A DNA stretch of 64,000 nucleotides, taken from an uncultured Ectothiorhodospiraceae bacterium. Lineage in GTDB: Bacteria > Pseudomonadota > Gammaproteobacteria > UBA6429 > Thiohalophilaceae. The DNA lies in assembly GCA_947259575.1 (NCBI GenBank), contig CAMYMU010000032.1, forward strand, positions 62,001 through 126,000, written 5' to 3'. Below the pieces are notes generated by a model. It saw only the letters and a program-made list of their open reading frames with translations, had not been told where the DNA came from and ran no database searches. Of this stretch, positions 1 through 64,000 are shown piece after piece. The translations under genes and the position numbers were made by a program. Positions within the stretch are counted from its first letter, which is position 1; the number at the start of each line of letters is the position of its first letter.

Positions 1-938
1 CAGCTGTAAATATTCTGTAGAGCCTTATAGGGAGAAATGCCATCGTGATAGCAGCGATCACTAGTGATAGCATCATAAACATCAACGATAGAGGACATTT
101 TAGTGATGAGACTGATTTGGTCAGATCTTAGTTGCTCGGGGTAACCTTTACCGTTGACTCGTTCGTGGTGGTGCAAGACAACTTCAAGTGATTCCATTGG
201 CATACCCTCATCCGTTTTCAGAATTTGGTAACCCTCCACTGGATGCGCCTTCATGATCTCGTATTCTTCCTGTGTGAGTCTGCCCGGCTTATCAAGGACT
301 TCACTGGGTATTTTTAGTTTACCGATGTCATGCAACAGGGCACCTAGGCCCAATAATTCAAGCTCAATCCTTTGCAGCTTCATATGACGCCCGAAGGTCA
401 AGGCCAGGATGCAGACATTAATGCTATGTGTCAGGGTGTATTCGTGGCGTTCTTTTAGATAGGTTAACCACTGCATGGCGTGGGGGTTGACCATGATATT
501 TTCGGTCATCTCACTGACCAACCCTTTAGCATTCTCGACGTTTACTCTAGTATTGCTGGTTATATCTTTGTAAGTTTTGTTGATGTAATTGCGAGTTGCG
601 TTGTAAATTTTTCGCGCACGATAGAGGTGCTCTCTGAACTGTGAACCGGCGCCGGCCGATTGATTCATGGCTTGACCGGCTAGGTTGTTTGACTTGTGCT
701 GGCCACGAGTCGCCAATAGTTCAAGCTGTGGTCTGACGGAATGATCAGATTGTTCAGGGTCGATATAGACAAACTTGCAGACTTTTCTAACTTCTTCGAT
801 CTCATCCTCACTGTTGAGTGGGAAACCTTGAAACAGGAACGGCGACTCAAGCCAGGGGATATCTAATTCATTGACATACATGCCAATTTTTAAGTCAGCA
901 ACGTCTACCTTAACTGAGCCAGAACCAGATTCTTGCAT
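1..938 (-). CDS. HD-GYP cyclic-di-GMP phosphodiesterase, 3' end outside window
   Basis: Read from an ATG at 938 and running off the left edge, so the C-terminus is missing. The first 130 or so residues look like the DUF3391 domain that often precedes HD-GYP domains. The HD-GYP domain follows: HDIGK at residues 203-207, then HHHERVNGKGYP at 256-267, where the usual GTGYP loop reads GKGYP. HD-GYP enzymes hydrolyse cyclic di-GMP in the cytoplasm. The metal-binding His and Asp residues that can be seen are intact, so activity is likely. No cyclase lies nearby. The gene is divergent from the next one. Confidence 0.93.
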   Translation of the reverse strand, partial: MQESGSGSVKVDVADLKIGMYVNELDIPWLESPFLFQGFPLNSEDEIEEVRKVCKFVYIDPEQSDHSVRPQLELLATRGQHKSNNLAGQAMNQSAGAGSQFREHLYRARKIYNATRNYINKTYKDITSNTRVNVENAKGLVSEMTENIMVNPHAMQWLTYLKERHEYTLTHSINVCILALTFGRHMKLQRIELELLGLGALLHDIGKLKIPSEVLDKPGRLTQEEYEIMKAHPVEGYQILKTDEGMPMESLEVVLHHHERVNGKGYPEQLRSDQISLITKMSSIVDVYDAITSDRCYHDGISPYKALQNIYS

Positions 939-1170
939 ATTGTAAAACTCAACAACTTAAGGTTTTGAAACCGGTTTACAACCGGCCAACGACTTTCAGC
1001 GCAAAATGCATGATATTTAAACTATATAATATGAGTTGCACGTGGTGCTAAGTCAAGTAGTTTGCCTGAATAGTGGCTGCAGCAGCCGAAAATCCGCCGT
1101 TTATCTGATATTATGCAATTCAGCAATTTGGGACCGGTGTGGCCAACAACGGTTAAGTACAGGAAATAAC

Positions 1171-1578
1171 TTGGAAAAATATAGATCAGAATATTGGCAA
1201 GTCGACTTGCCTGTCGACTGGAAGGTCGAAGTAGAAGATGATGTTGTTTCGCTGTTTCATCCAGACAGCAACGGTACGCTGACCTTTAGTGCGGTACGCG
1301 AGCAAGAAGACATATCAGATGAGTATATTGAAGAGTTAGCAGCTGAGCATCTTGATGCCGGTGCTGAATTATTCGATACCGAGTTTGATTCTTTTTCAGG
1401 CGTTACTTGTTGCTATGACGATGATCAGGAGTACTGGTGTGAATGGTACTTATGTTCAGGGGCTATATTGTTATTTATTACCTATAGTTGTCCACTGGAT
1501 GACGAAGGTGAAGAAGAGGATGTCGTCGAGAGCATACTGGAATCGCTCACTGCACCTGATAGCAAAAATCTACACTAA
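1171..1578 (+). CDS. Hypothetical acidic protein, DUF3805-like
   Basis: 135 residues, soluble and acidic, starting LEKYRSEYWQ. I chose TTG at 1171 because AGGA lies six bases upstream; the frame is open back to 1036 but that part reads like non-coding sequence. The pattern of a short beta-rich domain with one tryptophan-flanked start resembles DUF3805 proteins, but this is from memory of the family and not certain. It contains four cysteines, two adjacent at mid-protein. It is followed 38 bases later by a membrane protein gene on the same strand. No function can be assigned. Confidence 0.7.
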   Translation: MEKYRSEYWQVDLPVDWKVEVEDDVVSLFHPDSNGTLTFSAVREQEDISDEYIEELAAEHLDAGAELFDTEFDSFSGVTCCYDDDQEYWCEWYLCSGAILLFITYSCPLDDEGEEEDVVESILESLTAPDSKNLH

Positions 1579-1616
1579 TCATTTGGGTGAATATTATTAA
1601 AGTAAAAAGGTAAAGC

Positions 1617-2165
1617 ATGTCAGACAATTTTGATAATCCATACCAGACACCAAAGAGTGCCGTTGACGTAAAGCTAAGCAATAATGCGAGTAACATCTGG
1701 CGAAAAAAATCTGCTGTGGTGGTGACCAGAGAGACCATCTGGCCTAAGCGCTGTATTAAATGCAACGAGCCGACAGAAAATAGCCTCAACCGGACGCTGG
1801 CATATGTGAACCCATGGATATATTTATCAATCCTGATTAGCGTGCTAATCACGGTGATATTAGCGTTGATCTTTCAGAAGAAATTCAAAATGGAATTACC
1901 TCTCTGTGACAGGCATGCTGCCTATCGCAAACGTGTGATTCTGATTAACTGGTTGTTGTTTCTAGGGATGATCGGCTGCTTTTGGCTCACCTTCGCAAAC
2001 ATCTATGAGTTTGGTGCGCTGATAGGGCTAGCTATCCTGCTTGTGATGTTGATTTTTGGTTTTTCAAATCGCCTTGCTTACGTTGGACGTTACAAAGATC
2101 CATATATTCACGTGCGCGGTGCAAAAAAGGCGTTTCTCGACTCACTGGATGAGTTTGAACAATAA
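1617..2165 (+). CDS. Hypothetical membrane protein with CxxC motif
   Basis: 182 residues. The N-terminal 60 residues are hydrophilic and hold a CIKC pair near residue 47, possibly one half of a small zinc site. Three hydrophobic segments follow (about residues 68-86, 107-127 and 132-149), with a basic stretch between the first and second. The C-terminus is polar. The stop codon overlaps the start of the next gene (TAATG), so the two are probably co-translated. Function unknown. Confidence 0.8.
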   Translation: MSDNFDNPYQTPKSAVDVKLSNNASNIWRKKSAVVVTRETIWPKRCIKCNEPTENSLNRTLAYVNPWIYLSILISVLITVILALIFQKKFKMELPLCDRHAAYRKRVILINWLLFLGMIGCFWLTFANIYEFGALIGLAILLVMLIFGFSNRLAYVGRYKDPYIHVRGAKKAFLDSLDEFEQ

Positions 2166-2461
2166 TGGTATTACCGCTAATGAGATCCAATCCCGACAAA
2201 TTAATCAAAAAACATCAAGAGTTAATCCACTCTGACATGATGAAAGTGACTTCTCATGTGCAGCGACCAGAGAAAGACACGGACTGGATTGTGAATACTA
2301 TTATGATTGAGGGTTACGATGTACCTTTTCGTTTTAAACGAAAGAAACAGTTTAAAAATACCAAGGGTGCCAGGGTCAATATGACGTACTACCGCGAAGT
2401 AGAAAATGTGGGTGGCCTGGAAATGGAAGTGATGACCGTAGTCAGGGTCAAGCTATCTTAA
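2165..2461 (+). CDS. Hypothetical small basic protein
   Basis: 98 residues, coupled to the preceding membrane protein by a one-base TAATG overlap. The sequence is basic and mixed alpha/beta with no signal peptide or membrane segment. It contains a run of basic residues (FRFKRKKQFK) near the middle. I do not recognise a family. Co-translation suggests a shared role with the upstream membrane protein. Confidence 0.75.
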   Translation: MVLPLMRSNPDKLIKKHQELIHSDMMKVTSHVQRPEKDTDWIVNTIMIEGYDVPFRFKRKKQFKNTKGARVNMTYYREVENVGGLEMEVMTVVRVKLS

Positions 2462-2535
2462 CGCTTGAAAACCTTTTTCAGAGCACTATATAAAAGAGTC
2501 ATAGCCTTCAATTTAAACGAGTAACGATAAACATC

Positions 2536-3144
2536 ATGGACCGTCTACAGCTACTACGTCATACACCGTTAACTCTAGTGATTCTTGCAATTTCTGTGAT
2601 CGTTGCCTTAGCATCATCGCTTGGCGAAAATACCGAAATGCTATACCCATTCTTTATTTCCAAATATGTAAACGCAGGTCTACCTGAGATTTTGGAAGGG
2701 GAGATATGGCGTTTGATTACACCTATATTTATTCACTTTGGATTGATACACATTTTGTTTAATTCTTTGTGGATGTATGACCTTGGTGGCGTGATTGAAT
2801 TACGTCAAGGCTCACCCCGTTTGGGTTTACTGATCGGAGTAATAGCGGTACTAAGTAACCTCGCCCAGTTTTATTGGGATGGACCAGGTTTTGGTGGTTT
2901 GTCGGGCGTGGTCTATGGTCTGTTAGCTTATATATGGGTGCAGGGTAAGCTCAATCCTCGTTTTGGACTCGAGTTACACCAACACATCGTTTACATGATG
3001 TTGATCTGGTTTTTTGTTTGCTGGTCTGGTCTGATTGGTAATATTGCAAACATGGCTCATACCATCGGTTTGCTGTCAGGTTTGCTTCTCGGCTGGATAT
3101 TTTCGCCCAATAAAAAAATAAATCTTTCTGATTTTACGCGCTAG
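2536..3144 (+). CDS. Rhomboid-family intramembrane serine protease
   Basis: 202 residues, six predicted membrane segments. The family's hallmarks are present: a His/Asn motif HFGLIHILFN (H67, H72, N76) in the second segment, the catalytic serine in GLSG (S123), and the catalytic histidine in AHTIG (H175) followed by a glycine-rich stretch. Rhomboids cleave membrane-anchored substrates inside the bilayer. The substrate cannot be told from sequence. The gene ends in a one-base overlap with the next small gene. A second, larger rhomboid occurs at about 29 kb. Confidence 0.93.
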   Translation: MDRLQLLRHTPLTLVILAISVIVALASSLGENTEMLYPFFISKYVNAGLPEILEGEIWRLITPIFIHFGLIHILFNSLWMYDLGGVIELRQGSPRLGLLIGVIAVLSNLAQFYWDGPGFGGLSGVVYGLLAYIWVQGKLNPRFGLELHQHIVYMMLIWFFVCWSGLIGNIANMAHTIGLLSGLLLGWIFSPNKKINLSDFTR

Positions 3145-3338
3145 TGACTGCAGACGCACAACAGAGGCTGTGTCAGCGTTGCAACAAATCATTTATTTGC
3201 CGCTCTGACTCAATTTCCAACTGCCAATGTAATGGTATTTTGCTTTCTACTCAGGAACGCGAGATAATCGCCAGTAAATATTCAGACTGCCTTTGTACTG
3301 AGTGTCTGCGTGAGATTAAAAAAAGCAATATCCTTTAG
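3144..3338 (+). CDS. Cysteine-rich CWC-type small protein
   Basis: 64 residues starting at a GTG that overlaps the rhomboid stop (TAGTG). It has seven cysteines arranged as CxxC pairs (CQRC, CQC, CLCTEC), which suggests a small metal-binding fold like the CWC family (PF14375). Proteins of that family are uncharacterised. Tight linkage to the rhomboid gene suggests co-expression, nothing more. Confidence 0.75.
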   Translation: MTADAQQRLCQRCNKSFICRSDSISNCQCNGILLSTQEREIIASKYSDCLCTECLREIKKSNIL

Positions 3339-3545
3339 AAAAATATTTCGTTTATAAAAATATTGGGTGATATTCCCGTAATTTAATTGATCTTATCCCA
3401 ACCTGGCTAGTTGTGATCCAGTTCAATCCATTCTTGTAAAACTGCTTTCATACTATTGTCTAATGTTAGTATAGGTATGCACGCATTCCGCTAGCATTTT
3501 TATCGTCATTTTAGTTATTACAGTAAAAATCATATGGAGTACGAC

Positions 3546-4064
3546 ATGATTGACATGAAACAAATAAAGGAAAATGTGTCTAGCAAGATTAAAACCTATC
3601 AAGCACATGAAGAATCAGAACAGCCCGTGAAGGAAGCCCGACCCACAACACGGAATACCCCTGTAAAAGAAGGTTCAGCATCAATTGGTGCATCGATACG
3701 CATCAGAGGCGATGTTACCGGTGATGAAAATCTAATTATTCAGGGCGAAGTTGATGGCACCATCAAAGTTCAGGGTCATAACGTGACGATTAGTAAGACC
3801 GGGAAAGTGAAGGCAAATATTGAAGCAAATCAAATCATCGTAGAAGGCAAGCTTGAAGGTGATATGAATGGTGATGAGAAAGTCATCATCCGTGAGACTG
3901 GTCATGTCTATGGCAATATTATTGCACCCAGGGTGACCTTAGAAGATGGTGCCATGTTTAAAGGTAGCATCGAAATGGAGCCACGTAGTGCAGCTAGTTC
4001 ACAGCCTCGACCCGGTATGAATAAGTTGCAAGATAATGATTCAGCTGAAAGAAAGTCAGCCTAG
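3546..4064 (+). CDS. Bactofilin (polymer-forming cytoskeletal protein)
   Basis: 172 residues. The core (about residues 45-145) is the bactofilin/DUF583 repeat pattern: IRGDVTGDENLIIQGEVDG, then successive short beta turns of the GKVKANI, GKLEGDM and GHVYGNI type, forming a right-handed beta helix. The N- and C-terminal tails are polar and variable, as usual. Start: an ATG at 3534 is in frame, but GGAG at 3536-3539 lies six bases before the ATG at 3546, so I prefer the latter. Bactofilins polymerise without nucleotide and act as scaffolds for cell-wall or polarity proteins. A gene of unknown role follows on the same strand. Confidence 0.95.
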   Translation: MIDMKQIKENVSSKIKTYQAHEESEQPVKEARPTTRNTPVKEGSASIGASIRIRGDVTGDENLIIQGEVDGTIKVQGHNVTISKTGKVKANIEANQIIVEGKLEGDMNGDEKVIIRETGHVYGNIIAPRVTLEDGAMFKGSIEMEPRSAASSQPRPGMNKLQDNDSAERKSA

Positions 4065-4094
4065 TTATAAAATTCAGATAAAATTGTAAATACC

Positions 4095-4730
4095 ATGTTA
4101 GTAAAACCAATGTTGGCTGTGGATGAACCCAGCCAGGAAGCGGACTGTTCTACAAAAAGTCCGCTTCTGTATGATCTATTGGGTGCATACACAGAGGAAG
4201 GTTATTATCAGGTACTGGACACAATGCCTGCGTATAATCAATTGATTGAATCTTTTTCACGGCTGCACTGTAAATTATTCCTGCCCGGTTGTCATGAGTC
4301 ATTACTCACTCTCAAGATGGATGAGCTGGACACCGAGACAAAACTCAATCGTGCCCTGATAAAACAAATTGGCTTAAAAAAACAAAGCAAAGCGGCATTG
4401 ACGCTGATCTTGTTATGGGATTTGCCTAATTATCTTGAGCCCGAATTACTCCAGGCATTGATTCAATATTTACTACCGCATTGCAAAGAGGATGTGATGT
4501 TGCACGCTTATATTCATACCCGTGAGCAGATGCCTGCACAACCTGGTGTTTATAAGATTCATAGTGGTGATAAGACTACTGTGGTGAGCAAAGAGCAAAC
4601 AAAAGGGCAAAGCTGTTCAAGCCCTATGTATTATCAGGAGACGCTTCAAAAAATCATGTCGCCTTTCCTGGTCCAGCGTAGCATCCTGCTGTCTGGCGGC
4701 ATGCAAGAATATCTCCTACAGCGACGCTAG
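4095..4730 (+). CDS. Hypothetical protein, downstream of bactofilin
   Basis: 211 residues, soluble. A central stretch TLILLWDLPNYLEPELLQAL followed by LLPHCK resembles the acidic-strand and following helix of Rossmann-type methyltransferases, but the N-terminal glycine-rich SAM loop is not obvious, so it may be a degenerate member. It lies 31 bases after the bactofilin gene and probably shares its transcript. The role may therefore lie with the cell envelope or cytoskeleton, by association only. Confidence 0.75.
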   Translation: MLVKPMLAVDEPSQEADCSTKSPLLYDLLGAYTEEGYYQVLDTMPAYNQLIESFSRLHCKLFLPGCHESLLTLKMDELDTETKLNRALIKQIGLKKQSKAALTLILLWDLPNYLEPELLQALIQYLLPHCKEDVMLHAYIHTREQMPAQPGVYKIHSGDKTTVVSKEQTKGQSCSSPMYYQETLQKIMSPFLVQRSILLSGGMQEYLLQRR

Positions 4731-4907
4731 CATAAAAATCAATCAACTAAAATCAAGAGTAATATTTAGTTATTACAGTGCTATCGGCGGTGCCCTTCCC
4801 AGAAGTATTAGCGCTATCTGCAACAAGCAAAATTATCAAGTAGTACTCGTTGGGCAATAAACAGCGTATAATCCAGGGTAAGATTAATTTATTGATGCCG
4901 TAAAATA

Positions 4908-5411
4908 TTGCTCAACAGACCCGCTGCTATTGTCTCTATAATAATCTTGCTTTGCCTGACAAGTCTGTCAGGCTGTGTCTCAAGATACCCTCCATTAGAC
5001 CCAGTTCGACCATTGTCCGGTGACTGTAATGATTATGCTCAGTTTTCAGTTTCGATCATTAAACAACGCGATCAGGGCTTTTCAAAACGGGCAACCATCA
5101 ATATTGCAGGATTTTCGGTTGGCGATCAGGCAAATCGTGATTTGCTATACGCCGAATACAAACCTATTTTCGAAATTGTTTATGCGGACTATATGATTAA
5201 GTCATCAGGTATAAGGGCGGCAGGCAGGGTATTCTGCGAACATCAATTAAGAAAGTCCTGGCTGCCATTGGTTACCGAGCGTTACAAGCTGGCAGCGGAG
5301 ATCATACGTTTATGCCAGAATGCCAATGATGCAGAATCGGATATGGAATTATGCATCCTGGCCAGGGCCAAAGGAAAACCCAGCCCAGAACTTGAAAAAC
5401 CGCCTGTATAA
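4908..5411 (+). CDS. Hypothetical lipoprotein
   Basis: 167 residues from a TTG start; no ATG or GTG is available upstream in frame without a stop. The N-terminus is a lipoprotein signal: a hydrophobic stretch ending in LSGC, with C23 as the lipidation site. The mature part has four further cysteines (C39, C110, C137, C149), which could form disulfides in the periplasm. The ribosome site is weak, so the exact start is uncertain. SlyX follows 28 bases later. No family recognised. Confidence 0.75.
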   Translation: MLNRPAAIVSIIILLCLTSLSGCVSRYPPLDPVRPLSGDCNDYAQFSVSIIKQRDQGFSKRATINIAGFSVGDQANRDLLYAEYKPIFEIVYADYMIKSSGIRAAGRVFCEHQLRKSWLPLVTERYKLAAEIIRLCQNANDAESDMELCILARAKGKPSPELEKPPV

Positions 5412-5439
5412 TAGCAATGGTGAATATTGGAAAAGTGGA

Positions 5440-5643
5440 ATGAATGAGCGAATCGATGAACTAGAAACACAACTGGCCTTTCAGGACAGTACTATTGCCT
5501 CTCTCAATGAGGTGGTGACGGATCAACAAAATCAAATAGATATGCTTCGTCAGCAACTCGAAGAGGTAAAACTTCAAATGCAGTCTTTAGCCGAAACGAT
5601 TAATAGCCCTGACGGAGACGAACCACCGCCGCCGCATTACTAG
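5440..5643 (+). CDS. slyX: SlyX family protein
   Basis: 67 residues, a single heptad-patterned coiled coil (MNERIDELETQLAFQDSTI and on) ending in an acidic proline run, DGDEPPPPHY. Length, the IDELE start and the proline-rich tail match SlyX of Enterobacteria and Pseudomonas. The function of SlyX is unknown despite its early link to SlyD. The start is the ATG at 5440; the frame is open upstream, but that stretch overlaps the lipoprotein gene. Confidence 0.92.
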   Translation: MNERIDELETQLAFQDSTIASLNEVVTDQQNQIDMLRQQLEEVKLQMQSLAETINSPDGDEPPPPHY

Positions 5644-5659
5644 GCCTGGGGTAGAGAGA

Positions 5660-6154
5660 ATGACAGAAGGCGTACGTGTATTTGGGATGGACATGGTCGA
5701 TAAGGTATCGATGCCGCATGTCATGACATACATTCACACTAAGCTACATGAATTCGACACATGTCTTATCGAATGGATCAAGCTCCTGCCGCTAAATAAA
5801 AAGGCAATTCTGCATGGCTGTTGCACTTACCCGTTAAGAATAAAACCACGCTCACGTAGCTACAAATCGGGGTATCGCTTACGTGCCAGTGTCAATACTG
5901 AACTGGCACCGCCATTTGTTTATCAGCATTGGGGGCGGATACCGTCGAAAAAATGTAAACAGGGCTGGTATTCGGGGGCGAAGATCTTCCGCTTTGATGA
6001 TCTGGAAGAGTGTGCGGTGCACACCCTGGCCCATGAGTGTTTTCATTTTTTAAGTCATTCTAAACAGGTTGCACACAAAAATACCGAAGCCAATGCAAAT
6101 TGGTGGGCAGACATGTGGACAGCTGAGTTTCGTTTAACACGAATACAGTATTAA
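5660..6154 (+). CDS. Putative zinc metallopeptidase-like protein (HExxH)
   Basis: 164 residues with a clear zincin motif HECFH (H125, E126, H129) inside a helix (HTLAHECFHFLSHS), followed by EANANWWADMW, where E143 could be the third metal ligand. A positively charged segment (residues 60-75) and two neighbouring tryptophans are also notable. The arrangement is reminiscent of SprT-like and other small zincins, but I cannot place it in a named family. No signal peptide, so probably cytoplasmic. RBS: GAGAG before the ATG. Confidence 0.8.
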   Translation: MTEGVRVFGMDMVDKVSMPHVMTYIHTKLHEFDTCLIEWIKLLPLNKKAILHGCCTYPLRIKPRSRSYKSGYRLRASVNTELAPPFVYQHWGRIPSKKCKQGWYSGAKIFRFDDLEECAVHTLAHECFHFLSHSKQVAHKNTEANANWWADMWTAEFRLTRIQY

Positions 6155-6192
6155 CCGTTTGTTACTAAACGGCATTTAACAAAGGGGGAGTC

Positions 6193-7275
6193 ATGGCAAG
6201 GATTGTCTACGGTGTTTCAGGTGAAGGTTCAGGGCATTCTTCACGAGCCCGTGAAATACTTTCGCATTTGTCAAAAAGTGGACATGAAGTCAAGGTTGCT
6301 AGTTATGATCGTGGCTATCGAAACCTGAGCGATCAGTTTGATGTCCATGAAATAACTGGTTTAACGATTGTTAGCATTGATAACAAGATATCACCGATAC
6401 GCACACTACTGGAGAATCTCAAAGGCTTACCCGATGGCGTGAAAAGTTTTCGTAAGACGCGTAGGCAATTATTTAAACAGTTTAAACCGGAATTTGTTAT
6501 AACTGATTTCGAACCTACCACGGCCTACCTGGCAAACTATTATAAAATCCCGCTTATCTCTCTGGATAACCAGCATCGCATGCGTTACATGGAATATTCA
6601 CGGCCGAGTGAATTTGCCAAAGACGCTTTAGTAACCGAAGCGGTGATCAAGGCAATGGTGCCGAAACCGGATGTCTCCTTAGTCACCACTTTTCATTTTG
6701 GTAAAATAAAAAACCATCATACTTTTTTGTTTCCACCCATATTACGCGAGGCTGTTTTGTCCTTAACGCCGAGTGTAAAAGATCATATTTTGGTTTATGC
6801 CACCTCGGGATTTGAGACTCTGCTTGACCAGTTAAAAGATTACTCGCGTGAAACGTTTGTCGTTTATGGTTATGACAAGGATGAACAGGACGGTAATATT
6901 CAATATCGTCCATTTAGCAAAACAGGTTTTCTTGATGACCTTGCCTCATGTAAGGCGGTGATTGCCACCGCTGGTTTTACGTTGATTACTGAGTCGTTGT
7001 ATTTAGCCAAGCCTTATTTAGCACTACCTATGAAAGGTCAGTTTGAACAGGCACTCAATGCATTAATGTTAAATGAACTTGGTTATGGAAAAGCTAGCTT
7101 TGATTTAAAGAAAGATGACATTGCGACTTTTCTATATCAACTTCCCGCATATAATGAAAATCTGATTGATTATCCACGCCAAGGAAACCAAAAAATTACT
7201 GCGTTTATTGATGATTTACTTGAAGCAGGGGGCGATAAGTTACAAAATGTTAGTCGCTACTCAAATCGGAAATAA
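6193..7275 (+). CDS. MJ1255/VC2487-type glycosyltransferase
   Basis: 360 residues with a strong ribosome site (GGGGGAG). The N-terminus IVYGVSGEGSGHSSRA (glycine-rich loop with GHxxR) is diagnostic of the MJ1255 family of GT-B fold proteins related to UDP-glucuronosyltransferases and MurG. The C-terminal half has the donor-binding pattern ATAGFTLITESLYLAKP followed by a QFEQALNA helix. It probably transfers a sugar in the cytoplasm; neither donor nor acceptor is known. Confidence 0.85.
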   Translation: MARIVYGVSGEGSGHSSRAREILSHLSKSGHEVKVASYDRGYRNLSDQFDVHEITGLTIVSIDNKISPIRTLLENLKGLPDGVKSFRKTRRQLFKQFKPEFVITDFEPTTAYLANYYKIPLISLDNQHRMRYMEYSRPSEFAKDALVTEAVIKAMVPKPDVSLVTTFHFGKIKNHHTFLFPPILREAVLSLTPSVKDHILVYATSGFETLLDQLKDYSRETFVVYGYDKDEQDGNIQYRPFSKTGFLDDLASCKAVIATAGFTLITESLYLAKPYLALPMKGQFEQALNALMLNELGYGKASFDLKKDDIATFLYQLPAYNENLIDYPRQGNQKITAFIDDLLEAGGDKLQNVSRYSNRK

Positions 7276-7290
7276 GATAACGATAAGCAT

Positions 7291-7824
7291 ATGTTAACGA
7301 CTGCTGCGACAACGACCGATTTTATTCAGGCACATATTATCCGAGGCCGGCTTGAGGCAGAGGGGTTGCACCCTAGTGTTGCCTTCGAACACCATATCAG
7401 GATGAACTGGTTTATTTCCAATGCCTTGGGTGGTGTGCGAGTACAAGTACCCCCTTCAGAACAAACGCAAGCGCTAGACATCGTCAAGCAGATCAATGCG
7501 AACAGCTATCAGGCATTACTTGAGGAGCAGGAAGAAACGCAGGATGATTTGTGCTGCCCTGCCTGTGGTTCGAAGGATGTCCGCCGTAGCCGTTTTACTG
7601 AGTCACTGGCACTGGTGGTGCTTTGGTTTATGATGTTACCCATTCCTTTTCAAACCGGTGCATATAATTGTCAATCCTGTAAACACCACTGGGTTAGCCA
7701 GGCCGGTAAAGGCACCGGGGTTGGACTATCGTTGTTCGCCATTCTTTTTGCCCTGATTATTTATTATGTAATAGCGATCATATCGATCGGTGTTCTCCGT
7801 TTTACTTCTTACATCTTGCCTTAA
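7291..7824 (+). CDS. DUF2007 domain membrane protein
   Basis: 177 residues. The N-terminal 75 residues fit DUF2007 (putative signal transducing protein): TTDFIQAHIIRGRLEAEGL, then VRVQVPPSEQTQALDIV. A zinc-ribbon-like part follows, with CCPACGS at about residue 87 and CQSCKHHW at about 129, interrupted by a hydrophobic segment, and a last membrane helix near the C-terminus. It starts 15 bases after the glycosyltransferase and its stop overlaps the next gene (TAATG), so three genes probably form one transcript. Confidence 0.85.
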   Translation: MLTTAATTTDFIQAHIIRGRLEAEGLHPSVAFEHHIRMNWFISNALGGVRVQVPPSEQTQALDIVKQINANSYQALLEEQEETQDDLCCPACGSKDVRRSRFTESLALVVLWFMMLPIPFQTGAYNCQSCKHHWVSQAGKGTGVGLSLFAILFALIIYYVIAIISIGVLRFTSYILP

Positions 7825-8339
7825 TGCCAGCTGAGCAACACTCACAATTCCCATGTGTAATCGAAATGCAGGAAAATCAGCAAGCCGGAGTGGTGGCACT
7901 GGTAGAAGCCGCAATGAATGCTGAAGAGGCAAAATGGGCTCAGCAGACTTTCAATTTTCACTTCGCTTGCTGTAAGCAGGGAATTGATTCGACACGCAAA
8001 TTTTATGTTGCACGAATCGAGGATGTAATTGTGGGTGTTGCTGGCTTACATCGGTATCGCTGGGGACCGGAGGAAAACGTCTGGCTATCCTGGTTTGCGG
8101 TTGCGCCTGATTATCAGGGCCGAGGTATTGGTAAATACTTACTTAAGTCTGTCTGTGATGTGGCACGCGAGCAGGGCTACAAAAAGATCTTCATTGAAAC
8201 CTATCAGCAAACTACCTTTGAACGCGCCGTTGAATTTTATCAACGACAGGGTTTTCTGCAGGTTGGTTCAATAGGACAATTTATGCCTGATCAAAGTGAC
8301 ATGTTGGTATTCATGCTAGCGCTCGATGCCAAGCGCTGA
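7824..8339 (+). CDS. GNAT family N-acetyltransferase
   Basis: 171 residues. The acetyl-CoA binding motif A is clear: VAPDYQGRGIGKYLL with QGRGIG at 98-103. The C-terminal FYQRQGF motif (typical FYxxxGF) follows. The substrate is unknown. It is translationally coupled to the preceding DUF2007 gene through a one-base overlap and is the last gene of that group. Confidence 0.92.
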   Translation: MPAEQHSQFPCVIEMQENQQAGVVALVEAAMNAEEAKWAQQTFNFHFACCKQGIDSTRKFYVARIEDVIVGVAGLHRYRWGPEENVWLSWFAVAPDYQGRGIGKYLLKSVCDVAREQGYKKIFIETYQQTTFERAVEFYQRQGFLQVGSIGQFMPDQSDMLVFMLALDAKR

Positions 8340-8524
8340 TTATAGGCGTGACATTAGCTTGTAAAAAACATGGGTTCTAATCTTAGGACGCTGTTAAATT
8401 TAGCGCGATTTTTGTTCAGTTGTGATTCAGGTTGGTATTTTAACCTATATATAAGGCATACTTGTCGATACTTACGAATACAAGATACTTAATATTTTCA
8501 GACAAACATTGAAAGGATAGGAAC

Positions 8525-9223
8525 GTGAAAATTCACACTAGCAGATTTATTGCAGTCGTCGCTTTTGCCGCTTTATCTGGGCTGGCCTTTAACGCATCGG
8601 CGGGGGATTCAAAATACAAGACTCAAAAAGAAAAGTTGAGTTATACCGTGGGAACTCAGATGGGTAACAGTCTGAAACAGCAAGGTCTCACCGAGCTTGA
8701 TCCAAAGATTATTGCTGAAGCTATTGCCGATGTATTGGCGGGCTCCTCTCCGAAACTTAGCCAGAACGAAATGCAAGCAGCGATCAAGAAATATCAAAAA
8801 GATATGGAAATTAAACGCAAGACTGCCGTTAAAAAGGAAAAAACAGCCGGCGATGCATTTCGTGCAAAGAACAAAAAGCGCAAAGGTGTTACGACACTAA
8901 AAAATGGTATTCAATACGAGATACTGAAAACAGGCAAAGGTCCCAAGCCCAAGAAAACCGATACGGTTACCGTTCATTATCATGGTACCTTGATTGATGG
9001 TTCGGTCTTTGACAGCTCGGTTAAGCGTGGCAATCCTGCGACTTTCCCGCTCAATGGTGTTATCAAGGGTTGGGGTGAAGTATTGCCGCTGATGCCTACT
9101 GGTTCAAAATGGAAAGTGGTTATCCCACCTGAGCTTGCATATGGTGAACAGGGTGCGGGTGCAAAAATTGGTCCAGGCGCAACCTTAATATTCGAGATCG
9201 AATTGCTCGAGATTAAAAAATAA
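8525..9223 (+). CDS. Exported FKBP-type peptidyl-prolyl isomerase (Mip/FkpA type)
   Basis: 232 residues from a GTG start with AAAGGATAG upstream. A signal peptide ends at about residue 26 (FNASAG). Residues 35-110 form the helical dimerisation domain (KLSYTVGTQMGNSLKQQG and a long basic helix), and 125-232 the FKBP domain: VTVHYHGTLIDGSVFDSS, VIKGWGE, IPPELAYGEQG and a final IFEIELLEI. It should catalyse proline isomerisation and chaperone proteins in the periplasm. A strong terminator follows directly. Confidence 0.95.
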   Translation: MKIHTSRFIAVVAFAALSGLAFNASAGDSKYKTQKEKLSYTVGTQMGNSLKQQGLTELDPKIIAEAIADVLAGSSPKLSQNEMQAAIKKYQKDMEIKRKTAVKKEKTAGDAFRAKNKKRKGVTTLKNGIQYEILKTGKGPKPKKTDTVTVHYHGTLIDGSVFDSSVKRGNPATFPLNGVIKGWGEVLPLMPTGSKWKVVIPPELAYGEQGAGAKIGPGATLIFEIELLEIKK

Positions 9224-9242
9224 GCTTTAAATACGTCCAATA

Positions 9243-9288
9243 AAACGGCATTGTCTGATCGGTTCACGGATCACAATGCCGTTTTTTT
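9243..9288 (+). terminator. Rho-independent terminator after FKBP gene
   Basis: An 11-base stem (AACGGCATTGT / ACAATGCCGTT) with an 18-base loop, followed by seven T. It sits 20 bases after the FKBP stop. Confidence 0.9.
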
Positions 9289-9424
9289 ACGCCTGGAATT
9301 TTTAGCGATTCATTTTCGCGACTTAGTTATTGTAATCACAGCTAATTTTTTTCTGCTTGCGGCAGGCAGGCACATTTGTTTCAATTCATAGTCCGTCCGG
9401 ACATCATGTAACGATTATTAGACC

Positions 9425-10657
9425 ATGCAGCCTGCACAATTTTGGAAACGCGCCATTGTCTTTGTGGATATGGATGCCTTTTTTGCCTCCATTGAACAAC
9501 TCGATGAACCTTCGTTGCGCGGGCAACCTGTTGCAGTGACAAATGGTTTGCGTGGTACCTGTATTATTACCTGTTCTTATGAAGCGCGTGCCATGGGTGT
9601 CTATACCGGGATGCGCGTTCGTGATGCACAGCAGTTGTGTCCACGTTTGATACAACGGCCGGCTCGCCCAGAACGCTTTGCTCAGATTGCAACGCGCATG
9701 ACCGATGCCTTACGTGAAAGGATTAGTCCAGACCTGGAAATATTTTCTGTCGATGAAGCTTTTCTTGATGTCACACACTGCCAGAAACTATTAGGCACGC
9801 CAGAGTCTATCGCTCGCCAGACCAAGGCACTAATCGAAGAAGTAGTAGAGCTGCCTTGTACCGTGGGAGTGAGTGGCGACAAGACGACGGCGAAGTACAT
9901 TGCCAAGTCTCACAAGCCAAATGGTGTGGGTGTACTACCTCCCTGGCAGGCAGGAGAGCATTTAAAGGATGTACCTGTTACTAAATTGTGTGGCATCGCC
10001 GATGGCATTGGCCGTTTTCTGGCGGCGCGCGGTGTTTATACCTGTGGCGACATGGCATCTTTACCGGTTGGTGTGCTGGGCAAACGCTTTGGTTACCCGG
10101 GCCGACGCATATGGTTAATGTGTCAGGGGCTGGATCCAGATCCAATACACACTAGTGTCGCTGCACCCAAAACCCTGGGGCATGGCAAGGTCATGCCACC
10201 GGATACAAAAAATGCTGATGTCCTGATCATGTACCTCTCTCACATGAGTGAAAAGCTTGCAACACGTTTGCGCCGCCACTCTTTGCAGGCCAAAAGTTTT
10301 TCGATTGGTTTATTAACTCGCTACGGTTGGCTCGGTGATACCTATCGAAGCACATTGCCCAGTAACGATAGTAAGTTGATCATGAGTCTGACGCGACAGA
10401 TGTTGGATGAGCACTGGCGTGGTGAAGGCATCTCACAAGTGCAGATTACCGCGCTGGATCCTTGCCCTGTAGACGGTCAGTTGGAACTGTTTGGTGACGA
10501 TCAGCAAGAGCGACAGGCGGTGAATAAAGCCGTGGATACCGTTAACCAGCGTTATGGTGAACTGACATTGGGGCCGGCACGTTTGTTAAAGCGCTCTGAC
10601 ATGCCGAACGTGATTTCGCCCGCCTGGAAACCGAACGGGCCACGGCAAACTATTTAG
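9425..10657 (+). CDS. dinB: Y-family DNA polymerase IV (DinB)
   Basis: 410 residues. The catalytic acidic residues are present: VDMD (D15, D17) and SVDE (D110, E111), with F20 as the steric gate equivalent. The thumb/HhH region (KLCGIADGIGRFLAARGV) and the little-finger domain follow. QLELF at 352-356 is a sliding-clamp binding motif, here about 50 residues from the end and not at the very C-terminus. Polymerase IV extends DNA past lesions. No LexA-type CTGT-N8-ACAG box is visible upstream. The stop overlaps the convergent next gene by four bases. Confidence 0.95.
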   Translation: MQPAQFWKRAIVFVDMDAFFASIEQLDEPSLRGQPVAVTNGLRGTCIITCSYEARAMGVYTGMRVRDAQQLCPRLIQRPARPERFAQIATRMTDALRERISPDLEIFSVDEAFLDVTHCQKLLGTPESIARQTKALIEEVVELPCTVGVSGDKTTAKYIAKSHKPNGVGVLPPWQAGEHLKDVPVTKLCGIADGIGRFLAARGVYTCGDMASLPVGVLGKRFGYPGRRIWLMCQGLDPDPIHTSVAAPKTLGHGKVMPPDTKNADVLIMYLSHMSEKLATRLRRHSLQAKSFSIGLLTRYGWLGDTYRSTLPSNDSKLIMSLTRQMLDEHWRGEGISQVQITALDPCPVDGQLELFGDDQQERQAVNKAVDTVNQRYGELTLGPARLLKRSDMPNVISPAWKPNGPRQTI

Positions 10658-11910
10658 AAGTACCAGCTCAGATAACCCTTCGCCACATTTCTGCTAAAAG
10701 TTTCCGTCGTAAAGTTTGATCGATTATCGGTGTAGGTATAAAGCACACCAAGCTCGAGCCCAGCCGTGGGTGTGGTGTATAAATTAAATCGATACTGAAA
10801 GCGATCATCGTCACGGATCAAACCCGATATAGATTCGGCTTCATAGACACTATTGCGAAACAGGATCTCGTTTTTCATTTTTAATGCAGCGGGTAAAGAA
10901 TTCCTGAGTCTGAGTCGGATACTGTGACGCGTCGGCGAGTAGTTGGTCGTTGCTGTATCTTGCCGATCATTGGCTTCATATTCATAACGGACTCGTATCT
11001 GGCCAACCCTCGTAGTTGTTAGATACTCTGTACGAAATCGGTGGCGTGTGCCACCAAGGTAGTTATACGAGGGGTTGTCCGATTCAATGTCATTGAATTG
11101 ATAACGGAAGCGCAGATAGTTTCTCTTGTGGGTATAGCGTTTTAGGTCTAAACGTATACCAGATGTTGACTGGTAATCAATTCTGTTGAGTTCACTGGAT
11201 GTGTAGAGCAGTGAGGGCGTAATTCTCCATTTGCCAGTTTTGATTGGAAATGCCAGCGCAGTTCCTAGCTGCCTATAGTCATTGCTATTCTCGGTAGAAT
11301 AATCTTTATTGTAGTAAGAAAACTTAAGATCTATATGCTTAAAAAAAATTTTTAAGTTGGCGTAGGTCTCCAGGAAATCATCGGCTCGCTGTGATGGCGA
11401 GTCGGTTCCTACCTGTGTCACATTGCTGTCGTGGCCGTAGGCAATATTGATACCACCATCAATAAAATTCTTTCGTTTTTTCGTGACCCTATATTTACTG
11501 ATCATCCTGTTGGCCAGTGCGCTGATTTTTGTGTTGCTCGGGTTGCTCGGGTTGCTCGCCGCTTTTTTGAACCACTCGAGCGCCTCTCTTTTCTGCTTTT
11601 GTTTGAGCTTAACCAGACCGAGGTTGTACTGAACGATTGGTTTAAGTTTTTCGCTGGCCAGCGCGCCCTGAAAAGACTTCTCAGCCTGTAAGTACTGGCC
11701 CAGTTTGTAATGACTTACGCCGAGGTTGTATTCGATGACAAGTGGCTTATAGCCGCTCTGCTTAGCTTGATTGAAGTAACGAATGGCTTTTCGGTAATCC
11801 TTAGATTGAAAGGCCTGCATGCCTAAATCAAAGAGGTTAGAGTCGCTGGCAAAGACGGTGGCAACGTTAAAAGTGAAAGCCATAGCGATAATCAATAAGC
11901 GGGATCGCAT
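10654..11910 (-). CDS. TPR protein with C-terminal outer-membrane beta-barrel
   Basis: 418 residues from ATG 11910. A signal peptide ends at about residue 22 (VFASD). Residues 25-130 hold three TPR-like repeats (LGMQAFQSKDYRKAIRYF, YNLGVSHYKLGQYLQAEKSF, YNLGLVKLKQ). The remaining 270 residues alternate polar and aromatic residues in about 14 strands and end in SWYF, the terminal aromatic signature recognised by the BAM machinery. Plan and size recall surface-exposed TPR-porin proteins such as the Slam/DUF560 group, but I cannot confirm membership. It lies 124 bases downstream of the acidic-repeat gene on the same strand. An open frame extends upstream to 11970 but lacks a better start. Confidence 0.85.
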   Translation of the reverse strand: MRSRLLIIAMAFTFNVATVFASDSNLFDLGMQAFQSKDYRKAIRYFNQAKQSGYKPLVIEYNLGVSHYKLGQYLQAEKSFQGALASEKLKPIVQYNLGLVKLKQKQKREALEWFKKAASNPSNPSNTKISALANRMISKYRVTKKRKNFIDGGINIAYGHDSNVTQVGTDSPSQRADDFLETYANLKIFFKHIDLKFSYYNKDYSTENSNDYRQLGTALAFPIKTGKWRITPSLLYTSSELNRIDYQSTSGIRLDLKRYTHKRNYLRFRYQFNDIESDNPSYNYLGGTRHRFRTEYLTTTRVGQIRVRYEYEANDRQDTATTNYSPTRHSIRLRLRNSLPAALKMKNEILFRNSVYEAESISGLIRDDDRFQYRFNLYTTPTAGLELGVLYTYTDNRSNFTTETFSRNVAKGYLSWYF

Positions 11911-12034
11911 GGGTATAACAGTCTCCAACACACAGAAAATGGTCTGTCCAAACAGACAGACCACATACATTACATTATATATTTGTTATCGGAAAGTGGT
12001 GCTCGGCACGTTTCCAAACTTGGATGGCGCTGAG

Positions 12035-12433
12035 TTAAGAAGAGGATTCCGGTGTCTCCTCAGGCTCATCTACTTCATCAGGTTCATCTACTTCATCAGG
12101 TTCATCTACTTCGTCAGGTTCATCTACTTCGTCAGGTTCATCTACTTCATCCGGTTCATCTACTTCATCCGGCTGGTCTTTTTCATCGGGCTCGTCTTTT
12201 TCATCCGGCTCGTCTTTGCCTTCGCCGTCATTATCATCACCAGAGCTTTTATCATCCTTACTGTGGTGTTCCAACTCGGGCAACTCGATCTCATTGGTGA
12301 TCTCACGCGCATCTTCACTACGAATCACATCCATGGTGATATCAGAGAGGTCGGGTTTATCGACTGCATAGACAACCGGGCTGGTCAGTGCCAGCAATAG
12401 TGCGATAGTGAATGTGCTCATCAAGTGTTTCAT
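12035..12433 (-). CDS. Exported acidic DEPDEV-repeat protein
   Basis: 132 residues. A signal peptide ends at about residue 23 (VVYAVD). About 35 residues of ordinary sequence follow, then a highly acidic, low-complexity tail built from six-residue units of the type DEPDEV/DEPDEK, about ten in a row, ending TPESSS. The tail has a high negative charge and would be disordered; it could bind cations such as calcium or act as a spacer. It is the third gene of a group with an ECF sigma factor and its anti-sigma factor, 22 bases after the latter, so it is probably a member of that regulon. No family recognised. Confidence 0.85.
   Translation of the reverse strand: MKHLMSTFTIALLLALTSPVVYAVDKPDLSDITMDVIRSEDAREITNEIELPELEHHSKDDKSSGDDNDGEGKDEPDEKDEPDEKDQPDEVDEPDEVDEPDEVDEPDEVDEPDEVDEPDEVDEPEETPESSS
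12062..12217 (-). repeat. 18-bp tandem repeat within acidic protein gene
   Basis: The DNA coding for the acidic tail is a tandem array of an 18-base unit (on the plus strand: ttcatctacttcatcagg and close variants). Units differ at a few third positions, for example cttcgtc versus cttcatc. Such arrays change copy number easily, and a whole-unit change keeps the frame. Confidence 0.85.
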
Positions 12434-12455
12434 ATGTACTCCTAGTAAAATCCTT

Positions 12456-13157
12456 TTAACTAGTCAAAGTTGCTGTGTAGTGCGAAGAGGCGGGTATGGC
12501 CACCAGGTTTAATTGAAATACGCGAGTTTGCCCTTCGTGGGTAATGGTCGCATATAGAGTGCCGCCATTCTTTTCTTTTACGATCAACGGCAGGGACAGT
12601 TTGTTGCTGCCCTGTTTGAAGCTGGTTTTCCATTCCAGACTTCCACGGTTAGGGTACCCCGCAATCTCGGTGCCCTCTGGTAATTCAATTCTAATCTGAG
12701 CATCTTGAAGCTGGCTCGGACTGTTAAACACCAGGTCTACCTTGCGAGTTTGTAGTGGTTGTAGCTCGACCGTCATTATTGGCATGGCATCGCCTTGCTC
12801 TAATGACGGGCTGTTGAAGACAAACAGTACGGCAAAGATGGCCAACGCCGCAGTACTGAAACCGGCCGCAAACCAGATGGGAATATGGTGAGATTTGTGT
12901 TGGCGGACTTTTTCCGGCTTTTTGTCCAGGAATGCCAGGACTCGCTTTTCGTAACCGGCGCGGGGTTCGGGAATATCCAGGCTGCTCAGCTCCTCCAACA
13001 GGGCTTGCGCAGATTGGTATTCGGCCTGACAAGGCCCGCACTCCCGTAGGTGTTGGGCCATAGCTTCCCGCTCCTGGGTGGCTACATCACCATCAAGATA
13101 CTCGTCGAGTCGGGCTGTTACGGATTCACAATTCATTGGCATAGGTCTCATAGTCAT
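12456..13157 (-). CDS. Zinc-finger anti-sigma factor
   Basis: 233 residues. The N-terminal 50 residues are a ZAS (zinc-containing anti-sigma) domain: H36-x3-C40-x2-C43 in HLRECGPC, with C10 before it. A single membrane helix lies at about 88-109 (IPIWFAAGFSTAALAIFAVL) and the C-terminal half would be periplasmic and beta-rich. The start ATG overlaps the sigma factor stop (ATGA), so both are co-translated. It should hold the sigma factor inactive at the membrane until an envelope signal releases it. Confidence 0.93.
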   Translation of the reverse strand: MTMRPMPMNCESVTARLDEYLDGDVATQEREAMAQHLRECGPCQAEYQSAQALLEELSSLDIPEPRAGYEKRVLAFLDKKPEKVRQHKSHHIPIWFAAGFSTAALAIFAVLFVFNSPSLEQGDAMPIMTVELQPLQTRKVDLVFNSPSQLQDAQIRIELPEGTEIAGYPNRGSLEWKTSFKQGSNKLSLPLIVKEKNGGTLYATITHEGQTRVFQLNLVAIPASSHYTATLTS

Positions 13158-13723
13158 AGGTTAACACGACGAATTTCCCGAAATGGTTCCCTTTGTAATA
13201 CAGTCCGCAGGGTTTTTCGAGTGCGGTGTAAGCGGGATTTTAGCGTACCTAGTGGGGTTTCCATGATTTCTGCGATCTCGACCAGGGTGTGACCCTCGAC
13301 GTCATGTAGCAAAACCAGCATTTTTTGCTCAATAGAGAGCTCATTCAGTGCATTTTCCAGCTTTTCGCCCAGTCTGTCGCGTTCTACGGCCTGAATGGGG
13401 TTGGGATCGGCATCTTCCAGCTGATTGATAGTGTCAGTCTCATCTTCGTAATTGGGGACACTGGGATTACGCTTCTGCCGGCGCGTAAAGTCGATAAACT
13501 GGTGGTAGAGGCTCTTCAGCAGCCAGGTTTTGGCACGTTCCAGTGAAGCCAGATCGATGTCCTTGTTGTATAAGCTCATCAATAGCTCCTGCACCAGGTC
13601 TTCTGCATCATCGGGGTGACCGCAGAGACGATAGGCGTACTGGTACAGAGTGGTCAGGTGCGGGCGGATCTGTTTTTCAAATCGCTTTTGCCGGGAACCT
13701 GAAAATAGCTGATTTAGTTTCAT
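13154..13723 (-). CDS. ECF-type RNA polymerase sigma factor
   Basis: 189 residues. Region 2 is seen in TLYQYAYRLCGHPDDAEDLVQ (the DAEDLVQ motif) and region 4 in the helix-turn-helix EIAEIMETPLGTLKSRLHRT. There is no region 1.1 or 3, typical of ECF sigma factors. It is the first gene of a group with a zinc anti-sigma factor, an exported acidic-repeat protein and probably the TPR/barrel protein. The stress sensed is unknown. I found no obvious GAAC-type autoregulatory promoter in front. Confidence 0.95.
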   Translation of the reverse strand: MKLNQLFSGSRQKRFEKQIRPHLTTLYQYAYRLCGHPDDAEDLVQELLMSLYNKDIDLASLERAKTWLLKSLYHQFIDFTRRQKRNPSVPNYEDETDTINQLEDADPNPIQAVERDRLGEKLENALNELSIEQKMLVLLHDVEGHTLVEIAEIMETPLGTLKSRLHRTRKTLRTVLQREPFREIRRVNL

Positions 13724-13886
13724 CTTGAAAATAGGCTGTTAGTTACAAATACTTTAATGCTACAAGACTGAGCTTAAGTCCACCTTAATACAATCATGGT
13801 GATTGGGTGAATTGTTATGCCCGAATTTGCGCACAGAAATTACCTTAATTATCATAGAGTAAGAATACTATATAAGTGATAGCAAC

Positions 13887-14663
13887 ATGTGTGGTCGATA
13901 CACCTTAGGCAGACAACCCAACTCTTTATTGGACTATTTCCATTTGCATGGCGAGGTACCGGTTTATCACCTTTCCTGGAACATAACACCGAGTCAAATG
14001 GCCCCAGTGGTGTTACAAGATACTAAGCAAGGTTCGGGTGCTGGGCGTGTCTGTCAGTTAATGCGTTGGGGCCTGGTTCCAGGCTGGTCTAAGGGACCAG
14101 ATCCTCGTTACAACATGATCAATGCCAAGGCAGAGACGATAGACCAAAAACCTGCATACAAAAATGCATTCAGCCAAAGGCGTTGTTTGATTCCCTGTGA
14201 TGGCTTCTATGAATGGCATGCCGTGCCTGAACATGAATTAGAGCAAAAACCAGAAATGTCATTGGCACTGGCATCAGAGCCAGCGAGTAAAAAAAATACC
14301 AAAAAGAAAAATAGAATAGCCAAGCAGCCATATTATATTTACAAAAATGATGACTCTTTATTGGCTTTAGCAGGTATCTGGGAACAGTGGGCGAGTCCGG
14401 ACGCCTCACAACAGATTGACTCGTTCAGCATTATCACTACCGATGCTAATCCGTTTATGCAGAATATTCATCACCGTATGCCGGTCATTCTGAGCCCGGA
14501 TCAATTTGATACCTGGCTATCCGAACAGCACCAGGCTAGTGATCAGCTGAAGTCTTTATTAGTGCCTTACCAGGGTGATGATCTAGCCATGCATACAGTA
14601 AGCAAGGCGGTCAACTCACCTAAAAATGACGGTATCGAACTTACTGAAGCTGTCGAAGCCTAA
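13887..14663 (+). CDS. yedK: SOS response-associated peptidase (SRAP, YedK/HMCES)
   Basis: 258 residues. C2 after the initiator methionine (MCGRYTLG) is the residue that crosslinks to abasic sites. The other expected residues are N79 (INAKAET), E109 (FYEW) and H196 (IHHRMPVIL). The protein shields abasic sites in single-stranded DNA. A lysine-rich stretch (KKNTKKKNR, about 135-143) is inserted before a beta strand, absent from short homologues as I recall them. The gene's end overlaps the convergent HDOD gene by four bases. Confidence 0.95.
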   Translation: MCGRYTLGRQPNSLLDYFHLHGEVPVYHLSWNITPSQMAPVVLQDTKQGSGAGRVCQLMRWGLVPGWSKGPDPRYNMINAKAETIDQKPAYKNAFSQRRCLIPCDGFYEWHAVPEHELEQKPEMSLALASEPASKKNTKKKNRIAKQPYYIYKNDDSLLALAGIWEQWASPDASQQIDSFSIITTDANPFMQNIHHRMPVILSPDQFDTWLSEQHQASDQLKSLLVPYQGDDLAMHTVSKAVNSPKNDGIELTEAVEA

Positions 14664-16108
14664 TTGGCTTTTTGTGCCTTATTTGACAGGAGATCAAAGG
14701 CAATAGAGGCGTATTCGCTAAAGTGAATGAAGGTCTGAAATTCCTCCATTGTTAGCTTGCGGCCACTACGCTTACAGTCAGCGTAAATCAAACCGCGGCC
14801 TTTATCCTTTACCCAGATGGGCATAACAAAAAATTCAATTGCATCAATACAGTCTTCGATCTCTTTTGTCATGAAGGGTTTCATTACAAGGCGTGTTTTT
14901 TCATTTAACCAGAAAGCATCTTTGGATTTTAGAAGCACAGAAAAAATATTTTTTTCAGCAAGCGAAATGTTAAAACATTTTCTAAAACGCTCCTTCTCGT
15001 CACCCAGGGTGTATTTAGCTCGCAGAACATTATCCTGTGGTGATGTAAATGCGATAATTGTACGCTCCATACCCAGCGCGCGATAAATGCCTTCACTGAT
15101 CGTTCCCAGGATCGCATTTAAATCTGTTTTTTCATGCAACATAGTAGTCAGTTCGCGCAGTATGTTCATTTGCAATGACTGATCGGCAACATGAATCTCG
15201 CCTATGTCTTCGGATACCTCTTGTTCATCGCCCACAGGTAAGGGAATGAATTTGATCGCGGCCTCAGCGCCATACTCTTTTGCTGTATTTGCTGCTTCGT
15301 GTGCACAACTTTCTACAAGTAGATTCGTTTCTTCGATTGTTAAACCAAGGTGTTCGGAAATCGTCTTGATGCATTCTCTAGTTTTGACGCCACCCCAACC
15401 CTCTTCTACAGATAGGATTAAGGTGTTGGATAAATCCAGATCGATGACAGCGCTGTCTTCTGGTGTGTGACCAGAAAGGTAGTCGGTTAATAATGTGCTT
15501 AGACTCCATTCTTGGTTGAGAGAGGTGGAAAGTTGTTTGAGAGAAAATCCGAGCACAGATTCTTCTGCCTGATCCTGATCGCTGTATTTTTTATAGGCTG
15601 CATCCAGATCATTTGCGCGACCATAGGGAAAACACCAAAAAGCCATTCTACCCAGTCGCGAGAGCAAGGCGGCAACGAATACGGCTTCCGGTTCGGTGCT
15701 GCCTCTTTGCTGAGCTATAGCGCGTGCCTGCACCGCCGCATGGAATGAGCGCGCCATTTCTTCGAGTGCGTGATCGTGCTGTACCCCTTTTAGTAGAGGT
15801 TCGAGCAAGGCAATCGAAAGCGCCATACTTCGAACGGTATTAAAACCAAGTAAAACAATGGCGCGGCTAATGGTGTTGATGGGTTGGCCAGATGGATTGA
15901 ACACGACGCTATTCGCCAGGCGTAGCACCCGTGCCGTCATGCTGCTGTCGCGTAATATGAGATGAGCCAGGTTAGCGATGGAGGTGTCTTCATCGGTTGA
16001 GGCCGCTGCTATACTGCGTGCGGTATGGGCGAAGACGGGCATTTCCTCTTCACTGATGCGACGAGTCCATTCTTTGAGACCAATTATCGGGTTTTCTGGC
16101 TGTTCCAT
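14660..16108 (-). CDS. HDOD domain protein with C-terminal GAF domain
   Basis: 482 residues. Residues 15-215 carry the HDOD pattern: NLAHLILRDSSMTARVLRLA, INTISRAIVLLGFNTVRSMA and FVAALLSRLGRMAFW. HDOD domains resemble HD domains but lack the full metal site; here the usual HDIG is SRLG. Residues 310-475 read as a GAF domain (LNAILGTISEGIYRAL, FFVMPIWVKDKGRGLIYAD). It is probably a cytoplasmic signalling adaptor; ligand and partner are unknown. Two more HDOD genes occur in this window. Confidence 0.88.
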   Translation of the reverse strand: MEQPENPIIGLKEWTRRISEEEMPVFAHTARSIAAASTDEDTSIANLAHLILRDSSMTARVLRLANSVVFNPSGQPINTISRAIVLLGFNTVRSMALSIALLEPLLKGVQHDHALEEMARSFHAAVQARAIAQQRGSTEPEAVFVAALLSRLGRMAFWCFPYGRANDLDAAYKKYSDQDQAEESVLGFSLKQLSTSLNQEWSLSTLLTDYLSGHTPEDSAVIDLDLSNTLILSVEEGWGGVKTRECIKTISEHLGLTIEETNLLVESCAHEAANTAKEYGAEAAIKFIPLPVGDEQEVSEDIGEIHVADQSLQMNILRELTTMLHEKTDLNAILGTISEGIYRALGMERTIIAFTSPQDNVLRAKYTLGDEKERFRKCFNISLAEKNIFSVLLKSKDAFWLNEKTRLVMKPFMTKEIEDCIDAIEFFVMPIWVKDKGRGLIYADCKRSGRKLTMEEFQTFIHFSEYASIAFDLLSNKAQKAN

Positions 16109-16328
16109 CGACCTACGGAGTGTATTGCTTGTGCTTAGCTACTATATCGAGCAAAATGGAAAAATATAAAGGCGGATCTAACTATTTGATCTAACTAAGT
16201 TTCCCCCCCACTTTTTGTTCTTGGTTGGGTGAGATAGTTTTACGGCTTTTACGTTTAGGGCAGGCATGAAAAATGACTTTTTAAGCCGGTCCAAATGCAG
16301 GATGCACACTGGGGACTTAGGTGACAAG

Positions 16329-16345
16329 GGCTTTAGGATAAAGCC
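16329..16345. other. Short hairpin in the 254-base gap before 16363
   Basis: A perfect 7-base stem (GGCTTTA / TAAAGCC, loop GGA) just upstream of the small membrane protein gene. No T-run follows, so it is not a terminator. The rest of the gap (16109-16328) shows no gene. Confidence 0.4.
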
Positions 16346-16362
16346 AATTACCATGACAAGAT

Positions 16363-16674
16363 ATGATTGCTAAATTTTCGTTATTTTTCCTAATAATATT
16401 TTTATCCATCGCGATTAATTTGCCAGACAGTATGATTGCGCGCTTGGGTCTGGATGCAAATTATCTGTTGGCTGCCCTGGCGTCGGTTGCGATCACTGGA
16501 CTGATCGTTCACCGCCGTATGTTATTAGTCCTGTTAGTACTGGCTTGTACGATAGGGGCAAACTTGCCTGAGAGTGTGGTCGATTATGTTGGCCTTGATC
16601 GGGACATTTTGTTTGCGACCCTGATTGCTCTAATCGTAGTGCCCTTTGTAGCAGGAAAGGTTGAGATAAAGTAA
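16363..16674 (+). CDS. Small membrane protein with internal duplication
   Basis: 103 residues, almost entirely hydrophobic (about four membrane segments). The two halves repeat each other: residues 18-47 (INLPDSMIARLGLDANYLLAAL and on) align with 65-94 (ANLPESVVDYVGLDRDILFATL and on). Each half reads membrane segment, NLP(D/E)S amphipathic loop, LGLD/VGLD, membrane segment. This indicates a duplicated hairpin. Function unknown. Confidence 0.75.
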   Translation: MIAKFSLFFLIIFLSIAINLPDSMIARLGLDANYLLAALASVAITGLIVHRRMLLVLLVLACTIGANLPESVVDYVGLDRDILFATLIALIVVPFVAGKVEIK

Positions 16675-16757
16675 TCGGTAAAAGGATGGGCGTGACTAAA
16701 ACTGAGAAGTCAAAACGCCATATACCGAGCACTAAGTAATACAAGGACGTTATAATT

Positions 16758-17192
16758 ATGAAGTTAGATCTATTCAAACCCTCTATTTATGAAGAAGACT
16801 GGTATGCGCAGTGGTTAAAGCATAATGCAGGCTTTTTACCTTTACTATTAACCTCTTGTTTTAAGGGGCAGCCCGGTGGGTTACCCGAAAACCGTTCGAT
16901 ACGCGCAAGTGATACGCAACATGGTCGCTTTGTTGCAATTGAGCAAAGACGTTACAAGTGGATTTACCTGGTAAAACCAATTCATAAAGTTGAAAAACTC
17001 CCTTGGATAACAGCACTAATCGATCAGATTGATAATGCAGGCGGATACAGTTATCTACAATATTCGTCAGAGGCCAAGCAGTCATTTTTAGTGATTGATC
17101 TTCCTGTGGGGCAATATCTGGAATTTTGTTTTGGGACTGAACTTTGTTTTACGCTGAGACAAATTGAATACGTTGATTTAGGAAATATTTAG
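16758..17192 (+). CDS. Hypothetical protein
   Basis: 144 residues, soluble, mixed alpha/beta, starting at an ATG with AAGGAC 10 bases upstream. It is rich in aromatic residues (EEDWYAQWLKHN; YKWIYLVKP) and has no signal peptide. I do not recognise the family. It is followed by a 136-base gap and then the first small PilZ gene. Confidence 0.75.
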   Translation: MKLDLFKPSIYEEDWYAQWLKHNAGFLPLLLTSCFKGQPGGLPENRSIRASDTQHGRFVAIEQRRYKWIYLVKPIHKVEKLPWITALIDQIDNAGGYSYLQYSSEAKQSFLVIDLPVGQYLEFCFGTELCFTLRQIEYVDLGNI

Positions 17193-17328
17193 GGCAAAAA
17201 TCGATCCAATTGCGGTAAATATTTTTAGCGCACTGCCTTACGGATACGTTACAAACTGTAAACTTGATTGACGAAATCTCTTTTAGCGTGTACTAATCTA
17301 TGTACCCCAGTAAAATAATAGACTTCTC

Positions 17329-17625
17329 ATGAATCAGACAATCGGAAATGCATTGATGGAAAAGCGCAAACATAAGCGCATCCAATATGGTCGGACAGTT
17401 AACGTCAAGACGCAACAAGGCCGTGACTTAAAGCTGGAGATCCTGGATTACTCGATGGGTGGCATGGGTCTGGTGGGTCATACCCTGTTTAGACCAGGCG
17501 ATATCCTTGAGTTCGAATCCATCATGACATTGGATGGTGATGTCCGCAGCCTTGAATTGAAGGGCGAAGTGCGTCATATCCAGGAGCAATTCCAGGAGTT
17601 CTCATTCGGCGTCAGTTTTCTTTAG
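17329..17625 (+). CDS. PilZ domain protein (small)
   Basis: 98 residues, a lone PilZ domain. The cyclic di-GMP binding residues are present: KRKHKRIQYGR (RxxxR-type site near residue 20) and DYSMGGMG (D/NxSxxG). A later internal ATG at codon 10 is possible. One-domain PilZ proteins act as cyclic di-GMP receptors that bind a partner protein. It is one of four such small genes between 17.3 and 23.3 kb. Confidence 0.9.
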   Translation: MNQTIGNALMEKRKHKRIQYGRTVNVKTQQGRDLKLEILDYSMGGMGLVGHTLFRPGDILEFESIMTLDGDVRSLELKGEVRHIQEQFQEFSFGVSFL

Positions 17626-17797
17626 CCTCCGAGTCTTTCCTTTTTTAATACAAGCTAATAACTAGCGAGTCATCTGGGTAAATTACCCTATATTTTGCAA
17701 TCTGTGACTTTAATCCCATTCCTAACATGCTGAAAAGCTTATATAGTTAGTCTCACAAGTTAAGAGTCGTACAGACCGAATAGAAGGGTGTGCAGAG

Positions 17798-18196
17798 GTG
17801 GTTCACTTGGTAGAGCAACAACACGACAGACGCAGTTTTCCCCGCGTCCCGATCCAGGCGCGTATGCGCGTAAGTCACTCCCGATTAGGTACCCTAGAAG
17901 GTTATTCCATTAACGTCTCTGACACCGGTATTTATCTGCGTCTCCACGATGTTCCTAAAGTCCCCAGAGGCGCCCACATTGGTCTGCAAATGCTGGATTC
18001 CGCCAATCCGGGAATTATTTTCAATACACGTGTGATCCACTCTACTAGCAGCGGTCTTGGCATTGCCATCGTGGATTATGAGCTCAATGGGATGCGCTAT
18101 ACGCTTGATGAATTGCGCCGCCAGTGGACTGTGAGCAAGTCTGACATGCCAACTGAAGCCACTCGTGGCCTCCACATTGTCAAAACTAAAGTTTAA
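17798..18196 (+). CDS. PilZ domain protein (small)
   Basis: 132 residues from GTG 17798. The PilZ signature is DRRSFPRVPI (RxxxR: RSFPR) followed by NVSDTGIYL (NxSxxG variant). It closely resembles the next gene at 18371 in length and sequence (both have RVSHS/RLSHS, RLGT/TIGE, SDTG/SDSG, VPKxPxG, YELNGMRYT/YEMNGERYT), so the two are tandem duplicates. It has about 25 extra C-terminal residues. Confidence 0.92.
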   Translation: MVHLVEQQHDRRSFPRVPIQARMRVSHSRLGTLEGYSINVSDTGIYLRLHDVPKVPRGAHIGLQMLDSANPGIIFNTRVIHSTSSGLGIAIVDYELNGMRYTLDELRRQWTVSKSDMPTEATRGLHIVKTKV

Positions 18197-18370
18197 TGCT
18201 GCTGGCACTTGTTGCTACCAAGACACTATTCAATTTAGGTAATATCCCGAAAAACCAAGGAGTTAAACCTTGAATCTAGGGTGATATCTATTCATAAATA
18301 AGCTATAAATACCTTACTAAGGCTGTTTGCAAGCTGGGTAATCCTTGTTTATTTGAGTCAGGAAGGGAAG

Positions 18371-18715
18371 ATGGTAACGAATGCCAACCGAGATGTAATT
18401 GAACGTCGCATTTTCACACGTCGTTTAGTCAATGCTCAGGTCAGACTGTCCCACAGCACGATTGGTGAGATAAAGGCTCGGACAAGGGATATCTCGGATA
18501 GTGGTGTGTTTGTAGAGGCTTTCCCGGTCCCCAAACTGCCGATCGGTTCTCACGTCAAAATGAACCTGCTGGATTCTCCTATGCCTGAAATTGCTTTTAA
18601 TATGAAGGTGGCCCGGGTCGAAGCCGATGGGCTGGGATTGATGTTTATCGACTATGAGATGAATGGCGAACGTTACACCATTGATAGTTTACGCAAAGAG
18701 GTGAGGGGCAAGTAG
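18371..18715 (+). CDS. PilZ domain protein (tandem paralogue)
   Basis: 114 residues from ATG 18371, preceded by AGGA; the frame is open from a TTG at 18353, which has a poorer ribosome site. PilZ residues: ERRIFTRR (RxxxR) and DISDSGVF (DxSxxG). It is the paralogue of the protein at 17798, so the pair arose by duplication. The next gene starts 14 bases later and codes for an NMT1/THI5-like protein, probably in the same transcript. Confidence 0.92.
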   Translation: MVTNANRDVIERRIFTRRLVNAQVRLSHSTIGEIKARTRDISDSGVFVEAFPVPKLPIGSHVKMNLLDSPMPEIAFNMKVARVEADGLGLMFIDYEMNGERYTIDSLRKEVRGK

Positions 18716-18729
18716 CAGCCCGGTCTCCC

Positions 18730-19626
18730 ATGACACCAATCCATATCCGCGTGCTGCGGCATTCGGCCTTTTACAGCCCCTTATTGTTGACCATAGCCGG
18801 TGGTTTCCTTCGCGAACAAGGCCTGGAAGCGCTCTATGATGTCGCCACACCGGATAATGGCGTCGAAGCTGGGATCGGTTCAGGCCAAATCCAGGTAGCC
18901 CAATCAGCTGTGGCGGTTAGTTTCATGTCACCAGCCAACTCTATCAGGCACTTTGCCCAGATTAATCAACGCGACGGATTCTTCCTGACTGCACGCCACT
19001 ATGCTGGTAAAACAAGCATGGCTGATTTCGATTGGCATAGCCTAATAGGCAAACGAGTTCTGGTGGATCACTTTTTCCAGCCGCTCGCCATGTTTAAGTT
19101 TGCCCTGAACAAGCTCGGTATTGATATTAATCAGATAGAGGTGGTGGACGCAGGTGATGTGAATAGCATCGATGGGCATTTTCGAAAGGGCGAGGGTGAC
19201 TTTGTCCACCAGCAAGGGCCATATGCGCAACAGCTAGAGGCTGATGGCCTTGGCCAGGTTGTGGCTCAGGTGGGTGACGTTGTGGGTCCGGTCGCGTTTA
19301 GCAGCCTTTGTGCTTCCTCTGATTGGTTAGCTACGGATATGGCGAAGGCTTTTATGTCCGCATACCGCAAGGGTCGGGAGGCGAGTCGGGATTTGCCAGC
19401 GGAAGACATTGCCTTACTTGAAAAGGATTATTTCCCTGAGATAGATATGCCCGTCCTTGTGCAGACAATCAGAGCCTATCAGGGACTTGGATGCTGGGAG
19501 GGGGAGCCGGATATTTCACCAGAGGTGTTTGAAAATACCCTGAATGTGTTTGAGTTCAGTGGTGATATAAATCAGCGTTTTGCCTGGCAAGATATCGTCA
19601 GCAGTCCGCCGGATTTGCGGGACTGA
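18730..19626 (+). CDS. NMT1/THI5-like ligand-binding protein without signal peptide
   Basis: 298 residues. The pattern fits the periplasmic-binding fold of the NMT1/THI5 family: FYSPLLLTIAGGFLREQGL at the start, then VEAGIGSGQIQVAQSAVAV, and a DFVHQQGPYAQQLEADGLG segment. Family members bind thiamine precursors, sulfonates or similar ligands as part of ABC importers, or act as HMP-P synthases in fungi. Here there is no signal peptide and no permease or ATPase gene nearby, so a role in the cytoplasm is more likely. A histidine-rich catalytic motif like that of THI5 was not seen. Confidence 0.8.
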   Translation: MTPIHIRVLRHSAFYSPLLLTIAGGFLREQGLEALYDVATPDNGVEAGIGSGQIQVAQSAVAVSFMSPANSIRHFAQINQRDGFFLTARHYAGKTSMADFDWHSLIGKRVLVDHFFQPLAMFKFALNKLGIDINQIEVVDAGDVNSIDGHFRKGEGDFVHQQGPYAQQLEADGLGQVVAQVGDVVGPVAFSSLCASSDWLATDMAKAFMSAYRKGREASRDLPAEDIALLEKDYFPEIDMPVLVQTIRAYQGLGCWEGEPDISPEVFENTLNVFEFSGDINQRFAWQDIVSSPPDLRD

Positions 19627-19724
19627 TTTATCCTTCGCCCAGTAACATAACTAGTGACGCACGTCGGTGACGTACATGGGAATAGCGATTAAGATAGGGC
19701 AAGTCTGAACAAAAGGCGTACGCT

Positions 19725-20204
19725 ATGATCGATGCCGAGCTAGATAAAGAGACCGCCGCCGGGAGTATTATTTTGAGCCCGAATTTATCTGCGCGTTGGC
19801 AAACCACCAAATATTTTTTGTACATCGTTAGTGCCTTCGCCTTAACTATTGCGATTTGTTTTGCCGCTATTGGGCTCTGGATGATTCTGCCCTTTACTGG
19901 TCTTGAAATACTGGCCTTATTGATTGTGATGTATCGAGTATCCAGAAAGTGCTACCGAAAAGAGGTGATACGCCTGAATAAAGAGACTATCACCGTGGAA
20001 TCTGGGCATGACAAACCGAAAAATCGCTGGTACTCGGAATTATTCTGGACGCGCCTGATTGTGCAACCAGCCGGGCACCCCTGGCACAGTGATAAATTGT
20101 TTTTACGGGGCCGGCATGATCAAATTGAGATTGGCGCATTTTTAAATGATCAGGAAAAGCGAGCATTGGTCAAACAATTAAGCATGTATGTAAACGTTGC
20201 TTAA
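19725..20204 (+). CDS. DUF2244 domain membrane protein
   Basis: 159 residues with two adjacent membrane helices (about 28-48 and 51-68) and a soluble part with the typical RWYSELFWTRLIV and QIEIGAFLNDQEKRAL pieces, as in DUF2244 proteins. In many proteobacteria this gene lies near cytochrome oxidase genes; here it does not. Function unknown. Confidence 0.88.
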   Translation: MIDAELDKETAAGSIILSPNLSARWQTTKYFLYIVSAFALTIAICFAAIGLWMILPFTGLEILALLIVMYRVSRKCYRKEVIRLNKETITVESGHDKPKNRWYSELFWTRLIVQPAGHPWHSDKLFLRGRHDQIEIGAFLNDQEKRALVKQLSMYVNVA

Positions 20205-20252
20205 AACAGCGTTTGAATAAATAACGAATAAAAATACGGGACAAACTAACTT

Positions 20253-20714
20253 TTGGCACTCGCTGATTTTTTCTCAGGGCTATCGACGACCGCGTCAGTA
20301 GCTTCGACCTTTCAGTCGTTACTAAAAAACACGCGTGGCACGCAGCGCGCGTTATTACTTGAGCTACAGACAAATATTAATCTACTGAACCTTTTTATTG
20401 ATGATACCGCCAGAACCACAACGATAATAAAAAAACTGAATGTTACCGAATATGAAAAAGCGGTGAAGAGCGATTTCAACTTCAAAGACCTGAAGAAGAC
20501 TCGCGTCAGTGGGCGCCTGGTGTTGGATGTAAAATCTCTACAGGCTTATGCAGGCTGGCAAACTGAGCAGCTGTTTGAAAATATCTATTTAAAGATTCAT
20601 CAGCTAAAAAGCATTATAGATATCGACCCGGAAAATACGAATTTCCGCTTAAGTGTGCGACTGAAAAATTTACACAAAATAATGATTCTTTTACTCAAAC
20701 ATATAAAGTCCTGA
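20253..20714 (+). CDS. Hypothetical helical protein
   Basis: 153 residues from TTG 20253 (MALADFFSGL). Mostly helical, with long amphipathic segments (LLLELQTNINLLNLFIDD; LFENIYLKIHQLKSIIDI). No signal peptide or membrane helix. The start is uncertain because there is no clear ribosome site. No family recognised. Confidence 0.65.
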   Translation: MALADFFSGLSTTASVASTFQSLLKNTRGTQRALLLELQTNINLLNLFIDDTARTTTIIKKLNVTEYEKAVKSDFNFKDLKKTRVSGRLVLDVKSLQAYAGWQTEQLFENIYLKIHQLKSIIDIDPENTNFRLSVRLKNLHKIMILLLKHIKS

Positions 20715-20763
20715 ATTATTGCCGGTTCATAGAAAAAAGTCATTTATGCTGCGTTAATAGGCA

Positions 20764-20967
20764 ATGGGCTCATTTCAATTACGAGATTTGCTGCCGCCTT
20801 TAATTACCAATAGTTTGGCGATGTTGCCGGAGGGGATTCACTCTTTAGTCGACTGGTGTTTTGTTGTAGCTATTTTGATTTTTGCTGTAGGTGCAGGTGT
20901 TTTTCTTTTCCTGGAGTGAAACGCGTATTTATTGAAGCCGAATCACTTGTTCAGCACCAGAAAATAT
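20764..20967 (+). pseudogene. Decayed cation diffusion facilitator (CDF) gene
   Basis: An open stretch of 51 codons from ATG 20764 contains two CDF hallmarks directly joined: NSLAMLPEGIHSLVDW (first-segment motif, normally followed by about 40 residues) and FVVAILIFAVGAGVFLFLE (third membrane segment), ending at TGA 20917. In another frame, GVKRVFIEAESLVQHQ (about 20917-20965) matches the C-terminal tail of CDF proteins. So the gene has suffered at least two deletions and a frame change. Intact homologues are about 300 residues; here about 65 remain. The alternative, a real 51-residue membrane protein, is less likely given the order of the CDF pieces. Confidence 0.7.
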
Positions 20968-21011
20968 CCAGCCAGGATACTGCCTGGTTATTGAAAATTA
21001 CTAAGCGCAAT

Positions 21012-21041
21012 AAAAAACCCGATCATGCGATCGGGTTTTTA
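21012..21041. terminator. Bidirectional terminator
   Basis: A perfect 12-base stem (AAAAACCCGATC / GATCGGGTTTTT) around ATGC, with a run of A on the left and T on the right, placed between the CDF remnant and the convergent Rrf2 gene. It could serve both directions. Confidence 0.88.
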
Positions 21042-21062
21042 CTTCAACAGTCATACTGTGTT

Positions 21063-21488
21063 TTATGCAGCAGCAATTTTCTCATTATTGAGGTTCATGC
21101 GCTCCACAGTCTCCTCGTGAATCGCGGCTAAGGTAATGCCATCAAGGTGAGTAGATACCTTGGACTCTAGTACCCCCCAGGCATACATGGTTGCTGACTG
21201 AGGTTGGCCTTTGAAATCGGCGGCTGTTTTGCGGTTGATATCTATCGCTGAAACAATTTCTGCAATCGAGATGACTTCGCTTGGCTTACCAAGAACATAA
21301 CCACCACCAGGACCACGAACACCTTTAACAAGATTGTTTTTGCGTAACAGCGCAAATATTTGCTCAAGATAAGAGAGCGAAATATCAAGTTTCTTAGCTA
21401 AAGAGGTTAACGAAACTGGGTTGGGCATTTGGAATGCCAGATTTAGCATAGCTTTAATTGCGTAATGTGCACGAGAAGAAATAGTCAT
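21063..21488 (-). CDS. Rrf2 family regulator lacking cysteines
   Basis: 141 residues with the Rrf2/IscR winged helix at the N-terminus (SSRAHYAIKAMLNLAFQ, SLTSLAKKLDISLSYLEQIF, VRGPGGGYVLGKP). The protein has no cysteine at all; IscR binds its [2Fe-2S] cluster with three cysteines (C92, C98, C104 in E. coli), and the equivalent stretch here reads RKTAADFKGQPQSATMYAW. It therefore cannot bind an Fe-S cluster in the known way. Ligand or signal unknown. No isc genes follow. Confidence 0.93.
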   Translation of the reverse strand: MTISSRAHYAIKAMLNLAFQMPNPVSLTSLAKKLDISLSYLEQIFALLRKNNLVKGVRGPGGGYVLGKPSEVISIAEIVSAIDINRKTAADFKGQPQSATMYAWGVLESKVSTHLDGITLAAIHEETVERMNLNNEKIAAA

Positions 21489-21828
21489 AGCCTTACTTTC
21501 CTGTAATTTAATAGTCGTTCAACTTACCGTCCCATAGAAATAGCCTTTCCTTCGCTACAGTCCTTGTTAGTCCCGGTGCAGACCAAACGCATTCTATGGA
21601 TACCCTGACTACAAAAGTAGGAATTAACCTTGGTTTTCACAATGCTTTTTTTGTTAATTATTGTTAATTATAGTCTGGTTATTATTTGGCCGTAGGCGGG
21701 CATTGTGTGTCAATTCGATAGGTGTGACAGCACAGTGTCTGGTAACGTTCAATAAATAGTTTAAATTCAGTTAATTATGGCACAATTGCGCTTACTACTG
21801 ATGAGTAAAAAAACAGGTGTTATCAGAA
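21489..21828. other. 340-base divergent intergenic region
   Basis: This separates the Rrf2 gene (minus) from the HEAT-repeat lipoprotein gene (plus). I see no gene in it. It contains AT-rich direct repeats (ttgttaattattgttaatta near 21650) and a short dyad described separately. It probably holds promoters for both neighbours. Confidence 0.6.
21609..21620. promoter_or_regulatory. Candidate Rrf2 operator
   Basis: A CTAC-AAAA-GTAG dyad within ccctgactacaaaagtagga. It partly matches the GACT-N5-AGT core of IscR type 1 sites. It lies about 120 bases upstream of the Rrf2 start codon, so autoregulation is plausible. The match is imperfect. Confidence 0.35.
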
Positions 21829-22878
21829 ATGTACAGACCGAGCCGCTATGCCTTACTGTTGCTGTTAGGTATTTTTATCACAGGCTGTGTGGCGGTTACG
21901 CCTTCCCCTAAAAAAACCATCGTATTATCAGAGCCGACACCGGTGACCATCTCAGATGAGGTACTGGCAAACGAGATCAGCCAGCTAAAAACAACCCGCC
22001 GAGTAAAAGATAAGATCCGCCGCTTACACCATGAAGACCCTGTTGAAAGGGCCTGGGCTGCATATCAGCTCGCCAAGTTAGGGCGAGGTGCGGCACCTGC
22101 CGTGCCCTATTTGATCAAGATGCTGGCAGACAACACGCCGGTTCTATTATCGCGTTACCTGGGTGCTGGCTTTCATTCCAGTTCGGATACAACACCCGCT
22201 CAGGAGGCCTCGCGTACCCTGGCAAAAATAGGTGAGCCTGCAATGCCCAGTCTCGTTGAGGCCTTGTCTTCAGCGAATGAAGATGTGCGGCGGCTTGCAG
22301 TCAAATCATTGGGTCAGGTTGGCGATATCAAATCGATTGAGGTTTTAATCAAAGCCCTTACCGATCCGAGTCGTCGTGTACAAGCAGCTGCGGCAATCGC
22401 CTTAGGAAATTATCGTCACCCAATTGCCTCACAAAAATTAACGGAAGTTTTCCCAACTGTTGAACCTAAAGTTCGTGTACATCTTATTTATGCTTTATCT
22501 CAGATAAATGACATTATTGCCGTTCCCTTTTTGATGGATCAGTTTGCGCAACAAGAGCCTGATGTGAAAGCGGCGATTGCACTGGCTTTAGGTAAGTTAC
22601 GTGATGCCCGAGCACTGCCTACATTGTTAACTGCGGCACAGGATGATGATGAGATCGTTCGTGCTAATGGTCTATACGCACTTAGTTCATTTTATACACC
22701 AGCGGTAATCGATACATTGATAAATAGTCTGGATGATCCGGTACAGCGAGTTAGGGAGGCTGCAGCTGAGGCACTTGGTCAATTAACCGGGCTAAAGTTA
22801 GGCCCAGTCAAACAAGACTGGTTATCCTGGTGGGAAACCCAAAAACAAGCCATGCAAAAAGACGGTAAATCTAACTAG
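21829..22878 (+). CDS. HEAT-repeat (PBS lyase-like) lipoprotein
   Basis: 349 residues from ATG 21829; a GTG at 21817 is also in frame. A lipoprotein signal ends in FITGC. From about residue 75 there are repeated HEAT/PBS-lyase units of roughly 30 residues (ERAWAAYQLAKLGRGAAPAVP, VRRLAVKSLGQVGDIKSIEVL, VQAAAAIALGNYRHPIA, VKAAIALALGKLRDARALP, VREAAAEALGQLTG). It should form an alpha solenoid anchored to the outer membrane and serve protein binding. Partner unknown. Confidence 0.9.
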   Translation: MYRPSRYALLLLLGIFITGCVAVTPSPKKTIVLSEPTPVTISDEVLANEISQLKTTRRVKDKIRRLHHEDPVERAWAAYQLAKLGRGAAPAVPYLIKMLADNTPVLLSRYLGAGFHSSSDTTPAQEASRTLAKIGEPAMPSLVEALSSANEDVRRLAVKSLGQVGDIKSIEVLIKALTDPSRRVQAAAAIALGNYRHPIASQKLTEVFPTVEPKVRVHLIYALSQINDIIAVPFLMDQFAQQEPDVKAAIALALGKLRDARALPTLLTAAQDDDEIVRANGLYALSSFYTPAVIDTLINSLDDPVQRVREAAAEALGQLTGLKLGPVKQDWLSWWETQKQAMQKDGKSN

Positions 22879-22993
22879 TTAGCATAAGTTTACAATTTGC
22901 ATTTTAAAATGAGACCGGGTTTATATTCTTAAGCAAAGTGTTCTGATGTAATTATGTCGTCAAACCACCCCCATTGGCGCAGGAGCACGAATT

Positions 22994-23272
22994 TTGTTTA
23001 TGCAGGAACGTCGCGAGTACACGCGCGTTATTTTCAGACGTGATGTCTATTTAACGCTTCCTAATGGTGAATCACGGCACTCTGTATCCGAAGATTTTTC
23101 TATGTACGGTATGGCGTTAGTCACAGAGTCACCCCTGGATAAAGATCAAACTCTATATCTCGAATTTAAAATTCTAAGTAAAGACGATTGGCGCGATATC
23201 AATTTACGCGGCAAGGTTGTCTATTCGAGTGGGGACGGTGAGCAATATAAAAGCGGTATCTGTTTTTATTAA
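22994..23272 (+). CDS. PilZ domain protein (small)
   Basis: 92 residues. AGGAG lies eight bases before the TTG at 22994 (14 before the ATG at 23000), so TTG is preferred. The PilZ RxxxR site is ERREYTRVIFRR and the second motif is DFSMYGMAL (DxSxxG). It should bind cyclic di-GMP. It ends two bases before the convergent small lipoprotein gene. Confidence 0.9.
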   Translation: MFMQERREYTRVIFRRDVYLTLPNGESRHSVSEDFSMYGMALVTESPLDKDQTLYLEFKILSKDDWRDINLRGKVVYSSGDGEQYKSGICFY

Positions 23273-23274
23273 GA

Positions 23275-23565
23275 TTATTTTTCTTTTATAGATTGTTCAT
23301 CTGCTTTTAATAGCGTTAATGCGCGTTGAGCTTTATCAATGCAACTAGGATATTTACCATGCTGTTGCTGAATTTTCGCTGCCTTGATTAAATTCCCCAA
23401 TTTTTTACGCATATCCTTTTCGAGTTCATCATTACTGGCTTTAAAATGCTTGCTCGCTAGTTTGATGTCGTTATCGCATTGAACATCTAGAGGGACAGGC
23501 CGATGTTTGGCGCAGGAGAACATCACGAGGGATAAGAAAAAAAATAGTGTTAGCTTTGCTGTCAT
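23275..23565 (-). CDS. Small hypothetical lipoprotein
   Basis: 96 residues with a signal peptide and lipobox (MFSC, C18). The mature part is helical and charged (NDELEKDMRKKLGNLIKAAKIQQQ), with two other cysteines at about residues 30 and 75, which could pair. No family recognised. Confidence 0.75.
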   Translation of the reverse strand: MTAKLTLFFFLSLVMFSCAKHRPVPLDVQCDNDIKLASKHFKASNDELEKDMRKKLGNLIKAAKIQQQHGKYPSCIDKAQRALTLLKADEQSIKEK

Positions 23566-23639
23566 AAGAATTTTTGCTGATACTTGTGGTTGTTGATATA
23601 TACTAGCAGAGTCAATTCAAATATTAAGGGTTTCGTTGT

Positions 23640-24002
23640 ATGCGTGCATTACTCATTGTTGCTCATGGTAGCCGTCGCGCTACGTCCAATGACGAAGTGC
23701 GGGCACTGACGGAACAGCTTCGACCTCAGGCCGAGGCTGAATTTGCACATGTTGCCTGTGCATTTCTGGAGCTGGCCGATCCCCTGATTCCTGATGGCCT
23801 TAAGCAGTGTCTGCAGGCAGGCGCTGAAGAGGTTGTCTTGCTGCCTTATTTCCTGTCTGCAGGCCGACATGTAGCGGAAGATATCCCCAATATCGTGGCG
23901 GAATTCACCACTGCCCATCCTGAGCTGAAGGTCCAGATTGCTCCATACCTGGGTACAGCGCCTCAATTGCCTAGCACTTTATTACAGTTGGCGATTAATT
24001 AG
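23640..24002 (+). CDS. cbiX: CbiX/SirB-type sirohydrochlorin chelatase
   Basis: 120 residues, the length of single-domain CbiX. Conserved histidines H9 (LLIVAHGSRR) and H77 (SAGRHVAEDIP) are the metal-site residues of the family. CbiX inserts cobalt (B12) or iron (siroheme) into sirohydrochlorin. No other tetrapyrrole gene is next to it, so the metal cannot be inferred. Confidence 0.92.
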   Translation: MRALLIVAHGSRRATSNDEVRALTEQLRPQAEAEFAHVACAFLELADPLIPDGLKQCLQAGAEEVVLLPYFLSAGRHVAEDIPNIVAEFTTAHPELKVQIAPYLGTAPQLPSTLLQLAIN

Positions 24003-24116
24003 CCAACCCATCCAGGGCTGATCACCTGCCAGAAAATTTTTTTCGGCTGCGGGTTATTTCGCGCAGATCATTTGAATGATCAGTCACTTAGCTAAGAAAT
24101 ATAAGCCAAGATCTAA

Positions 24117-24318
24117 TTGTAAGTCATTGATTTTTAGTGATAATTTTTGTTTCAGATCAGGGACAGGCCCTTGCCAGTGCCCGCTGTCGAGGCTATGGTT
24201 ACCTCACTAGCTGCTGTTAGCAGTGGCTGGGCGGAAGCAATTTCGCATTTTCTTTGTTGTTATATAATTAAACCTCCTCCGTGGACACTGAGTAATCCTG
24301 GGGGAGGTTTTTTTTTGG
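24117..24318 (+). ncRNA. Possible small RNA ahead of AAA gene
   Basis: The 370-base gap 24003-24372 has no gene. Within it, TTGTAA at about 24117 and GATAAT 16 bases later could be a promoter, and a strong terminator ends at 24318, giving a transcript of about 170 bases. A hairpin (CTGCT-GTT-AGCAG, near 24211) occurs inside. It matches no RNA family I know (not 6S, 4.5S or tmRNA). Alternatively, this is a terminated leader of the AAA gene. Confidence 0.3.
24270..24318 (+). terminator. Rho-independent terminator
   Basis: Stem aacctcctcc / gggggaggtt with one G-T pair, a loop of about 19 bases and nine T. It stands 55 bases before the AAA gene start. Confidence 0.85.
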
Positions 24319-24372
24319 CAAAGAATTATTTTGCCAGGGTAGAATTGCTGAGATACATAACTATAAAAATAT

Positions 24373-25842
24373 ATGACCGACTCACACGATCTCGAACTTG
24401 TCCTTAAGTCACATATTCCTATCGTTGTCATAGAGACACGAGAGGAACGGCGTGCTGTGAATCTTATTCAGTCATTGCAGTTTTCGATTGGACTTCCCAT
24501 TTATCAATGGACTGTCACGGAAGGATTGCAGCGTATTGATCTCGATTATGAACCTCAGCGGTTAAATTCAGAGCCGACCGAAGTGTTAGGTAATATAAAG
24601 GCCGGACAGAATGCTGGAATATATACCTTGCTGGATTTTCATCCCTACCTTGAAGAACCAACACATGTACGCCTGTTAAAAGATATTGCATTGGACTATC
24701 ACGTAACACGTCAGACGATAGTGTTTATCAGTCACGACATTACTGTCCCCCCAGAGCTAAAAAATTTTACGGCTCTGGTAGAATTGAAGCTTCCTGATGA
24801 AGCTACATTAAGAGATCTAGTTAATGATATTGCTGAAGAGTGGTCGAAACAGAATAGAAAAAAAGTTAAAGCGAATCCAAAATCATTTGATGCACTGGTT
24901 AAAAATCTGTCTGGTTTAACCCATTCAGAAGCCCGTCGCCTGGCTCGCATCGCAATTTATGATGATGGCGCGATTACCCCCAGTGATATACCAGAGGTGA
25001 TGAAAGCCAAGTATGCCCTGTTGAGTAAAGAAGGCATGCTGCACTTTGAGTTAGGAACTGAAAAATTTTCCAACGTAGGCGGTTTTAGAAAATTAAAGGC
25101 TTGGCTCCGCCAGCGCCAACCTGTTTTTAATGGTGAGCTGGATGGCCTCGATAAACCAAAAGGTATTCTGCTGTTGGGTGTACAAGGTTGTGGAAAAAGC
25201 CTGGCCGCCAAAGCTGTGGCGGGTGTGTTGGGCATCCCTTTATTGCGCATCGACTTTTCTGCCATGTTTAATAAATACCATGGTGAGACAGAACGAAATT
25301 TACGTGAGTCGTTAAAAGCCGCAGAAGTGATGGCGCCTTGCGTGTTATGGATCGACGAACTGGAAAAGGGTATTTCAGTTAGCGACTCAGATGGTGGCAC
25401 CTCAAAGCGAGTATTAGGCACCTTCCTGACCTGGATGGCAGAAAAGAAGTCCGCCGTTTTCCTGGTTGCGACAGCCAATGAAATAGACGCCTTACCGCCT
25501 GAGTTAGTGCGAAAAGGTCGCTTCGATGAAATCTTCTTTGTTGACTTGCCCGATGAAATGACCCGTGCATTGATCTACGAAATACATCTACGCAAACGAG
25601 ATTTTGATAGCAATAATTTTGACTTAGTACGACTTGCCGCAGCAAGTAACGGATTCTCCGGAGCAGAGATCGAACAATCTGTCGTCGCAGCCATCTATAC
25701 CGCACATGCTAATAATATAGAGTTAAGTAACAACCACATCCTGCAGGAAATAAAAATCACCAAACCGCTTTCAGTCGTTATGGAAGAAAAGATCACAGCG
25801 TTAAGGGAATGGGCGAAGGATCGGACGGTTCCTGTTGATTGA
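24373..25842 (+). CDS. Ycf46-like AAA ATPase
   Basis: 489 residues. Residues 1-215 form an N-terminal region with a degenerate ATPase look (SHIPIVVIETREERRAVNLI and TIVFISHDITVPPELKN). The AAA domain has Walker A GVQGCGKS at 269-276, Walker B VLWIDE at 324-329, a sensor N369 and arginine fingers near R380-R383. This layout matches chloroplast Ycf46 and its cyanobacterial and proteobacterial homologues, whose role is poorly known (linked to carbon dioxide use in cyanobacteria). Given the phosphoribulokinase elsewhere in the window, a tie to carbon fixation is possible but unproven. Confidence 0.9.
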   Translation: MTDSHDLELVLKSHIPIVVIETREERRAVNLIQSLQFSIGLPIYQWTVTEGLQRIDLDYEPQRLNSEPTEVLGNIKAGQNAGIYTLLDFHPYLEEPTHVRLLKDIALDYHVTRQTIVFISHDITVPPELKNFTALVELKLPDEATLRDLVNDIAEEWSKQNRKKVKANPKSFDALVKNLSGLTHSEARRLARIAIYDDGAITPSDIPEVMKAKYALLSKEGMLHFELGTEKFSNVGGFRKLKAWLRQRQPVFNGELDGLDKPKGILLLGVQGCGKSLAAKAVAGVLGIPLLRIDFSAMFNKYHGETERNLRESLKAAEVMAPCVLWIDELEKGISVSDSDGGTSKRVLGTFLTWMAEKKSAVFLVATANEIDALPPELVRKGRFDEIFFVDLPDEMTRALIYEIHLRKRDFDSNNFDLVRLAAASNGFSGAEIEQSVVAAIYTAHANNIELSNNHILQEIKITKPLSVVMEEKITALREWAKDRTVPVD

Positions 25843-25850
25843 ATGTTTTT

Positions 25851-26365
25851 TTCGCCCTGCTAGGGCGAGATACTTTCTTTGTCCGAACAAAGAAAGTATC
25901 CAAAGAAAATCGTCCCCCGTTGCGGGTGTAACCAGCGAGTTTTCGAGTTTTTTGCCCTGACCGGTTTTGATTCGCTTCCATGCTCAGCAAAACCGGGCTC
26001 GCCTTCCCTGGCTCGCTCTTATTTTATTTTTCAAAAAACACAAAAACTCACACACCCGCACATGGGGGATGTTTTGCTCACAACAACATTAGAGATTGTT
26101 TCCAGGTACCTCGTACTGTGCCTGCTCAGTGGATACACCTCCATGCGCTGGCGACGAGAACAAATTGGCTGCAACGCAAGTAAGGCCTGAAAGGGCGAGC
26201 CACGGAAGGCGAGCCTGCGCGTTGAGGCAGGAGGCCGAATCGTGCAGCCTTACTGAGTACTGCCAATTTATTTGAGTAGATAGCCAGCGACGGAGTGTCG
26301 TTTCTTTTGGGTACTTTTCTTTGGACAGGCAAAGAAAAGTATCTCGCTTCAGCGAAGCGAAATAG
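25851..26365. repeat. Dispersed hairpin-ended repeat, copy 1
   Basis: About 515 bases without a gene, filling the gap after the AAA gene. The left end is a short hairpin (TTCGCCCT-gct-AGGGCGA) followed by a perfect 13-base inverted repeat at 25870-25899. The right end has a 12-base inverted repeat (26312-26323 with 26330-26341) and a hairpin CGCTTC-AG-CGAAGCG. The core 26125-26296 is about nine-tenths identical to 47674-47846. The remaining 26366-26418 holds nothing obvious. Confidence 0.85.
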
Positions 26366-26418
26366 GAGTTTATTTCAAAGAGTAGATTCTCCCCCTGAGG
26401 GGGAATCAGAAAAAAGCT

Positions 26419-27300
26419 TTATGGCTCCTTCCCTAATTTCAATGGCAAATTCTTTTGCCGCTCATATTCTTTCATTGAACCATCATAGATTTTGACGTTT
26501 TCGAAACCCAGTTGCCGGAGGGTGAAGTAGGTGTGTGCGGCGCGGTGTCCGGATCGGCAGTAGACGGTGACGGGCTGTTTTGTGTCGGTGACGCCAGCTT
26601 TTGCGAGTTCCTGTTTGAGGAAACTGTTGTCATGTAGGGTGAAGCCTTTTTCAATGTTGAGTGCCTGGTCCCATTGCCAGTGTCGGGCGCCGGGGATATG
26701 GCCAGTGCGTGGGTATTTAGGATTACCGATATATTCTTCCGGTGTGCGCACGTCGAGTAGTACAGTATTTTTCGCCTGAGTAACATCGCGGAGGGTGGCG
26801 GTGGCTTTGCTATTGGTTGTTCTTGGCGTATAGGTTTTGGCCTTTAAGGCAGGCGCAGTATGTGAAATTTTGCGGCCTTCGCGTATCCATTTCACCAGGC
26901 CACCGTTTAACAGTGACATTTTTGGATGATTCAATTGCTCAAGTTCCCATAACAGCCTTGAAGCGTGTAAACCACCCGTATCGTCATAGGCGACCACGTG
27001 AGTTTGCTGGGTGACACCGATTTGTCCCAGTAGTTTGATGATCTGGTTTTGGCCAACACTTAAGCTGACTTTGTTCTTCGATCTGGTCAGGTACTCATAG
27101 GGCAGGTTAATCGCACCGGGCAGGTGAAAACGCTGGTATTGCAGTCCATCAGACATATCAATTAGTACGATATTGTCGTTCCCCAGGTTTTTTGCAAGCC
27201 ACTCGGTTGAGACCAGGTTTTGTGCACCATCTTGGGCAGACCAGAGTGCGCTACTGAGTAGCAATAATATGAGTGTTAAAGTGGTTTTTATTGTGACCAA
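26419..27300 (-). CDS. Exported two-domain rhodanese (SseA-type sulfurtransferase)
   Basis: 293 residues. The N-terminus is a signal peptide (LTLILLLLSSALWSAQDG), so it acts in the periplasm. Two rhodanese domains follow: the first lacks the cysteine (AYDDTGG at 104-110), the second has the active-site C248 in YCRSGHRAAHT. This is the normal TST-type arrangement. The start is a TTG at 27300 with AGAGGG eight bases ahead. It may move sulfane sulfur. Confidence 0.92.
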   Translation of the reverse strand: MVTIKTTLTLILLLLSSALWSAQDGAQNLVSTEWLAKNLGNDNIVLIDMSDGLQYQRFHLPGAINLPYEYLTRSKNKVSLSVGQNQIIKLLGQIGVTQQTHVVAYDDTGGLHASRLLWELEQLNHPKMSLLNGGLVKWIREGRKISHTAPALKAKTYTPRTTNSKATATLRDVTQAKNTVLLDVRTPEEYIGNPKYPRTGHIPGARHWQWDQALNIEKGFTLHDNSFLKQELAKAGVTDTKQPVTVYCRSGHRAAHTYFTLRQLGFENVKIYDGSMKEYERQKNLPLKLGKEP

Positions 27301-27379
27301 GGTCCAATCCCTCTTGAATACGTTAGACGCTGTCGTTAATCTGTGGATTGTAGAATAGCAGGTGAATCCTTACTAGAGC

Positions 27380-28849
27380 ATGTCAGCCGTAAATTGCAAA
27401 TACCATACAACGACACCTGCTCGTTGGAGATGCCGTCATTGTAAAATCAGTTTTTGCCCGGGGTGTGTTACTGAAACCAAATCAGGTAGTGCCCCTGACT
27501 GTCCGGTCTGCAAACGACAATTACAGTCGCTGGGTTCTGAGAATCTGGTCACCCCGTTTTGGTCGAGACTACGTGAGTTTTTCATATACCCTGCTAACCC
27601 TCATCCTTTATTACTGATAGTTGCATTGTCGGCGATTATATTTTTAGTTGGTTTAGTACCTGCTGGCTGGACGGTCACTTTTGATATCTTGGTTTGGAAA
27701 ATTGAACTGGTTTATATCCTGCTATTCCCGTTTCTGGTGTTATTTTTGAATTATGCTTATAACGTTTTAAGTGATACAGCGCATGGACATTTAAAACCAA
27801 GGGAAGTAACAGCGGAACGGCTGTTTGATAATAGCTTTGTCGTTTTCGAACTACTACTACTGCTGTTGTTCCTTGAATTATTTCAAGTCGCAGCGGGTAG
27901 TCTATTCAAAGAGCCCGGTTATCTCACGGCTGCAGTCTTGACTTCACTAGTCTCACCTGCGGTGATCATGGTCCTGGTGATTGATAAACAATTTTTTAGT
28001 GCAATAAATCCAGTCAGAGTGATGACAGTCATCACCCGAATCGGAATGCCATATTTCATCATGTTTGCGATGTTTTATCTTCTGGATTTAGCACAGTTCT
28101 ATTTGATGGACATACTACTGGAATACGTTGACTACTCGTACTCATTGGCAGTGTACGCATTTGTTTCGATGTACTTCTATTTAATCATGTTTAATATGAT
28201 GGGCTACACACTGTATCAACACCATGGTGTACTTGGCTATGATATCGATGTTGAAATGCATCAACAGGAAGATGAAGGTCAGTTTGATACTGTTAGCGTT
28301 AGCCCGGAGATGCGTGCAGTAGAAATTTTAATTCATGAGGGAAAAACCGATCAGGCACTGAAAGAGTTGCAGGATATGGTTAAAAAGAATCCCAGCGATA
28401 CGGATGCCCGCGATAGAATACTCAAGTTATCAAGACTTGTTGGTAATACTGAACTGCATGCAATCCAGGCACAGTTGTATATGTCGTATTTAATTGATGA
28501 AAATAAAGTCGGCCAAGCTGCGTTGGTTTTTGAATCTTGTTATGACTATGATAAAACCTTAAAGCCGACCAAGGCGCCTGAACGCCTGGAAATGGCAAAA
28601 TATTTCCGTAAAAAAAGCAAATATAAATTAGCAACAGCGGTTTTGAATGAATTGCATCGTGATTTTCCAAGCTTTGACGGTATTCCTCAGGCCTACCTGA
28701 TTGTTGCGCAAACCTTGTGCGAGCAATTTAATGATGATGAACGTGCAAGAAAGATTCTTGAATTCGTTATCAAGAACTATGGGGCTCACCCTCAAATTCC
28801 TGAGATTCAAGAGTACTTAAAGATCGTTAAAGGACTTTCGGAAAATTAG
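27380..28849 (+). CDS. Membrane protein with N-terminal zinc finger and C-terminal TPR-like region
   Basis: 489 residues in three parts: a B-box-like cysteine finger (CKYHTTTPARWRCRHCKISFCPGC, then CPVCKR) in the first 45 residues; about six membrane helices (75-290); and a soluble helical C-terminus with TPR-like repeats (AVEILIHEGKTDQALKELQD, from 310). The B-box-like finger plus membrane domain plus repeats suggests a cytoplasmic scaffold. No enzyme motif seen. It converges with the rhomboid at 28864, which also has a TPR-like tail. Confidence 0.82.
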   Translation: MSAVNCKYHTTTPARWRCRHCKISFCPGCVTETKSGSAPDCPVCKRQLQSLGSENLVTPFWSRLREFFIYPANPHPLLLIVALSAIIFLVGLVPAGWTVTFDILVWKIELVYILLFPFLVLFLNYAYNVLSDTAHGHLKPREVTAERLFDNSFVVFELLLLLLFLELFQVAAGSLFKEPGYLTAAVLTSLVSPAVIMVLVIDKQFFSAINPVRVMTVITRIGMPYFIMFAMFYLLDLAQFYLMDILLEYVDYSYSLAVYAFVSMYFYLIMFNMMGYTLYQHHGVLGYDIDVEMHQQEDEGQFDTVSVSPEMRAVEILIHEGKTDQALKELQDMVKKNPSDTDARDRILKLSRLVGNTELHAIQAQLYMSYLIDENKVGQAALVFESCYDYDKTLKPTKAPERLEMAKYFRKKSKYKLATAVLNELHRDFPSFDGIPQAYLIVAQTLCEQFNDDERARKILEFVIKNYGAHPQIPEIQEYLKIVKGLSEN

Positions 28850-28863
28850 TTAGTTTATTAAGG

Positions 28864-30285
28864 TTAAGCTTCTTGAATCCGTTTCGCTTCTTCACTATCC
28901 GGGTAGTTTTCCAGCAACATATTTAAGTAATTAGCCCGTTTCTCTTCGTCAACGTTTTTATAGCTCATAGCGATCGTGTGCAGGACTTCAGCATTTTTCT
29001 TAAACTCTTTTACAGAGTTTACTAAAAGATTGGCAATCTTTTCCGCATCTTCAATATTTCCCCCTGAGGCTAACTTAATTGCGATGCTGGCGAGAAGGTC
29101 GGGAGTCCAGCGAGGTTTAGGTTTTGCATTATTTGCATAGTGTTGATATGTCTCGTAGACAACCCGGATAGTATTGCTGTCGGTCCCTGGAAACATAAGT
29201 AACTTGTGGGCATAACGATGGTAATCATCAGAGGCTGGATTATATTTTGCGATGGTAAAGAGTTGTTGCTGAATTTTAATGTTGTCTGGGTACTGCTTTT
29301 CAAGTGAAGAAAATACATCTTTGGCTTCATCAATCTTCATACTAGCAAGTAGCTGGTGTCCCTTTGCAAAATCGTTCTCAAAATTGGCATTAACCGCAGA
29401 TGCGCCAGCATTGTTGTATTTAATTCCGCCAGGAATAAATTTTAGAGCCCCGGCAAACAGTAAACCGCCAAACAGCCCTCCCAGGTGCGCTTCTATATTG
29501 ATATTAGAGTCAAATACAAAATAGATGATTGCCTGGGATAAAAAATAGAGTGGCAGAATCCAGACGGCGCGGGCTTTAATAAAATCGAAATAGACAAACA
29601 GGAAATAGAAAAATGATATTTTTCTGAAGCCATATATCATGATCGCCATGCCAAGGATACCGGCTATCGCCCCAGAGGCACCTATTCCATAACTTAATGA
29701 GTCGCTATGGATAATAACAAACAGGTAGTTACCGGCCAGGCCAGATATAAGGTAGCCCAATAAAAATAACAGACGTCCTATGAGTATCTCAATACCCAGG
29801 CCGAGCAATATCAGCATCACGATATTGCCAATTAGATGCGCATTATCTTCGTGGATGAACAGGCTGGTGAAAGAGGTAAGTAGACTAGGTTCCGATGAGT
29901 TTAAGGCATATTTTGTTTTGACCGATCGGTTCAGCAATATATGATATTCATCTTTGTTCGCGCGCCACTCTGCATAAGCAGGGTCATCTGGCGTAATAAT
30001 CTCATCATTTTCCAGCTTCTTTTGAAAAGCACCATCCTGGCGCATTTGGATATAAGTGCTACGGCTCTCGGTATTATTCGCAGAGACATTTTTTTTATAT
30101 TGGATATAGCGTTGCAGCTCGAGCATATCGAGGCCTGAGCGTTGATAATAGTCACTGGCATAGCCTTCGTACTTATCGTCATTGACTTGCCACATGAAAA
30201 AAATGAGCACATTAGCGATAACTAATATCAGGGTGATTAACGGAGGGTTCCGCCAGTTTGGTTTTTGCTCTAGAGGTAAAAACAT
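28864..30285 (-). CDS. Rhomboid protease with TPR-like C-terminal domain
   Basis: 473 residues. The catalytic serine is S204 (GASG) and the histidine H267 (AHLGG); FIHEDNAHLIGNIVM is the usual early motif. A long soluble loop (about 40-135) lies between the first and second membrane helices, and residues 300-473 form a helical TPR-like tail (FENDFAKGHQLLASMKIDEA; LLENYPDSEEAKRI). Both parts are unusual additions to the core rhomboid, and the tail should bind a protein partner or substrate. Confidence 0.93.
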   Translation of the reverse strand: MFLPLEQKPNWRNPPLITLILVIANVLIFFMWQVNDDKYEGYASDYYQRSGLDMLELQRYIQYKKNVSANNTESRSTYIQMRQDGAFQKKLENDEIITPDDPAYAEWRANKDEYHILLNRSVKTKYALNSSEPSLLTSFTSLFIHEDNAHLIGNIVMLILLGLGIEILIGRLLFLLGYLISGLAGNYLFVIIHSDSLSYGIGASGAIAGILGMAIMIYGFRKISFFYFLFVYFDFIKARAVWILPLYFLSQAIIYFVFDSNINIEAHLGGLFGGLLFAGALKFIPGGIKYNNAGASAVNANFENDFAKGHQLLASMKIDEAKDVFSSLEKQYPDNIKIQQQLFTIAKYNPASDDYHRYAHKLLMFPGTDSNTIRVVYETYQHYANNAKPKPRWTPDLLASIAIKLASGGNIEDAEKIANLLVNSVKEFKKNAEVLHTIAMSYKNVDEEKRANYLNMLLENYPDSEEAKRIQEA

Positions 30286-30419
30286 CGATTAAGTCACAAA
30301 TAATTCAATAAAACTCGTTGAGGGCCGATGAAATGCAAATAATAGTTAAGTGAATCAAGGAATAAGTCGGTACGCTTGTTTTATTATTCTAATTGTTATG
30401 CTTACATAGTAAGGTGATT

Positions 30420-31367
30420 ATGGTGGAAGTCTCCAAATTTGTCACGCAATCTCAGGATGAAAACGTGGATAATCAGCAAGTTATCGATGCGGTCGAACAA
30501 GCAGTTGATAGACATCAAATTTTTGGTGATCTGCTCACGACCATAGAAAAACAATACCTTCTTGATCGTGGTGTGGTACGCAGCGTGCTGCCCGGCGTCA
30601 AGTTATGCCGCCAGTCACAACGTGATGACAAAGTATTTATCCTGGTTGTTGGCGAGGTTGAAGCCAGCTCAGGTGAAGATAGCAGCAAGACGCATATTGC
30701 CAGCTTGAAGCAAGGTGAGATTTTTGGCGAAATTGCAGCATTGTTTGGTATGCCAAGGGTCTGTGATGTCACCGTTACCCGACCTTCTGTGGTACTGGAG
30801 ATCCCAAGTGATGTACTGCGTTCAATCATCGAAGCACGTGCTGAGCTGCGCGACGCAGTTGTCGAGCGTTTTAAAGAACGAATTACAGAAACAGCTTTAC
30901 GTACGGTGCCAATGTTCCGTTATCTAGATGAAGAAACCATGCAAATGTTGGTGGCGCATTCTACCTTGATGGGAGCCCCTCCTGGCAGCATCCTTATCGA
31001 AGAAGGTGAGGTAGGTGAAGCCCTTTATGTCGTGATTTATGGAAACCTACGGGTCAGCCATAACGTGAACAACAAACACCTCAACCTGGCCTTACTACAG
31101 CCAGGAGACTATTTTGGTGAATGGTCGCTGTTAACAGGTGCGCCGCGCACAGCAACGGTCTCTGCGCTGTCACAAGTCGAACTCGTCTCCCTCGATCGTG
31201 CGACTTTTCTTGAAATCGTGCAAAAGCATCCGGAGATCCGCGACAGGATCGATCTCGAGGCGCATAATCGCCATGATCAGTTGAAGACTAAAGAAGCGCT
31301 ATGTGGCGAGTCAAAGGCAAGCCAGAATCTTGATGGAATTAAGAATATCCTGAAAGATAATGAGTGA
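30420..31367 (+). CDS. Protein with two cyclic-nucleotide-binding domains
   Basis: 315 residues from ATG 30420 with AAGGTG five bases upstream (the frame is open from 30393). Two cNMP-binding domains follow one another: the first has FGEIAALFGMPR (phosphate-binding cassette), the second FGEWSLLTGAPRTATV. No DNA-binding HTH follows, so it is not a CRP-type regulator. It may act as a regulatory subunit for an unknown partner. The next plus-strand genes include a PA2779 homologue. Confidence 0.9.
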   Translation: MVEVSKFVTQSQDENVDNQQVIDAVEQAVDRHQIFGDLLTTIEKQYLLDRGVVRSVLPGVKLCRQSQRDDKVFILVVGEVEASSGEDSSKTHIASLKQGEIFGEIAALFGMPRVCDVTVTRPSVVLEIPSDVLRSIIEARAELRDAVVERFKERITETALRTVPMFRYLDEETMQMLVAHSTLMGAPPGSILIEEGEVGEALYVVIYGNLRVSHNVNNKHLNLALLQPGDYFGEWSLLTGAPRTATVSALSQVELVSLDRATFLEIVQKHPEIRDRIDLEAHNRHDQLKTKEALCGESKASQNLDGIKNILKDNE

Positions 31368-31498
31368 GCTGTTTTATTCCACTACTCATCCTTTCTAGTG
31401 TCATCCATTTATAAAAATTAGTATTGTGATCGAGAACCTTGGCAGCGAGGTCTGGTTGGTTTACAGTTAGGCTACTAATAATCTGGTGGAGGATAACC

Positions 31499-31885
31499 AT
31501 GTCTTTGTTTTCAAAATCAAAGCGAATTTTACTTAGTCTTTTTGTTTTTTCGACGTTTACCCTAGGTATGCAAAATGTTGCTATCGGAGCCATTGTGACA
31601 TCTGGTGACATGGTTGCTGCCCAGCAAAGTCAATCTGATCGTGATGAATTAAAAACCTTGATGGCGCGCGAAGATGTGCGTGATCAGCTTGTTGAGCTTG
31701 GCGTTGATGTTGATGCGGCCATTGCGCGTGTTGATAGTATGACTGATACTGAAGTGCAGCAGCTCTCAGCAAAGATGGATGAGATGCCAGCGGCAAGCGG
31801 ATTCATCGAGACAGCTGTGTTGGCTTTCCTGGTGCTGGTAGTACTTGAAGTAACCGGTGTTACCGACATCCTGCCAAATATCTAA
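31499..31885 (+). CDS. PA2779 family protein
   Basis: 128 residues from ATG 31499 (GGAGG upstream). A signal peptide or membrane anchor (LLSLFVFSTFTLGMQ), then a polar helical region with the motif SQSDRDELKTLMAREDVRDQLVELGVD, and a C-terminal membrane helix followed by VTDILPNI, the PA2779 signature. It lies 11 bases before the PA2778-like peptidase, as in Pseudomonas. Probably partners with that peptidase; function unknown. Confidence 0.93.
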   Translation: MSLFSKSKRILLSLFVFSTFTLGMQNVAIGAIVTSGDMVAAQQSQSDRDELKTLMAREDVRDQLVELGVDVDAAIARVDSMTDTEVQQLSAKMDEMPAASGFIETAVLAFLVLVVLEVTGVTDILPNI

Positions 31886-31896
31886 TTGTCTCCTCT

Positions 31897-32868
31897 ATGA
31901 AGTATGAATATCGGGCTACCTGTCGTGGGATGGGTAGCCTGTTTTTTTGTCTGTTCCTTTTTGCCTGTGCTGGCACACCACAATCCGATTCGCTGATATC
32001 TTCGATTCCAGCGGAACTAAAAAAACCGACAGAGTTAACCTCGGTTCCCTTCTATCCTCAAAAAGAGTATCAATGCGGGCCGGCAGCACTCGCGATGCTG
32101 CTTGATTTTCAAGGTAAACAAGTTGAGATAGAAGAACTCATCAGCAAAGTTTACATCCCTGAACGCAAAGGTAGCCTTCAACTTGAGTTGATAACGGCTG
32201 TTCGTGACTACGATCTAATTCCTTACATTCTAGTCGCCGAGTTGGATGCGGTGCTACGTGAAGTTAAGGCAGGTCGCCCCGTACTGGTGTTGCAAAACCT
32301 CGGCGTGAGCTGGTATCCACAATGGCACTATGCTGTGATCGTAGGTTATGACTTGAATGAAGAAGAGTTAATCTTACGTTCGGGTACGATTGAACGTTAT
32401 CGGATTAACTTGTTTACTTTTGAACACACATGGCGAAGGGGTAAACGTTGGGCGATGATTTTATTAAAACCAGGTGAGTTGCCCTTAGCTGGGGATGATT
32501 GGCGTTATATGAGCGCCATTGTTGGTTTTGAGCAAAAGAATAAATGGCGATTATTAGATAAGGCGTATCGGGCTGGACTAGAACGTTGGTCTACGAGTCG
32601 CGAATTATTGATGGGCTATGGAAATAATTTGTATATGCAGGGCCAGCTTGCCGAAGCGCTGCAGCAGTATCAAAAAGTAATTAGTTATGATCCTAAGTTT
32701 GCAGCCGCTTATAACAATGCAGCTCAGGTCTATGCTGAGCAGGGTCAATTTGAAAAGGCAGTGAGCTTCGTCCAGAAAGCGATTAGCCTGGGTGGCGTGC
32801 ACATCCAGCAATACCGGTCTACACTGAAAGATATTCGTCGAATGCAAAAAGAAAATTATAGCGAGTAG
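31897..32868 (+). CDS. PA2778 family cysteine peptidase lipoprotein
   Basis: 323 residues. A lipoprotein signal ends in LFAC (C24). Residues 45-200 form a C39-like peptidase domain with YQCGPAAL (C60) and the histidine in WYPQWHYAVIVGYD (H144). TPR repeats follow at about 235-310 (YNNAAQVYAEQGQFEKAVSF). The C39-like fold usually cuts leader peptides after double glycines, but here the domain is outside the membrane. Gene order with PA2779 is conserved. Confidence 0.93.
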   Translation: MKYEYRATCRGMGSLFFCLFLFACAGTPQSDSLISSIPAELKKPTELTSVPFYPQKEYQCGPAALAMLLDFQGKQVEIEELISKVYIPERKGSLQLELITAVRDYDLIPYILVAELDAVLREVKAGRPVLVLQNLGVSWYPQWHYAVIVGYDLNEEELILRSGTIERYRINLFTFEHTWRRGKRWAMILLKPGELPLAGDDWRYMSAIVGFEQKNKWRLLDKAYRAGLERWSTSRELLMGYGNNLYMQGQLAEALQQYQKVISYDPKFAAAYNNAAQVYAEQGQFEKAVSFVQKAISLGGVHIQQYRSTLKDIRRMQKENYSE

Positions 32869-32871
32869 TGG

Positions 32872-33723
32872 ATGCCGCAGAATGTTACCGAGATAGTCGC
32901 TGAGCTCGAACGGAATGCTGACGCGAAAAAATTAGAACTCCCTTCATTACCCGACATTATTACCCTGATCCAGGAAGCCATTGATGATCCTAACAAAGGG
33001 GTCAATCATGTTGCTCGTATTATTCAGTTAGATCCGACCCTTAGTGCAAGGTTACTCACGATTGCCAACTCACCTCTGTATAGGGCCAACCTGCAATTGC
33101 AAAGCCTCAATCAAGCCATCCAGCGCTTAGGCCTGGGTGTTACCCGCAATATTGTGACAAGCTTGATATTGCATAACATTTTTAGCGTCTCATCGGCTAG
33201 ATTGCATAATAAAATTAAGGCTTTGTGGCAACATAGTTGCCGTGTCGCGGCAATTTCACGGGTAATTGCCTCGCTTACACCGGGTATTCAGCCCGATCGA
33301 GCGATGTTGGCTGGATTGTTGCATGATATCGGAGTGCTGCCGATCTTGATTTATGCTGATCAGGCCAACACGGATGCGGTGAATCCAGAGGTGCTGGACG
33401 AAGTGATTAAACAGTTGAGCAAGAACCTGGGTCGGAAAATTATAGAGCAGTGGCAATTAGGTAACGATATCTGTGAAGTACCCACTGCTATTGATGATTG
33501 GCAGCGGGATCATGAAGGCGATGCTGATTATGCCGACGTTGTGCAAATAGCACATATACATAGTCAGTTTGGTGAGAACAAGGCAGATGAGGTGCCAGCT
33601 TTGAGCCAACTGCCAGCCTTCAACAAGTTAAGTCTTGCGAAGATGGGGCCCCATGCGGGGCTGGAATTGATCGAACAGGCGAGCGACGAAATTAATGCCA
33701 CGATTCGATTACTAAATGGATAG
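32872..33723 (+). CDS. HDOD domain signalling protein
   Basis: 283 residues, a single HDOD domain from about residue 20: PSLPDIITLIQEAIDDPNKGV, DPTLSARLLTIANSPLY, LNQAIQRLGLGVTRNI and GLLHDIGVLPIL. HDIG is kept, but the later metal-binding residues of HD enzymes are not all evident. It starts three bases after the peptidase gene, so it belongs to that transcript. Role unknown. Confidence 0.93.
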   Translation: MPQNVTEIVAELERNADAKKLELPSLPDIITLIQEAIDDPNKGVNHVARIIQLDPTLSARLLTIANSPLYRANLQLQSLNQAIQRLGLGVTRNIVTSLILHNIFSVSSARLHNKIKALWQHSCRVAAISRVIASLTPGIQPDRAMLAGLLHDIGVLPILIYADQANTDAVNPEVLDEVIKQLSKNLGRKIIEQWQLGNDICEVPTAIDDWQRDHEGDADYADVVQIAHIHSQFGENKADEVPALSQLPAFNKLSLAKMGPHAGLELIEQASDEINATIRLLNG

Positions 33724-33743
33724 AACTATTACGGGTAGTCATA

Positions 33744-34319
33744 ATGATTTTTCATAAAATTTTTGCAGTGATGTGTTTGTTAGCTGCCAGTCAATTTGTA
33801 CATGCGGATTCGATTAATATTCAACTTAGTAATGAAAGTGCACGCTTCATGTATGCAGCAGAAGTCTTTGGTGGCCAGTTTGGTCCCACTGATCTGGAAG
33901 TAGGTGCTTACTTCAATGAGGATGATGATACGGTTGCGCATGTCAGTCTGGTGCTACGAAGTGACTCCATAGATAACCCACTTATTGCCGCGATCGGTGG
34001 ACGTGTCTATTATGGTGATGTTGGTAATGCACCAACACAAACGCAGGCCGATGTAGCTGCACTTGCCTTTGGTGTTGCTCTTCAGTTCAGGCCTGAAGGT
34101 TTGGGGGGTAGCATTAGGGGATATTATTTTATCTCACCCAGTGTAACTTCATTTATGGATGCGGATACCTTTACTGAATTTGGTGTATCGCTCGATTTTG
34201 ATATAACAGATCAGGTTGGCATCTATGTGGGCTACCGTAACATGTCGACAGATCTTGATAATGGCACCGAAATTGAAATTGATGACAGCGTTATGTACGG
34301 GGTGTTGTTTCGCTTCTAA
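33744..34319 (+). CDS. YfaZ-like outer membrane protein
   Basis: 191 residues. A signal peptide ends in FVHADS. The mature part is beta-rich, with alternating residues and a final VLFRF, which suits an outer membrane barrel of 8 to 10 strands. The N-terminal pattern SINIQLSNESARFMYAAEVFG fits YfaZ. It starts 20 bases after the HDOD gene and closes this group. Confidence 0.85.
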   Translation: MIFHKIFAVMCLLAASQFVHADSINIQLSNESARFMYAAEVFGGQFGPTDLEVGAYFNEDDDTVAHVSLVLRSDSIDNPLIAAIGGRVYYGDVGNAPTQTQADVAALAFGVALQFRPEGLGGSIRGYYFISPSVTSFMDADTFTEFGVSLDFDITDQVGIYVGYRNMSTDLDNGTEIEIDDSVMYGVLFRF

Positions 34320-34405
34320 TTAGCAAAATACTACCTTTGTCGTATTGAGGCTATATTTCTGATTATTTAGTATCAGGTCTTTTCGGGCTTGATCTCGTTT
34401 TTCAC

Positions 34406-35092
34406 ATGCAAAAGTATTCAACGATATTTTTTGATTTGTTCAACACCCTGATTAGTGTTGGCGAAGTTCCCTCTCATGTTGGTCGTTTTACCGCAGACAT
34501 CCTTGGATTTGATCATGATGAATGGAATACGGCATGTTTTAGTGCTGAACATGAAATTTGTCGGCCAACTAAACATGAACAAGTCCTGCATACTCTGGCA
34601 AAGAATATTGATCCTGATATAAGTCCTGAGCAGATAAAAGAAGCGGCTGAACACCGTCAGCGACGTTTCGATTATGCCTTGTTACAAGTTAGATCTGACG
34701 TGCTGGAGGTACTTCAGCAGTTGAAAGGCAGTGGCATAAAATTGGGTTTGGTCTCAAATGCATCAACGGCAGAGGTTGCAGCATGGTCTGACTCACCTTT
34801 GGCAAAACTATTCGATAAGGCCTTCTTCAGTTGTGAATGCGGTTTTAAAAAACCTGATCAAACAATCTATCAACATGCAATTACCCAGATGCAATCAACA
34901 ATAGAGGATTGCCTGTTTGTCGGCGACGGTGGTAGCGATGAATTATCAGGAGCACATCAGTTTGGTTTAACAAGTGTGTTGACTACACAGTTTTCAAAAC
35001 CGAAACGCATAGAAAAAGTTCGTCAACAGCAAGCAGCTGCGATTAGTCATGAAATAGCGCATATTTGCGGTGTTTTTGAGTTACTCGAGTAA
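34406..35092 (+). CDS. HAD-like hydrolase
   Basis: 228 residues with haloacid dehalogenase motifs: FDLFNTL (motif I, nucleophile D11; the second Asp of the phosphatase pattern DxD is absent), GLVSNAS (motif II), a lysine in KKPDQ (motif III) and VGDGGSDE (motif IV). The first motif is like haloacid dehalogenases and YjjG-type enzymes. Substrate unknown. Confidence 0.92.
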   Translation: MQKYSTIFFDLFNTLISVGEVPSHVGRFTADILGFDHDEWNTACFSAEHEICRPTKHEQVLHTLAKNIDPDISPEQIKEAAEHRQRRFDYALLQVRSDVLEVLQQLKGSGIKLGLVSNASTAEVAAWSDSPLAKLFDKAFFSCECGFKKPDQTIYQHAITQMQSTIEDCLFVGDGGSDELSGAHQFGLTSVLTTQFSKPKRIEKVRQQQAAAISHEIAHICGVFELLE

Positions 35093-35135
35093 ATTAAGGC
35101 GGCTTACATAGGTAGTAATTGAAAGGGAAAATGAA

Positions 35136-35160
35136 ACGGGACCGCTAACAGCGGCCCCGT
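35136..35160 (-). terminator. Terminator after HU gene
   Basis: Stem ACGGGACCGCT / AGCGGCCCCGT (one G-T pair) with a 3-base loop. On the minus strand it is followed by a T-rich stretch. It lies 14 bases after the HU stop. Confidence 0.7.
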
Positions 35161-35173
35161 GTCGGTGGAGCTT

Positions 35174-35554
35174 TTAGTTAACCATTTCCTTAAGGTTCTT
35201 CAGTGGAAGAATCTTAACAACGTTACAGGCTGGTTTTGCCTTGAAAACGGTTGGTTCGCCAGTGAATGGGTTAATTCCCTTGCGAGCCTTAGTCGCTTTC
35301 TTGCGCTTAACTTTGACTTTGCAGAGGCCAGGCAGAGTAAAGATACCTGCAGCACCCTTCTTAACGTGACCATTGATGATAGAAGATAGCTCTTCAAAAA
35401 CCGCAACAACATCTTTCTTTTTCAGATCGGTTCTTTCAGAAATTTCGGTATAAAGCTGCGATTTTGTCATTGGGGTGCGAATTCCCTTGACAGTTGCCTT
35501 CTTTACCGCTGCCTTCTTCTTAGCTTTCTTTTTCGCTTTTTTCTTTGTCGCCAT
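35174..35554 (-). CDS. HU-type DNA-binding protein with lysine-rich N-terminal tail
   Basis: 126 residues; classical HU has about 90. The HU fold covers roughly residues 28-126 (MTKSQLYTEISERTDLKKKD, then GIFTLPGLCKVKVKRKKATKARKG and the DNA-clasp sequence INPFTGEPTVFKA). The first 24 residues are an Ala/Lys tail (MATKKKAKKKAKKKAAVKK), like eukaryotic H1. This would add DNA affinity and could be a target of acetylation. One cysteine lies within the fold. Confidence 0.93.
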   Translation of the reverse strand: MATKKKAKKKAKKKAAVKKATVKGIRTPMTKSQLYTEISERTDLKKKDVVAVFEELSSIINGHVKKGAAGIFTLPGLCKVKVKRKKATKARKGINPFTGEPTVFKAKPACNVVKILPLKNLKEMVN

Positions 35555-35752
35555 TTCTTAACTCCTGAAATGTTTGGTTAGGTGTTTATTAACAAGTATC
35601 ACTTTATTCCTTGTACAATAGCACAATCTTAAGATATGTGGAGTTAAAAATACACTTTTTTCTTTAAATAAAGTCGAAAAAGCCCTTAAAATACAGGCTC
35701 AGATGAACTTTTGTGATCAAAACGATCATTAACACTGGTATAAGAAGATTAT

Positions 35753-36160
35753 ATGGTTGAAACACTCAAGATAAAGGTTAATCAGCAGGGATTACACCTC
35801 ATTACAAACCAGGTTGAACAACTTGTGCGAGAGGAAAATGTAAGATCGGGTTTGTGCACGCTATTTATCAGACATACCTCAGCGAGCCTGCTAATCCAGG
35901 AGAATGCCGACCCTTCTGCTCGGCGTGATCTGGAAGCCTGGTTAAATCGCCTTGTACCAGAACAAGATGCCTTATATACCCACACCATGGAAGGCCCGGA
36001 TGATATGCCTGCACACATTAAATGTGCACTGACGGCAACATCCTTGTCGATCCCTATCGTCGATTCACGACTCGCACTTGGTGTTTGGCAGGGAATTTAT
36101 CTTTGGGAGCACCGACATGCAAGTGCGATGCGTGAATTGGTTGTGCATATAACAAACTAA
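35753..36160 (+). CDS. YjbQ/UPF0047 family protein
   Basis: 135 residues. Conserved pieces: FIRHTSASLLIQENADP, EGPDDMPAHIK and the end GIYLWEHRHA. In E. coli, YjbQ has thiamine-phosphate synthase activity in vitro. The stop overlaps the Rieske gene start (TAATG), which suggests joint function or at least co-translation. Confidence 0.93.
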   Translation: MVETLKIKVNQQGLHLITNQVEQLVREENVRSGLCTLFIRHTSASLLIQENADPSARRDLEAWLNRLVPEQDALYTHTMEGPDDMPAHIKCALTATSLSIPIVDSRLALGVWQGIYLWEHRHASAMRELVVHITN

Positions 36161-36555
36161 TGACTAATGAAATCGATTCTTTGTACCCGGTTTGCCCAGA
36201 AACGCAACTAAACCATGCAGAGTGTCTGGAATTCACGCTGCCTGAGAGTATTGTGAGTCAGTTACCTGACATTTATTTAGCTAATAAAGATGCATTTGTT
36301 ATAAATTGGCAAAGCCAACATTATGCCTATCTCAATAGTTGCCCTCACACCCATGTTAATCTGAACTGGACTCCCAATCAGTTTCTCGATGTCGAGTCCC
36401 ATTTTATTCAGTGCGGCCTGCATGGTGCTATTTTTGAGCCACACACAGGTCTATGTCTTCGTGGTCCTTGTCTGGGTCAATCATTAGCCTGTTTACCTAC
36501 GGTCTTGCATGAAGGCTCGGTGTGCATAGATATGAATGTACTAAAAGCTATATAA
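36160..36555 (+). CDS. Rieske-type [2Fe-2S] protein
   Basis: 131 residues. Cluster ligands are C61-P-H63 and C85-GL-H88 (CPH and CGLHGAIF). The fold is that of small ferredoxin-type Rieske proteins, with no membrane anchor, so it is cytoplasmic. It is co-translated with YjbQ. Its redox partner is not next to it. Confidence 0.93.
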   Translation: MTNEIDSLYPVCPETQLNHAECLEFTLPESIVSQLPDIYLANKDAFVINWQSQHYAYLNSCPHTHVNLNWTPNQFLDVESHFIQCGLHGAIFEPHTGLCLRGPCLGQSLACLPTVLHEGSVCIDMNVLKAI

Positions 36556-36684
36556 ATCGTCGAAATTGGCGTATTTTCAAGCAAATTAGCGATGTTTGCC
36601 TATAAAGTCACTTTCTATTTTGCCGATACAATAATCAGAATAATTTCGACGACTGGCAACGATCAGACTTTATAGGATATTCAA

Positions 36685-37263
36685 ATGCCACGGAGTATCT
36701 TTTTTACTTTCCTTTTTGTTTCCGCTTGCCTGGCTGCGAGTAGTCAACTGCATGCCGAAGAAGTCTATGTGAAAGACAGCTTGCGTGTTGGGGTGCGTGC
36801 GGAGCCGGGAAATTCTGGCGTCCCCATTTCTGTTGTAACTACCGGAATGAAACTGGAAATTCTTGAGCGTGATGGTAATTTCGTTAGGATCAAAATGGCT
36901 TCAGGTGTTGAAGGTTGGATAAAAGCTACCTATGTATCTGATGCTCCTCCCGCTGTGATCAAACTGGAAGAACTACAAGTGAAGCATAAGGAATTGGAGG
37001 CTCGAGTTGGTAAGCAGAACCAGCAATTGCAGGCAACGGAATTGAATAACAAGAATCTGAATGCAGAGATAGAACAACTTAAGCAGGCAAATGCTGAGCT
37101 GCGTGTGCAAGTGGATGATGAACAGCAGAGCTCAGTCATCACGGGTTTCAGTTATATTTGGAAAGTATTACTGTTTGTGGTGGCCGTTATTGCTGGTTTT
37201 GCCCTGGGGGTAGGCTGGTATCGAAAACAAACCATGAAGCGTCTTGGTGGCCTACGCTATTGA
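36685..37263 (+). CDS. TIGR04211 family SH3-domain protein (YgiM-like)
   Basis: 192 residues. Signal peptide to about residue 25 (LHAEE), SH3b domain 26-90 (VKDSLRVGVRAEPGNSGVPI, GVEGWIKATYV), coiled coil 95-150, and one C-terminal membrane helix (157-178) followed by a short basic tail. This is the layout of YgiM. The SH3b domain faces the periplasm and may bind peptidoglycan. Confidence 0.93.
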   Translation: MPRSIFFTFLFVSACLAASSQLHAEEVYVKDSLRVGVRAEPGNSGVPISVVTTGMKLEILERDGNFVRIKMASGVEGWIKATYVSDAPPAVIKLEELQVKHKELEARVGKQNQQLQATELNNKNLNAEIEQLKQANAELRVQVDDEQQSSVITGFSYIWKVLLFVVAVIAGFALGVGWYRKQTMKRLGGLRY

Positions 37264-37286
37264 ATTGGGACGATTAGAGAAGGAAC

Positions 37287-38648
37287 TTAAGCTGAAACTG
37301 CAACCGCCATTTCCTTTAAGGTCTCTCCACCCTGTAACACCCCGTCAGTTATCTCAAAAACATCTTCCTCAGTAAGACCTAAGCGTGCAAGTAACTCATC
37401 AGGAATCTCATCGGTCTCTGAATCTGACATGCCGTGCATTTTCAACAGGCGTTCGGTCAGATTCATCAAATTAGCGTAGGCAGCATGTGGACCTATGTAG
37501 CTAAGGTGGTGATGTTGCTCAACCGTGACGATCAATTCTTCTGGCATATTCCAGGCCTGCATTAGCCAGGCGCCTAATTCGCTATGGGTAGTGCCAAGTA
37601 AACGTTTTTCAGTCTCGAGGATTGAGGCATCTGGATTGGCTGTGATTATTTTATTCAACCAGTCATATTCATTCCTGGAGAACATGTTAATGACCAGGAA
37701 ACCAATATCGTGCAATAGGCCGGCTAGATAAGCAATGCCTGGCTTTGGACGGATGTTTCTGGGCATGGCGGTTGCTAATTGTTGCGCCAGCGCTGCGGTG
37801 TAAGTGGCGTGCTTCCAGAAATCCTCTCGCCCCAATGGCCCAGTTTCAGGTAGTTTAAACACCCGACCAAGCGCGTAACCAAGTGAGAGATGTAAGACAG
37901 TCTCGTATCCCAGTACGCGAAAGATAGAGTCCTTTAGCGATGTTACCGGTTCATTGTTATTAAACATGGCTGAATTTGAATACCGGATGATCTGTGCCGA
38001 GAGCGGAATGTCAGTTTTGATAATCGCCACCAAATCATCAACTGTGCTGTCAGGATTATTGCGAATTTCTAGAATCCGGCTGGGCATGTCAGGCATGGCA
38101 GGCAGACGATCAAGTTTGCTGATCCTGTCCTTGAGTGTCACTTTTGGCGTATTCTTAATCCCTGGCTTGTTCACAGTGAGTGGTTCCGAAAAAGTAGCGC
38201 CGATCAAGACGTCATTAGCAAGTCGTTCTAAGTCTGCCGCCTCGACTTCATATAAAGTGCATGGCGTGGCAGCCTCAAAGTGGATCTGATCCTGGTTGCT
38301 CAGATGCTCATCAATGATTATCTGGACGCCGTGTTCCTGGCTGGGTTCAAAATCAGGTAAATGGGTTAATGCTTTAACCTTCTCCAGCGCAGGCTTGCTA
38401 TCGATGAGATGGACTAAGCGATGCAAGGTCGTCTGAAGTTGGGTGAGGCGAAATTCGTGGTCCGTCGGGTAAAGAGCGATAACTATCCCTTTATCGTCCT
38501 GTAGCACCGCGACATTGCTCACACTGTGTATGGGCACGGTTTGCTCAATCCAATCTTCTTTTAAACTTACCGCATCCGGTGCGTTTATTAAATTGAATGG
38601 AACATGTCGGACATCTAGCAAAATTGAGATCAGGTCAGTAGCAGACAC
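37287..38648 (-). CDS. YbaK-like deacylase domain fused to HDOD domain
   Basis: 453 residues. Residues 1-160 resemble YbaK/ProX-type aminoacyl-tRNA deacylases (ALYPTDHEFRLTQLQTTLHR) but without a certain catalytic lysine. HDOD follows from about 175: LPAMPDMPSRILEIRNNPDS, VTSLKDSIFRVLGYETVLHL and LAGLLHDIGFLVINMFSRNEY. This fused type is known in Pseudomonas and relatives; function unknown. It converges with the YgiM-like gene. Confidence 0.85.
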   Translation of the reverse strand: MSATDLISILLDVRHVPFNLINAPDAVSLKEDWIEQTVPIHSVSNVAVLQDDKGIVIALYPTDHEFRLTQLQTTLHRLVHLIDSKPALEKVKALTHLPDFEPSQEHGVQIIIDEHLSNQDQIHFEAATPCTLYEVEAADLERLANDVLIGATFSEPLTVNKPGIKNTPKVTLKDRISKLDRLPAMPDMPSRILEIRNNPDSTVDDLVAIIKTDIPLSAQIIRYSNSAMFNNNEPVTSLKDSIFRVLGYETVLHLSLGYALGRVFKLPETGPLGREDFWKHATYTAALAQQLATAMPRNIRPKPGIAYLAGLLHDIGFLVINMFSRNEYDWLNKIITANPDASILETEKRLLGTTHSELGAWLMQAWNMPEELIVTVEQHHHLSYIGPHAAYANLMNLTERLLKMHGMSDSETDEIPDELLARLGLTEEDVFEITDGVLQGGETLKEMAVAVSA

Positions 38649-38972
38649 GATCGTTTCCTTTTTATAGTTTTAGAACTACTCTGTGTACAGCTTATTAATT
38701 CCAGATCGGCATAACCCTTCTTTACTTTAGTAATCCGCACAGATACATTGTAAACAATTGTTACAGAGAAGCGTCCACATACGCTAAATTGCAACGGCGT
38801 CTATGGATGAGGGGGTAGGTAAAAGTTATATCGGCAACACAAAAAAAATGTTTAACTATGTTGCAATAAAATTATAGATGAATTGCGAGCTTTCTCACAT
38901 TTCATCCCTGAATTCGTGAGACGAAAATGCTAAACTTTTTGCCGGTAAATATTGTGAGGAAATAAAAATAAA
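38649..38972. other. 324-base divergent intergenic region
   Basis: It lies between the HDOD gene (minus) and the cNMP/rhodanese gene (plus). I see no gene. A near-palindrome at 38749-38765 (tgtaaacaattgttaca) could be an operator; its two arms, TGTAA and TTACA, are exact inverted copies. Promoters of both genes must lie here. Confidence 0.6.
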
Positions 38973-40238
38973 ATGAGTGATCCTCTATCAATTACGGTTG
39001 AGCGTTTACAAAAACTCGAGCCCCTCTCGACCCTGTCTGTCGAACGCCTGGAAGAACTGGTTTCCCTTTCTTATGTCGAAAAATTACCCATTGGTGTGAG
39101 TATTTTTCATGAGGGTGATATTGATAACCAGACGGTTTATTTGCTCGACGGCGATGCACAGCTTATTTCATCCGATCAAAAAATCGACAAGGTCATTTCA
39201 GGTAATAAAGAGGAAGCCAAATTTCCCCTTGATGATAGCCAACCCAGACAAGTCTCCTGCAATGCCCTGTCGCGGGTAGAACTTATTCGGATTGATAATA
39301 GTGTGCTGGATTACATGATGATGTGGGATCAGTTAGCGGTGTCCGAAGAAAGCGCTGCCGAGGAAGAGGCAGCGGAGGCGGTAGTAGAAAAAGCGCAGGA
39401 AGAAGAGAAGGTAGAATCGGCTGAGTCGCAAAAAGAAGCAAATAAAGAAGTCAAGAAAAAACCTGTAAAGCCAAAACCGGCTGAGGCAAAACAAGAACAA
39501 CAGGCTAAAGAACCAGAAGCTGAACTGAAAACTGATAAGACAAAAGACAAAAAAGAAATAACAGATGAGCCGAACCCTGATGCTATTCCGGCTACAGATG
39601 AAGATCGTAGCTGGATTAGAAAAATGCGCCACATTATGGCGTTTAAGAATATGCCCCCGGCTAACATCAAGGCGCTGCTGGAAAAGATGGAAACCATCCT
39701 GGTTGAAAAAGGCGACGTGGTGGTCGAGCAAGGTACGGAGGGTGATTACTATTATGTGCTCACCGAAGGCGAGGCAGTGGTCACGCGCATGGTCGAGTTA
39801 GCAAAATTGTCTCCTGGTGCCAGCTTTGGTGAAGAAGCGCTGGTCTCAGAAACAAAGCGCAATGCCTCGATTACGATGAAAACGGATGGCATGTTAATGC
39901 GCCTCTCCAAACAGAATTTTACTGCACTATTAAAAGATCCATTGCTAGAACGAGAATCACCCGATGAAGCCAGACAGAAGGTGAACAAAGGTGCTATATG
40001 GCTGGATGTACGTCATGCCAAAGAATATGCCCACTCTCGTTTACCAAAAGCGATTAATATTCCCTTGCACGAAGTTAGGTTGCGCATGGATGAACTGGAT
40101 AAAGATAAAGACTATATATGTTATTGCAGCACTGGTCGTCGTAGTAGCGCCGCCGCGTTCCTGTTAGTGCAAAATGGATTTAATGCCAGTGTCTTGAATG
40201 GTGGTATTAAAGTCATGGCTCAAGATTTAGTACGTTAA
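38973..40238 (+). CDS. Cyclic-nucleotide-binding domains fused to rhodanese
   Basis: 421 residues: a degenerate cNMP-like domain (1-123), an Ala/Glu/Lys-rich linker (125-205, for example EESAAEEEAAEAVVEKAQ), a cNMP domain (215-322, with FGEEALVSETKRNASI) and a rhodanese domain (335-421) with C385 in YCSTGRRS. The rhodanese C385 is present, so sulfur transfer or phosphatase activity is possible. The long acidic/basic linker is a flexible tether. I know cNMP-rhodanese fusions from other gammaproteobacteria, function unknown. Confidence 0.9.
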   Translation: MSDPLSITVERLQKLEPLSTLSVERLEELVSLSYVEKLPIGVSIFHEGDIDNQTVYLLDGDAQLISSDQKIDKVISGNKEEAKFPLDDSQPRQVSCNALSRVELIRIDNSVLDYMMMWDQLAVSEESAAEEEAAEAVVEKAQEEEKVESAESQKEANKEVKKKPVKPKPAEAKQEQQAKEPEAELKTDKTKDKKEITDEPNPDAIPATDEDRSWIRKMRHIMAFKNMPPANIKALLEKMETILVEKGDVVVEQGTEGDYYYVLTEGEAVVTRMVELAKLSPGASFGEEALVSETKRNASITMKTDGMLMRLSKQNFTALLKDPLLERESPDEARQKVNKGAIWLDVRHAKEYAHSRLPKAINIPLHEVRLRMDELDKDKDYICYCSTGRRSSAAAFLLVQNGFNASVLNGGIKVMAQDLVR

Positions 40239-40278
40239 GATTTATTACTTAATGGGATGGCTGCTTACGGCCAACACT

Positions 40279-40306
40279 CGTCATTCCCCCGCAGGCGGGA
40301 ATCCAG
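40279..40306. repeat. dRS3-like repeat
   Basis: ATTCCC-N8-GGGAAT at 40283-40302, within cgtcattcccccgcaggcgg. This is exactly the pattern of the dRS3 short repeats of Neisseria and is also seen in many gammaproteobacteria. It marks the left edge of the mobile-element region. Confidence 0.75.
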
Positions 40307-40326
40307 AAATATGAGAGGCAGCAACC

Positions 40327-40552
40327 GGCCGATTCTGTTGAAAAACTCTGTTTCTGACAGTAGTGGTAAAATCTTAGCCTCTACGACGCGTTTTGTTCCT
40401 TAAGACATGAGGGGCCATAAGAAATACCTGAGTTCTTGGCAGAGATCCTTGTATTGCCTCATACGCAATATTTGAATCGTACTTTTGGAAAGAATCGATT
40501 CCAGCAGAAATTTAGCTTCATCAAATTATAGAGTTTTTCAACAGAATCGGCC
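40327..40552. mobile_element. 226-base MITE-like element with perfect inverted ends
   Basis: Bases 40327-40349 and 40530-40552 are perfect inverted copies of 23 bases (starting GGCCGATTCTGTTGAAAA). The inside, read on the minus strand, is open for about 40 codons (FDEAKFLLESILSKS, ending at TAA) and could be the end of a transposase. So it is probably an internally deleted derivative of an insertion sequence. It is inserted into the IS91-like fragment next to it. Confidence 0.75.
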
Positions 40553-40743
40553 ATTAGCGGCCGCTCATGCTGACAGTGCTCACAACGCACACGTAAAAAG
40601 CCTTATTCCAGCCGACCGCATTTGAGATAGTCGTCGAATTCCTGCTCGATGTATAAAGGCAGGTTACGACCTTGCTCAGCTAAGTGAGTAACGAACTTCG
40701 GATAATACTGTTCAATAATATAATAGAGTCGGGTGTGCTCGGG
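40553..40743 (-). pseudogene. IS91-family transposase fragment (N-terminal)
   Basis: The minus strand reads EHTRLYYIIEQYYPKFV, then LPLYIEQEFDDYLKCGRLE, a TAA stop at 40603-40605, and GFLRVRCEHCQHERPL. This is the N-terminal zinc-binding region of IS91-family transposases. The start is missing, and the right end of the MITE cuts it. So it is a fossil. Its sequence matches the fossil at 43.3 kb closely for about 110 bases. Confidence 0.85.
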
Positions 40744-40864
40744 GCTCTGACATAGTACTGAAGTTTCAATGGAGTCTGACCCCGTTGATTCTGTGGGTGT
40801 GAGTTCAGGAAATACTTAATGAAACTCGAAGTAGTTCACACCGACACCTTTATTCTTAACCACG

Positions 40865-40905
40865 CTCCCACACTTCATTAAAGTGTGGGAGTGGGAACGT
40901 TTTTT
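40865..40905 (+). terminator. Strong hairpin with T-run
   Basis: An 11-base perfect stem (CTCCCACACTT / AAGTGTGGGAG) with a 5-base loop, then a T6 run on the plus strand. It is just downstream of the cytochrome gene, which is on the minus strand and has no T-run on its side, so it may only shield that gene from readthrough. Confidence 0.6.
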
Positions 40906-40906
40906 C

Positions 40907-41182
40907 TTAGTTGCTTTGTTGTAGAAAAGCAATGATATCCCTTACTTCCTGACCTGTTAGTCCAGCCCTGATTCTCATGTGGAATGTAGTCGTGATCCAC
41001 TGGTCATCACGAAGCTCCTTGGGGTCCCTGACATTATGACACCGGATACAATTTTGTGACCAGGCCTTGGCACCTCGGGTAAAATCACCAACTGTTTCTT
41101 GCTCGGCTACAACAGAGGACATACCGGCAGTAAACATAACGGATGATAACAAAGCAGTTAGTGTTGTTTTCTTGATTAACAT
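40907..41182 (-). CDS. Small c-type cytochrome
   Basis: 91 residues. A signal peptide ends in VVAEQ. One heme motif CIRCH lies at about residues 45-49, and a methionine ligand is probably M68 or close to it (HMRIRAGLTGQEV). It is a periplasmic electron carrier. It starts 12 bases after the porin gene, so both are co-transcribed. Confidence 0.92.
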   Translation of the reverse strand: MLIKKTTLTALLSSVMFTAGMSSVVAEQETVGDFTRGAKAWSQNCIRCHNVRDPKELRDDQWITTTFHMRIRAGLTGQEVRDIIAFLQQSN

Positions 41183-41194
41183 GGCAGTATCTCC

Positions 41195-42340
41195 TTAAAA
41201 TCCATAAGCAAGTTGCAGCAGAACCCGGTCATTAGCGGTTTGACCTGCATTCGGGTTGTCGTTAAATTCATAATTCACTTTACCGATCACATTACTGGCG
41301 AACAAATAATTCACTCCGGCAACCCATTGTTCTACATCCTGACTGGCATGAGGTGTATCATATTCACCATAGCGAACAACGGCTTCCCACTTACTTGGTA
41401 GAAATTTATATGCAGCCTGCACATACCATGCCTCCCAAATACCGCCAGCAGTATCATAAGTGCTAGTCGCAAGCGTACCGTATTCCTGTTTAATGAATTC
41501 ACCCCGAATATCGAAATTCCCTGGCCGGTAGGTGAAGTCAACACCTGTTACATCATAATCGCGGCCTTCTTCATAGGTGCTACCATCTTTTAGTGATGCC
41601 TTACCGCTGGCATAAGAAAGACCAAACTCAAAAGTAGTATCAGGAATATAGTATCCAAAACGACCACCAACGACTTTTTTTCCATCTACGTCTGTGCCAA
41701 TTCCCGGGGTCTCAATGGCATGGACCTCACCATCTGCAGCATCCCATTCCAGGAAAGGGCCGTTACCAACATAAATAGCATAGTTGGCCGAATTGCCTCC
41801 GAGTGGAAAACCTCCGCGCAACATAATACCAACTTCAGCATTGGGAGCAGCTTGATCATGACCAAATCCGGCTGGTGCTGAAGCTACCTTGTTGATCCAT
41901 GATGGATGCAAGTTCTGCCGAAACTGCCCTAGCGGACTGAGAAACTTGCCACCAACGAATGCCATGTAATCGTTGACAAAGATGTCGACAGTCAAGTAAT
42001 CGATAGAGACAGATGTAGCTCCTGTTGCGTTAATTTCGAATTCAAGCTCGCCTTCGAGCATAACCAGATCACTAAATTGATAATGAAAAATCGGCGCGAA
42101 GGTACCTAAGTTAAATGTACTTGGCGAATTATCGGCATCGGTATAACCAACATCAGCAAAACCTGCCAAATGGATCAATGTCTTGGGCTTTTTCCATTCG
42201 GCTGCCTGTTCAACTTTTTGCTTCAGTTCGTCAACTTCTGCCTGGAGTTTTTCAATATCAGTAGCAGCATAAGTACTACTAATACTTGCCAACCCCAGCG
42301 CACAAGCTAGCACTGAGAATCTAAAATATTGTGTGTTCAT
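41195..42340 (-). CDS. Porin-like outer membrane protein
   Basis: 381 residues: a signal peptide (ISSTYAATD), a short coiled coil (IEKLQAEVDELKQKVEQ), then a beta-barrel of about 16 strands with a final LAYGF. The coiled coil plus barrel layout resembles phosphate-type and other anion-specific porins. Next to a cytochrome c, a role in respiration of a soluble compound is plausible but not shown. Confidence 0.88.
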   Translation of the reverse strand: MNTQYFRFSVLACALGLASISSTYAATDIEKLQAEVDELKQKVEQAAEWKKPKTLIHLAGFADVGYTDADNSPSTFNLGTFAPIFHYQFSDLVMLEGELEFEINATGATSVSIDYLTVDIFVNDYMAFVGGKFLSPLGQFRQNLHPSWINKVASAPAGFGHDQAAPNAEVGIMLRGGFPLGGNSANYAIYVGNGPFLEWDAADGEVHAIETPGIGTDVDGKKVVGGRFGYYIPDTTFEFGLSYASGKASLKDGSTYEEGRDYDVTGVDFTYRPGNFDIRGEFIKQEYGTLATSTYDTAGGIWEAWYVQAAYKFLPSKWEAVVRYGEYDTPHASQDVEQWVAGVNYLFASNVIGKVNYEFNDNPNAGQTANDRVLLQLAYGF

Positions 42341-42427
42341 GATCTTATCCTCGTAATTAATCGTTTTGTTCTTTTATATGCTTATTACTAACCTGCGTAT
42401 CTCCAAAAGCAGGCGTACTAATGCTAA

Positions 42428-42808
42428 TTACAAAGAAAGCTGTCGTGGAGGGAATGGTTCAGTGAAAGGAATATTTGTTATGACCGAAAAGCCAATTACT
42501 GGCCTATACTGGCTGTTATGTAAGAAATAATTATAGAAATCCTGAGGGATAGTCAAGTTCATATGTTGAAACGAACAATCACCCTCACAAGCCTGTTCAC
42601 AGCACTGACACTGCTCACTTGGCTGGAATAAATGATCTATAGAATCCTGTGATGTCCCAGAAAAATCATTTTTTGTTGTACATGGAAAATCTACTCCCAT
42701 TGAAGACATGGTTGTCGCCTGCGCTTGCTGCCAGGTAATGAGAACCGGATTCATGATCACCATAATCACGATTAAGTAAATAATTTTTTTTATATTTGTT
42801 TTTTTCAT
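42428..42808 (-). CDS. Cys-rich exported small protein
   Basis: 126 residues with an uncleaved or cleaved N-terminal hydrophobic segment (YLIVIMVIMNPVLITW) and a mature part with six cysteines, five of them clustered (CQCCEQACEGDC). It ends in PFPPRQLSL. Cys clusters and HM pairs suggest metal binding (copper or similar). It comes before the porin gene on the same strand, separated by 87 bases. No family recognised with certainty. Confidence 0.72.
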   Translation of the reverse strand: MKKTNIKKIIYLIVIMVIMNPVLITWQQAQATTMSSMGVDFPCTTKNDFSGTSQDSIDHLFQPSEQCQCCEQACEGDCSFQHMNLTIPQDFYNYFLHNSQYRPVIGFSVITNIPFTEPFPPRQLSL

Positions 42809-43037
42809 TACTATACAACCACATTACAGAATTCACTTTCTCTAACACTAATTCTATATTCCATTTAATACTAAAATAGTAAAAAAATTATCGCATTGAT
42901 CTACGTCAACTTTTAATTTGTAAAAATTCCTTGTATATTTAATTTTCTCGACCTGATATGTAAAACGCTATAAATAGCTATGCCCCCTACTAGCATGAAA
43001 GGTTGACTGTTTTTATCCAGGACCTATTGTATTTTCC
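42809..43037. other. Gene-free AT-rich region upstream of porin group
   Basis: 229 bases with no gene. Likely holds the promoter of the Cys-rich/porin/cytochrome group. Bounded on the right by an IS91 fossil. Confidence 0.5.
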
Positions 43038-43136
43038 CTAATCGAATAAACGGCCTTGCGGCGGTGCGCGTGCATCAGGCAATTGAACGGCCTCTTGTGT
43101 ATCGTCTTTTTTCTTCAGGTGTTCGAGGATCTTTTT

Positions 43137-43187
43137 GGCCGCTCTCGGCCATCCATGGCCTACGCGGCATAAGACCATCCTTGGTCC
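43137..43187. repeat. Palindromic short repeat inside IS91 fossil
   Basis: 51 bases (ctctcggccatccatggcct and on) that split the conserved IEDPDVI and KKILEHL pieces. A close relative is at about 47910-47945 in the dispersed repeat. Confidence 0.65.
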
Positions 43188-43215
43188 AAATAACATCAGG
43201 GTCTTCGATACTGGC

Positions 43216-43250
43216 AAGAGCCTGCCCCGCGAGCATAGCGAGTGCTGTGG
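43216..43250. repeat. Palindromic short repeat inside IS91 fossil
   Basis: 35 bases (cccgcgagcatagcgagtgc) between the KVI and ASIEDP pieces. It is made of CGCGAGCA / TGCTCGC-type dyads. Confidence 0.55.
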
Positions 43251-43302
43251 GTATGACTTTCACCGGACCGCCGCATTGGGTGCAGACTTCGATGTGATGT
43301 GA

Positions 43303-43348
43303 AGGGATTCACGAATGCCGCGAAGCACAGGGATGTGCGAGAGCGGCC
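43303..43348. repeat. Palindromic short repeat joining IS91 halves
   Basis: Sequence gcgaagcacagggatgtgcg resembles cgcgagcacagggatgtgcg at 47874-47893. It lies where the fossil's N- and C-terminal parts meet. Confidence 0.6.
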
Positions 43349-43666
43349 GAATTCCTGCTCGATGTATAAAGGCAGGCTACGAACTTTCTCAGCTAAGTGA
43401 GTAACGAACTTCGGATAATACTGTTCAATAATATAATAGAGTCGGGTGTGCTCGGGCTGGTGCCTTTGATAGGCGTGCGCCAAATCCTGCCACTCGGCAC
43501 GCCTTGCCATTGGCATCGTTGCATCCTTTCAACGATAGTTAACAATTCAAGACTGTTCTATTATGTACCGCACGTCAATGACCGCTTTCGGGAATCAAAT
43601 TTTCGAAATCATAACCGGCCGCTTCGGGTCGAAAACCGACAGTCAATTATTGATATCGGTAACTGC

Positions 43667-44011
43667 TTAACCCGGCGGCCAGGTCATTTGTCGACCTGCG
43701 AGTACGTGCATGTGGATGTGAAATACGGTTTGCCCGCCGTGATTATTGCAGTTTACCACCATGCGGTAACCGTCATCGGCGATGCCTCTTTCTTTTGCAA
43801 TCTTGCTTGCGGCTAAAGTTAGCTTGCCAATAGTCTCTGCGTCTCCAGCCTCAAGGTCATTAGTGGTGGAGATATGTCGCTTGGGTATGCAGAGAAAGTG
43901 ATGCGGTGCCTGCGGGCCGATATCGTTAAAGGCGACAACATCATCGTCTTCGTAAATAAGCTCAGTGGGAATATCACCGTTAACGATTTTACAAAATAGA
44001 CAGTCAGTCAT
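43667..44011 (-). CDS. hinT: Histidine-triad nucleotide-binding protein (HinT)
   Basis: 114 residues. CLFCKIVNGDIP starts the fold and HIHMHVL (H98, H100, H102) is the histidine triad. HinT enzymes hydrolyse purine nucleoside phosphoramidates, in the cytoplasm. The cysteines C4 and C7 are a zinc pair seen in many bacterial members. It lies 20 bases after the aldo/keto reductase gene. Confidence 0.95.
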   Translation of the reverse strand: MTDCLFCKIVNGDIPTELIYEDDDVVAFNDIGPQAPHHFLCIPKRHISTTNDLEAGDAETIGKLTLAASKIAKERGIADDGYRMVVNCNNHGGQTVFHIHMHVLAGRQMTWPPG

Positions 44012-44031
44012 GAATCCTCCGTATTCTATAT

Positions 44032-45075
44032 TTATGGTGATGGGTTTGGGTGTTGCACATGGATGCTCTCTATCCCATCGAACACTTCATCACTTAATTC
44101 TATATCAGCGCTGGCGATATTATTCTTTAACTGCTCCATTGTTGTGGCACCAATAATATTGCTGGTCAAAAATGGGCGACTATTAACATAAGCCAGGGCC
44201 ATTTGAGCTGGATCGAGTTGGTAATTTCTTGCCAGATTAACATATTGTTCTGTGGCTGAAATAGCTTGCTCGTTCATATAACGATTATAGTCAGGCCATT
44301 TGGTTATACGCGCACCGGTAGGTTTCTGATTATTCAAATATTTACCTGATAAAACACCAAAACCCAAAGGCGAATAAGTGAGTAACCCGGTTTGTTCTCG
44401 GATCGCGACTTCAGCCAGACCGACTTCAAAACTTCTATTTAACAAACTATAAGGATTCTGAACACTGACTACTCGTGGCCAGTCTTTGTTTTCACTGACC
44501 TTCAAAAATTCCATGACACCCCACGGGGTTTCATTGGATAAACCAATATGTCTTACTTTACCAGTTTGAACAAGATCGTTTAATACGCCCAGCGTTTCTT
44601 CAATGGGAATAGGATTATCATCAGGTTCATGGCTATAACCCAGGTGGCCAAAAAAGTTGGTTTTACGATCGGGCCAATGCAGTTGATATAGATCGAGGTA
44701 ATCTGTTTGTAGGCGTTTTAAACTGCCATCAAGCGCTACGTTAATGGTTTTTCGATCGAGCCGTGATTTACCATTTCGAATGTGCGGCAACCAGTCTTCA
44801 CCCGGGCCAACAACTTTTGAGGCCAGCACAATATCATTGCGTTTACCACGAGCACTTAACCAGTTACCGATGATCTCTTCAGTCTTGCCATAGGTCTCTG
44901 CTTTAGGGGGAATGGTATAAAGCTCGGCAGTATCAAAAAAATTAACGCCTTGATCGATGGCATAATCCATCTGCGCAAAGGCCTCGTCCTGCGTGTTTTG
45001 CTCACCCCAGGTCATGCTGCCAAGGCAGATGACACTCACATCGATGTCTGTCTTGCCAAGTTTTCTATATTCCAT
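44032..45075 (-). CDS. Aldo/keto reductase (Tas-like)
   Basis: 347 residues. AKR motifs: LGSMTWGEQNT, the catalytic tetrad with D48, Y53 (FFDTAELY), K86 (LASKVVG) and H (DLYQLHWPDR), and the cofactor loop near GATTMEQLKNN. The YGKTEEIIGNWL and DDNPIPIEETLGVL parts match Tas of E. coli. It reduces aldehydes or ketones with NADPH; substrate unknown. Confidence 0.93.
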   Translation of the reverse strand: MEYRKLGKTDIDVSVICLGSMTWGEQNTQDEAFAQMDYAIDQGVNFFDTAELYTIPPKAETYGKTEEIIGNWLSARGKRNDIVLASKVVGPGEDWLPHIRNGKSRLDRKTINVALDGSLKRLQTDYLDLYQLHWPDRKTNFFGHLGYSHEPDDNPIPIEETLGVLNDLVQTGKVRHIGLSNETPWGVMEFLKVSENKDWPRVVSVQNPYSLLNRSFEVGLAEVAIREQTGLLTYSPLGFGVLSGKYLNNQKPTGARITKWPDYNRYMNEQAISATEQYVNLARNYQLDPAQMALAYVNSRPFLTSNIIGATTMEQLKNNIASADIELSDEVFDGIESIHVQHPNPSP

Positions 45076-45096
45076 AGTTGGATACTTGCATGGTAG

Positions 45097-46191
45097 TTAC
45101 AAAAATAAAACTAAAACGCCGGTGTAACCATATAATTGGTCACCGGCGATTTCACCGTTAGCATAGAAACCGGCTAGCGGGACGTCACCGAGTGTCTCGG
45201 CGATAAGTTCCATTTCTTTGTTGATTTCACCAAACATATGTTGACCGCGGCCCAGACAGGAGAAATACAAGCCGCCTTTTATATTACCTTTCGCGCGTTT
45301 GTTGAGTTTATCGAGCATACGTTGTAAATCGTGTATCGCACTAGCGCCATCACGTTTGCAAAACATAATCGGACTGTTATTTTGCAGATATTCGCCGATC
45401 GCCAGGGCGCCAGAATCGGGATCAATACCCACCAGGTTTCTAACCATGTAATCACCCGTGTCACTACCTGCCACTGGAAAACCGGCAAAGATGTAACCGC
45501 CGATTCGGTTCAGATCGCGGGCGAGTACTTCTCCAATTTCTTCTTTCATAACATCCAGTGCGGGGCGGCCATCGATTGCGATAGCGATGTTACCTTCGCA
45601 TTCAGTAATCGTATGGCTTTCACCGATCGGTGAGCAGCCCTGAGTCATGCCGGTTGCAATGGAAATTGTGCGATCAAAAATGACACCGGTGAGCGCACCT
45701 TCATGTAAATCATTGGCGATTTGATAATGAAATGTATCGGAGGAGGTGAGGCCGCCGGCTAAATATCCATTGCCAATTCTGTCCGGTAATTCATGAATTA
45801 TATTTGGTAACTGGCCATTGCGTGGATCACCATGCACGATAGCTACCTTAACGCCTTCATCAGAGTCGAACTTTGGAAGCTTTTCCGGGCTGTGCAGTAA
45901 TCGATAGTGTTCTTGTGGCAAGTCCGTGACTAACAATACGATTGCGCTTTGGTCGTAAAATTCCTTACTACTACAACAAACGGCCATGCCAATAGTACCA
46001 ACCCAATCTTTAACGGGGGTGGCCTCTTTAATCTTACGTATGATGTCGCCGCTATGTGCAGCATGTTTGTCAGTGAAATATACAAACCCCAGTGATGCGT
46101 GCTCAGGGAGTTGTCCAAGTTGGCCGAGACAATCATCGACGGCCTGGGCCCAATCCTGATTTTCACTATGTGCAAGTGCAAAGCGTTCCAT
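45097..46191 (-). CDS. FIST domain signal protein
   Basis: 364 residues, both FIST_N (VYFTDKHAAHSGDIIRKIKE, WVGTIGMAVCC) and FIST_C (GGLYFSCLGRGQHMFG, LAGFYANGEIA, LYGYTGVLVLFL) parts. FIST domains are proposed to sense small molecules, perhaps amino acids. No kinase or cyclase partner is encoded next to it; it lies 21 bases before the aldo/keto reductase gene. Confidence 0.93.
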   Translation of the reverse strand: MERFALAHSENQDWAQAVDDCLGQLGQLPEHASLGFVYFTDKHAAHSGDIIRKIKEATPVKDWVGTIGMAVCCSSKEFYDQSAIVLLVTDLPQEHYRLLHSPEKLPKFDSDEGVKVAIVHGDPRNGQLPNIIHELPDRIGNGYLAGGLTSSDTFHYQIANDLHEGALTGVIFDRTISIATGMTQGCSPIGESHTITECEGNIAIAIDGRPALDVMKEEIGEVLARDLNRIGGYIFAGFPVAGSDTGDYMVRNLVGIDPDSGALAIGEYLQNNSPIMFCKRDGASAIHDLQRMLDKLNKRAKGNIKGGLYFSCLGRGQHMFGEINKEMELIAETLGDVPLAGFYANGEIAGDQLYGYTGVLVLFL

Positions 46192-46243
46192 GTCTTAAGC
46201 CTAATACAAAAAGCTAAATAAAAATACTGATTAAATTTAGGGA

Positions 46244-46276
46244 TAAAAAAAGGCCGGAGAAGTATCCGGCCTTTTG
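46244..46276 (-). terminator. Rho-independent terminator after phosphoribulokinase gene
   Basis: Stem AAGGCCGGA / TCCGGCCTT with a 6-base loop, flanked by A on the left and T on the right. It fits termination of the minus-strand phosphoribulokinase gene. Confidence 0.88.
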
Positions 46277-46298
46277 GAGTTACCTGTAAAAAAAGGCA

Positions 46299-47186
46299 TT
46301 AACTCTTTTTCTTTGCCTCAATTAATTCATGAATAACTGGATTCAGTATTAATTCCATTGCAAAGCCCATTTTGCCACCTGGAACCACGATCGTATTAGG
46401 GCGAGACATAAATGAATCGCTAATCATGTTCAGAATGTATGGGAAATCGACCACGTCCGGATTACGGAAACGAATCACAATAAAGCTTTCGTCAGGCGTA
46501 GGAATATCACGCGCGATGAATGGATTTGAAGTATCAACAGTCGGGACGCGCTGGAAGTTAATATCCGTGCGTGAGAACTGAGGTGTAATGAAATGCACAT
46601 AGTCATCCATACGACGCAGGATGGTATCGACAATCGCTTCAGCAGAGTAACCGCGCTGTGCATTGTCGCGATGAATCTTTTGAATCCACTCAAGGTTAAC
46701 AATCGGTACAACACCGACCAACAAATCTGTGTGCTTGGCAACATCGACCTTACCGTCAACCACACCACCATGCAGACCTTCATAAAACAGCAGGTCGGTA
46801 TCTTCAGTGATGTCTTCAAAAGGGGTGAATTGGCCTGGAGTCAGTTCTGTACCCAGGCGAGCATTATGCATCGCGGCTTCTTCATCACTATGTAAATAGT
46901 AACGACGCTTACATTTACCGGTTTTACCGTAAGTTTCAAAAGTCTCAGCTAAGGTATCAAAGTGATTTGACTCAGGACCAAAGTGGCTCAACTGTTTGCC
47001 CTTGGCGGCATACTCTTCAATCGCCACTTTCATTGCGGCACGGTCGTAACGGTGATAACTATCACCTTCAACCACTAATGGGTCGATCTTCTCGCGGAAG
47101 AAAATGTGCTCAAAGGCGTTCTTAACGGTGGTGGTACCGGCGCCAGATGAGCCCGTTACTGCGATAATCGGGTGCTTCGCAGACAT
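46299..47186 (-). CDS. prk: Class I phosphoribulokinase
   Basis: 295 residues. The P-loop is GSSGAGTTT (12-20). Other matches: GDSYHRYDRAAMK, FYEGLHGGVV and RRMDDYVHFITPQFS. The length fits the bacterial octameric class I enzyme. It phosphorylates ribulose-5-phosphate to the RuBisCO substrate. The gene stands alone here; no RuBisCO or carboxysome gene is in the window. E. coli-like prkB genes also lie alone in non-autotrophs, so autotrophy is not proven. Confidence 0.95.
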   Translation of the reverse strand: MSAKHPIIAVTGSSGAGTTTVKNAFEHIFFREKIDPLVVEGDSYHRYDRAAMKVAIEEYAAKGKQLSHFGPESNHFDTLAETFETYGKTGKCKRRYYLHSDEEAAMHNARLGTELTPGQFTPFEDITEDTDLLFYEGLHGGVVDGKVDVAKHTDLLVGVVPIVNLEWIQKIHRDNAQRGYSAEAIVDTILRRMDDYVHFITPQFSRTDINFQRVPTVDTSNPFIARDIPTPDESFIVIRFRNPDVVDFPYILNMISDSFMSRPNTIVVPGGKMGFAMELILNPVIHELIEAKKKS

Positions 47187-47399
47187 AAGGTACTCCTAAA
47201 ATCTTGTGGAAAAATTATTCAGACTCGGATAAGTGCTTGTATTTACACTATTTTTGTCCGGTCCCCCTGAAATCGAGCCGCCTATTGTACTGAAAAGACC
47301 TATTCCTGTAACCCTTGACGGGGGTTTTTTCGCTTCTGTTGGGGGCGTGGTATTCCTGAATGTTTCTATCGGGAATAGAGGTTCTGTTATTTATTCTTA

Positions 47400-48040
47400 T
47401 TTCGCCTCACTGAGGCGACCTACTTTCTTGTATCGACAAGAAAGTAGGCAAAGAAACTCTTCCCCTGCGCCAGCCAATCATTCGAGTCTTATTGGCTTAC
47501 TCAGTGAAACTTTGTGATTCGCCCTCCCTGGCTCATCACAAAGGCTCGGCGTCCAGCCTCGCCCCATTCGGGTTTCACTTGCGCTTAGCCAAACGCCTCT
47601 CATGGCTGCGCAAGGGGATGTTGTCACTTAGTGAGAACCGAGGCGGCAATATTCTTCTGTATCTCTGAACCATCTCAGTGGACACACCTCCATGCGCTGG
47701 TTACGAGAAGAAATTGGCTGCAACGCAAGTAAGGCCTGGAAGGGCGAGGCAGGGAAGCCGAGCATGCGCGCTGAGGCAGGAGGCCGAATCGCGCAGCCTT
47801 ACTGAGTACTGCCAATTTGCTTCGAGCGATTAGCCAGCGACGGAGTTTAGTACATGGAATGTACTTATGCCGCGCGAGCACAGGGATGTGCGGAGCGGCG
47901 GATGCATCACTCTCGGCCATCCCTGGCCTTCGCGATGTAAGCACTCCCTGTGCAAATCTTTTTGGGCAAGCAAAAAGAAAGGGACTCGCTTCAGAGAAGC
48001 GAAATAGTAATAATAATATGTAGGTCGCCCAGTGGGGCGA
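47400..48040. repeat. Dispersed hairpin-ended repeat, copy 2
   Basis: About 640 bases without a gene between phosphoribulokinase and purD. Left end: TCGCCTC-act-GAGGCGA hairpin, then an inverted repeat CCTACTTTCTTGT / ACAAGAAAGTAGG (47419-47447). Right end: CTTTTTG / CAAAAAG (47958-47977) and another hairpin. The core 47674-47846 matches 26125-26296. It contains REP-like pieces (47870-47945). 47187-47399 holds nothing clear except a possible weak terminator near 47310. Confidence 0.85.
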
Positions 48041-48059
48041 AAAACCACATTAAACAAAC

Positions 48060-49361
48060 TTAAGCGCGTTCGCGCTCAATCGCCCGATACCCAATATCCC
48101 GTCTATAGAACGCTCCTTGCCACGAGATTTTCTCGACCTGCGCATAGGCTTTCTGCTGGGCGTCGGCGACGCTGTCGCCCAGGGCGGTGACGCAGAGGAC
48201 GCGGCCGCCGCTGGTGACGATGGTGCCGTTCTGGTTGGCGGTGCCGGCGTGGAAGACTTTCACATCTGGGCCGGTTTCGGGCCCGGCATCCACTGAACCG
48301 ACGCCGTTGATGGCGAGTCCTTTTTGGTAGCTGCCTGGATAGCCGCCGGCGGCCATTACCACGCCCATGCAGGCGCGGGGGTCCCACTGGGCGGTGTGCT
48401 GGTCGAGTTTCTGATCTACAGCAGCCTGACAGAGCTCAACCAGGTCGGACTGCAGGCGCATCAGGATGGGCTGGGTTTCGGGGTCGCCAAAGCGGACATT
48501 GTATTCGATGACTTTGGGGGAGCCGTCGGCCATGATCATCAGGCCGGCATAGAGAAAGCCGGTATAGGCATTGCCCTCGGCTGCCATACCTTGCACTGTG
48601 GGCTCGATGACTTCTTGCATAATTCGGTCATGGATTTCAGGTGTCACCACCGGGGCCGGGGAATAGGCCCCCATTCCACCTGTGTTAGGGCCGCTATCGC
48701 CTTCACCGACTCGTTTGTGGTCCTGGCTGGTGGCCATGGGCAAGATGTGTTCGCCGTCGACCATGCAGATGAAGCTGGCCTCTTCGCCGTCCAGAAACTC
48801 CTCGATTACGACCCGGTGGCCGGCCTCGCCAAAGGCATTACCCGCCAGCATGTCCTTGACCGCGGCATTGGCCTCATCTTCGTTCATGGCTACGATGACG
48901 CCTTTGCCGGCCGCCAGACCATCCGCCTTGATCACGATAGGGGCACCTTGTTCCTTTATATAAGCCAGGGCGGCATCCACTTCGGTAAAATTCTGGTAGG
49001 CACCGGTCGGAATCTTGTGCCGGGCGAGGAAGTCTTTAGTGAAGGCCTTGGAGCCCTCTAGTTGGGCGGCACCTTTGCTTGGGCCGAAACAGGCCAGGCC
49101 ATTAGCAGTGAATTCATCAACAATACCAATCACTAGCGGGGCTTCAGGACCGACAATGGTCAGGGCAATCTGATTTTCTTTGGCAAAACTGATTAATGCC
49201 GGAATGTCTTCTGAACCAATGGCCACATTTTCAATTCTATTCTCTTGTGCGGTGCCCGCATTTCCGGGCGCGACATAAACTTTACTGACATTGTCAGATT
49301 GCGCTGCCTTCCAGGCCAATGCATGTTCGCGGCCGCCACTACCAATGATGAGTATGTTCAT
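48060..49361 (-). CDS. purD: Phosphoribosylamine-glycine ligase
   Basis: 433 residues. ATP-grasp enzyme of purine synthesis: N-terminal ILIIGSGGREHALAWKA, central PIVIKADGLAAGKGV and IEEFLDGEEASF, and C-terminal VEYNVRFGDPETQ. It joins glycine to phosphoribosylamine. purH lies upstream on the same strand but two other genes are in between, so the usual purHD operon is split here. Confidence 0.97.
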   Translation of the reverse strand: MNILIIGSGGREHALAWKAAQSDNVSKVYVAPGNAGTAQENRIENVAIGSEDIPALISFAKENQIALTIVGPEAPLVIGIVDEFTANGLACFGPSKGAAQLEGSKAFTKDFLARHKIPTGAYQNFTEVDAALAYIKEQGAPIVIKADGLAAGKGVIVAMNEDEANAAVKDMLAGNAFGEAGHRVVIEEFLDGEEASFICMVDGEHILPMATSQDHKRVGEGDSGPNTGGMGAYSPAPVVTPEIHDRIMQEVIEPTVQGMAAEGNAYTGFLYAGLMIMADGSPKVIEYNVRFGDPETQPILMRLQSDLVELCQAAVDQKLDQHTAQWDPRACMGVVMAAGGYPGSYQKGLAINGVGSVDAGPETGPDVKVFHAGTANQNGTIVTSGGRVLCVTALGDSVADAQQKAYAQVEKISWQGAFYRRDIGYRAIERERA

Positions 49362-49399
49362 GTCTGTTTTCCGTAAAATTGATTTTAGAGTAAATAAAT

Positions 49400-51403
49400 T
49401 TATTTTGGCGGCTTGTTATGGTGCAACATGTACTTTGTGGTTTCAAAAATACCAAAAGTTAATTCATGCATCTTCGCCGCCTGTTCGGGATGTTGTTGCA
49501 TGACATTCTGGCGGCTATCCTTCGCATGAATATCATAGAGTGCCGCATTGCTACCATCTTCCATAATTGAATAATAAAAATTATCCCCCAATAGTCCCAG
49601 CGTTGAGTTTCTGCCATGGAAGATAGTAAAGGCATAGCGTTTGTTATCAAAGCTTACATCAAACAGATCGCGCCCTAGAGTAGTGTTTACGTAATCAATA
49701 CCCGTTAAACCAGCGATGGTCGGCAACAGATCGAGTTCGGTGGCAACTTTATCAACTTGTTTGGGTTTTAATAACTTCGGCGCATAAAAAAGTAACGGCG
49801 TTTGTAGCGCACTTAGTTGCGTCTCATTTAAGTAGGCCGCAGTATGCTCACCGGGGTAGCCACCGATACCATGATCACCATAAAAGACAAAGATAGTATT
49901 GTCGAAATAGGCCTCTTTGCCAGCCTCTTTCATAAAGTGACCAATGCTGTGATCCATGAAGTGAAACGCATTGTATTCATCGAGGCTGATGAAGCCATTT
50001 TTTCGTAAGGCCTCTTTGTCGATGTCTTTGCGCTCAAAACCGTAACTCTCTTCAGGAATATGGTAGGGCCGATGATTGCCGGATGTTTGAATGATCGCAA
50101 TAAAAGGTTTGTCCTGCTCGCGTAGTACCCAGTTCGCTTCAACGAATAGGCTGGCATCATCGATGCCCCAGACATCCATACGCGGTTTGGTGTAACTGCC
50201 TTCCTCGTAAAGGTTCAAGTCTTTAATATTGTGTTGCAGGACACCACGGATATTACCCCAATTGGCACTACCACCAATGAAGTAAAATTTTTCGTACCCT
50301 TTAAAATTGTTAATGATCGTTTGTTGTTCAACCACCAAAGGATTTCGGGTTGAAGTTTTATTGACTTCAATATCAGGTATGCCTGTTATCGCGGCAAATA
50401 CGGAACGCGCAGTACCGGTGTGTGGTGTGAAAAAGTGTCGAAATGAAATACTTTCACGTTCCAGCTTATCAAAATGTGGCGTTGGATTCAGTTTGTTACC
50501 GAATGCACCGGTTTTGTATGACGCAAAGGATTCAACAAACACCATAACGATATTGGGTGGCTTGTTAAATGCTGGTTTGGCTGCAACATGGCGCTTAAAG
50601 TTGAGCGTTGTTTTATCTGGCTCGCTGACCCCGAGATAATCGCTCATCAAATCATAATATTGCCGTGTCTTGTTTTCATCGTAGATGATATTTTTATTTT
50701 TAATCGTGTTAACAAAATATAAAACTGGATTAGATGCTACCGATGATGCATAGGCATGACGACTAAAAAAGGCATCACTCCAGCGAAGCGGGTAATAGGA
50801 AAACTTGCCGAAGATCGCAAAGATAAAGATAAAGAAAGCCAGTGGCGCTATCCATAGTTTGTGACGTTTTTTTATTTCAACGGCAGGCTGCGTGCTGAAG
50901 TATTTGATTAAACGATTTACCACAAATGCGTCGAGGCTAATTAAAAATATAATCAACAGGGACCAGGGGATCACTGAGTAAGATTGCCAGACCATTTCGG
51001 TTGAGGTTGAGAAATTACCCAGGAAGCGTAGTACGGTGGCGTCGACACGTTTGTTCAAATAGGCATAGTGGCCGAAATCCAGAAGATAAAACATCAGGAC
51101 TCCGCTAGCGGCGAGCACCAGATAACTCAACCAAAATCGGTGTGTGAGTTTGTTATAAAACGGGCTCAGCCATTTAATCCAGCCTAAAAAGAAGACGGGA
51201 ATCAACACATACAGGGTCAGGCGTAAATCAAACTTGGTACCGAGATAAAATGCATAGATCAAATCATCGGTCGGGATAGGGTCGGCTGGATTATTAAAGA
51301 TTAGCCAAAAGATTAAGCGCATACCAAACAGAATCACCAGGGTTAACAAGGTGATTGCAAGCATGAAACGGAATAGGCGAGGAATTGAGTGCAACAAGGC
51401 CAT
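49400..51403 (-). CDS. LTA synthase-like sulfatase-fold membrane enzyme
   Basis: 667 residues from ATG 51403 (a TTG at 51445 in frame would add 14). Five N-terminal membrane helices, then an extracellular/periplasmic alkaline-phosphatase-like domain: PNIVMVFVESFASYKTG, the nucleophile threonine in FTPHTGTARSVFA, and FVFYGDHGIGGY with metal ligands. This is the layout of LtaS/MdoB-type phosphoglycerol transferases. In Gram-negative bacteria these modify periplasmic glucans or lipid A. The substrate is uncertain. Confidence 0.92.
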   Translation of the reverse strand: MALLHSIPRLFRFMLAITLLTLVILFGMRLIFWLIFNNPADPIPTDDLIYAFYLGTKFDLRLTLYVLIPVFFLGWIKWLSPFYNKLTHRFWLSYLVLAASGVLMFYLLDFGHYAYLNKRVDATVLRFLGNFSTSTEMVWQSYSVIPWSLLIIFLISLDAFVVNRLIKYFSTQPAVEIKKRHKLWIAPLAFFIFIFAIFGKFSYYPLRWSDAFFSRHAYASSVASNPVLYFVNTIKNKNIIYDENKTRQYYDLMSDYLGVSEPDKTTLNFKRHVAAKPAFNKPPNIVMVFVESFASYKTGAFGNKLNPTPHFDKLERESISFRHFFTPHTGTARSVFAAITGIPDIEVNKTSTRNPLVVEQQTIINNFKGYEKFYFIGGSANWGNIRGVLQHNIKDLNLYEEGSYTKPRMDVWGIDDASLFVEANWVLREQDKPFIAIIQTSGNHRPYHIPEESYGFERKDIDKEALRKNGFISLDEYNAFHFMDHSIGHFMKEAGKEAYFDNTIFVFYGDHGIGGYPGEHTAAYLNETQLSALQTPLLFYAPKLLKPKQVDKVATELDLLPTIAGLTGIDYVNTTLGRDLFDVSFDNKRYAFTIFHGRNSTLGLLGDNFYYSIMEDGSNAALYDIHAKDSRQNVMQQHPEQAAKMHELTFGIFETTKYMLHHNKPPK

Positions 51404-51573
51404 GAAACTCACAAAAGCTAATCTATATAACTTGTACTTAATCAATGAAATGGTAGCATTGCAGCAAGACTGAATGTACCGATGCCCAGGATTTCAACAT
51501 CCAGGGTACTAGAGCGAGATTATACAATAAGTCTTTAGCAGCAAATAGCGATTCTATCTTTGAAATAGCGGCT

Positions 51574-52983
51574 TTGAAAATAACGGCTTTGAAAATAACG
51601 TCACTCTTAAAAAGAACTCTCATTGGCCTGATTGCCTTCCTGACAATTGCTGCAGTGGGCTGGTATTCAATGGTGTGGTATCAGAGCCGGGTTGTCGGTG
51701 AGCGGCCGGTCTATTTACAATTGCCAGCACCCAACGCCATGACTCTACGTTGGGGTACAGAGCAACCTGCGGCGGATACCGTGTTTTATGGATTGGCTGC
51801 CGACAAGCTGGATAAGCAGGTCAGTGAAAGCCAGGTGACGGTCAATCATCGGGTCAGCTTGAAGGGCTTAGAGCCCAACACCCGTTATTATTATCGGATC
51901 AAACACCAGGGGCAGTGGCGACAGGCCCAGGCTGAGTGGTTTGTGACTTCACCCCTTCCCCAGAAAACTGATCAGGGAACCGATCTGGAAACTGGACAGG
52001 CCGGTACGGAATACATGGCACGGTTCTGGATTTTGGGCGACCCAGGTAAGTGGATTGCAAGATCCCAGGTGCGGGATGCCGGCCTGACTTGGTTGCAGGA
52101 AAATGCAAAAGGCCGAGGAGCTTATGCCGATGCCTTGTTAACCACGGGTGATAACGCTTATGCCAATGCGACGAATGAAGAATACTTGAGTGAGTTTTTT
52201 CTGCCCTATGAAAAGGTGCTGAAGAATATCCCACTCTGGCCGGTGTACGGTAATCATGATGCACGGCGTTGGGCATTTTACAAATTATTTGAGCGTCCAC
52301 TTCATGCTGAGTCGGGCGGGCTGGCTTCAAATTCCAAGCAGTATTTCTCGTTCGATTATGCGCAGGCACATTTTATTATTTTAGATAATCACCACCACGA
52401 TTTATCACCGGATACGGCGATGACCGATTGGTTAAAGCGGGACATCAAACAAACCAAACAGAAATGGGTAATCGTGTTATTCCACCATCCGCCTTATACC
52501 GGTGGCACATATGATTCCGATAATAAAAAGCACAGCCGCGGGCGCATGACTCGGACGCGTGAAGAACTTTTACCGATATTTGAATACCTGGGCGTGGACC
52601 TGGTGATCAGCGGACATAGTCATGTCTATGAACGTTCGCACTTATTGCATTGTCATTACGGTTTGTCGAACAGCTTTAAACAGAATATGGTCCTGGATGC
52701 CGGTGTGGAAAACCAAAGTGGGAGGCAGTATAAAAAAGCCGGGCCTTTCGCCGCGGGTATTACCGGAACCATGTATATGGTGTTGGGTTCCTCAGGGGAA
52801 GGCAACAAGCGTGGCATTGATCACCCGGCCCTGCCATTTACTTCAGCAAAGGCGGGTTCAATTGTACTTGATATCAATGCTACAACACTGACCTCGCGTT
52901 ACATTACGGCGGATCAGACCGTTGAAGATCGCTTCAGTATGATTAAATCAGCAACCGGCAAACCGGTTGCCAACTGTAATTAG
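51574..52983 (+). CDS. Exported purple-acid-phosphatase-like metallophosphoesterase
   Basis: 469 residues. The start is unclear: TTG codons at 51574 and 51589 sit in a short direct repeat and neither has a good ribosome site. A signal anchor is at 14-31. A fibronectin-like domain ([30 protein letters not shown]) leads to the phosphatase domain: [27 protein letters not shown] and [10 protein letters not shown], all metal ligands. It dephosphorylates an unknown substrate in the periplasm. It converges with purH, overlapping by four bases. Confidence 0.92.
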
Positions 52984-54545
52984 TGCCGGAAGTGACGCAT
53001 GCTAGTAAATACCATCGCCATGCCATGCTCGTTGGCGGCCGCGATAACTTCCTCATCACGCATTGAACCGCCTGGCTCGATTACGGCAGTGATGCCGGCT
53101 TCAGCGGCCTGATCAATACCGTCACGGAAGGGGAAGAAGGCGTCAGAGGCCATCACCGCACCCTTGACCTCAAGCTTAGCGTGCTCCGCTTTGATGGCTG
53201 CGATACGCGCCGAGTTAACTCGACTCATTTGTCCGGCACCAACACCGATGGTCATATTGTCTTTGCCGTAAATGATGGCATTGGATTTTACAAACTTGCT
53301 GACTTTCCAGCTAAACAGCAAGTCTGCCATTTCCTGTTCAGTCGGTTGGCGTTCCGTAACAACCTTTAATTCGTTGTAAAGTTCCAGGTCGGCACTTTGA
53401 ACAAGCAGGCCACCATTGACACGTTTGAAATCTAGACGCTGAATAACTTCTGCTGACCACTGACCACATTCAAGCAAGCGGACATTTTTCTTTTCTGCTA
53501 CTGCTGCAATGGCTGCATCGCTTACCTTTGGCGCGATGATGACTTCGACAAACTGACGCTCAACAATCGCCTTTGCCGTTTCACCATCGAGCTCCTGATT
53601 AAAGGCAATGATGCCACCAAACGCCGATTCAGGGTCGGTCTGGTAAGCACGGTCGTAGGCATTTAATAATGAGTCACCAATCGCGACACCACAGGGGTTA
53701 GCGTGTTTGACGATCACACAGCTTGGACCTTCATTAAACTGTTTTACACACTCCAGTGCGGCGTCGGTATCGCCAATGTTGTTATAGGAGAGTTCTTTAC
53801 CCTGTAATTGTTTAGCGGTGGCAACGGTCGCGTCTTGTTGATCTCTTTCAACATAGAAGGCGGCAGCCTGGTGTGGGTTCTCACCGTAACGCATGGCCTG
53901 GACTTTATTGTATTGGAGGTTGATCGTGCGTGGGAATGTCTCTTTTTCACCAGTATGCTGCATCGCACCTAGGTAGTTTGCAATGGCACCATCATACTGG
54001 GCAGTATGTTCATACACTTTAACCGCAAGGTCATAACGTGTTGTATCATCGACACCACCGTCATTCGATTTCATTGAATCAACGACGGTGGCATAGTCGT
54101 CGGCATTGACCACAACAGTAACGTCACGGTGATTCTTGGCTGCTGCACGCAACATAGTAGGGCCGCCAATATCGATATTCTCAATCGCAGTTACCAGGTC
54201 ACAATCAGGATCAGCCGTGGCTTGTTGAAAGGGATAAAGATTCACGACCACCAGGTCAATGGGGGGGATGTCGTGTTGTTTCATTACGGCATCGTCTTTA
54301 CCGCGTCGCCCTAACAAGCCGCCATGCACTTTTGGGTGTAAGGTTTTAACTCTACCATCCATCATTTCAGGAAAACCGGTGTAGTCTGAGACTTCGATCA
54401 CAGGCACATCGTTATCCGCTAATAACTTAGCGGTCCCACCCGTAGAGAGGATTTCGATATCGAATTCGTTGTGTAGTTGTTTTGCAAAATCAACAATACC
54501 GGTCTTATCCGATACGCTGATTAGGGCGCGTTGGATCTTGTTCAT
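52980..54545 (-). CDS. purH: Bifunctional AICAR formyltransferase / IMP cyclohydrolase
   Basis: 521 residues. The N-terminal part has the MGS-like fold of the cyclohydrolase ([30 protein letters not shown]), and the C-terminal part the formyltransferase ([33 protein letters not shown], ending MRHFRH). It makes the last two steps to IMP. It stands next to fis, as in Pseudomonas. Confidence 0.97.
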
Positions 54546-54590
54546 GTGAGGATCCTGACTAGTTTGCTAAGAATTTGGTAGGGTAAAACG

Positions 54591-54620
54591 TAAGAAAGCC
54601 TGGCGAGCCAGGCTTTCTTA
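54591..54620 (-). terminator. Perfect hairpin between fis and purH
   Basis: A perfect 14-base stem (TAAGAAAGCCTGGC, loop GA). On the minus strand it follows fis and precedes purH; the tract after the stem is only partly T, so it may be a terminator or a processing site. Confidence 0.7.
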
Positions 54621-54634
54621 CATAATATGGTTAG

Positions 54635-54928
54635 CTACTGATGCAGACCATACATTTTTAGTTTTTTTCTTAAGGTACCGCGATTGATACCCATTAGTTC
54701 TGCTGCCTTACTTTGGTTACCGCGAACATACTCCATGATTGTTTCCAATAATGGGGTCTCCACTTCCTGTAAGAACATCTGGTAAAGCTGCCCGGTTGAA
54801 TGTCCGTCTAACTGTTTCAAATACGCATCCATTGTTTCTTTAACGCTGTCGCGCAAAGTGTTTTGGGGACGGTTTGCTTGTTCCTGGTTTTGCTCTTCCA
54901 GAGGCACTGCCAACACCGATTCCGTCAT
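54635..54928 (-). CDS. fis: Fis family nucleoid-associated regulator
   Basis: 97 residues, normal length. The C-terminal HTH reads [20 protein letters not shown], identical or nearly so to Fis. Fis activates rRNA and other genes during fast growth and shapes DNA. Its start overlaps the dusB stop (ATGA). Confidence 0.97.
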
Positions 54929-55911
54929 GCTGCTAACTCCTCGCTGGGATTTAGGTTGTTAAAAAATTGTTTCGTCATTTCAAGTTGTTGTTCAATGGTC
55001 TCTACACGATTAACGGCATCTCTGAAGACGGCGCCACGTGGGTGACCTTTACTGTACCAACTTATGTGTTTCCGTGCGATTCGAACACCGGTGAATTCAC
55101 CATAAAACTCATAAAGGTTATCCAGGTGTCCTAGCAGGATATCGCGAACTTCAGCTGGTCTGAGTTCTGTCAGATGCTCACCTGTTTCCAGGTAATGCTG
55201 AATCTCGCGAAAGATCCATGGTCGTCCCTGTGCCGCGCGACCTATCATGACCGCGTCAGCGTTGGTGTACTCTAACACAAACTTTGCTTTCTCGGGGGTA
55301 GTTATATCGCCATTTGCTATCACAGGGATGTTAATTTTTTGCTTGACTTCTGCAATCGTGTCGTACTCTGCATCGCCCTTGTAATGGCATGCGCGCGTCC
55401 GCCCGTGCATCGCGATCGCCTGAATACCTGACTCTTCTGCAATTTTCGCGATGATCGGCGCATTTCGGTTTTCTTTATCCCAACCTGTGCGAATTTTAAG
55501 GGTCACAGGAATATCAACAGCACCGACGACCGCTTCAAGAATATCTTTTACCAAGCTTTCATTTTGTAAGAGCGCTGATCCGGACATTACGTTACAAACT
55601 TTTTTAGCCGGGCAGCCCATATTGATATCAATGATCTGTGCACCATGGTCAGCATTGTGTTTTGCGGCCTCTGCCATCATGGCAGGATCAGCGCCGGCGA
55701 TTTGCACCGACTTGGGTTCGGTTTCACCCTCGTGGTTAGCACGTCGCTTGGTTTTTTCACTGCCCCAAAGTAGGGAGTTGCAGGTCACCATTTCAGAAAC
55801 TGCCATGCCGGCGCCCATATTTTTGCACAATTGGCGGAATGGGCGATCGGTGACACCGGCCATTGGGGCCAGGATCAGATTATTGGCTAGTTGGTAAGGA
55901 CCTATTTTCAT
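54925..55911 (-). CDS. dusB: tRNA-dihydrouridine synthase B
   Basis: 328 residues. FMN-dependent TIM barrel: [23 protein letters not shown] with catalytic C100, TLKIRTGWD and IPVIANGDI. DusB reduces U17 in tRNA. It forms an operon with fis, as in E. coli. Confidence 0.97.
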
Positions 55912-56077
55912 TTCTTTACAGTTTCTTCGTACACAAGCCGGTTTACTTGCTTCGGCCTGTTCTTAAAAAGGGGGACAATCATACCTGTTCATAGTGTGAG
56001 GATAAAGATTAAAAGTTACACAATAGTGTGATCTATCCGGATTTTTCAGGTGCCGGTAAATGTCGGCTAAACGACAC

Positions 56078-57916
56078 TTACTGGAAAGTGATCTCGAAAT
56101 TGACGGCGTCATCACCTGGATCCAGTACCGCCAAGGTTATGTGAACCGGGGTGCCTGATTCCATTAACAGGAACTTGCTGTAGAGGCCTTCCAGGTATTC
56201 TTCTGGTTTGAAATAGCGGGTTGCGACCGTGTGGCCACTTAGATCAAATAGCTTAACGGCGAGAATGGGGTAGGGTTGATCAAATGGTGCATTGTTCACA
56301 ATGGCGGTGCTAACCAGTAGGGCATTTTTCTGACTTGGGTGACTGCGCATATCTCGATTACGCACTTCAATTTTAGTCGTATCGATAGATCCTGAATATC
56401 GGCATGGCAAGTTGCTGCATAAGGACGTCAATAGTGGAGATAGTGACGGCATTTGATTGGCGAGCTGGTAGCTTCTGAACAGGACACTTTGCCCAAGCAC
56501 GCCTAAGATTAAGACAATAATAGCTGCGACCATCGCCATGGTCACTCCGGCATGTCGGATAGGCGGTTCAAAATTCTCGAACGAGCTGCGCAAGGCTTTT
56601 GGTATTTCATGATCCGGTGAAGGCAGGTCTTCTTCAATATCCTGATCGATTGAGACAGACTCAGTCTCTAAAACAGTTTCAGGTTTGCGGTAACTGATAT
56701 CGGTACTCTTAACGTCCAGGATTTCAATCTCATTGCTTTCTTTGTCAGAAGCTTTGCTATCAGTCGTTTCAAATTCAAGCTCTGTTTCAAGCTCAGTGGC
56801 TGCGGTCTGTTGGTCATCGTTATCAAGAAAACCATCATCCAGGTCTGTAAGATTTTCCAGGGCATCATCGATACTGACTGAACCCACTAATGGTTCATTA
56901 TCGCCAAGAAGGTCATCAAACAGATCTTCGTCGCTTTGAATTTTCTCGTGTTCTGCTTCGACTTTTTTACGAATTGCAGCCAGCTTGTCGGCATCGGCCT
57001 CGGTTGAACTGGTTTTAGACTGACCGGTTTTGGCAGCATCCGCATTGGCCCAGATATCGTTGGGTCGCACCACTTCAATCGGTTCGTCATCATCATCAAG
57101 TGGTTCCAGCTTTGGTTCACCGAAGTCTGACAGTGGTTCATTTGCAACAGGCATTGATTGCTTTTCAACGGGCTTATCATGATCGTCATCGAAGGCCAGA
57201 TCCCCACCCAGTAATGCCTCGAGTTCTTTATCGATTTGTTCCTGATTTGGTTCTTCCAATTGCTCATCTGCACTTGAATATAAGTCTGTAATGCCTTTCT
57301 GTTCTTGCGTGGTGGCGGGGGATTCGAGTGAATCGGTGTCAGTGTAAGGATTGCTAACGGGTGCACCAGGGGATGAATCTACATCCTCGCCTACATATTT
57401 AATAAAGGACTCAGTAAAATCAGCATTGCCGGGAATATCGATAGCACCCATTTCATCGAGATTGTTGTAACGCGAGTTATCACCAATTAAGGACTCCATA
57501 AAAGGTGACTGATCGGGGGCGTTAGATCTGTCCGGTGCACCAGATAGATCAATATGCTGATGGTCTTCTTCAGGAATGTCGATTGTTCCGGGTAGAATCT
57601 CATTGTAGCGAGGAGTCGGTGCCGATATTTCTGGCTTCGGTGCTTGTGCCTCATCCGGTGCTGGTGTTACAGCAGGCTTTGCAGGGGCTGGCTTGGTGTC
57701 TATAGTCGCTGCGGGTTTTTCCGAGGGTATTTTTGGGGGTATTTTTGAGGGTTTTTTGGGCTGTTTGTTAGTATCAGAAGGCACCCCTTCATAGAGGTGG
57801 TTTGTTGCATCAAAGATTTCCTTGCAACTACCGCACCGAACCTGGCCTTTTGCTGCTTTCAAGTGGGCTTCCGCTATCCGGAAGCAGGTCTGACAATGGG
57901 GGCACTGTGTATACAT
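56078..57916 (-). CDS. DUF3426 zinc-ribbon membrane protein
   Basis: 612 residues. An MJ0042-type zinc ribbon starts the protein (CPHCQTCFRIAEAHLKAAKG, then CGSCKEIF). A very long acidic low-complexity region follows (about 45-430: Pro/Glu/Asp/Ser rich), then a membrane helix (445-463) and a periplasmic DUF3426 domain (480-612). In Pseudomonas the homologue in this position is shorter; the middle is expanded here. Function unknown. Confidence 0.9.
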   Translation of the reverse strand: MYTQCPHCQTCFRIAEAHLKAAKGQVRCGSCKEIFDATNHLYEGVPSDTNKQPKKPSKIPPKIPSEKPAATIDTKPAPAKPAVTPAPDEAQAPKPEISAPTPRYNEILPGTIDIPEEDHQHIDLSGAPDRSNAPDQSPFMESLIGDNSRYNNLDEMGAIDIPGNADFTESFIKYVGEDVDSSPGAPVSNPYTDTDSLESPATTQEQKGITDLYSSADEQLEEPNQEQIDKELEALLGGDLAFDDDHDKPVEKQSMPVANEPLSDFGEPKLEPLDDDDEPIEVVRPNDIWANADAAKTGQSKTSSTEADADKLAAIRKKVEAEHEKIQSDEDLFDDLLGDNEPLVGSVSIDDALENLTDLDDGFLDNDDQQTAATELETELEFETTDSKASDKESNEIEILDVKSTDISYRKPETVLETESVSIDQDIEEDLPSPDHEIPKALRSSFENFEPPIRHAGVTMAMVAAIIVLILGVLGQSVLFRSYQLANQMPSLSPLLTSLCSNLPCRYSGSIDTTKIEVRNRDMRSHPSQKNALLVSTAIVNNAPFDQPYPILAVKLFDLSGHTVATRYFKPEEYLEGLYSKFLLMESGTPVHITLAVLDPGDDAVNFEITFQ

Positions 57917-58026
57917 GTGATTCTGTTTACAAACTCTCTACTTCAATGGAGCTGTTTATATAGCGCTAGCTATCCTTACTTACAAGATTAGCGGGTCCTA
58001 TTTTAGCCTGCTTTAATCGAACCCGT

Positions 58027-58902
58027 TTAGTTACGGTGGCCACTCAGCAATACCCAGTCGCCTTGTTGCTGTTTTCCATTGAGTGAAAACTGCTTGGTGT
58101 AGGCCTGGCTCACCATCTCAGCCTGTTCCTGCAAAATACCGGACAGCGCTATGGTACCACCTGGGCGACAAATTTCCGAAAACAGCCCTGCCAGGCTCAC
58201 CAATGGCCTAGCTAGAATGTTGGCGACCAGGCAATCGGCAGGCTCGGGGATGGGATAATCCACGCCACCACACTCTATAGTATTGAGTACCCCATTATTC
58301 TCCGCATTCGCCCGAGTGGCGAGCAGGGCCTGGGGATCATTATCGATGGCGATAACCCTGGCGGCTCCCAATTTTGCTGCGGCGATGGCAAGGATTCCCG
58401 AACCACAGCCATAATCAATCACTAATTGGTCGACCGGGGGGTGCTCAGCCAGCCAACTCAGACACATGGCCGTGGTCGGGTGAGTGCCGGTGCCAAACGC
58501 CAGACCCGGGTCGAGTAAAATATTGATGGCCGCAGGGTTAGGTGGAGTGTGGTGAGAGGGCACGATCCAGAGGTCATGGCCAAAGTGCATCGGTTCGTAG
58601 TGTTGCATCCATTCGCGTACCCAGTCTTTGTCTTCCAGAATCTCAGAACGTATCGCCGTGATGTGCGAGTTATATTGTCTGGTCAGGGCCTGACTGATGC
58701 TATCTATATCTGAATCGGCCTCAAACAAACCGGTGATCAGGGTATCTGACCATAACGGGGTTTCACCTGGTGGCGGTTCGAAAAGCGGTTGGTCGGCAGC
58801 GTCTTCGTAAGTGACAGATAACGATCCAAGCTCGGTTAAGGCATCAGAAATAAGATCGGCGGATTGTTTATCGGTTTGTATTTTAAGTTGCAGCCAGGGC
58901 AT
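58027..58902 (-). CDS. prmA: Ribosomal protein L11 methyltransferase
   Basis: 291 residues. Methyltransferase domain: LLDPGLAFGTGTHPTT, VIDYGCGSGILAIAAAKLGA and CLVANILARPL. PrmA trimethylates L11. It lies in the usual accC-prmA-dusB order, though accC is separated by inserted genes. Confidence 0.97.
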   Translation of the reverse strand: MPWLQLKIQTDKQSADLISDALTELGSLSVTYEDAADQPLFEPPPGETPLWSDTLITGLFEADSDIDSISQALTRQYNSHITAIRSEILEDKDWVREWMQHYEPMHFGHDLWIVPSHHTPPNPAAINILLDPGLAFGTGTHPTTAMCLSWLAEHPPVDQLVIDYGCGSGILAIAAAKLGAARVIAIDNDPQALLATRANAENNGVLNTIECGGVDYPIPEPADCLVANILARPLVSLAGLFSEICRPGGTIALSGILQEQAEMVSQAYTKQFSLNGKQQQGDWVLLSGHRN

Positions 58903-59015
58903 GGTGGATATTATATATCAGGTATCACCCTGGAATATATTAGTTACAAGATAGTCCTGTTCGAGATTGAACAGAACAGCCTAGAAAGTGTTTTGTGATT
59001 AGCTAAGCTGGAAGT

Positions 59016-60836
59016 TTAGATATTTTGCCAGATGTCATTTAACCGATCGACATCATTGCTGGTGGGAGAAACTGAATCTTTAGATTCGAAAAGTGAGTTC
59101 TCAATTCTTGTAAACAGGTACTGACAGACAGCACCGTTGTCGGCGATGAGTTTAATTAGCTTAATACGAACATTTTCTTCCCCAGGTCGATTCAGACGCA
59201 GTACATCGCCGGGTTTGTATTGACGTGAAAAACTCAAAAGTGATTCAGGTCGATTTAACAGCTGCATTAACGGTAAGATAAGACCACGATCAATCACATA
59301 GTCACCGCCTGCTGGGTCATCTGAGATGAGCCCAACAGGTTTAGCGGAAGGGGCAAGCAGCATCACGCCCATCTCTACTCCGGTACTGCCTTTTGCTTTC
59401 ATCCAACGTACCAGGCCAACTGACCGCTCATTCGAGTTTTTACGCTGGACACTAATGATTTCACCGACCTGAACTTTATTGGTTAGATTTTCCGTTGCAA
59501 TCAGACCAAACCCTTCTGCACTTTCATTGCTTAAGGTCCAGTTATCCTGTTTCACGCGGTAATCGACGATACTTTTGGCCTGGTTGTTTTGTGCAGAGCT
59601 GGTTGCTTTGGCTTGTTGTTCTGTTTTCGGGCAAATTGTGTTTGCCCAGGCATACACCGTTGACCAGACATCTGAGTGCTCATCTTCAACACTCTTGATC
59701 TCAATTTGCTCAAAGCCAGATTTTATTTGAGTAAAACCCGAGTAGGCATTTTTGTCATGCTCAGTGCTTTTCACGTGTTGTTCGTACATGAGTTGCATAT
59801 GGGTTTGGTGTAGACCAACAGTGACATTAACCTTGTAGTTTAACTGCTGTCTCGGGAAGCGCCGCTTCCGGGTGTGCTCCCAGGATTCGATCAAACGTCT
59901 GATCAGGCTGATACTGATTTTCTCATTACCGATTTGTTTTGCCAATGAAGGTCGATGTTTACTAAGTTGCTTATGTTGTTTCTTTAATGTCTTAATAAGT
60001 TTATCTGTGTTTAGAAGTCGACAGTTTTCGATGCTGCTTGTATGTTTACCATTGATCGCCAGCTTTGGTGGATGGTCACTATCTAATTCAACAACGGGCA
60101 AATGGCGGTCAACTAGTTCGCTTTCTGATTTGATCATTTCAAGATCACATAGGCTTGACCATTCTTTTAGGTGATGGTGTACCTCATTAATTTCCCCAGG
60201 TCGTAAGTGGTAGGGTTCAGCGAGATAAAGTAGCAGGGTGCGGAGATATTCGTCTTTGATATTACTTTTAAATTTTGCATGCACCAGAGGGTCATGCACC
60301 ATGCTGTCTGTCAGTTTATGCAATTCAGCATATTGATAGAGTTCATGTAGTTGTTCCCAGTAGTCATGGTAAAAGGCTGAGTACACTTCATAAGTGATAA
60401 GCAGAGAATGCTCGATAAAAACAATTGAGCGGTGAACGGCCGTGGCCAGATTTTTTTTGTCGACAAACAGACTGTTTTGTTTCTGCATGTCATGAAACAC
60501 TTTCATATAGCCCTGTGTCATCGTGTCATAAATTGTCTGGCAAGCGGAGGCAATACGCATGACTTTGTCGGGTAGTGGATAGGCCACCCCGGTGATGTGT
60601 TTGTTCATATTGGTGGTGACGTAATGCACGCTATCACGCATCGCCTCCAACACCCGGAATCGGTCGTTTGCTTTGAGCTCCTGGCGATCAATATTTTGCA
60701 GGGCCTTGAAGATTAACTCACTGGTTTTGCCAACACTGCCGCGCGGCAACTCCTCGAGCCAGCGCTCAATGGCCTGGGGTCGAGTGTCAAAGTCCTCAAG
60801 AGGTTGTTCTGCCTGGGATTGGGGGTATGCCATCAA
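59016..60836 (-). CDS. Large PilZ-like protein with split motif
   Basis: 606 residues. Residues 1-310 are mostly helical with no known domain. The PilZ RxxxR site is at 325-329 (RRFPR) but the second motif, NESAEG, is at 437-442, about 108 residues later, so the domain carries an insertion of about 80 residues. A final beta-rich part (500-580) follows. If the two motifs come together, it binds cyclic di-GMP. It sits inside the otherwise conserved accC-prmA interval and is divergent from the gene at 61035. Confidence 0.8.
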   Translation of the reverse strand: MMAYPQSQAEQPLEDFDTRPQAIERWLEELPRGSVGKTSELIFKALQNIDRQELKANDRFRVLEAMRDSVHYVTTNMNKHITGVAYPLPDKVMRIASACQTIYDTMTQGYMKVFHDMQKQNSLFVDKKNLATAVHRSIVFIEHSLLITYEVYSAFYHDYWEQLHELYQYAELHKLTDSMVHDPLVHAKFKSNIKDEYLRTLLLYLAEPYHLRPGEINEVHHHLKEWSSLCDLEMIKSESELVDRHLPVVELDSDHPPKLAINGKHTSSIENCRLLNTDKLIKTLKKQHKQLSKHRPSLAKQIGNEKISISLIRRLIESWEHTRKRRFPRQQLNYKVNVTVGLHQTHMQLMYEQHVKSTEHDKNAYSGFTQIKSGFEQIEIKSVEDEHSDVWSTVYAWANTICPKTEQQAKATSSAQNNQAKSIVDYRVKQDNWTLSNESAEGFGLIATENLTNKVQVGEIISVQRKNSNERSVGLVRWMKAKGSTGVEMGVMLLAPSAKPVGLISDDPAGGDYVIDRGLILPLMQLLNRPESLLSFSRQYKPGDVLRLNRPGEENVRIKLIKLIADNGAVCQYLFTRIENSLFESKDSVSPTSNDVDRLNDIWQNI

Positions 60837-60932
60837 CTACCTATTTTCCGATTTTGCCCGCAGCAAGCATGTGGCTGCTCTATGACTGTATCGGATTACC
60901 TGGCTGGTTTTTTAAGCAAAGATTGGCTCTAA

Positions 60933-60951
60933 AATGTGAATATTTCACATT
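60933..60951. promoter_or_regulatory. 19-base palindrome between divergent genes
   Basis: AATGTGAA-TAT-TTCACATT, 8-base perfect arms. It resembles a CRP site, TGTGA-N6-TCACA, but the spacer is 5. It lies about 85 bases upstream of 61035 and about 100 bases from the start of the PilZ-like gene. An operator is likely; the regulator is unknown. Confidence 0.5.
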
Positions 60952-61034
60952 CCAAACCGTAATCCTTCACTGGCTGGCTCCCAATTGAGGCATATGCTTC
61001 AACTACTTAGAGAAATGAACAGGGGGAAGTAAAC

Positions 61035-61517
61035 ATGTCAGCCGCTCAATATTTTGATGTCGAAACCGGCTCGGTTGAAGCTACACCGACTTTTTCAGCA
61101 GTGCTGCCTGAGATGCTGGGTGCGAGAAAACCTGCTGGGGCTGTCAACCGGCAAGGCCAGATTAAGCCAGTTAATGTGAATCTTGAAGAGGTGATGTTCA
61201 CCAGTCGAGTACCAGTATCTACCTGGACATTCGCCTTTGCCTTAAATGACAAACTTTGGGTATCAAACTTAATGACTTTGTATTTCGGTAATCGTACAAC
61301 CATTAATAAAAATATCTATCGCGGCAAGATGTTTGTACCGGATCGGGGCGCAACGCTGGAAATGGGGATTACGGCCTATAACAGTTATGGCGACATGTTT
61401 AACACGACGCGCGATATTCGTGTTTACACAAACAATATTGCCAACGATGGTCGCGTGCTGGTCAAAATTGATGAAGACTGGACACAGTTATTGTTTAAGT
61501 TTCATGTCCAGGTTTAA
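61035..61517 (+). CDS. Hypothetical beta-rich protein
   Basis: 160 residues from ATG 61035 with GGGGGA upstream. Contains VPVSTWTFAFALNDKLWVSN and DRGATLEMGITAYNS, a repeating beta-strand look. No signal peptide and no cysteine. I do not recognise it. It is followed 25 bases later by a small membrane protein gene with an ideal ribosome site, so they form a pair. Confidence 0.75.
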   Translation: MSAAQYFDVETGSVEATPTFSAVLPEMLGARKPAGAVNRQGQIKPVNVNLEEVMFTSRVPVSTWTFAFALNDKLWVSNLMTLYFGNRTTINKNIYRGKMFVPDRGATLEMGITAYNSYGDMFNTTRDIRVYTNNIANDGRVLVKIDEDWTQLLFKFHVQV

Positions 61518-61542
61518 GGGTATTGGATAGAGGAGGCAGGTG

Positions 61543-61707
61543 ATGACTAATCGAACTTTTCGTTTTATCGTTTATATACAACTGATTATTATTATTTTGA
61601 TGTTGTCACTGGTCACTGCAGGTGATCACATCCTTGGCTATGTGCAAGGTCCTTCATACGAGAGTGCGCAACAGTTGGAAGGTGATCGACAAGCCCTGCT
61701 CGACTAA
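61543..61707 (+). CDS. Small single-span membrane protein
   Basis: 54 residues from ATG 61543 (a GTG at 61540 is also in frame), preceded by AGGAGG. The N-terminal 25 residues form a membrane helix (FIVYIQLIIIILMLSLVTAG) and the rest is soluble (YVQGPSYESAQQLEGDRQ). Too short to be found by length filters, but ribosome site and membrane pattern support it. Likely a partner of the gene before it. Confidence 0.65.
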   Translation: MTNRTFRFIVYIQLIIIILMLSLVTAGDHILGYVQGPSYESAQQLEGDRQALLD

Positions 61708-61761
61708 AGTATTTATCCTGTTATTAAGCTATGGACTAAGTAAAGCAGGACTCGTCTCAGG

Positions 61762-63111
61762 TTATGCTTCTTTCTCGGCGAGTTTCTTCTCGAGATAGTG
61801 GATATTGGTACCACCTGCTGCAAAGGCTGCATCACGTAGGAGTTCCTGATGTAAGGCGGTGTTAGTCTTAATGCCCTCAATCACTAACTCGGACAAGGCA
61901 ATGCGCATACGTGCCATTGCTGCCTGACGTGAATCACCGTAGGTGATGAGTTTGGCTATCATTGAATCATAATAGGGCGGTACGGTGTAACCGTCATAAA
62001 TATGTGAATCAACACGAATGCCTGGACCACCAGGAGTGTGATAAGCGGTTATCGTTCCCGGTGATGGCATAAAGTTATTTGGATCTTCTGCATTGATGCG
62101 ACACTCGATAGCATGGCCACGCATGATCACATCGCTTTGTTGAACACCCAGACCTTCACCTGATGCAATTCGAATCTGCTCTTTAACAATGTCGATACCG
62201 GTGACCATTTCAGTGACCGGGTGTTCAACCTGAACACGGGTGTTCATTTCGATGAAATAGAACTCACCGTCCTGATATAAAAATTCAAAGGTACCAACAC
62301 CACGATAACCGATATCTTCACAGGCACGTGCACAGCGCTCACCGATGCGCTTACGCATCTCTTCGGTGATGCCAGGTGCAGGGGCCTCTTCGATTACCTT
62401 TTGGTGGCGACGTTGCATTGAACAATCACGTTCACCCAGATGTACGGCCTTGCCATGCTCATCCGACAACACCTGAATTTCAATGTGGCGTGGGTTATCC
62501 AGATATTTTTCCATGTAGACGACGTCATTATTAAACGCGGCTCCGGCTTCGGCCTTGGTCATGGCAATGGCATTGAGCAGAGCTGCCTCAGAGTGCACCA
62601 CGCGCATACCTCGACCACCGCCACCACCGGCGGCTTTAATAATGATGGGATAACCAATTCGCTGGGCGATCTCGATGTTAGTTTTTTCATCCGTACCTAA
62701 TGGGCCATCGGAACCAGGCACACAGGGGACACCGGCCTCTTTCATCGCTTTGATAGCTGCGACTTTGTCGCCCATCATGCGAATGGTTTCAGGGCGCGGA
62801 CCAATAAAGATGAAACCACATTCTTCTACGCGTTCGGCAAAGTCTGCATTTTCAGACAGGAAGCCATAACCGGGATGAATTGCGACAGCATCTGTAACTT
62901 CAGCCGCACTGATCACTGCGGGGATGTTCAGGTAACTATCGACCGATGAAGCGGGCCCGATACAAACAGATTCGTCAGCCAGGCGTACGTGTTTCAGATC
63001 GCGGTCGGCTTCAGAGTGCGCGGCGACAGTTTTGATGTCCAGCTCACGACAGGCACGTAATATGCGCAGAGCAATCTCGCCACGATTCGCAATTAAAATT
63101 TTATCTATCAT
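61762..63111 (-). CDS. accC: Biotin carboxylase subunit of acetyl-CoA carboxylase
   Basis: 449 residues. ATP-grasp enzyme: [35 protein letters not shown] (glycine-rich loop), [18 protein letters not shown] and [19 protein letters not shown]. It carboxylates the biotin of AccB. It follows accB by 42 bases, in one operon. Confidence 0.98.
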
Positions 63112-63153
63112 TGTTCTATCAACTTTGTTTCAAGAGGGTGTTGTGACCTTGAC

Positions 63154-63618
63154 TTACTCTATTACGAATAAAGGCTGGTTATACTCAACTGGCTGTCCAT
63201 TTTCGACCAAAATGGATTTGATCGTTCCGGTCTTATCCGCCTCAATCTGGTTAAGTAGTTTCATCGCCTCGATTATGCACAAGGTGTCGCCACTCTTGAC
63301 TGATTGCCCTTCTTCAACAAATGCTCGGGCAGTAGGACTGGCTGCTCGGTAAAATGTACCTACCATTGGTGCGCGAACCAGGTGACCACTAGGCTCTGAA
63401 GGCTCAGCACTTGCTGGTGGGGCTGCGGCGGGTGCAGGTGCTGCGGCAGGTGCAGCTGCTGCAGTCGCCATCGGTGCAGCCATCGCCGGTGCACTAACCA
63501 TCATGTTTTGATTCATACGACTGATCCGTACTGATTCTTCACCTTCTTTGATCTCGATCTCGGCGACACCGGATTCTTCGAGCAGCTCAATAAGTTTTTT
63601 TACTTTACGTATATCCAT
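63154..63618 (-). CDS. accB: Biotin carboxyl carrier protein
   Basis: 154 residues. The biotin motif EAMKLLN places the modified lysine at K120. An Ala/Pro-rich linker (45-75) joins a helical start to the biotinyl domain. It is the first acc gene after aroQ and lies 52 bases downstream of it. Confidence 0.97.
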
Positions 63619-63670
63619 GGAGTAACTCTCTTTAAAGTTAATCTTTGTTTTAAAATGTTTGGTGCTATAT

Positions 63671-64000
63671 CTACTTTGCTTCTATGGCTTCCAATGCCGC
63701 CTGCAAGGCCAGGCTATAACCAATTGACCCCAGGCCGCTGATGACACCCACGGCAAGGTCAGAAAAATAAGATTGCTGACGGAATTCTTCACGCGCATGC
63801 ACATTTGATAAATGCACTTCAATGAATGGGATGTTGACCGCGGCAATTGCATCTCGTAGTGCGACACTTGTATGTGTAAAGGCTGCGGGGTTAATAATGA
63901 TGAAGTCTGTGCTGTCACTGCTGGCCTTTTGCACACTATCAACGAGTTCATGTTCAGCATTACTTTGCACTGAATGCAGGCTGTGTCCTGACTGGCTTGC
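63671..64000 (-). CDS. aroQ: 3-dehydroquinate dehydratase type II, 5' end outside window
   Basis: The first codons are beyond the right edge; the reading frame is open to base 64000. The visible part has [31 protein letters not shown] and [19 protein letters not shown], the type II signatures, with the catalytic histidine in HLSNVHARE. It acts in the shikimate pathway. Order aroQ-accB-accC is conserved in gammaproteobacteria. Confidence 0.95.

Follow-up and report, generated by a model that had tools for sequence, protein, structure and literature searches.

Genes at the locus

Four consecutive genes on the minus strand of the window (the whole 64,000-nucleotide stretch of DNA that was analysed) encode an ECF sigma factor (SIG), a zinc anti-sigma factor (ANTI), a small exported protein (X) and an exported TPR and beta-barrel protein (BAR), all present where an initial annotation of this DNA had placed them (Table 1). 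The sigma and anti-sigma identities proposed there are borne out by Pfam, with Sigma70_r2 and Sigma70_r4_2 found in SIG and zf-HC2 in ANTI. SIG consists of sigma regions 2 and 4 only and scores over the cut-off of TIGR02937 (sigma70-ECF). ANTI matches the RsiW profile as well as zf-HC2, the latter above its cut-off; zf-HC2 is found in 24/24 ANTI homologues, and residues H30, C34 and C37 are invariant across 24 aligned rows. An ATGA overlap between SIG and ANTI had also been described, which holds if the first of several ATGs is taken, but is doubtful because the ANTI homologues start at M-x-C, corresponding to the ATG at 13136 in the window. This likely start leaves about 17 bases between the end of SIG and ANTI; in a set of 75 loci the two genes are a median of 12 bases apart.

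Table 1. Coordinates of the genes and features of the locus, in window positions.
Feature	Position	Strand	Basis
SIG, ECF sigma factor, 189 aa	13154..13723	-	Pfam Sigma70_r2 (5.2e-12), Sigma70_r4_2 (6.8e-15); conserved in module
ECF-type promoter element (candidate), GGAACC-N16-CGTGTT	13163..13190	-	Within last SIG codons, placed to drive ANTI and X
ANTI, zinc anti-sigma factor, ~226 aa from likely start	12456..13136 (ORF open from 13157)	-	zf-HC2 (5e-8)
X, small exported protein, 132 aa	12035..12433	-	ORF; homologues sit between ANTI and BAR or after ANTI
X conserved core, DLSDITMDVIRSEDAREITNEIELP	12278..12352	-	Part of X that is conserved
X variable acidic repeat tail	12038..12277	-	18-base tandem unit; tail composition over 61 homologues
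Terminator-like hairpin, 11 pairs	11939..11964	-	X-BAR gap; folding and comparison over modules
BAR, exported TPR and beta-barrel protein, 418 aa from likely start	10654..11910 (ORF open from 11970)	-	Pfam TPR, homologues, model
BAR TPR part, residues 24-140	11491..11841	-	Pfam and model
BAR 14-strand barrel (predicted), residues 149-417	10660..11466	-	Model and structural neighbours

ANTI is predicted to join its N-terminal zinc domain to a C-terminal periplasmic Ig/macroglobulin-like domain, a fold supported by a structure model and by fold matches. In neither ANTI nor X did Pfam detect an RseA or RseB/MucB domain (E up to 1). DUF3379 (PF11859) matches 8 of the 24 ANTI proteins (best 1e-5), but not the window's own ANTI, and the literature search turned up no paper under that family name.

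The start of X resembles a signal peptide, no lipobox Cys was seen by eye, and Pfam finds nothing in the protein at E up to 1. Conservation is concentrated in a core of ~25 residues behind the signal peptide, and the acidic tail, earlier taken as the key element of X, does not hold that place: of 63 tails, 56 carry a net negative charge and the others are neutral or positive (in a separate composition count, 4 of 61 homologues had net positive tails). The tandem array described in the tail is present in the window, where an 18-base unit is repeated at 12060-12215, giving about nine six-residue DEPDEV-type units.

Linkage of the four genes across genomes

When the same gene order was searched for in other bacteria the gene set was recovered, also beyond the Gammaproteobacteria. 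Among 24 relatives found through ANTI alone, BAR adjoins ANTI in 21 of the 22 genomes that could be judged. A class sample of 232 yielded 25 genomes with a strong match to ANTI, and 24 of these carry BAR on the same contig. A collection of 75 SIG-ANTI loci was made non-redundant by dropping those with an identical last 150 ANTI residues, with the near-identical pairs L115/L116 (one MAG), L107/L130, L108/L112 and L221/L222 still included. Sixty-two of the 75 have the order SIG-ANTI-X-BAR, in agreement with the proposal of one conserved four-gene set, and five, from Desulfobacterales, read BAR-SIG-ANTI-X, with the order changed and the set kept. As 29 of the 75 came from a search with BAR, and some of a group of 45 were collected with BAR matches already known, BAR content in these loci is partly by construction, and the linkage therefore rests on the two ANTI-searched counts.

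The linkage spans Gammaproteobacteria, one Betaproteobacteria MAG and Desulfobacterales, with the flanking genes of the module read at a few loci, and the joint occurrence of the four genes is far beyond chance. Two culturable species, Microbulbifer hainanensis and Marinobacter shengliensis, are among the carriers of the module. That these are unrelated genes sharing one direction is extremely improbable: a terminator-like hairpin does precede BAR, but both ANTI-searched counts and the breadth of the linkage, with altered order in Desulfobacterales, contradict such a reading. X or BAR apart from the sigma pair, the case named as refuting the grouping, exists but is uncommon. X stands beside BAR with no SIG or ANTI nearby at L121 (on the same contig as L077), L109 and L119, and BAR stands alone at L195. 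At L068, BAR is absent and X remains with SIG-ANTI.

A candidate promoter inside SIG and a hairpin before BAR

The element GGAACC-N16-CGTGTT has a single match in the whole window. Of the 75 loci, 64 have an ECF-type element where SIG meets ANTI, whichever reading frame it falls in (a few frame classes are artefacts because some SIG ORFs, as at L069 and L117, are broken or misread), and the strict element was not found at the remaining 11 junctions. Codon choice is bent to the element, whose Arg codon is CGT in 29/30 cases, as compared to 103/594 elsewhere in the same genes. With an element matrix trained on the ANTI sites, none of 369 control genes reached 8 bits, and only 2 of 70 regions upstream of BAR matched, so that BAR generally has no element of this type of its own. 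The same element stands upstream of some unlinked DUF5666 lipoprotein genes. It was not found before the DUF5666 genes of the same-genus genomes G001-G003, in a scan for which L287 offered no fair test, as its piece has no gene start.

The five terminator-like sites in the region are no more than shuffling gives (mean 3.8), but the gap between X and BAR folds with z = -3.6 in the window. A terminator-like hairpin lies between X and BAR in 25 of 60 modules, the window included; shuffles that preserved single-base composition only gave 0.15 on average. Such a hairpin probably often cuts BAR off from the upstream genes. With this hairpin before BAR and the internal promoter element before ANTI, the single simple transcript first envisaged for the four genes is not supported.

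BAR and its relation to X

BAR had been described as a TPR protein ending in SWYF, and both its TPR family matches and the SWYF end were seen. By prediction the TPRs are followed by an outer-membrane barrel of 14 strands (mean pLDDT of the model 92.7). OmpG and CymA are its best structural neighbours (Z 21.7), and among the Foldseek matches listed BcsC comes first, with PelBC and a polysaccharide secretin also present. The putative barrel porin family BBP2_2 (PF10082) matches 12 of 22 BAR homologues (best 2.1e-7), the window BAR having no match to it at E up to 1; nor does Pfam give BAR a TonB-dependent receptor match at that limit. Of the most conserved barrel positions, 23/26 lie at the outer mouth. 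A conserved arginine ring there was considered as a path for the acidic tail and is not argued, because the outer half also holds all ten listed Asp/Glu-majority columns.

The OmpG/CymA likeness and the conserved outer mouth could suit a solute channel, in which BAR would be an OmpG/CymA-like pore with a TPR docking domain, its conserved mouth would serve as a binding or gating site, X would be its periplasmic chaperone or buffer, and SIG would answer a solute or metal and not X. We consider this unlikely. It does not account for L068, where X remains with SIG-ANTI although BAR is missing, or for the joint divergence of the X core and the ANTI Ig-like domain. Once SIG distances are taken out, over 54 loci, X-core distances follow those of the ANTI Ig domain (0.34), the barrel (0.42) and the TPR part (0.27), and do not follow those of the ANTI zinc domain (0.02), in a test open to distortion by unequal rates and alignment quality. 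Charge matching between the X tail and BAR (raw rho -0.57 for the barrel and -0.46 for the TPR part, n=63) was dropped as evidence because independent contrasts gave r = -0.10 (p 0.44) and -0.21 (p 0.10). Similarity between the X and ANTI profiles was without significance in hhalign, and mimicry of an ANTI Ig-domain strand by the X core, which share IELP, reached a probability of 4.8%, a hint at most.

A comparison of the barrel with Slam/DUF560 had been suggested. In the profile HMM comparison, PF04575 gave no match to BAR at E up to 1, matching in the genome of the window only at the C44 paralogue, and it is absent from the 25 of 53 families listed for 22 BAR homologues, of which one or two might still match it. 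PF24575 (TPR_Slam) reaches 17 bits in BAR, below its cut-off of 35.2. No Slam structure is among the structure matches listed, which carries no weight either way. BAR might nonetheless bring X to the outer membrane, or all the way through it, in a Slam-like manner. X would then act as a charged protein on the surface or in released form, and SIG-ANTI would only switch the pair on. The loci where X and BAR occur together outside the sigma pair fit such secretion, as do the modelled TPR and 14-strand barrel, the weak match of 10 of the 22 homologues to TPR_Slam, and a hairpin behind X that would leave X more abundant than BAR. The missing PF04575 match and the lack in X of any Pfam-detectable substrate barrel domain speak against it, as do L068 and the conservation of the X core instead of the presumed cargo tail, and on balance we regard secretion as a possible but rather doubtful explanation.

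Proposed mechanism

Tentatively, we favour SIG-ANTI-X-BAR as a self-regulating ECF envelope-signalling module; the gene set does look like the envelope-type system first suggested. SIG itself would read the promoter at the SIG/ANTI junction, and the zinc domain of ANTI would hold SIG. The X core would touch the predicted periplasmic Ig-like domain of ANTI, and X would also touch BAR, by its core or its tail. The state of BAR, or of the surrounding outer membrane, would then set the action of X on ANTI and hence the amount of free SIG, which would raise ANTI and X as feedback and, to some extent, BAR and certain unlinked envelope lipoproteins. X would occupy the place that RseB/MucB has in the rpoE/algU operons, though it is a minimal protein, unrelated to them, whose partner would be a dedicated barrel. 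The ANTI-BAR linkage, the kept gene set, the junction promoter, the partnerships of X and the co-divergence of its core count for this signalling model. Counted against it are the junctions without a strict element, the scarcity of such elements before BAR and their absence before the same-genus DUF5666 genes, the hairpin, and the non-significant X-ANTI profile similarity.

That BAR moves or anchors the X tail, as first imagined, is possible. In a more specific version, which we regard as a long shot, the disordered tail would be threaded through the 14-strand barrel with the core left in the periplasm, and where barrels are blocked or missing the core would bind the Ig-like domain of ANTI. 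In this way one small polypeptide would let an ECF sigma factor read, from the cell surface, whether barrels are occupied, and the sigma factor would reset itself via a promoter inside its own coding sequence.

Comparison with known systems

The four genes look like an undescribed circuit for sensing or adjusting the outer cell surface. In line with the earlier remark that no such system had been described, a literature search, with most subscription journals and all preprints beyond its reach, found no paper on the SIG-ANTI-X-BAR set. The module is a compact and widely kept candidate system, separate from the RpoE and FecI patterns, by which the outer membrane could signal to a sigma factor. 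X defines an exported protein family with only about 25 conserved residues, selection keeps the candidate promoter within coding sequence in two phyla, and the DNA signature of the element points to regulon members such as the DUF5666 lipoproteins.

The Slam barrel has 14 strands, as does the BAR model. The Slam system (type XI secretion, DUF560; PMC8406197) likewise has a TPR part ahead of its outer-membrane barrel and a small exported protein as neighbour. The module differs in that BAR gives no PF04575 match, X has no TbpB-type barrel domain and a sigma pair is present. BcsC, PelBC and PgaA, the exopolysaccharide exporters, have TPRs and a barrel in common with BAR, whereas the module has no polysaccharide genes and the BAR barrel fits the 14-strand OmpG/CymA best. 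RcsF with OMP barrels and IgaA (PMC7553776, PMC4942254) resembles the module in its idea, that a barrel holds a small exported protein which signals to a regulator in the inner membrane. The module differs in that X has no evident lipobox Cys and the output would be an ECF sigma factor.

FecA-FecR-FecI brings together an outer-membrane barrel, an anti-sigma factor and an ECF sigma factor in cell-surface signalling. The module has the same combination, but BAR is no TonB-dependent receptor by Pfam and ANTI is of the zf-HC2 type. In rpoE-rseA-rseB-rseC and algU-mucABC, a sigma factor, a membrane anti-sigma factor and an exported protein follow in this order under autoregulation. The module shares this order and, presumably, autoregulation with such operons, of which rpoE-rseA-rseB-rseC is named in PMC4336711. 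It departs from them in an ANTI with zf-HC2 and a predicted Ig-like domain and in an X unrelated in size and sequence; it adds a dedicated barrel, and its promoter element lies inside the sigma gene.

Conservation of the four-gene module

The window is part of contig 32 in the 3.45 Mb source genome (G000), and as the initial annotation described, four genes follow one another on its minus strand: those for an ECF sigma factor (SIG), a zinc anti-sigma factor (ANTI), a small exported protein (X) and a TPR and beta-barrel protein (BAR). Pfam searches assigned sigma regions 2 and 4 to SIG, a zf-HC2 zinc finger to ANTI and TPRs to BAR, and matched no family to X. The DEPDEV tail ascribed to X proved to be encoded by an 18-base tandem unit, and BAR does end in SWYF; the proposed ATGA overlap of SIG and ANTI is probably a start-codon artefact, because ANTI homologues begin M-x-C. 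A plus-strand DinB/UmuC-like polymerase gene overlaps the end of BAR tail to tail by 4 bases.

Features of the module, its promoter and related loci
Feature	Sequence	Strand	Position
SIG	window	minus	13154..13723
Promoter element	window	minus	13190-13163
ANTI (M-x-C start at 13136)	window	minus	12456..13136
X	window	minus	12035..12433
Tandem repeat of X tail	window	minus	12060-12215
BAR	window	minus	10654..11910
DinB/UmuC-like polymerase gene	window	plus	9425-10657
SIG-ANTI-X without BAR	L068		8188-9896
X and BAR without SIG/ANTI	L121		1960-7362
Ser-Pro repeat protein to BAR paralogue	L079		5138-7923
DUF5666 gene with element	L256		2795-4117
Element near GGDEF-like protein	L257		about 2988

Among 58 relative genomes, the source included, searches found ANTI in 24 and BAR in 23, and the two were neighbours in 21 of the 24 ANTI-bearing genomes. 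In G006 and G023 a contig boundary lies between the two genes or behind them, and G046 (locus L068) has no BAR across more than 9 kb downstream of ANTI. A class-wide sample of 232 genomes gave 42 with an ANTI profile match at 1e-6; the match was strong (1e-27 or better, a cut-off chosen here) in 25 genomes, and 24 of these had BAR on the same contig. BAR occurred in 28 of the 232, four lacking a strong ANTI match (G037, G158, and G132 and G179, both with short or broken contigs). Only 4 of 299 genomes in a phylum sample were positive at 1e-20, source genome included, and the distribution is therefore patchy. A BAR scan of named genomes placed the module, as labelled in their records, in MAGs of Ectothiorhodospiraceae, Chromatiales, Acidiferrobacterales and, once, Betaproteobacteria, recovered Microbulbifer, Marinobacter, Zhongshania and Candidatus Thiodiazotropha, and reached Desulfobacterales (phylum Thermodesulfobacteriota); at its weak end, 10 of 54 loci had no module part besides a TPR or barrel match.

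In line with the proposal that the four genes form one group, 62 of 75 non-redundant SIG+ANTI loci keep the order SIG-ANTI-X-BAR; against it stand L121, L109 and L119, where X adjoins BAR with neither SIG nor ANTI nearby. Another five of the 75, all Desulfobacterales and two from the same MAG, read BAR-SIG-ANTI-X. Three (L101, L204, L220) were listed without X, which was found on inspection; four hold SIG-ANTI-X only, with L071, L076 and L130 reaching contig ends and L068 not; and L201 stops at a contig edge. BAR stands by itself at L195. At L121, on the same contig as L077, a response regulator and a sensor kinase gene lie divergently upstream of X and BAR and are possibly their replacement regulator.

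A probable promoter element at the SIG/ANTI junction

A count of gapped words in the sequence upstream of SIG picked out GGAAC followed at 16-17 bases by CGTG. GGAAC-N(15 to 17)-CGT lies upstream of ANTI at 62/74 loci, SIG at 29/72, X at 4/71 and BAR at 3/70; of 3750 random segments of 280 bases, 89 contain it. The element GGAACC-N16-CGTGTT occupies the SIG/ANTI junction in 64 of the 75 loci, with identical spacing in 62; the window's copy, within SIG's final codons, is the sole match in 64 kb. Its place relative to the SIG coding sequence varies: within it in frame 0 (29 loci), 1 (4) or 2 (3), across the stop in 11 and behind the stop in 17. In 30 sigma proteins picked at the protein level by a C-terminal EP...R, the Arg was CGT in 29 (103 of 594 other Arg codons in the same genes), the Glu was GAA in all 30 (249 of 446 in the same genes) and the preceding base was G in 29, indicating that the element is maintained as DNA. 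A matrix trained on ANTI sites scored at least 8 bits before ANTI (67/74), SIG (33/72), X (5/71), BAR (2/70) and no control gene (0/369); the window's SIG has no such upstream site. That module and promoter are real is highly probable.

A hairpin (perfect stem of at least 8 pairs, T-rich tail) separates X from BAR in 25 of 60 loci, where shuffled sequences gave a mean of 0.15 and never more than 1; none of 71 ANTI-X junctions has one. SIG would drive ANTI and X strongly, and BAR would be expressed by read-through or from another promoter.

Candidate regulon members

Across the 58 relatives, GGAACC-N-TT-N13-CGTGT occurred 33 times versus 4 for the reversed pattern, and 24 of the 33 sites are at the module by inspection. 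Two of the nine others precede DUF5666-type lipoprotein genes (G000, G028; PF18914 tested on the G000 gene). Another (G000:C44, L079) stands before genes for a small exported protein of Ser-Pro repeats (signal RRKALSRLG), a PqqD/HprK-like protein and a BAR paralogue without TPRs that PF04575 matches at 3.6e-5, perhaps a second pair of barrel and low-complexity protein under the same sigma. The remaining six (G052, G040, G013, G012, G010:C28, G021:C3) share no theme; some are intragenic, and G052 and G040 lack the module. At G021:C3:783961 (L257), in a genome that carries the module, the element lies 36 bases 5' of a protein that is GGDEF-like by eye. In 21 further module genomes, 16 sites were spread over 12 genomes, against 0 for the control pattern. 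Three of them lie away from the main locus: before a SIG on another contig, before a lipoprotein gene and before nothing recognised.

Among 15 DUF5666 genes from 13 genomes, five (G000, G028, G025, G014, G005; loci L256, L280, L282, L288, L291) carry the exact element, starting 61-151 bases before the first ATG, one carries it with one mismatch, and nine, including those of congeners G001-G003, have none upstream. It precedes the gene in four of seven module genomes; in G025, 77% complete, the module was undetected. Judged by their upstream sequence, the lipoproteins with the exact element are likely regulon members.

The proteins X, ANTI and BAR

Following the signal peptide, X homologues share a core of ~25 residues (consensus D-LDDVTM-VI, ending IELP). 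Their tails vary freely (DEPDEV, DDK, REQEREHE, ENEV, NDSRDDA and others), with a median of 100 residues (range 47-240) and 35% D/E, 14% K/R and 9% hydrophobic residues in 61 tails; 56 of 63 are net negative. X remains when either partner is missing and was for that reason taken as the link between them. In single cases, the tail at L068 (no BAR) is different, non-repetitive and not of the acidic-repeat kind, and L121 (no SIG/ANTI) keeps a charged repeat tail with the IELP half of the core unrecognisable.

The predicted structure of ANTI (36 sequences, mean pLDDT 83) begins with a helical domain and ends in an eight-strand sandwich, with a stretch of poor prediction between them; in the PDB it comes closest to macroglobulin domains from complement C3 and related proteins (Foldseek, E from 2.2e-6, TM 0.34 across the whole query). 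The model of BAR, built from 39 sequences, combines TPR helices with 14 long strands (mean pLDDT 92.7). OmpG and CymA top VIA-align for the barrel (Z 21.7, rmsd 3.1-3.7, 259-270 residues), designed TPRs (Z 18.0), PcrH and SycD (Z 17.7) match the TPR part, and BcsC is the first Foldseek row. In the suggested profile comparison with Slam/DUF560, PF04575 did not match BAR; of 22 homologues, 12 were matched by BBP2_2 and 10, weakly, by TPR_Slam. Of the protein's 45 most conserved positions 26 belong to the barrel, and with the N-terminus assumed periplasmic 23 of these fall in its outer half, which holds arginines R316, R328, R352, R366 and R370 and also all ten Asp/Glu-majority columns.

With SIG distances removed, X-core distances across 54 loci track those of the ANTI Ig domain (0.34), barrel (0.42) and TPR (0.27), with 0 of 300 permutations as high; those of the zinc domain of ANTI they do not track (0.02, reached in 110 of 300 permutations). 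This pattern fits periplasmic contacts, though unequal rates or saturation could mimic it. X may tentatively be regarded as the link, at somewhat less than even chances. Charge matching of the X tail with BAR failed its test and was rejected. Threading of the tail is unlikely; it could instead be secreted or act as a spacer.

A literature search found no description of this gene set, in agreement with the initial annotation. The set resembles rpoE-type operons of sigma factor, anti-sigma factor and periplasmic co-regulator, in which X would occupy the place of RseB; unlike these, the module adds a dedicated barrel, BAR.
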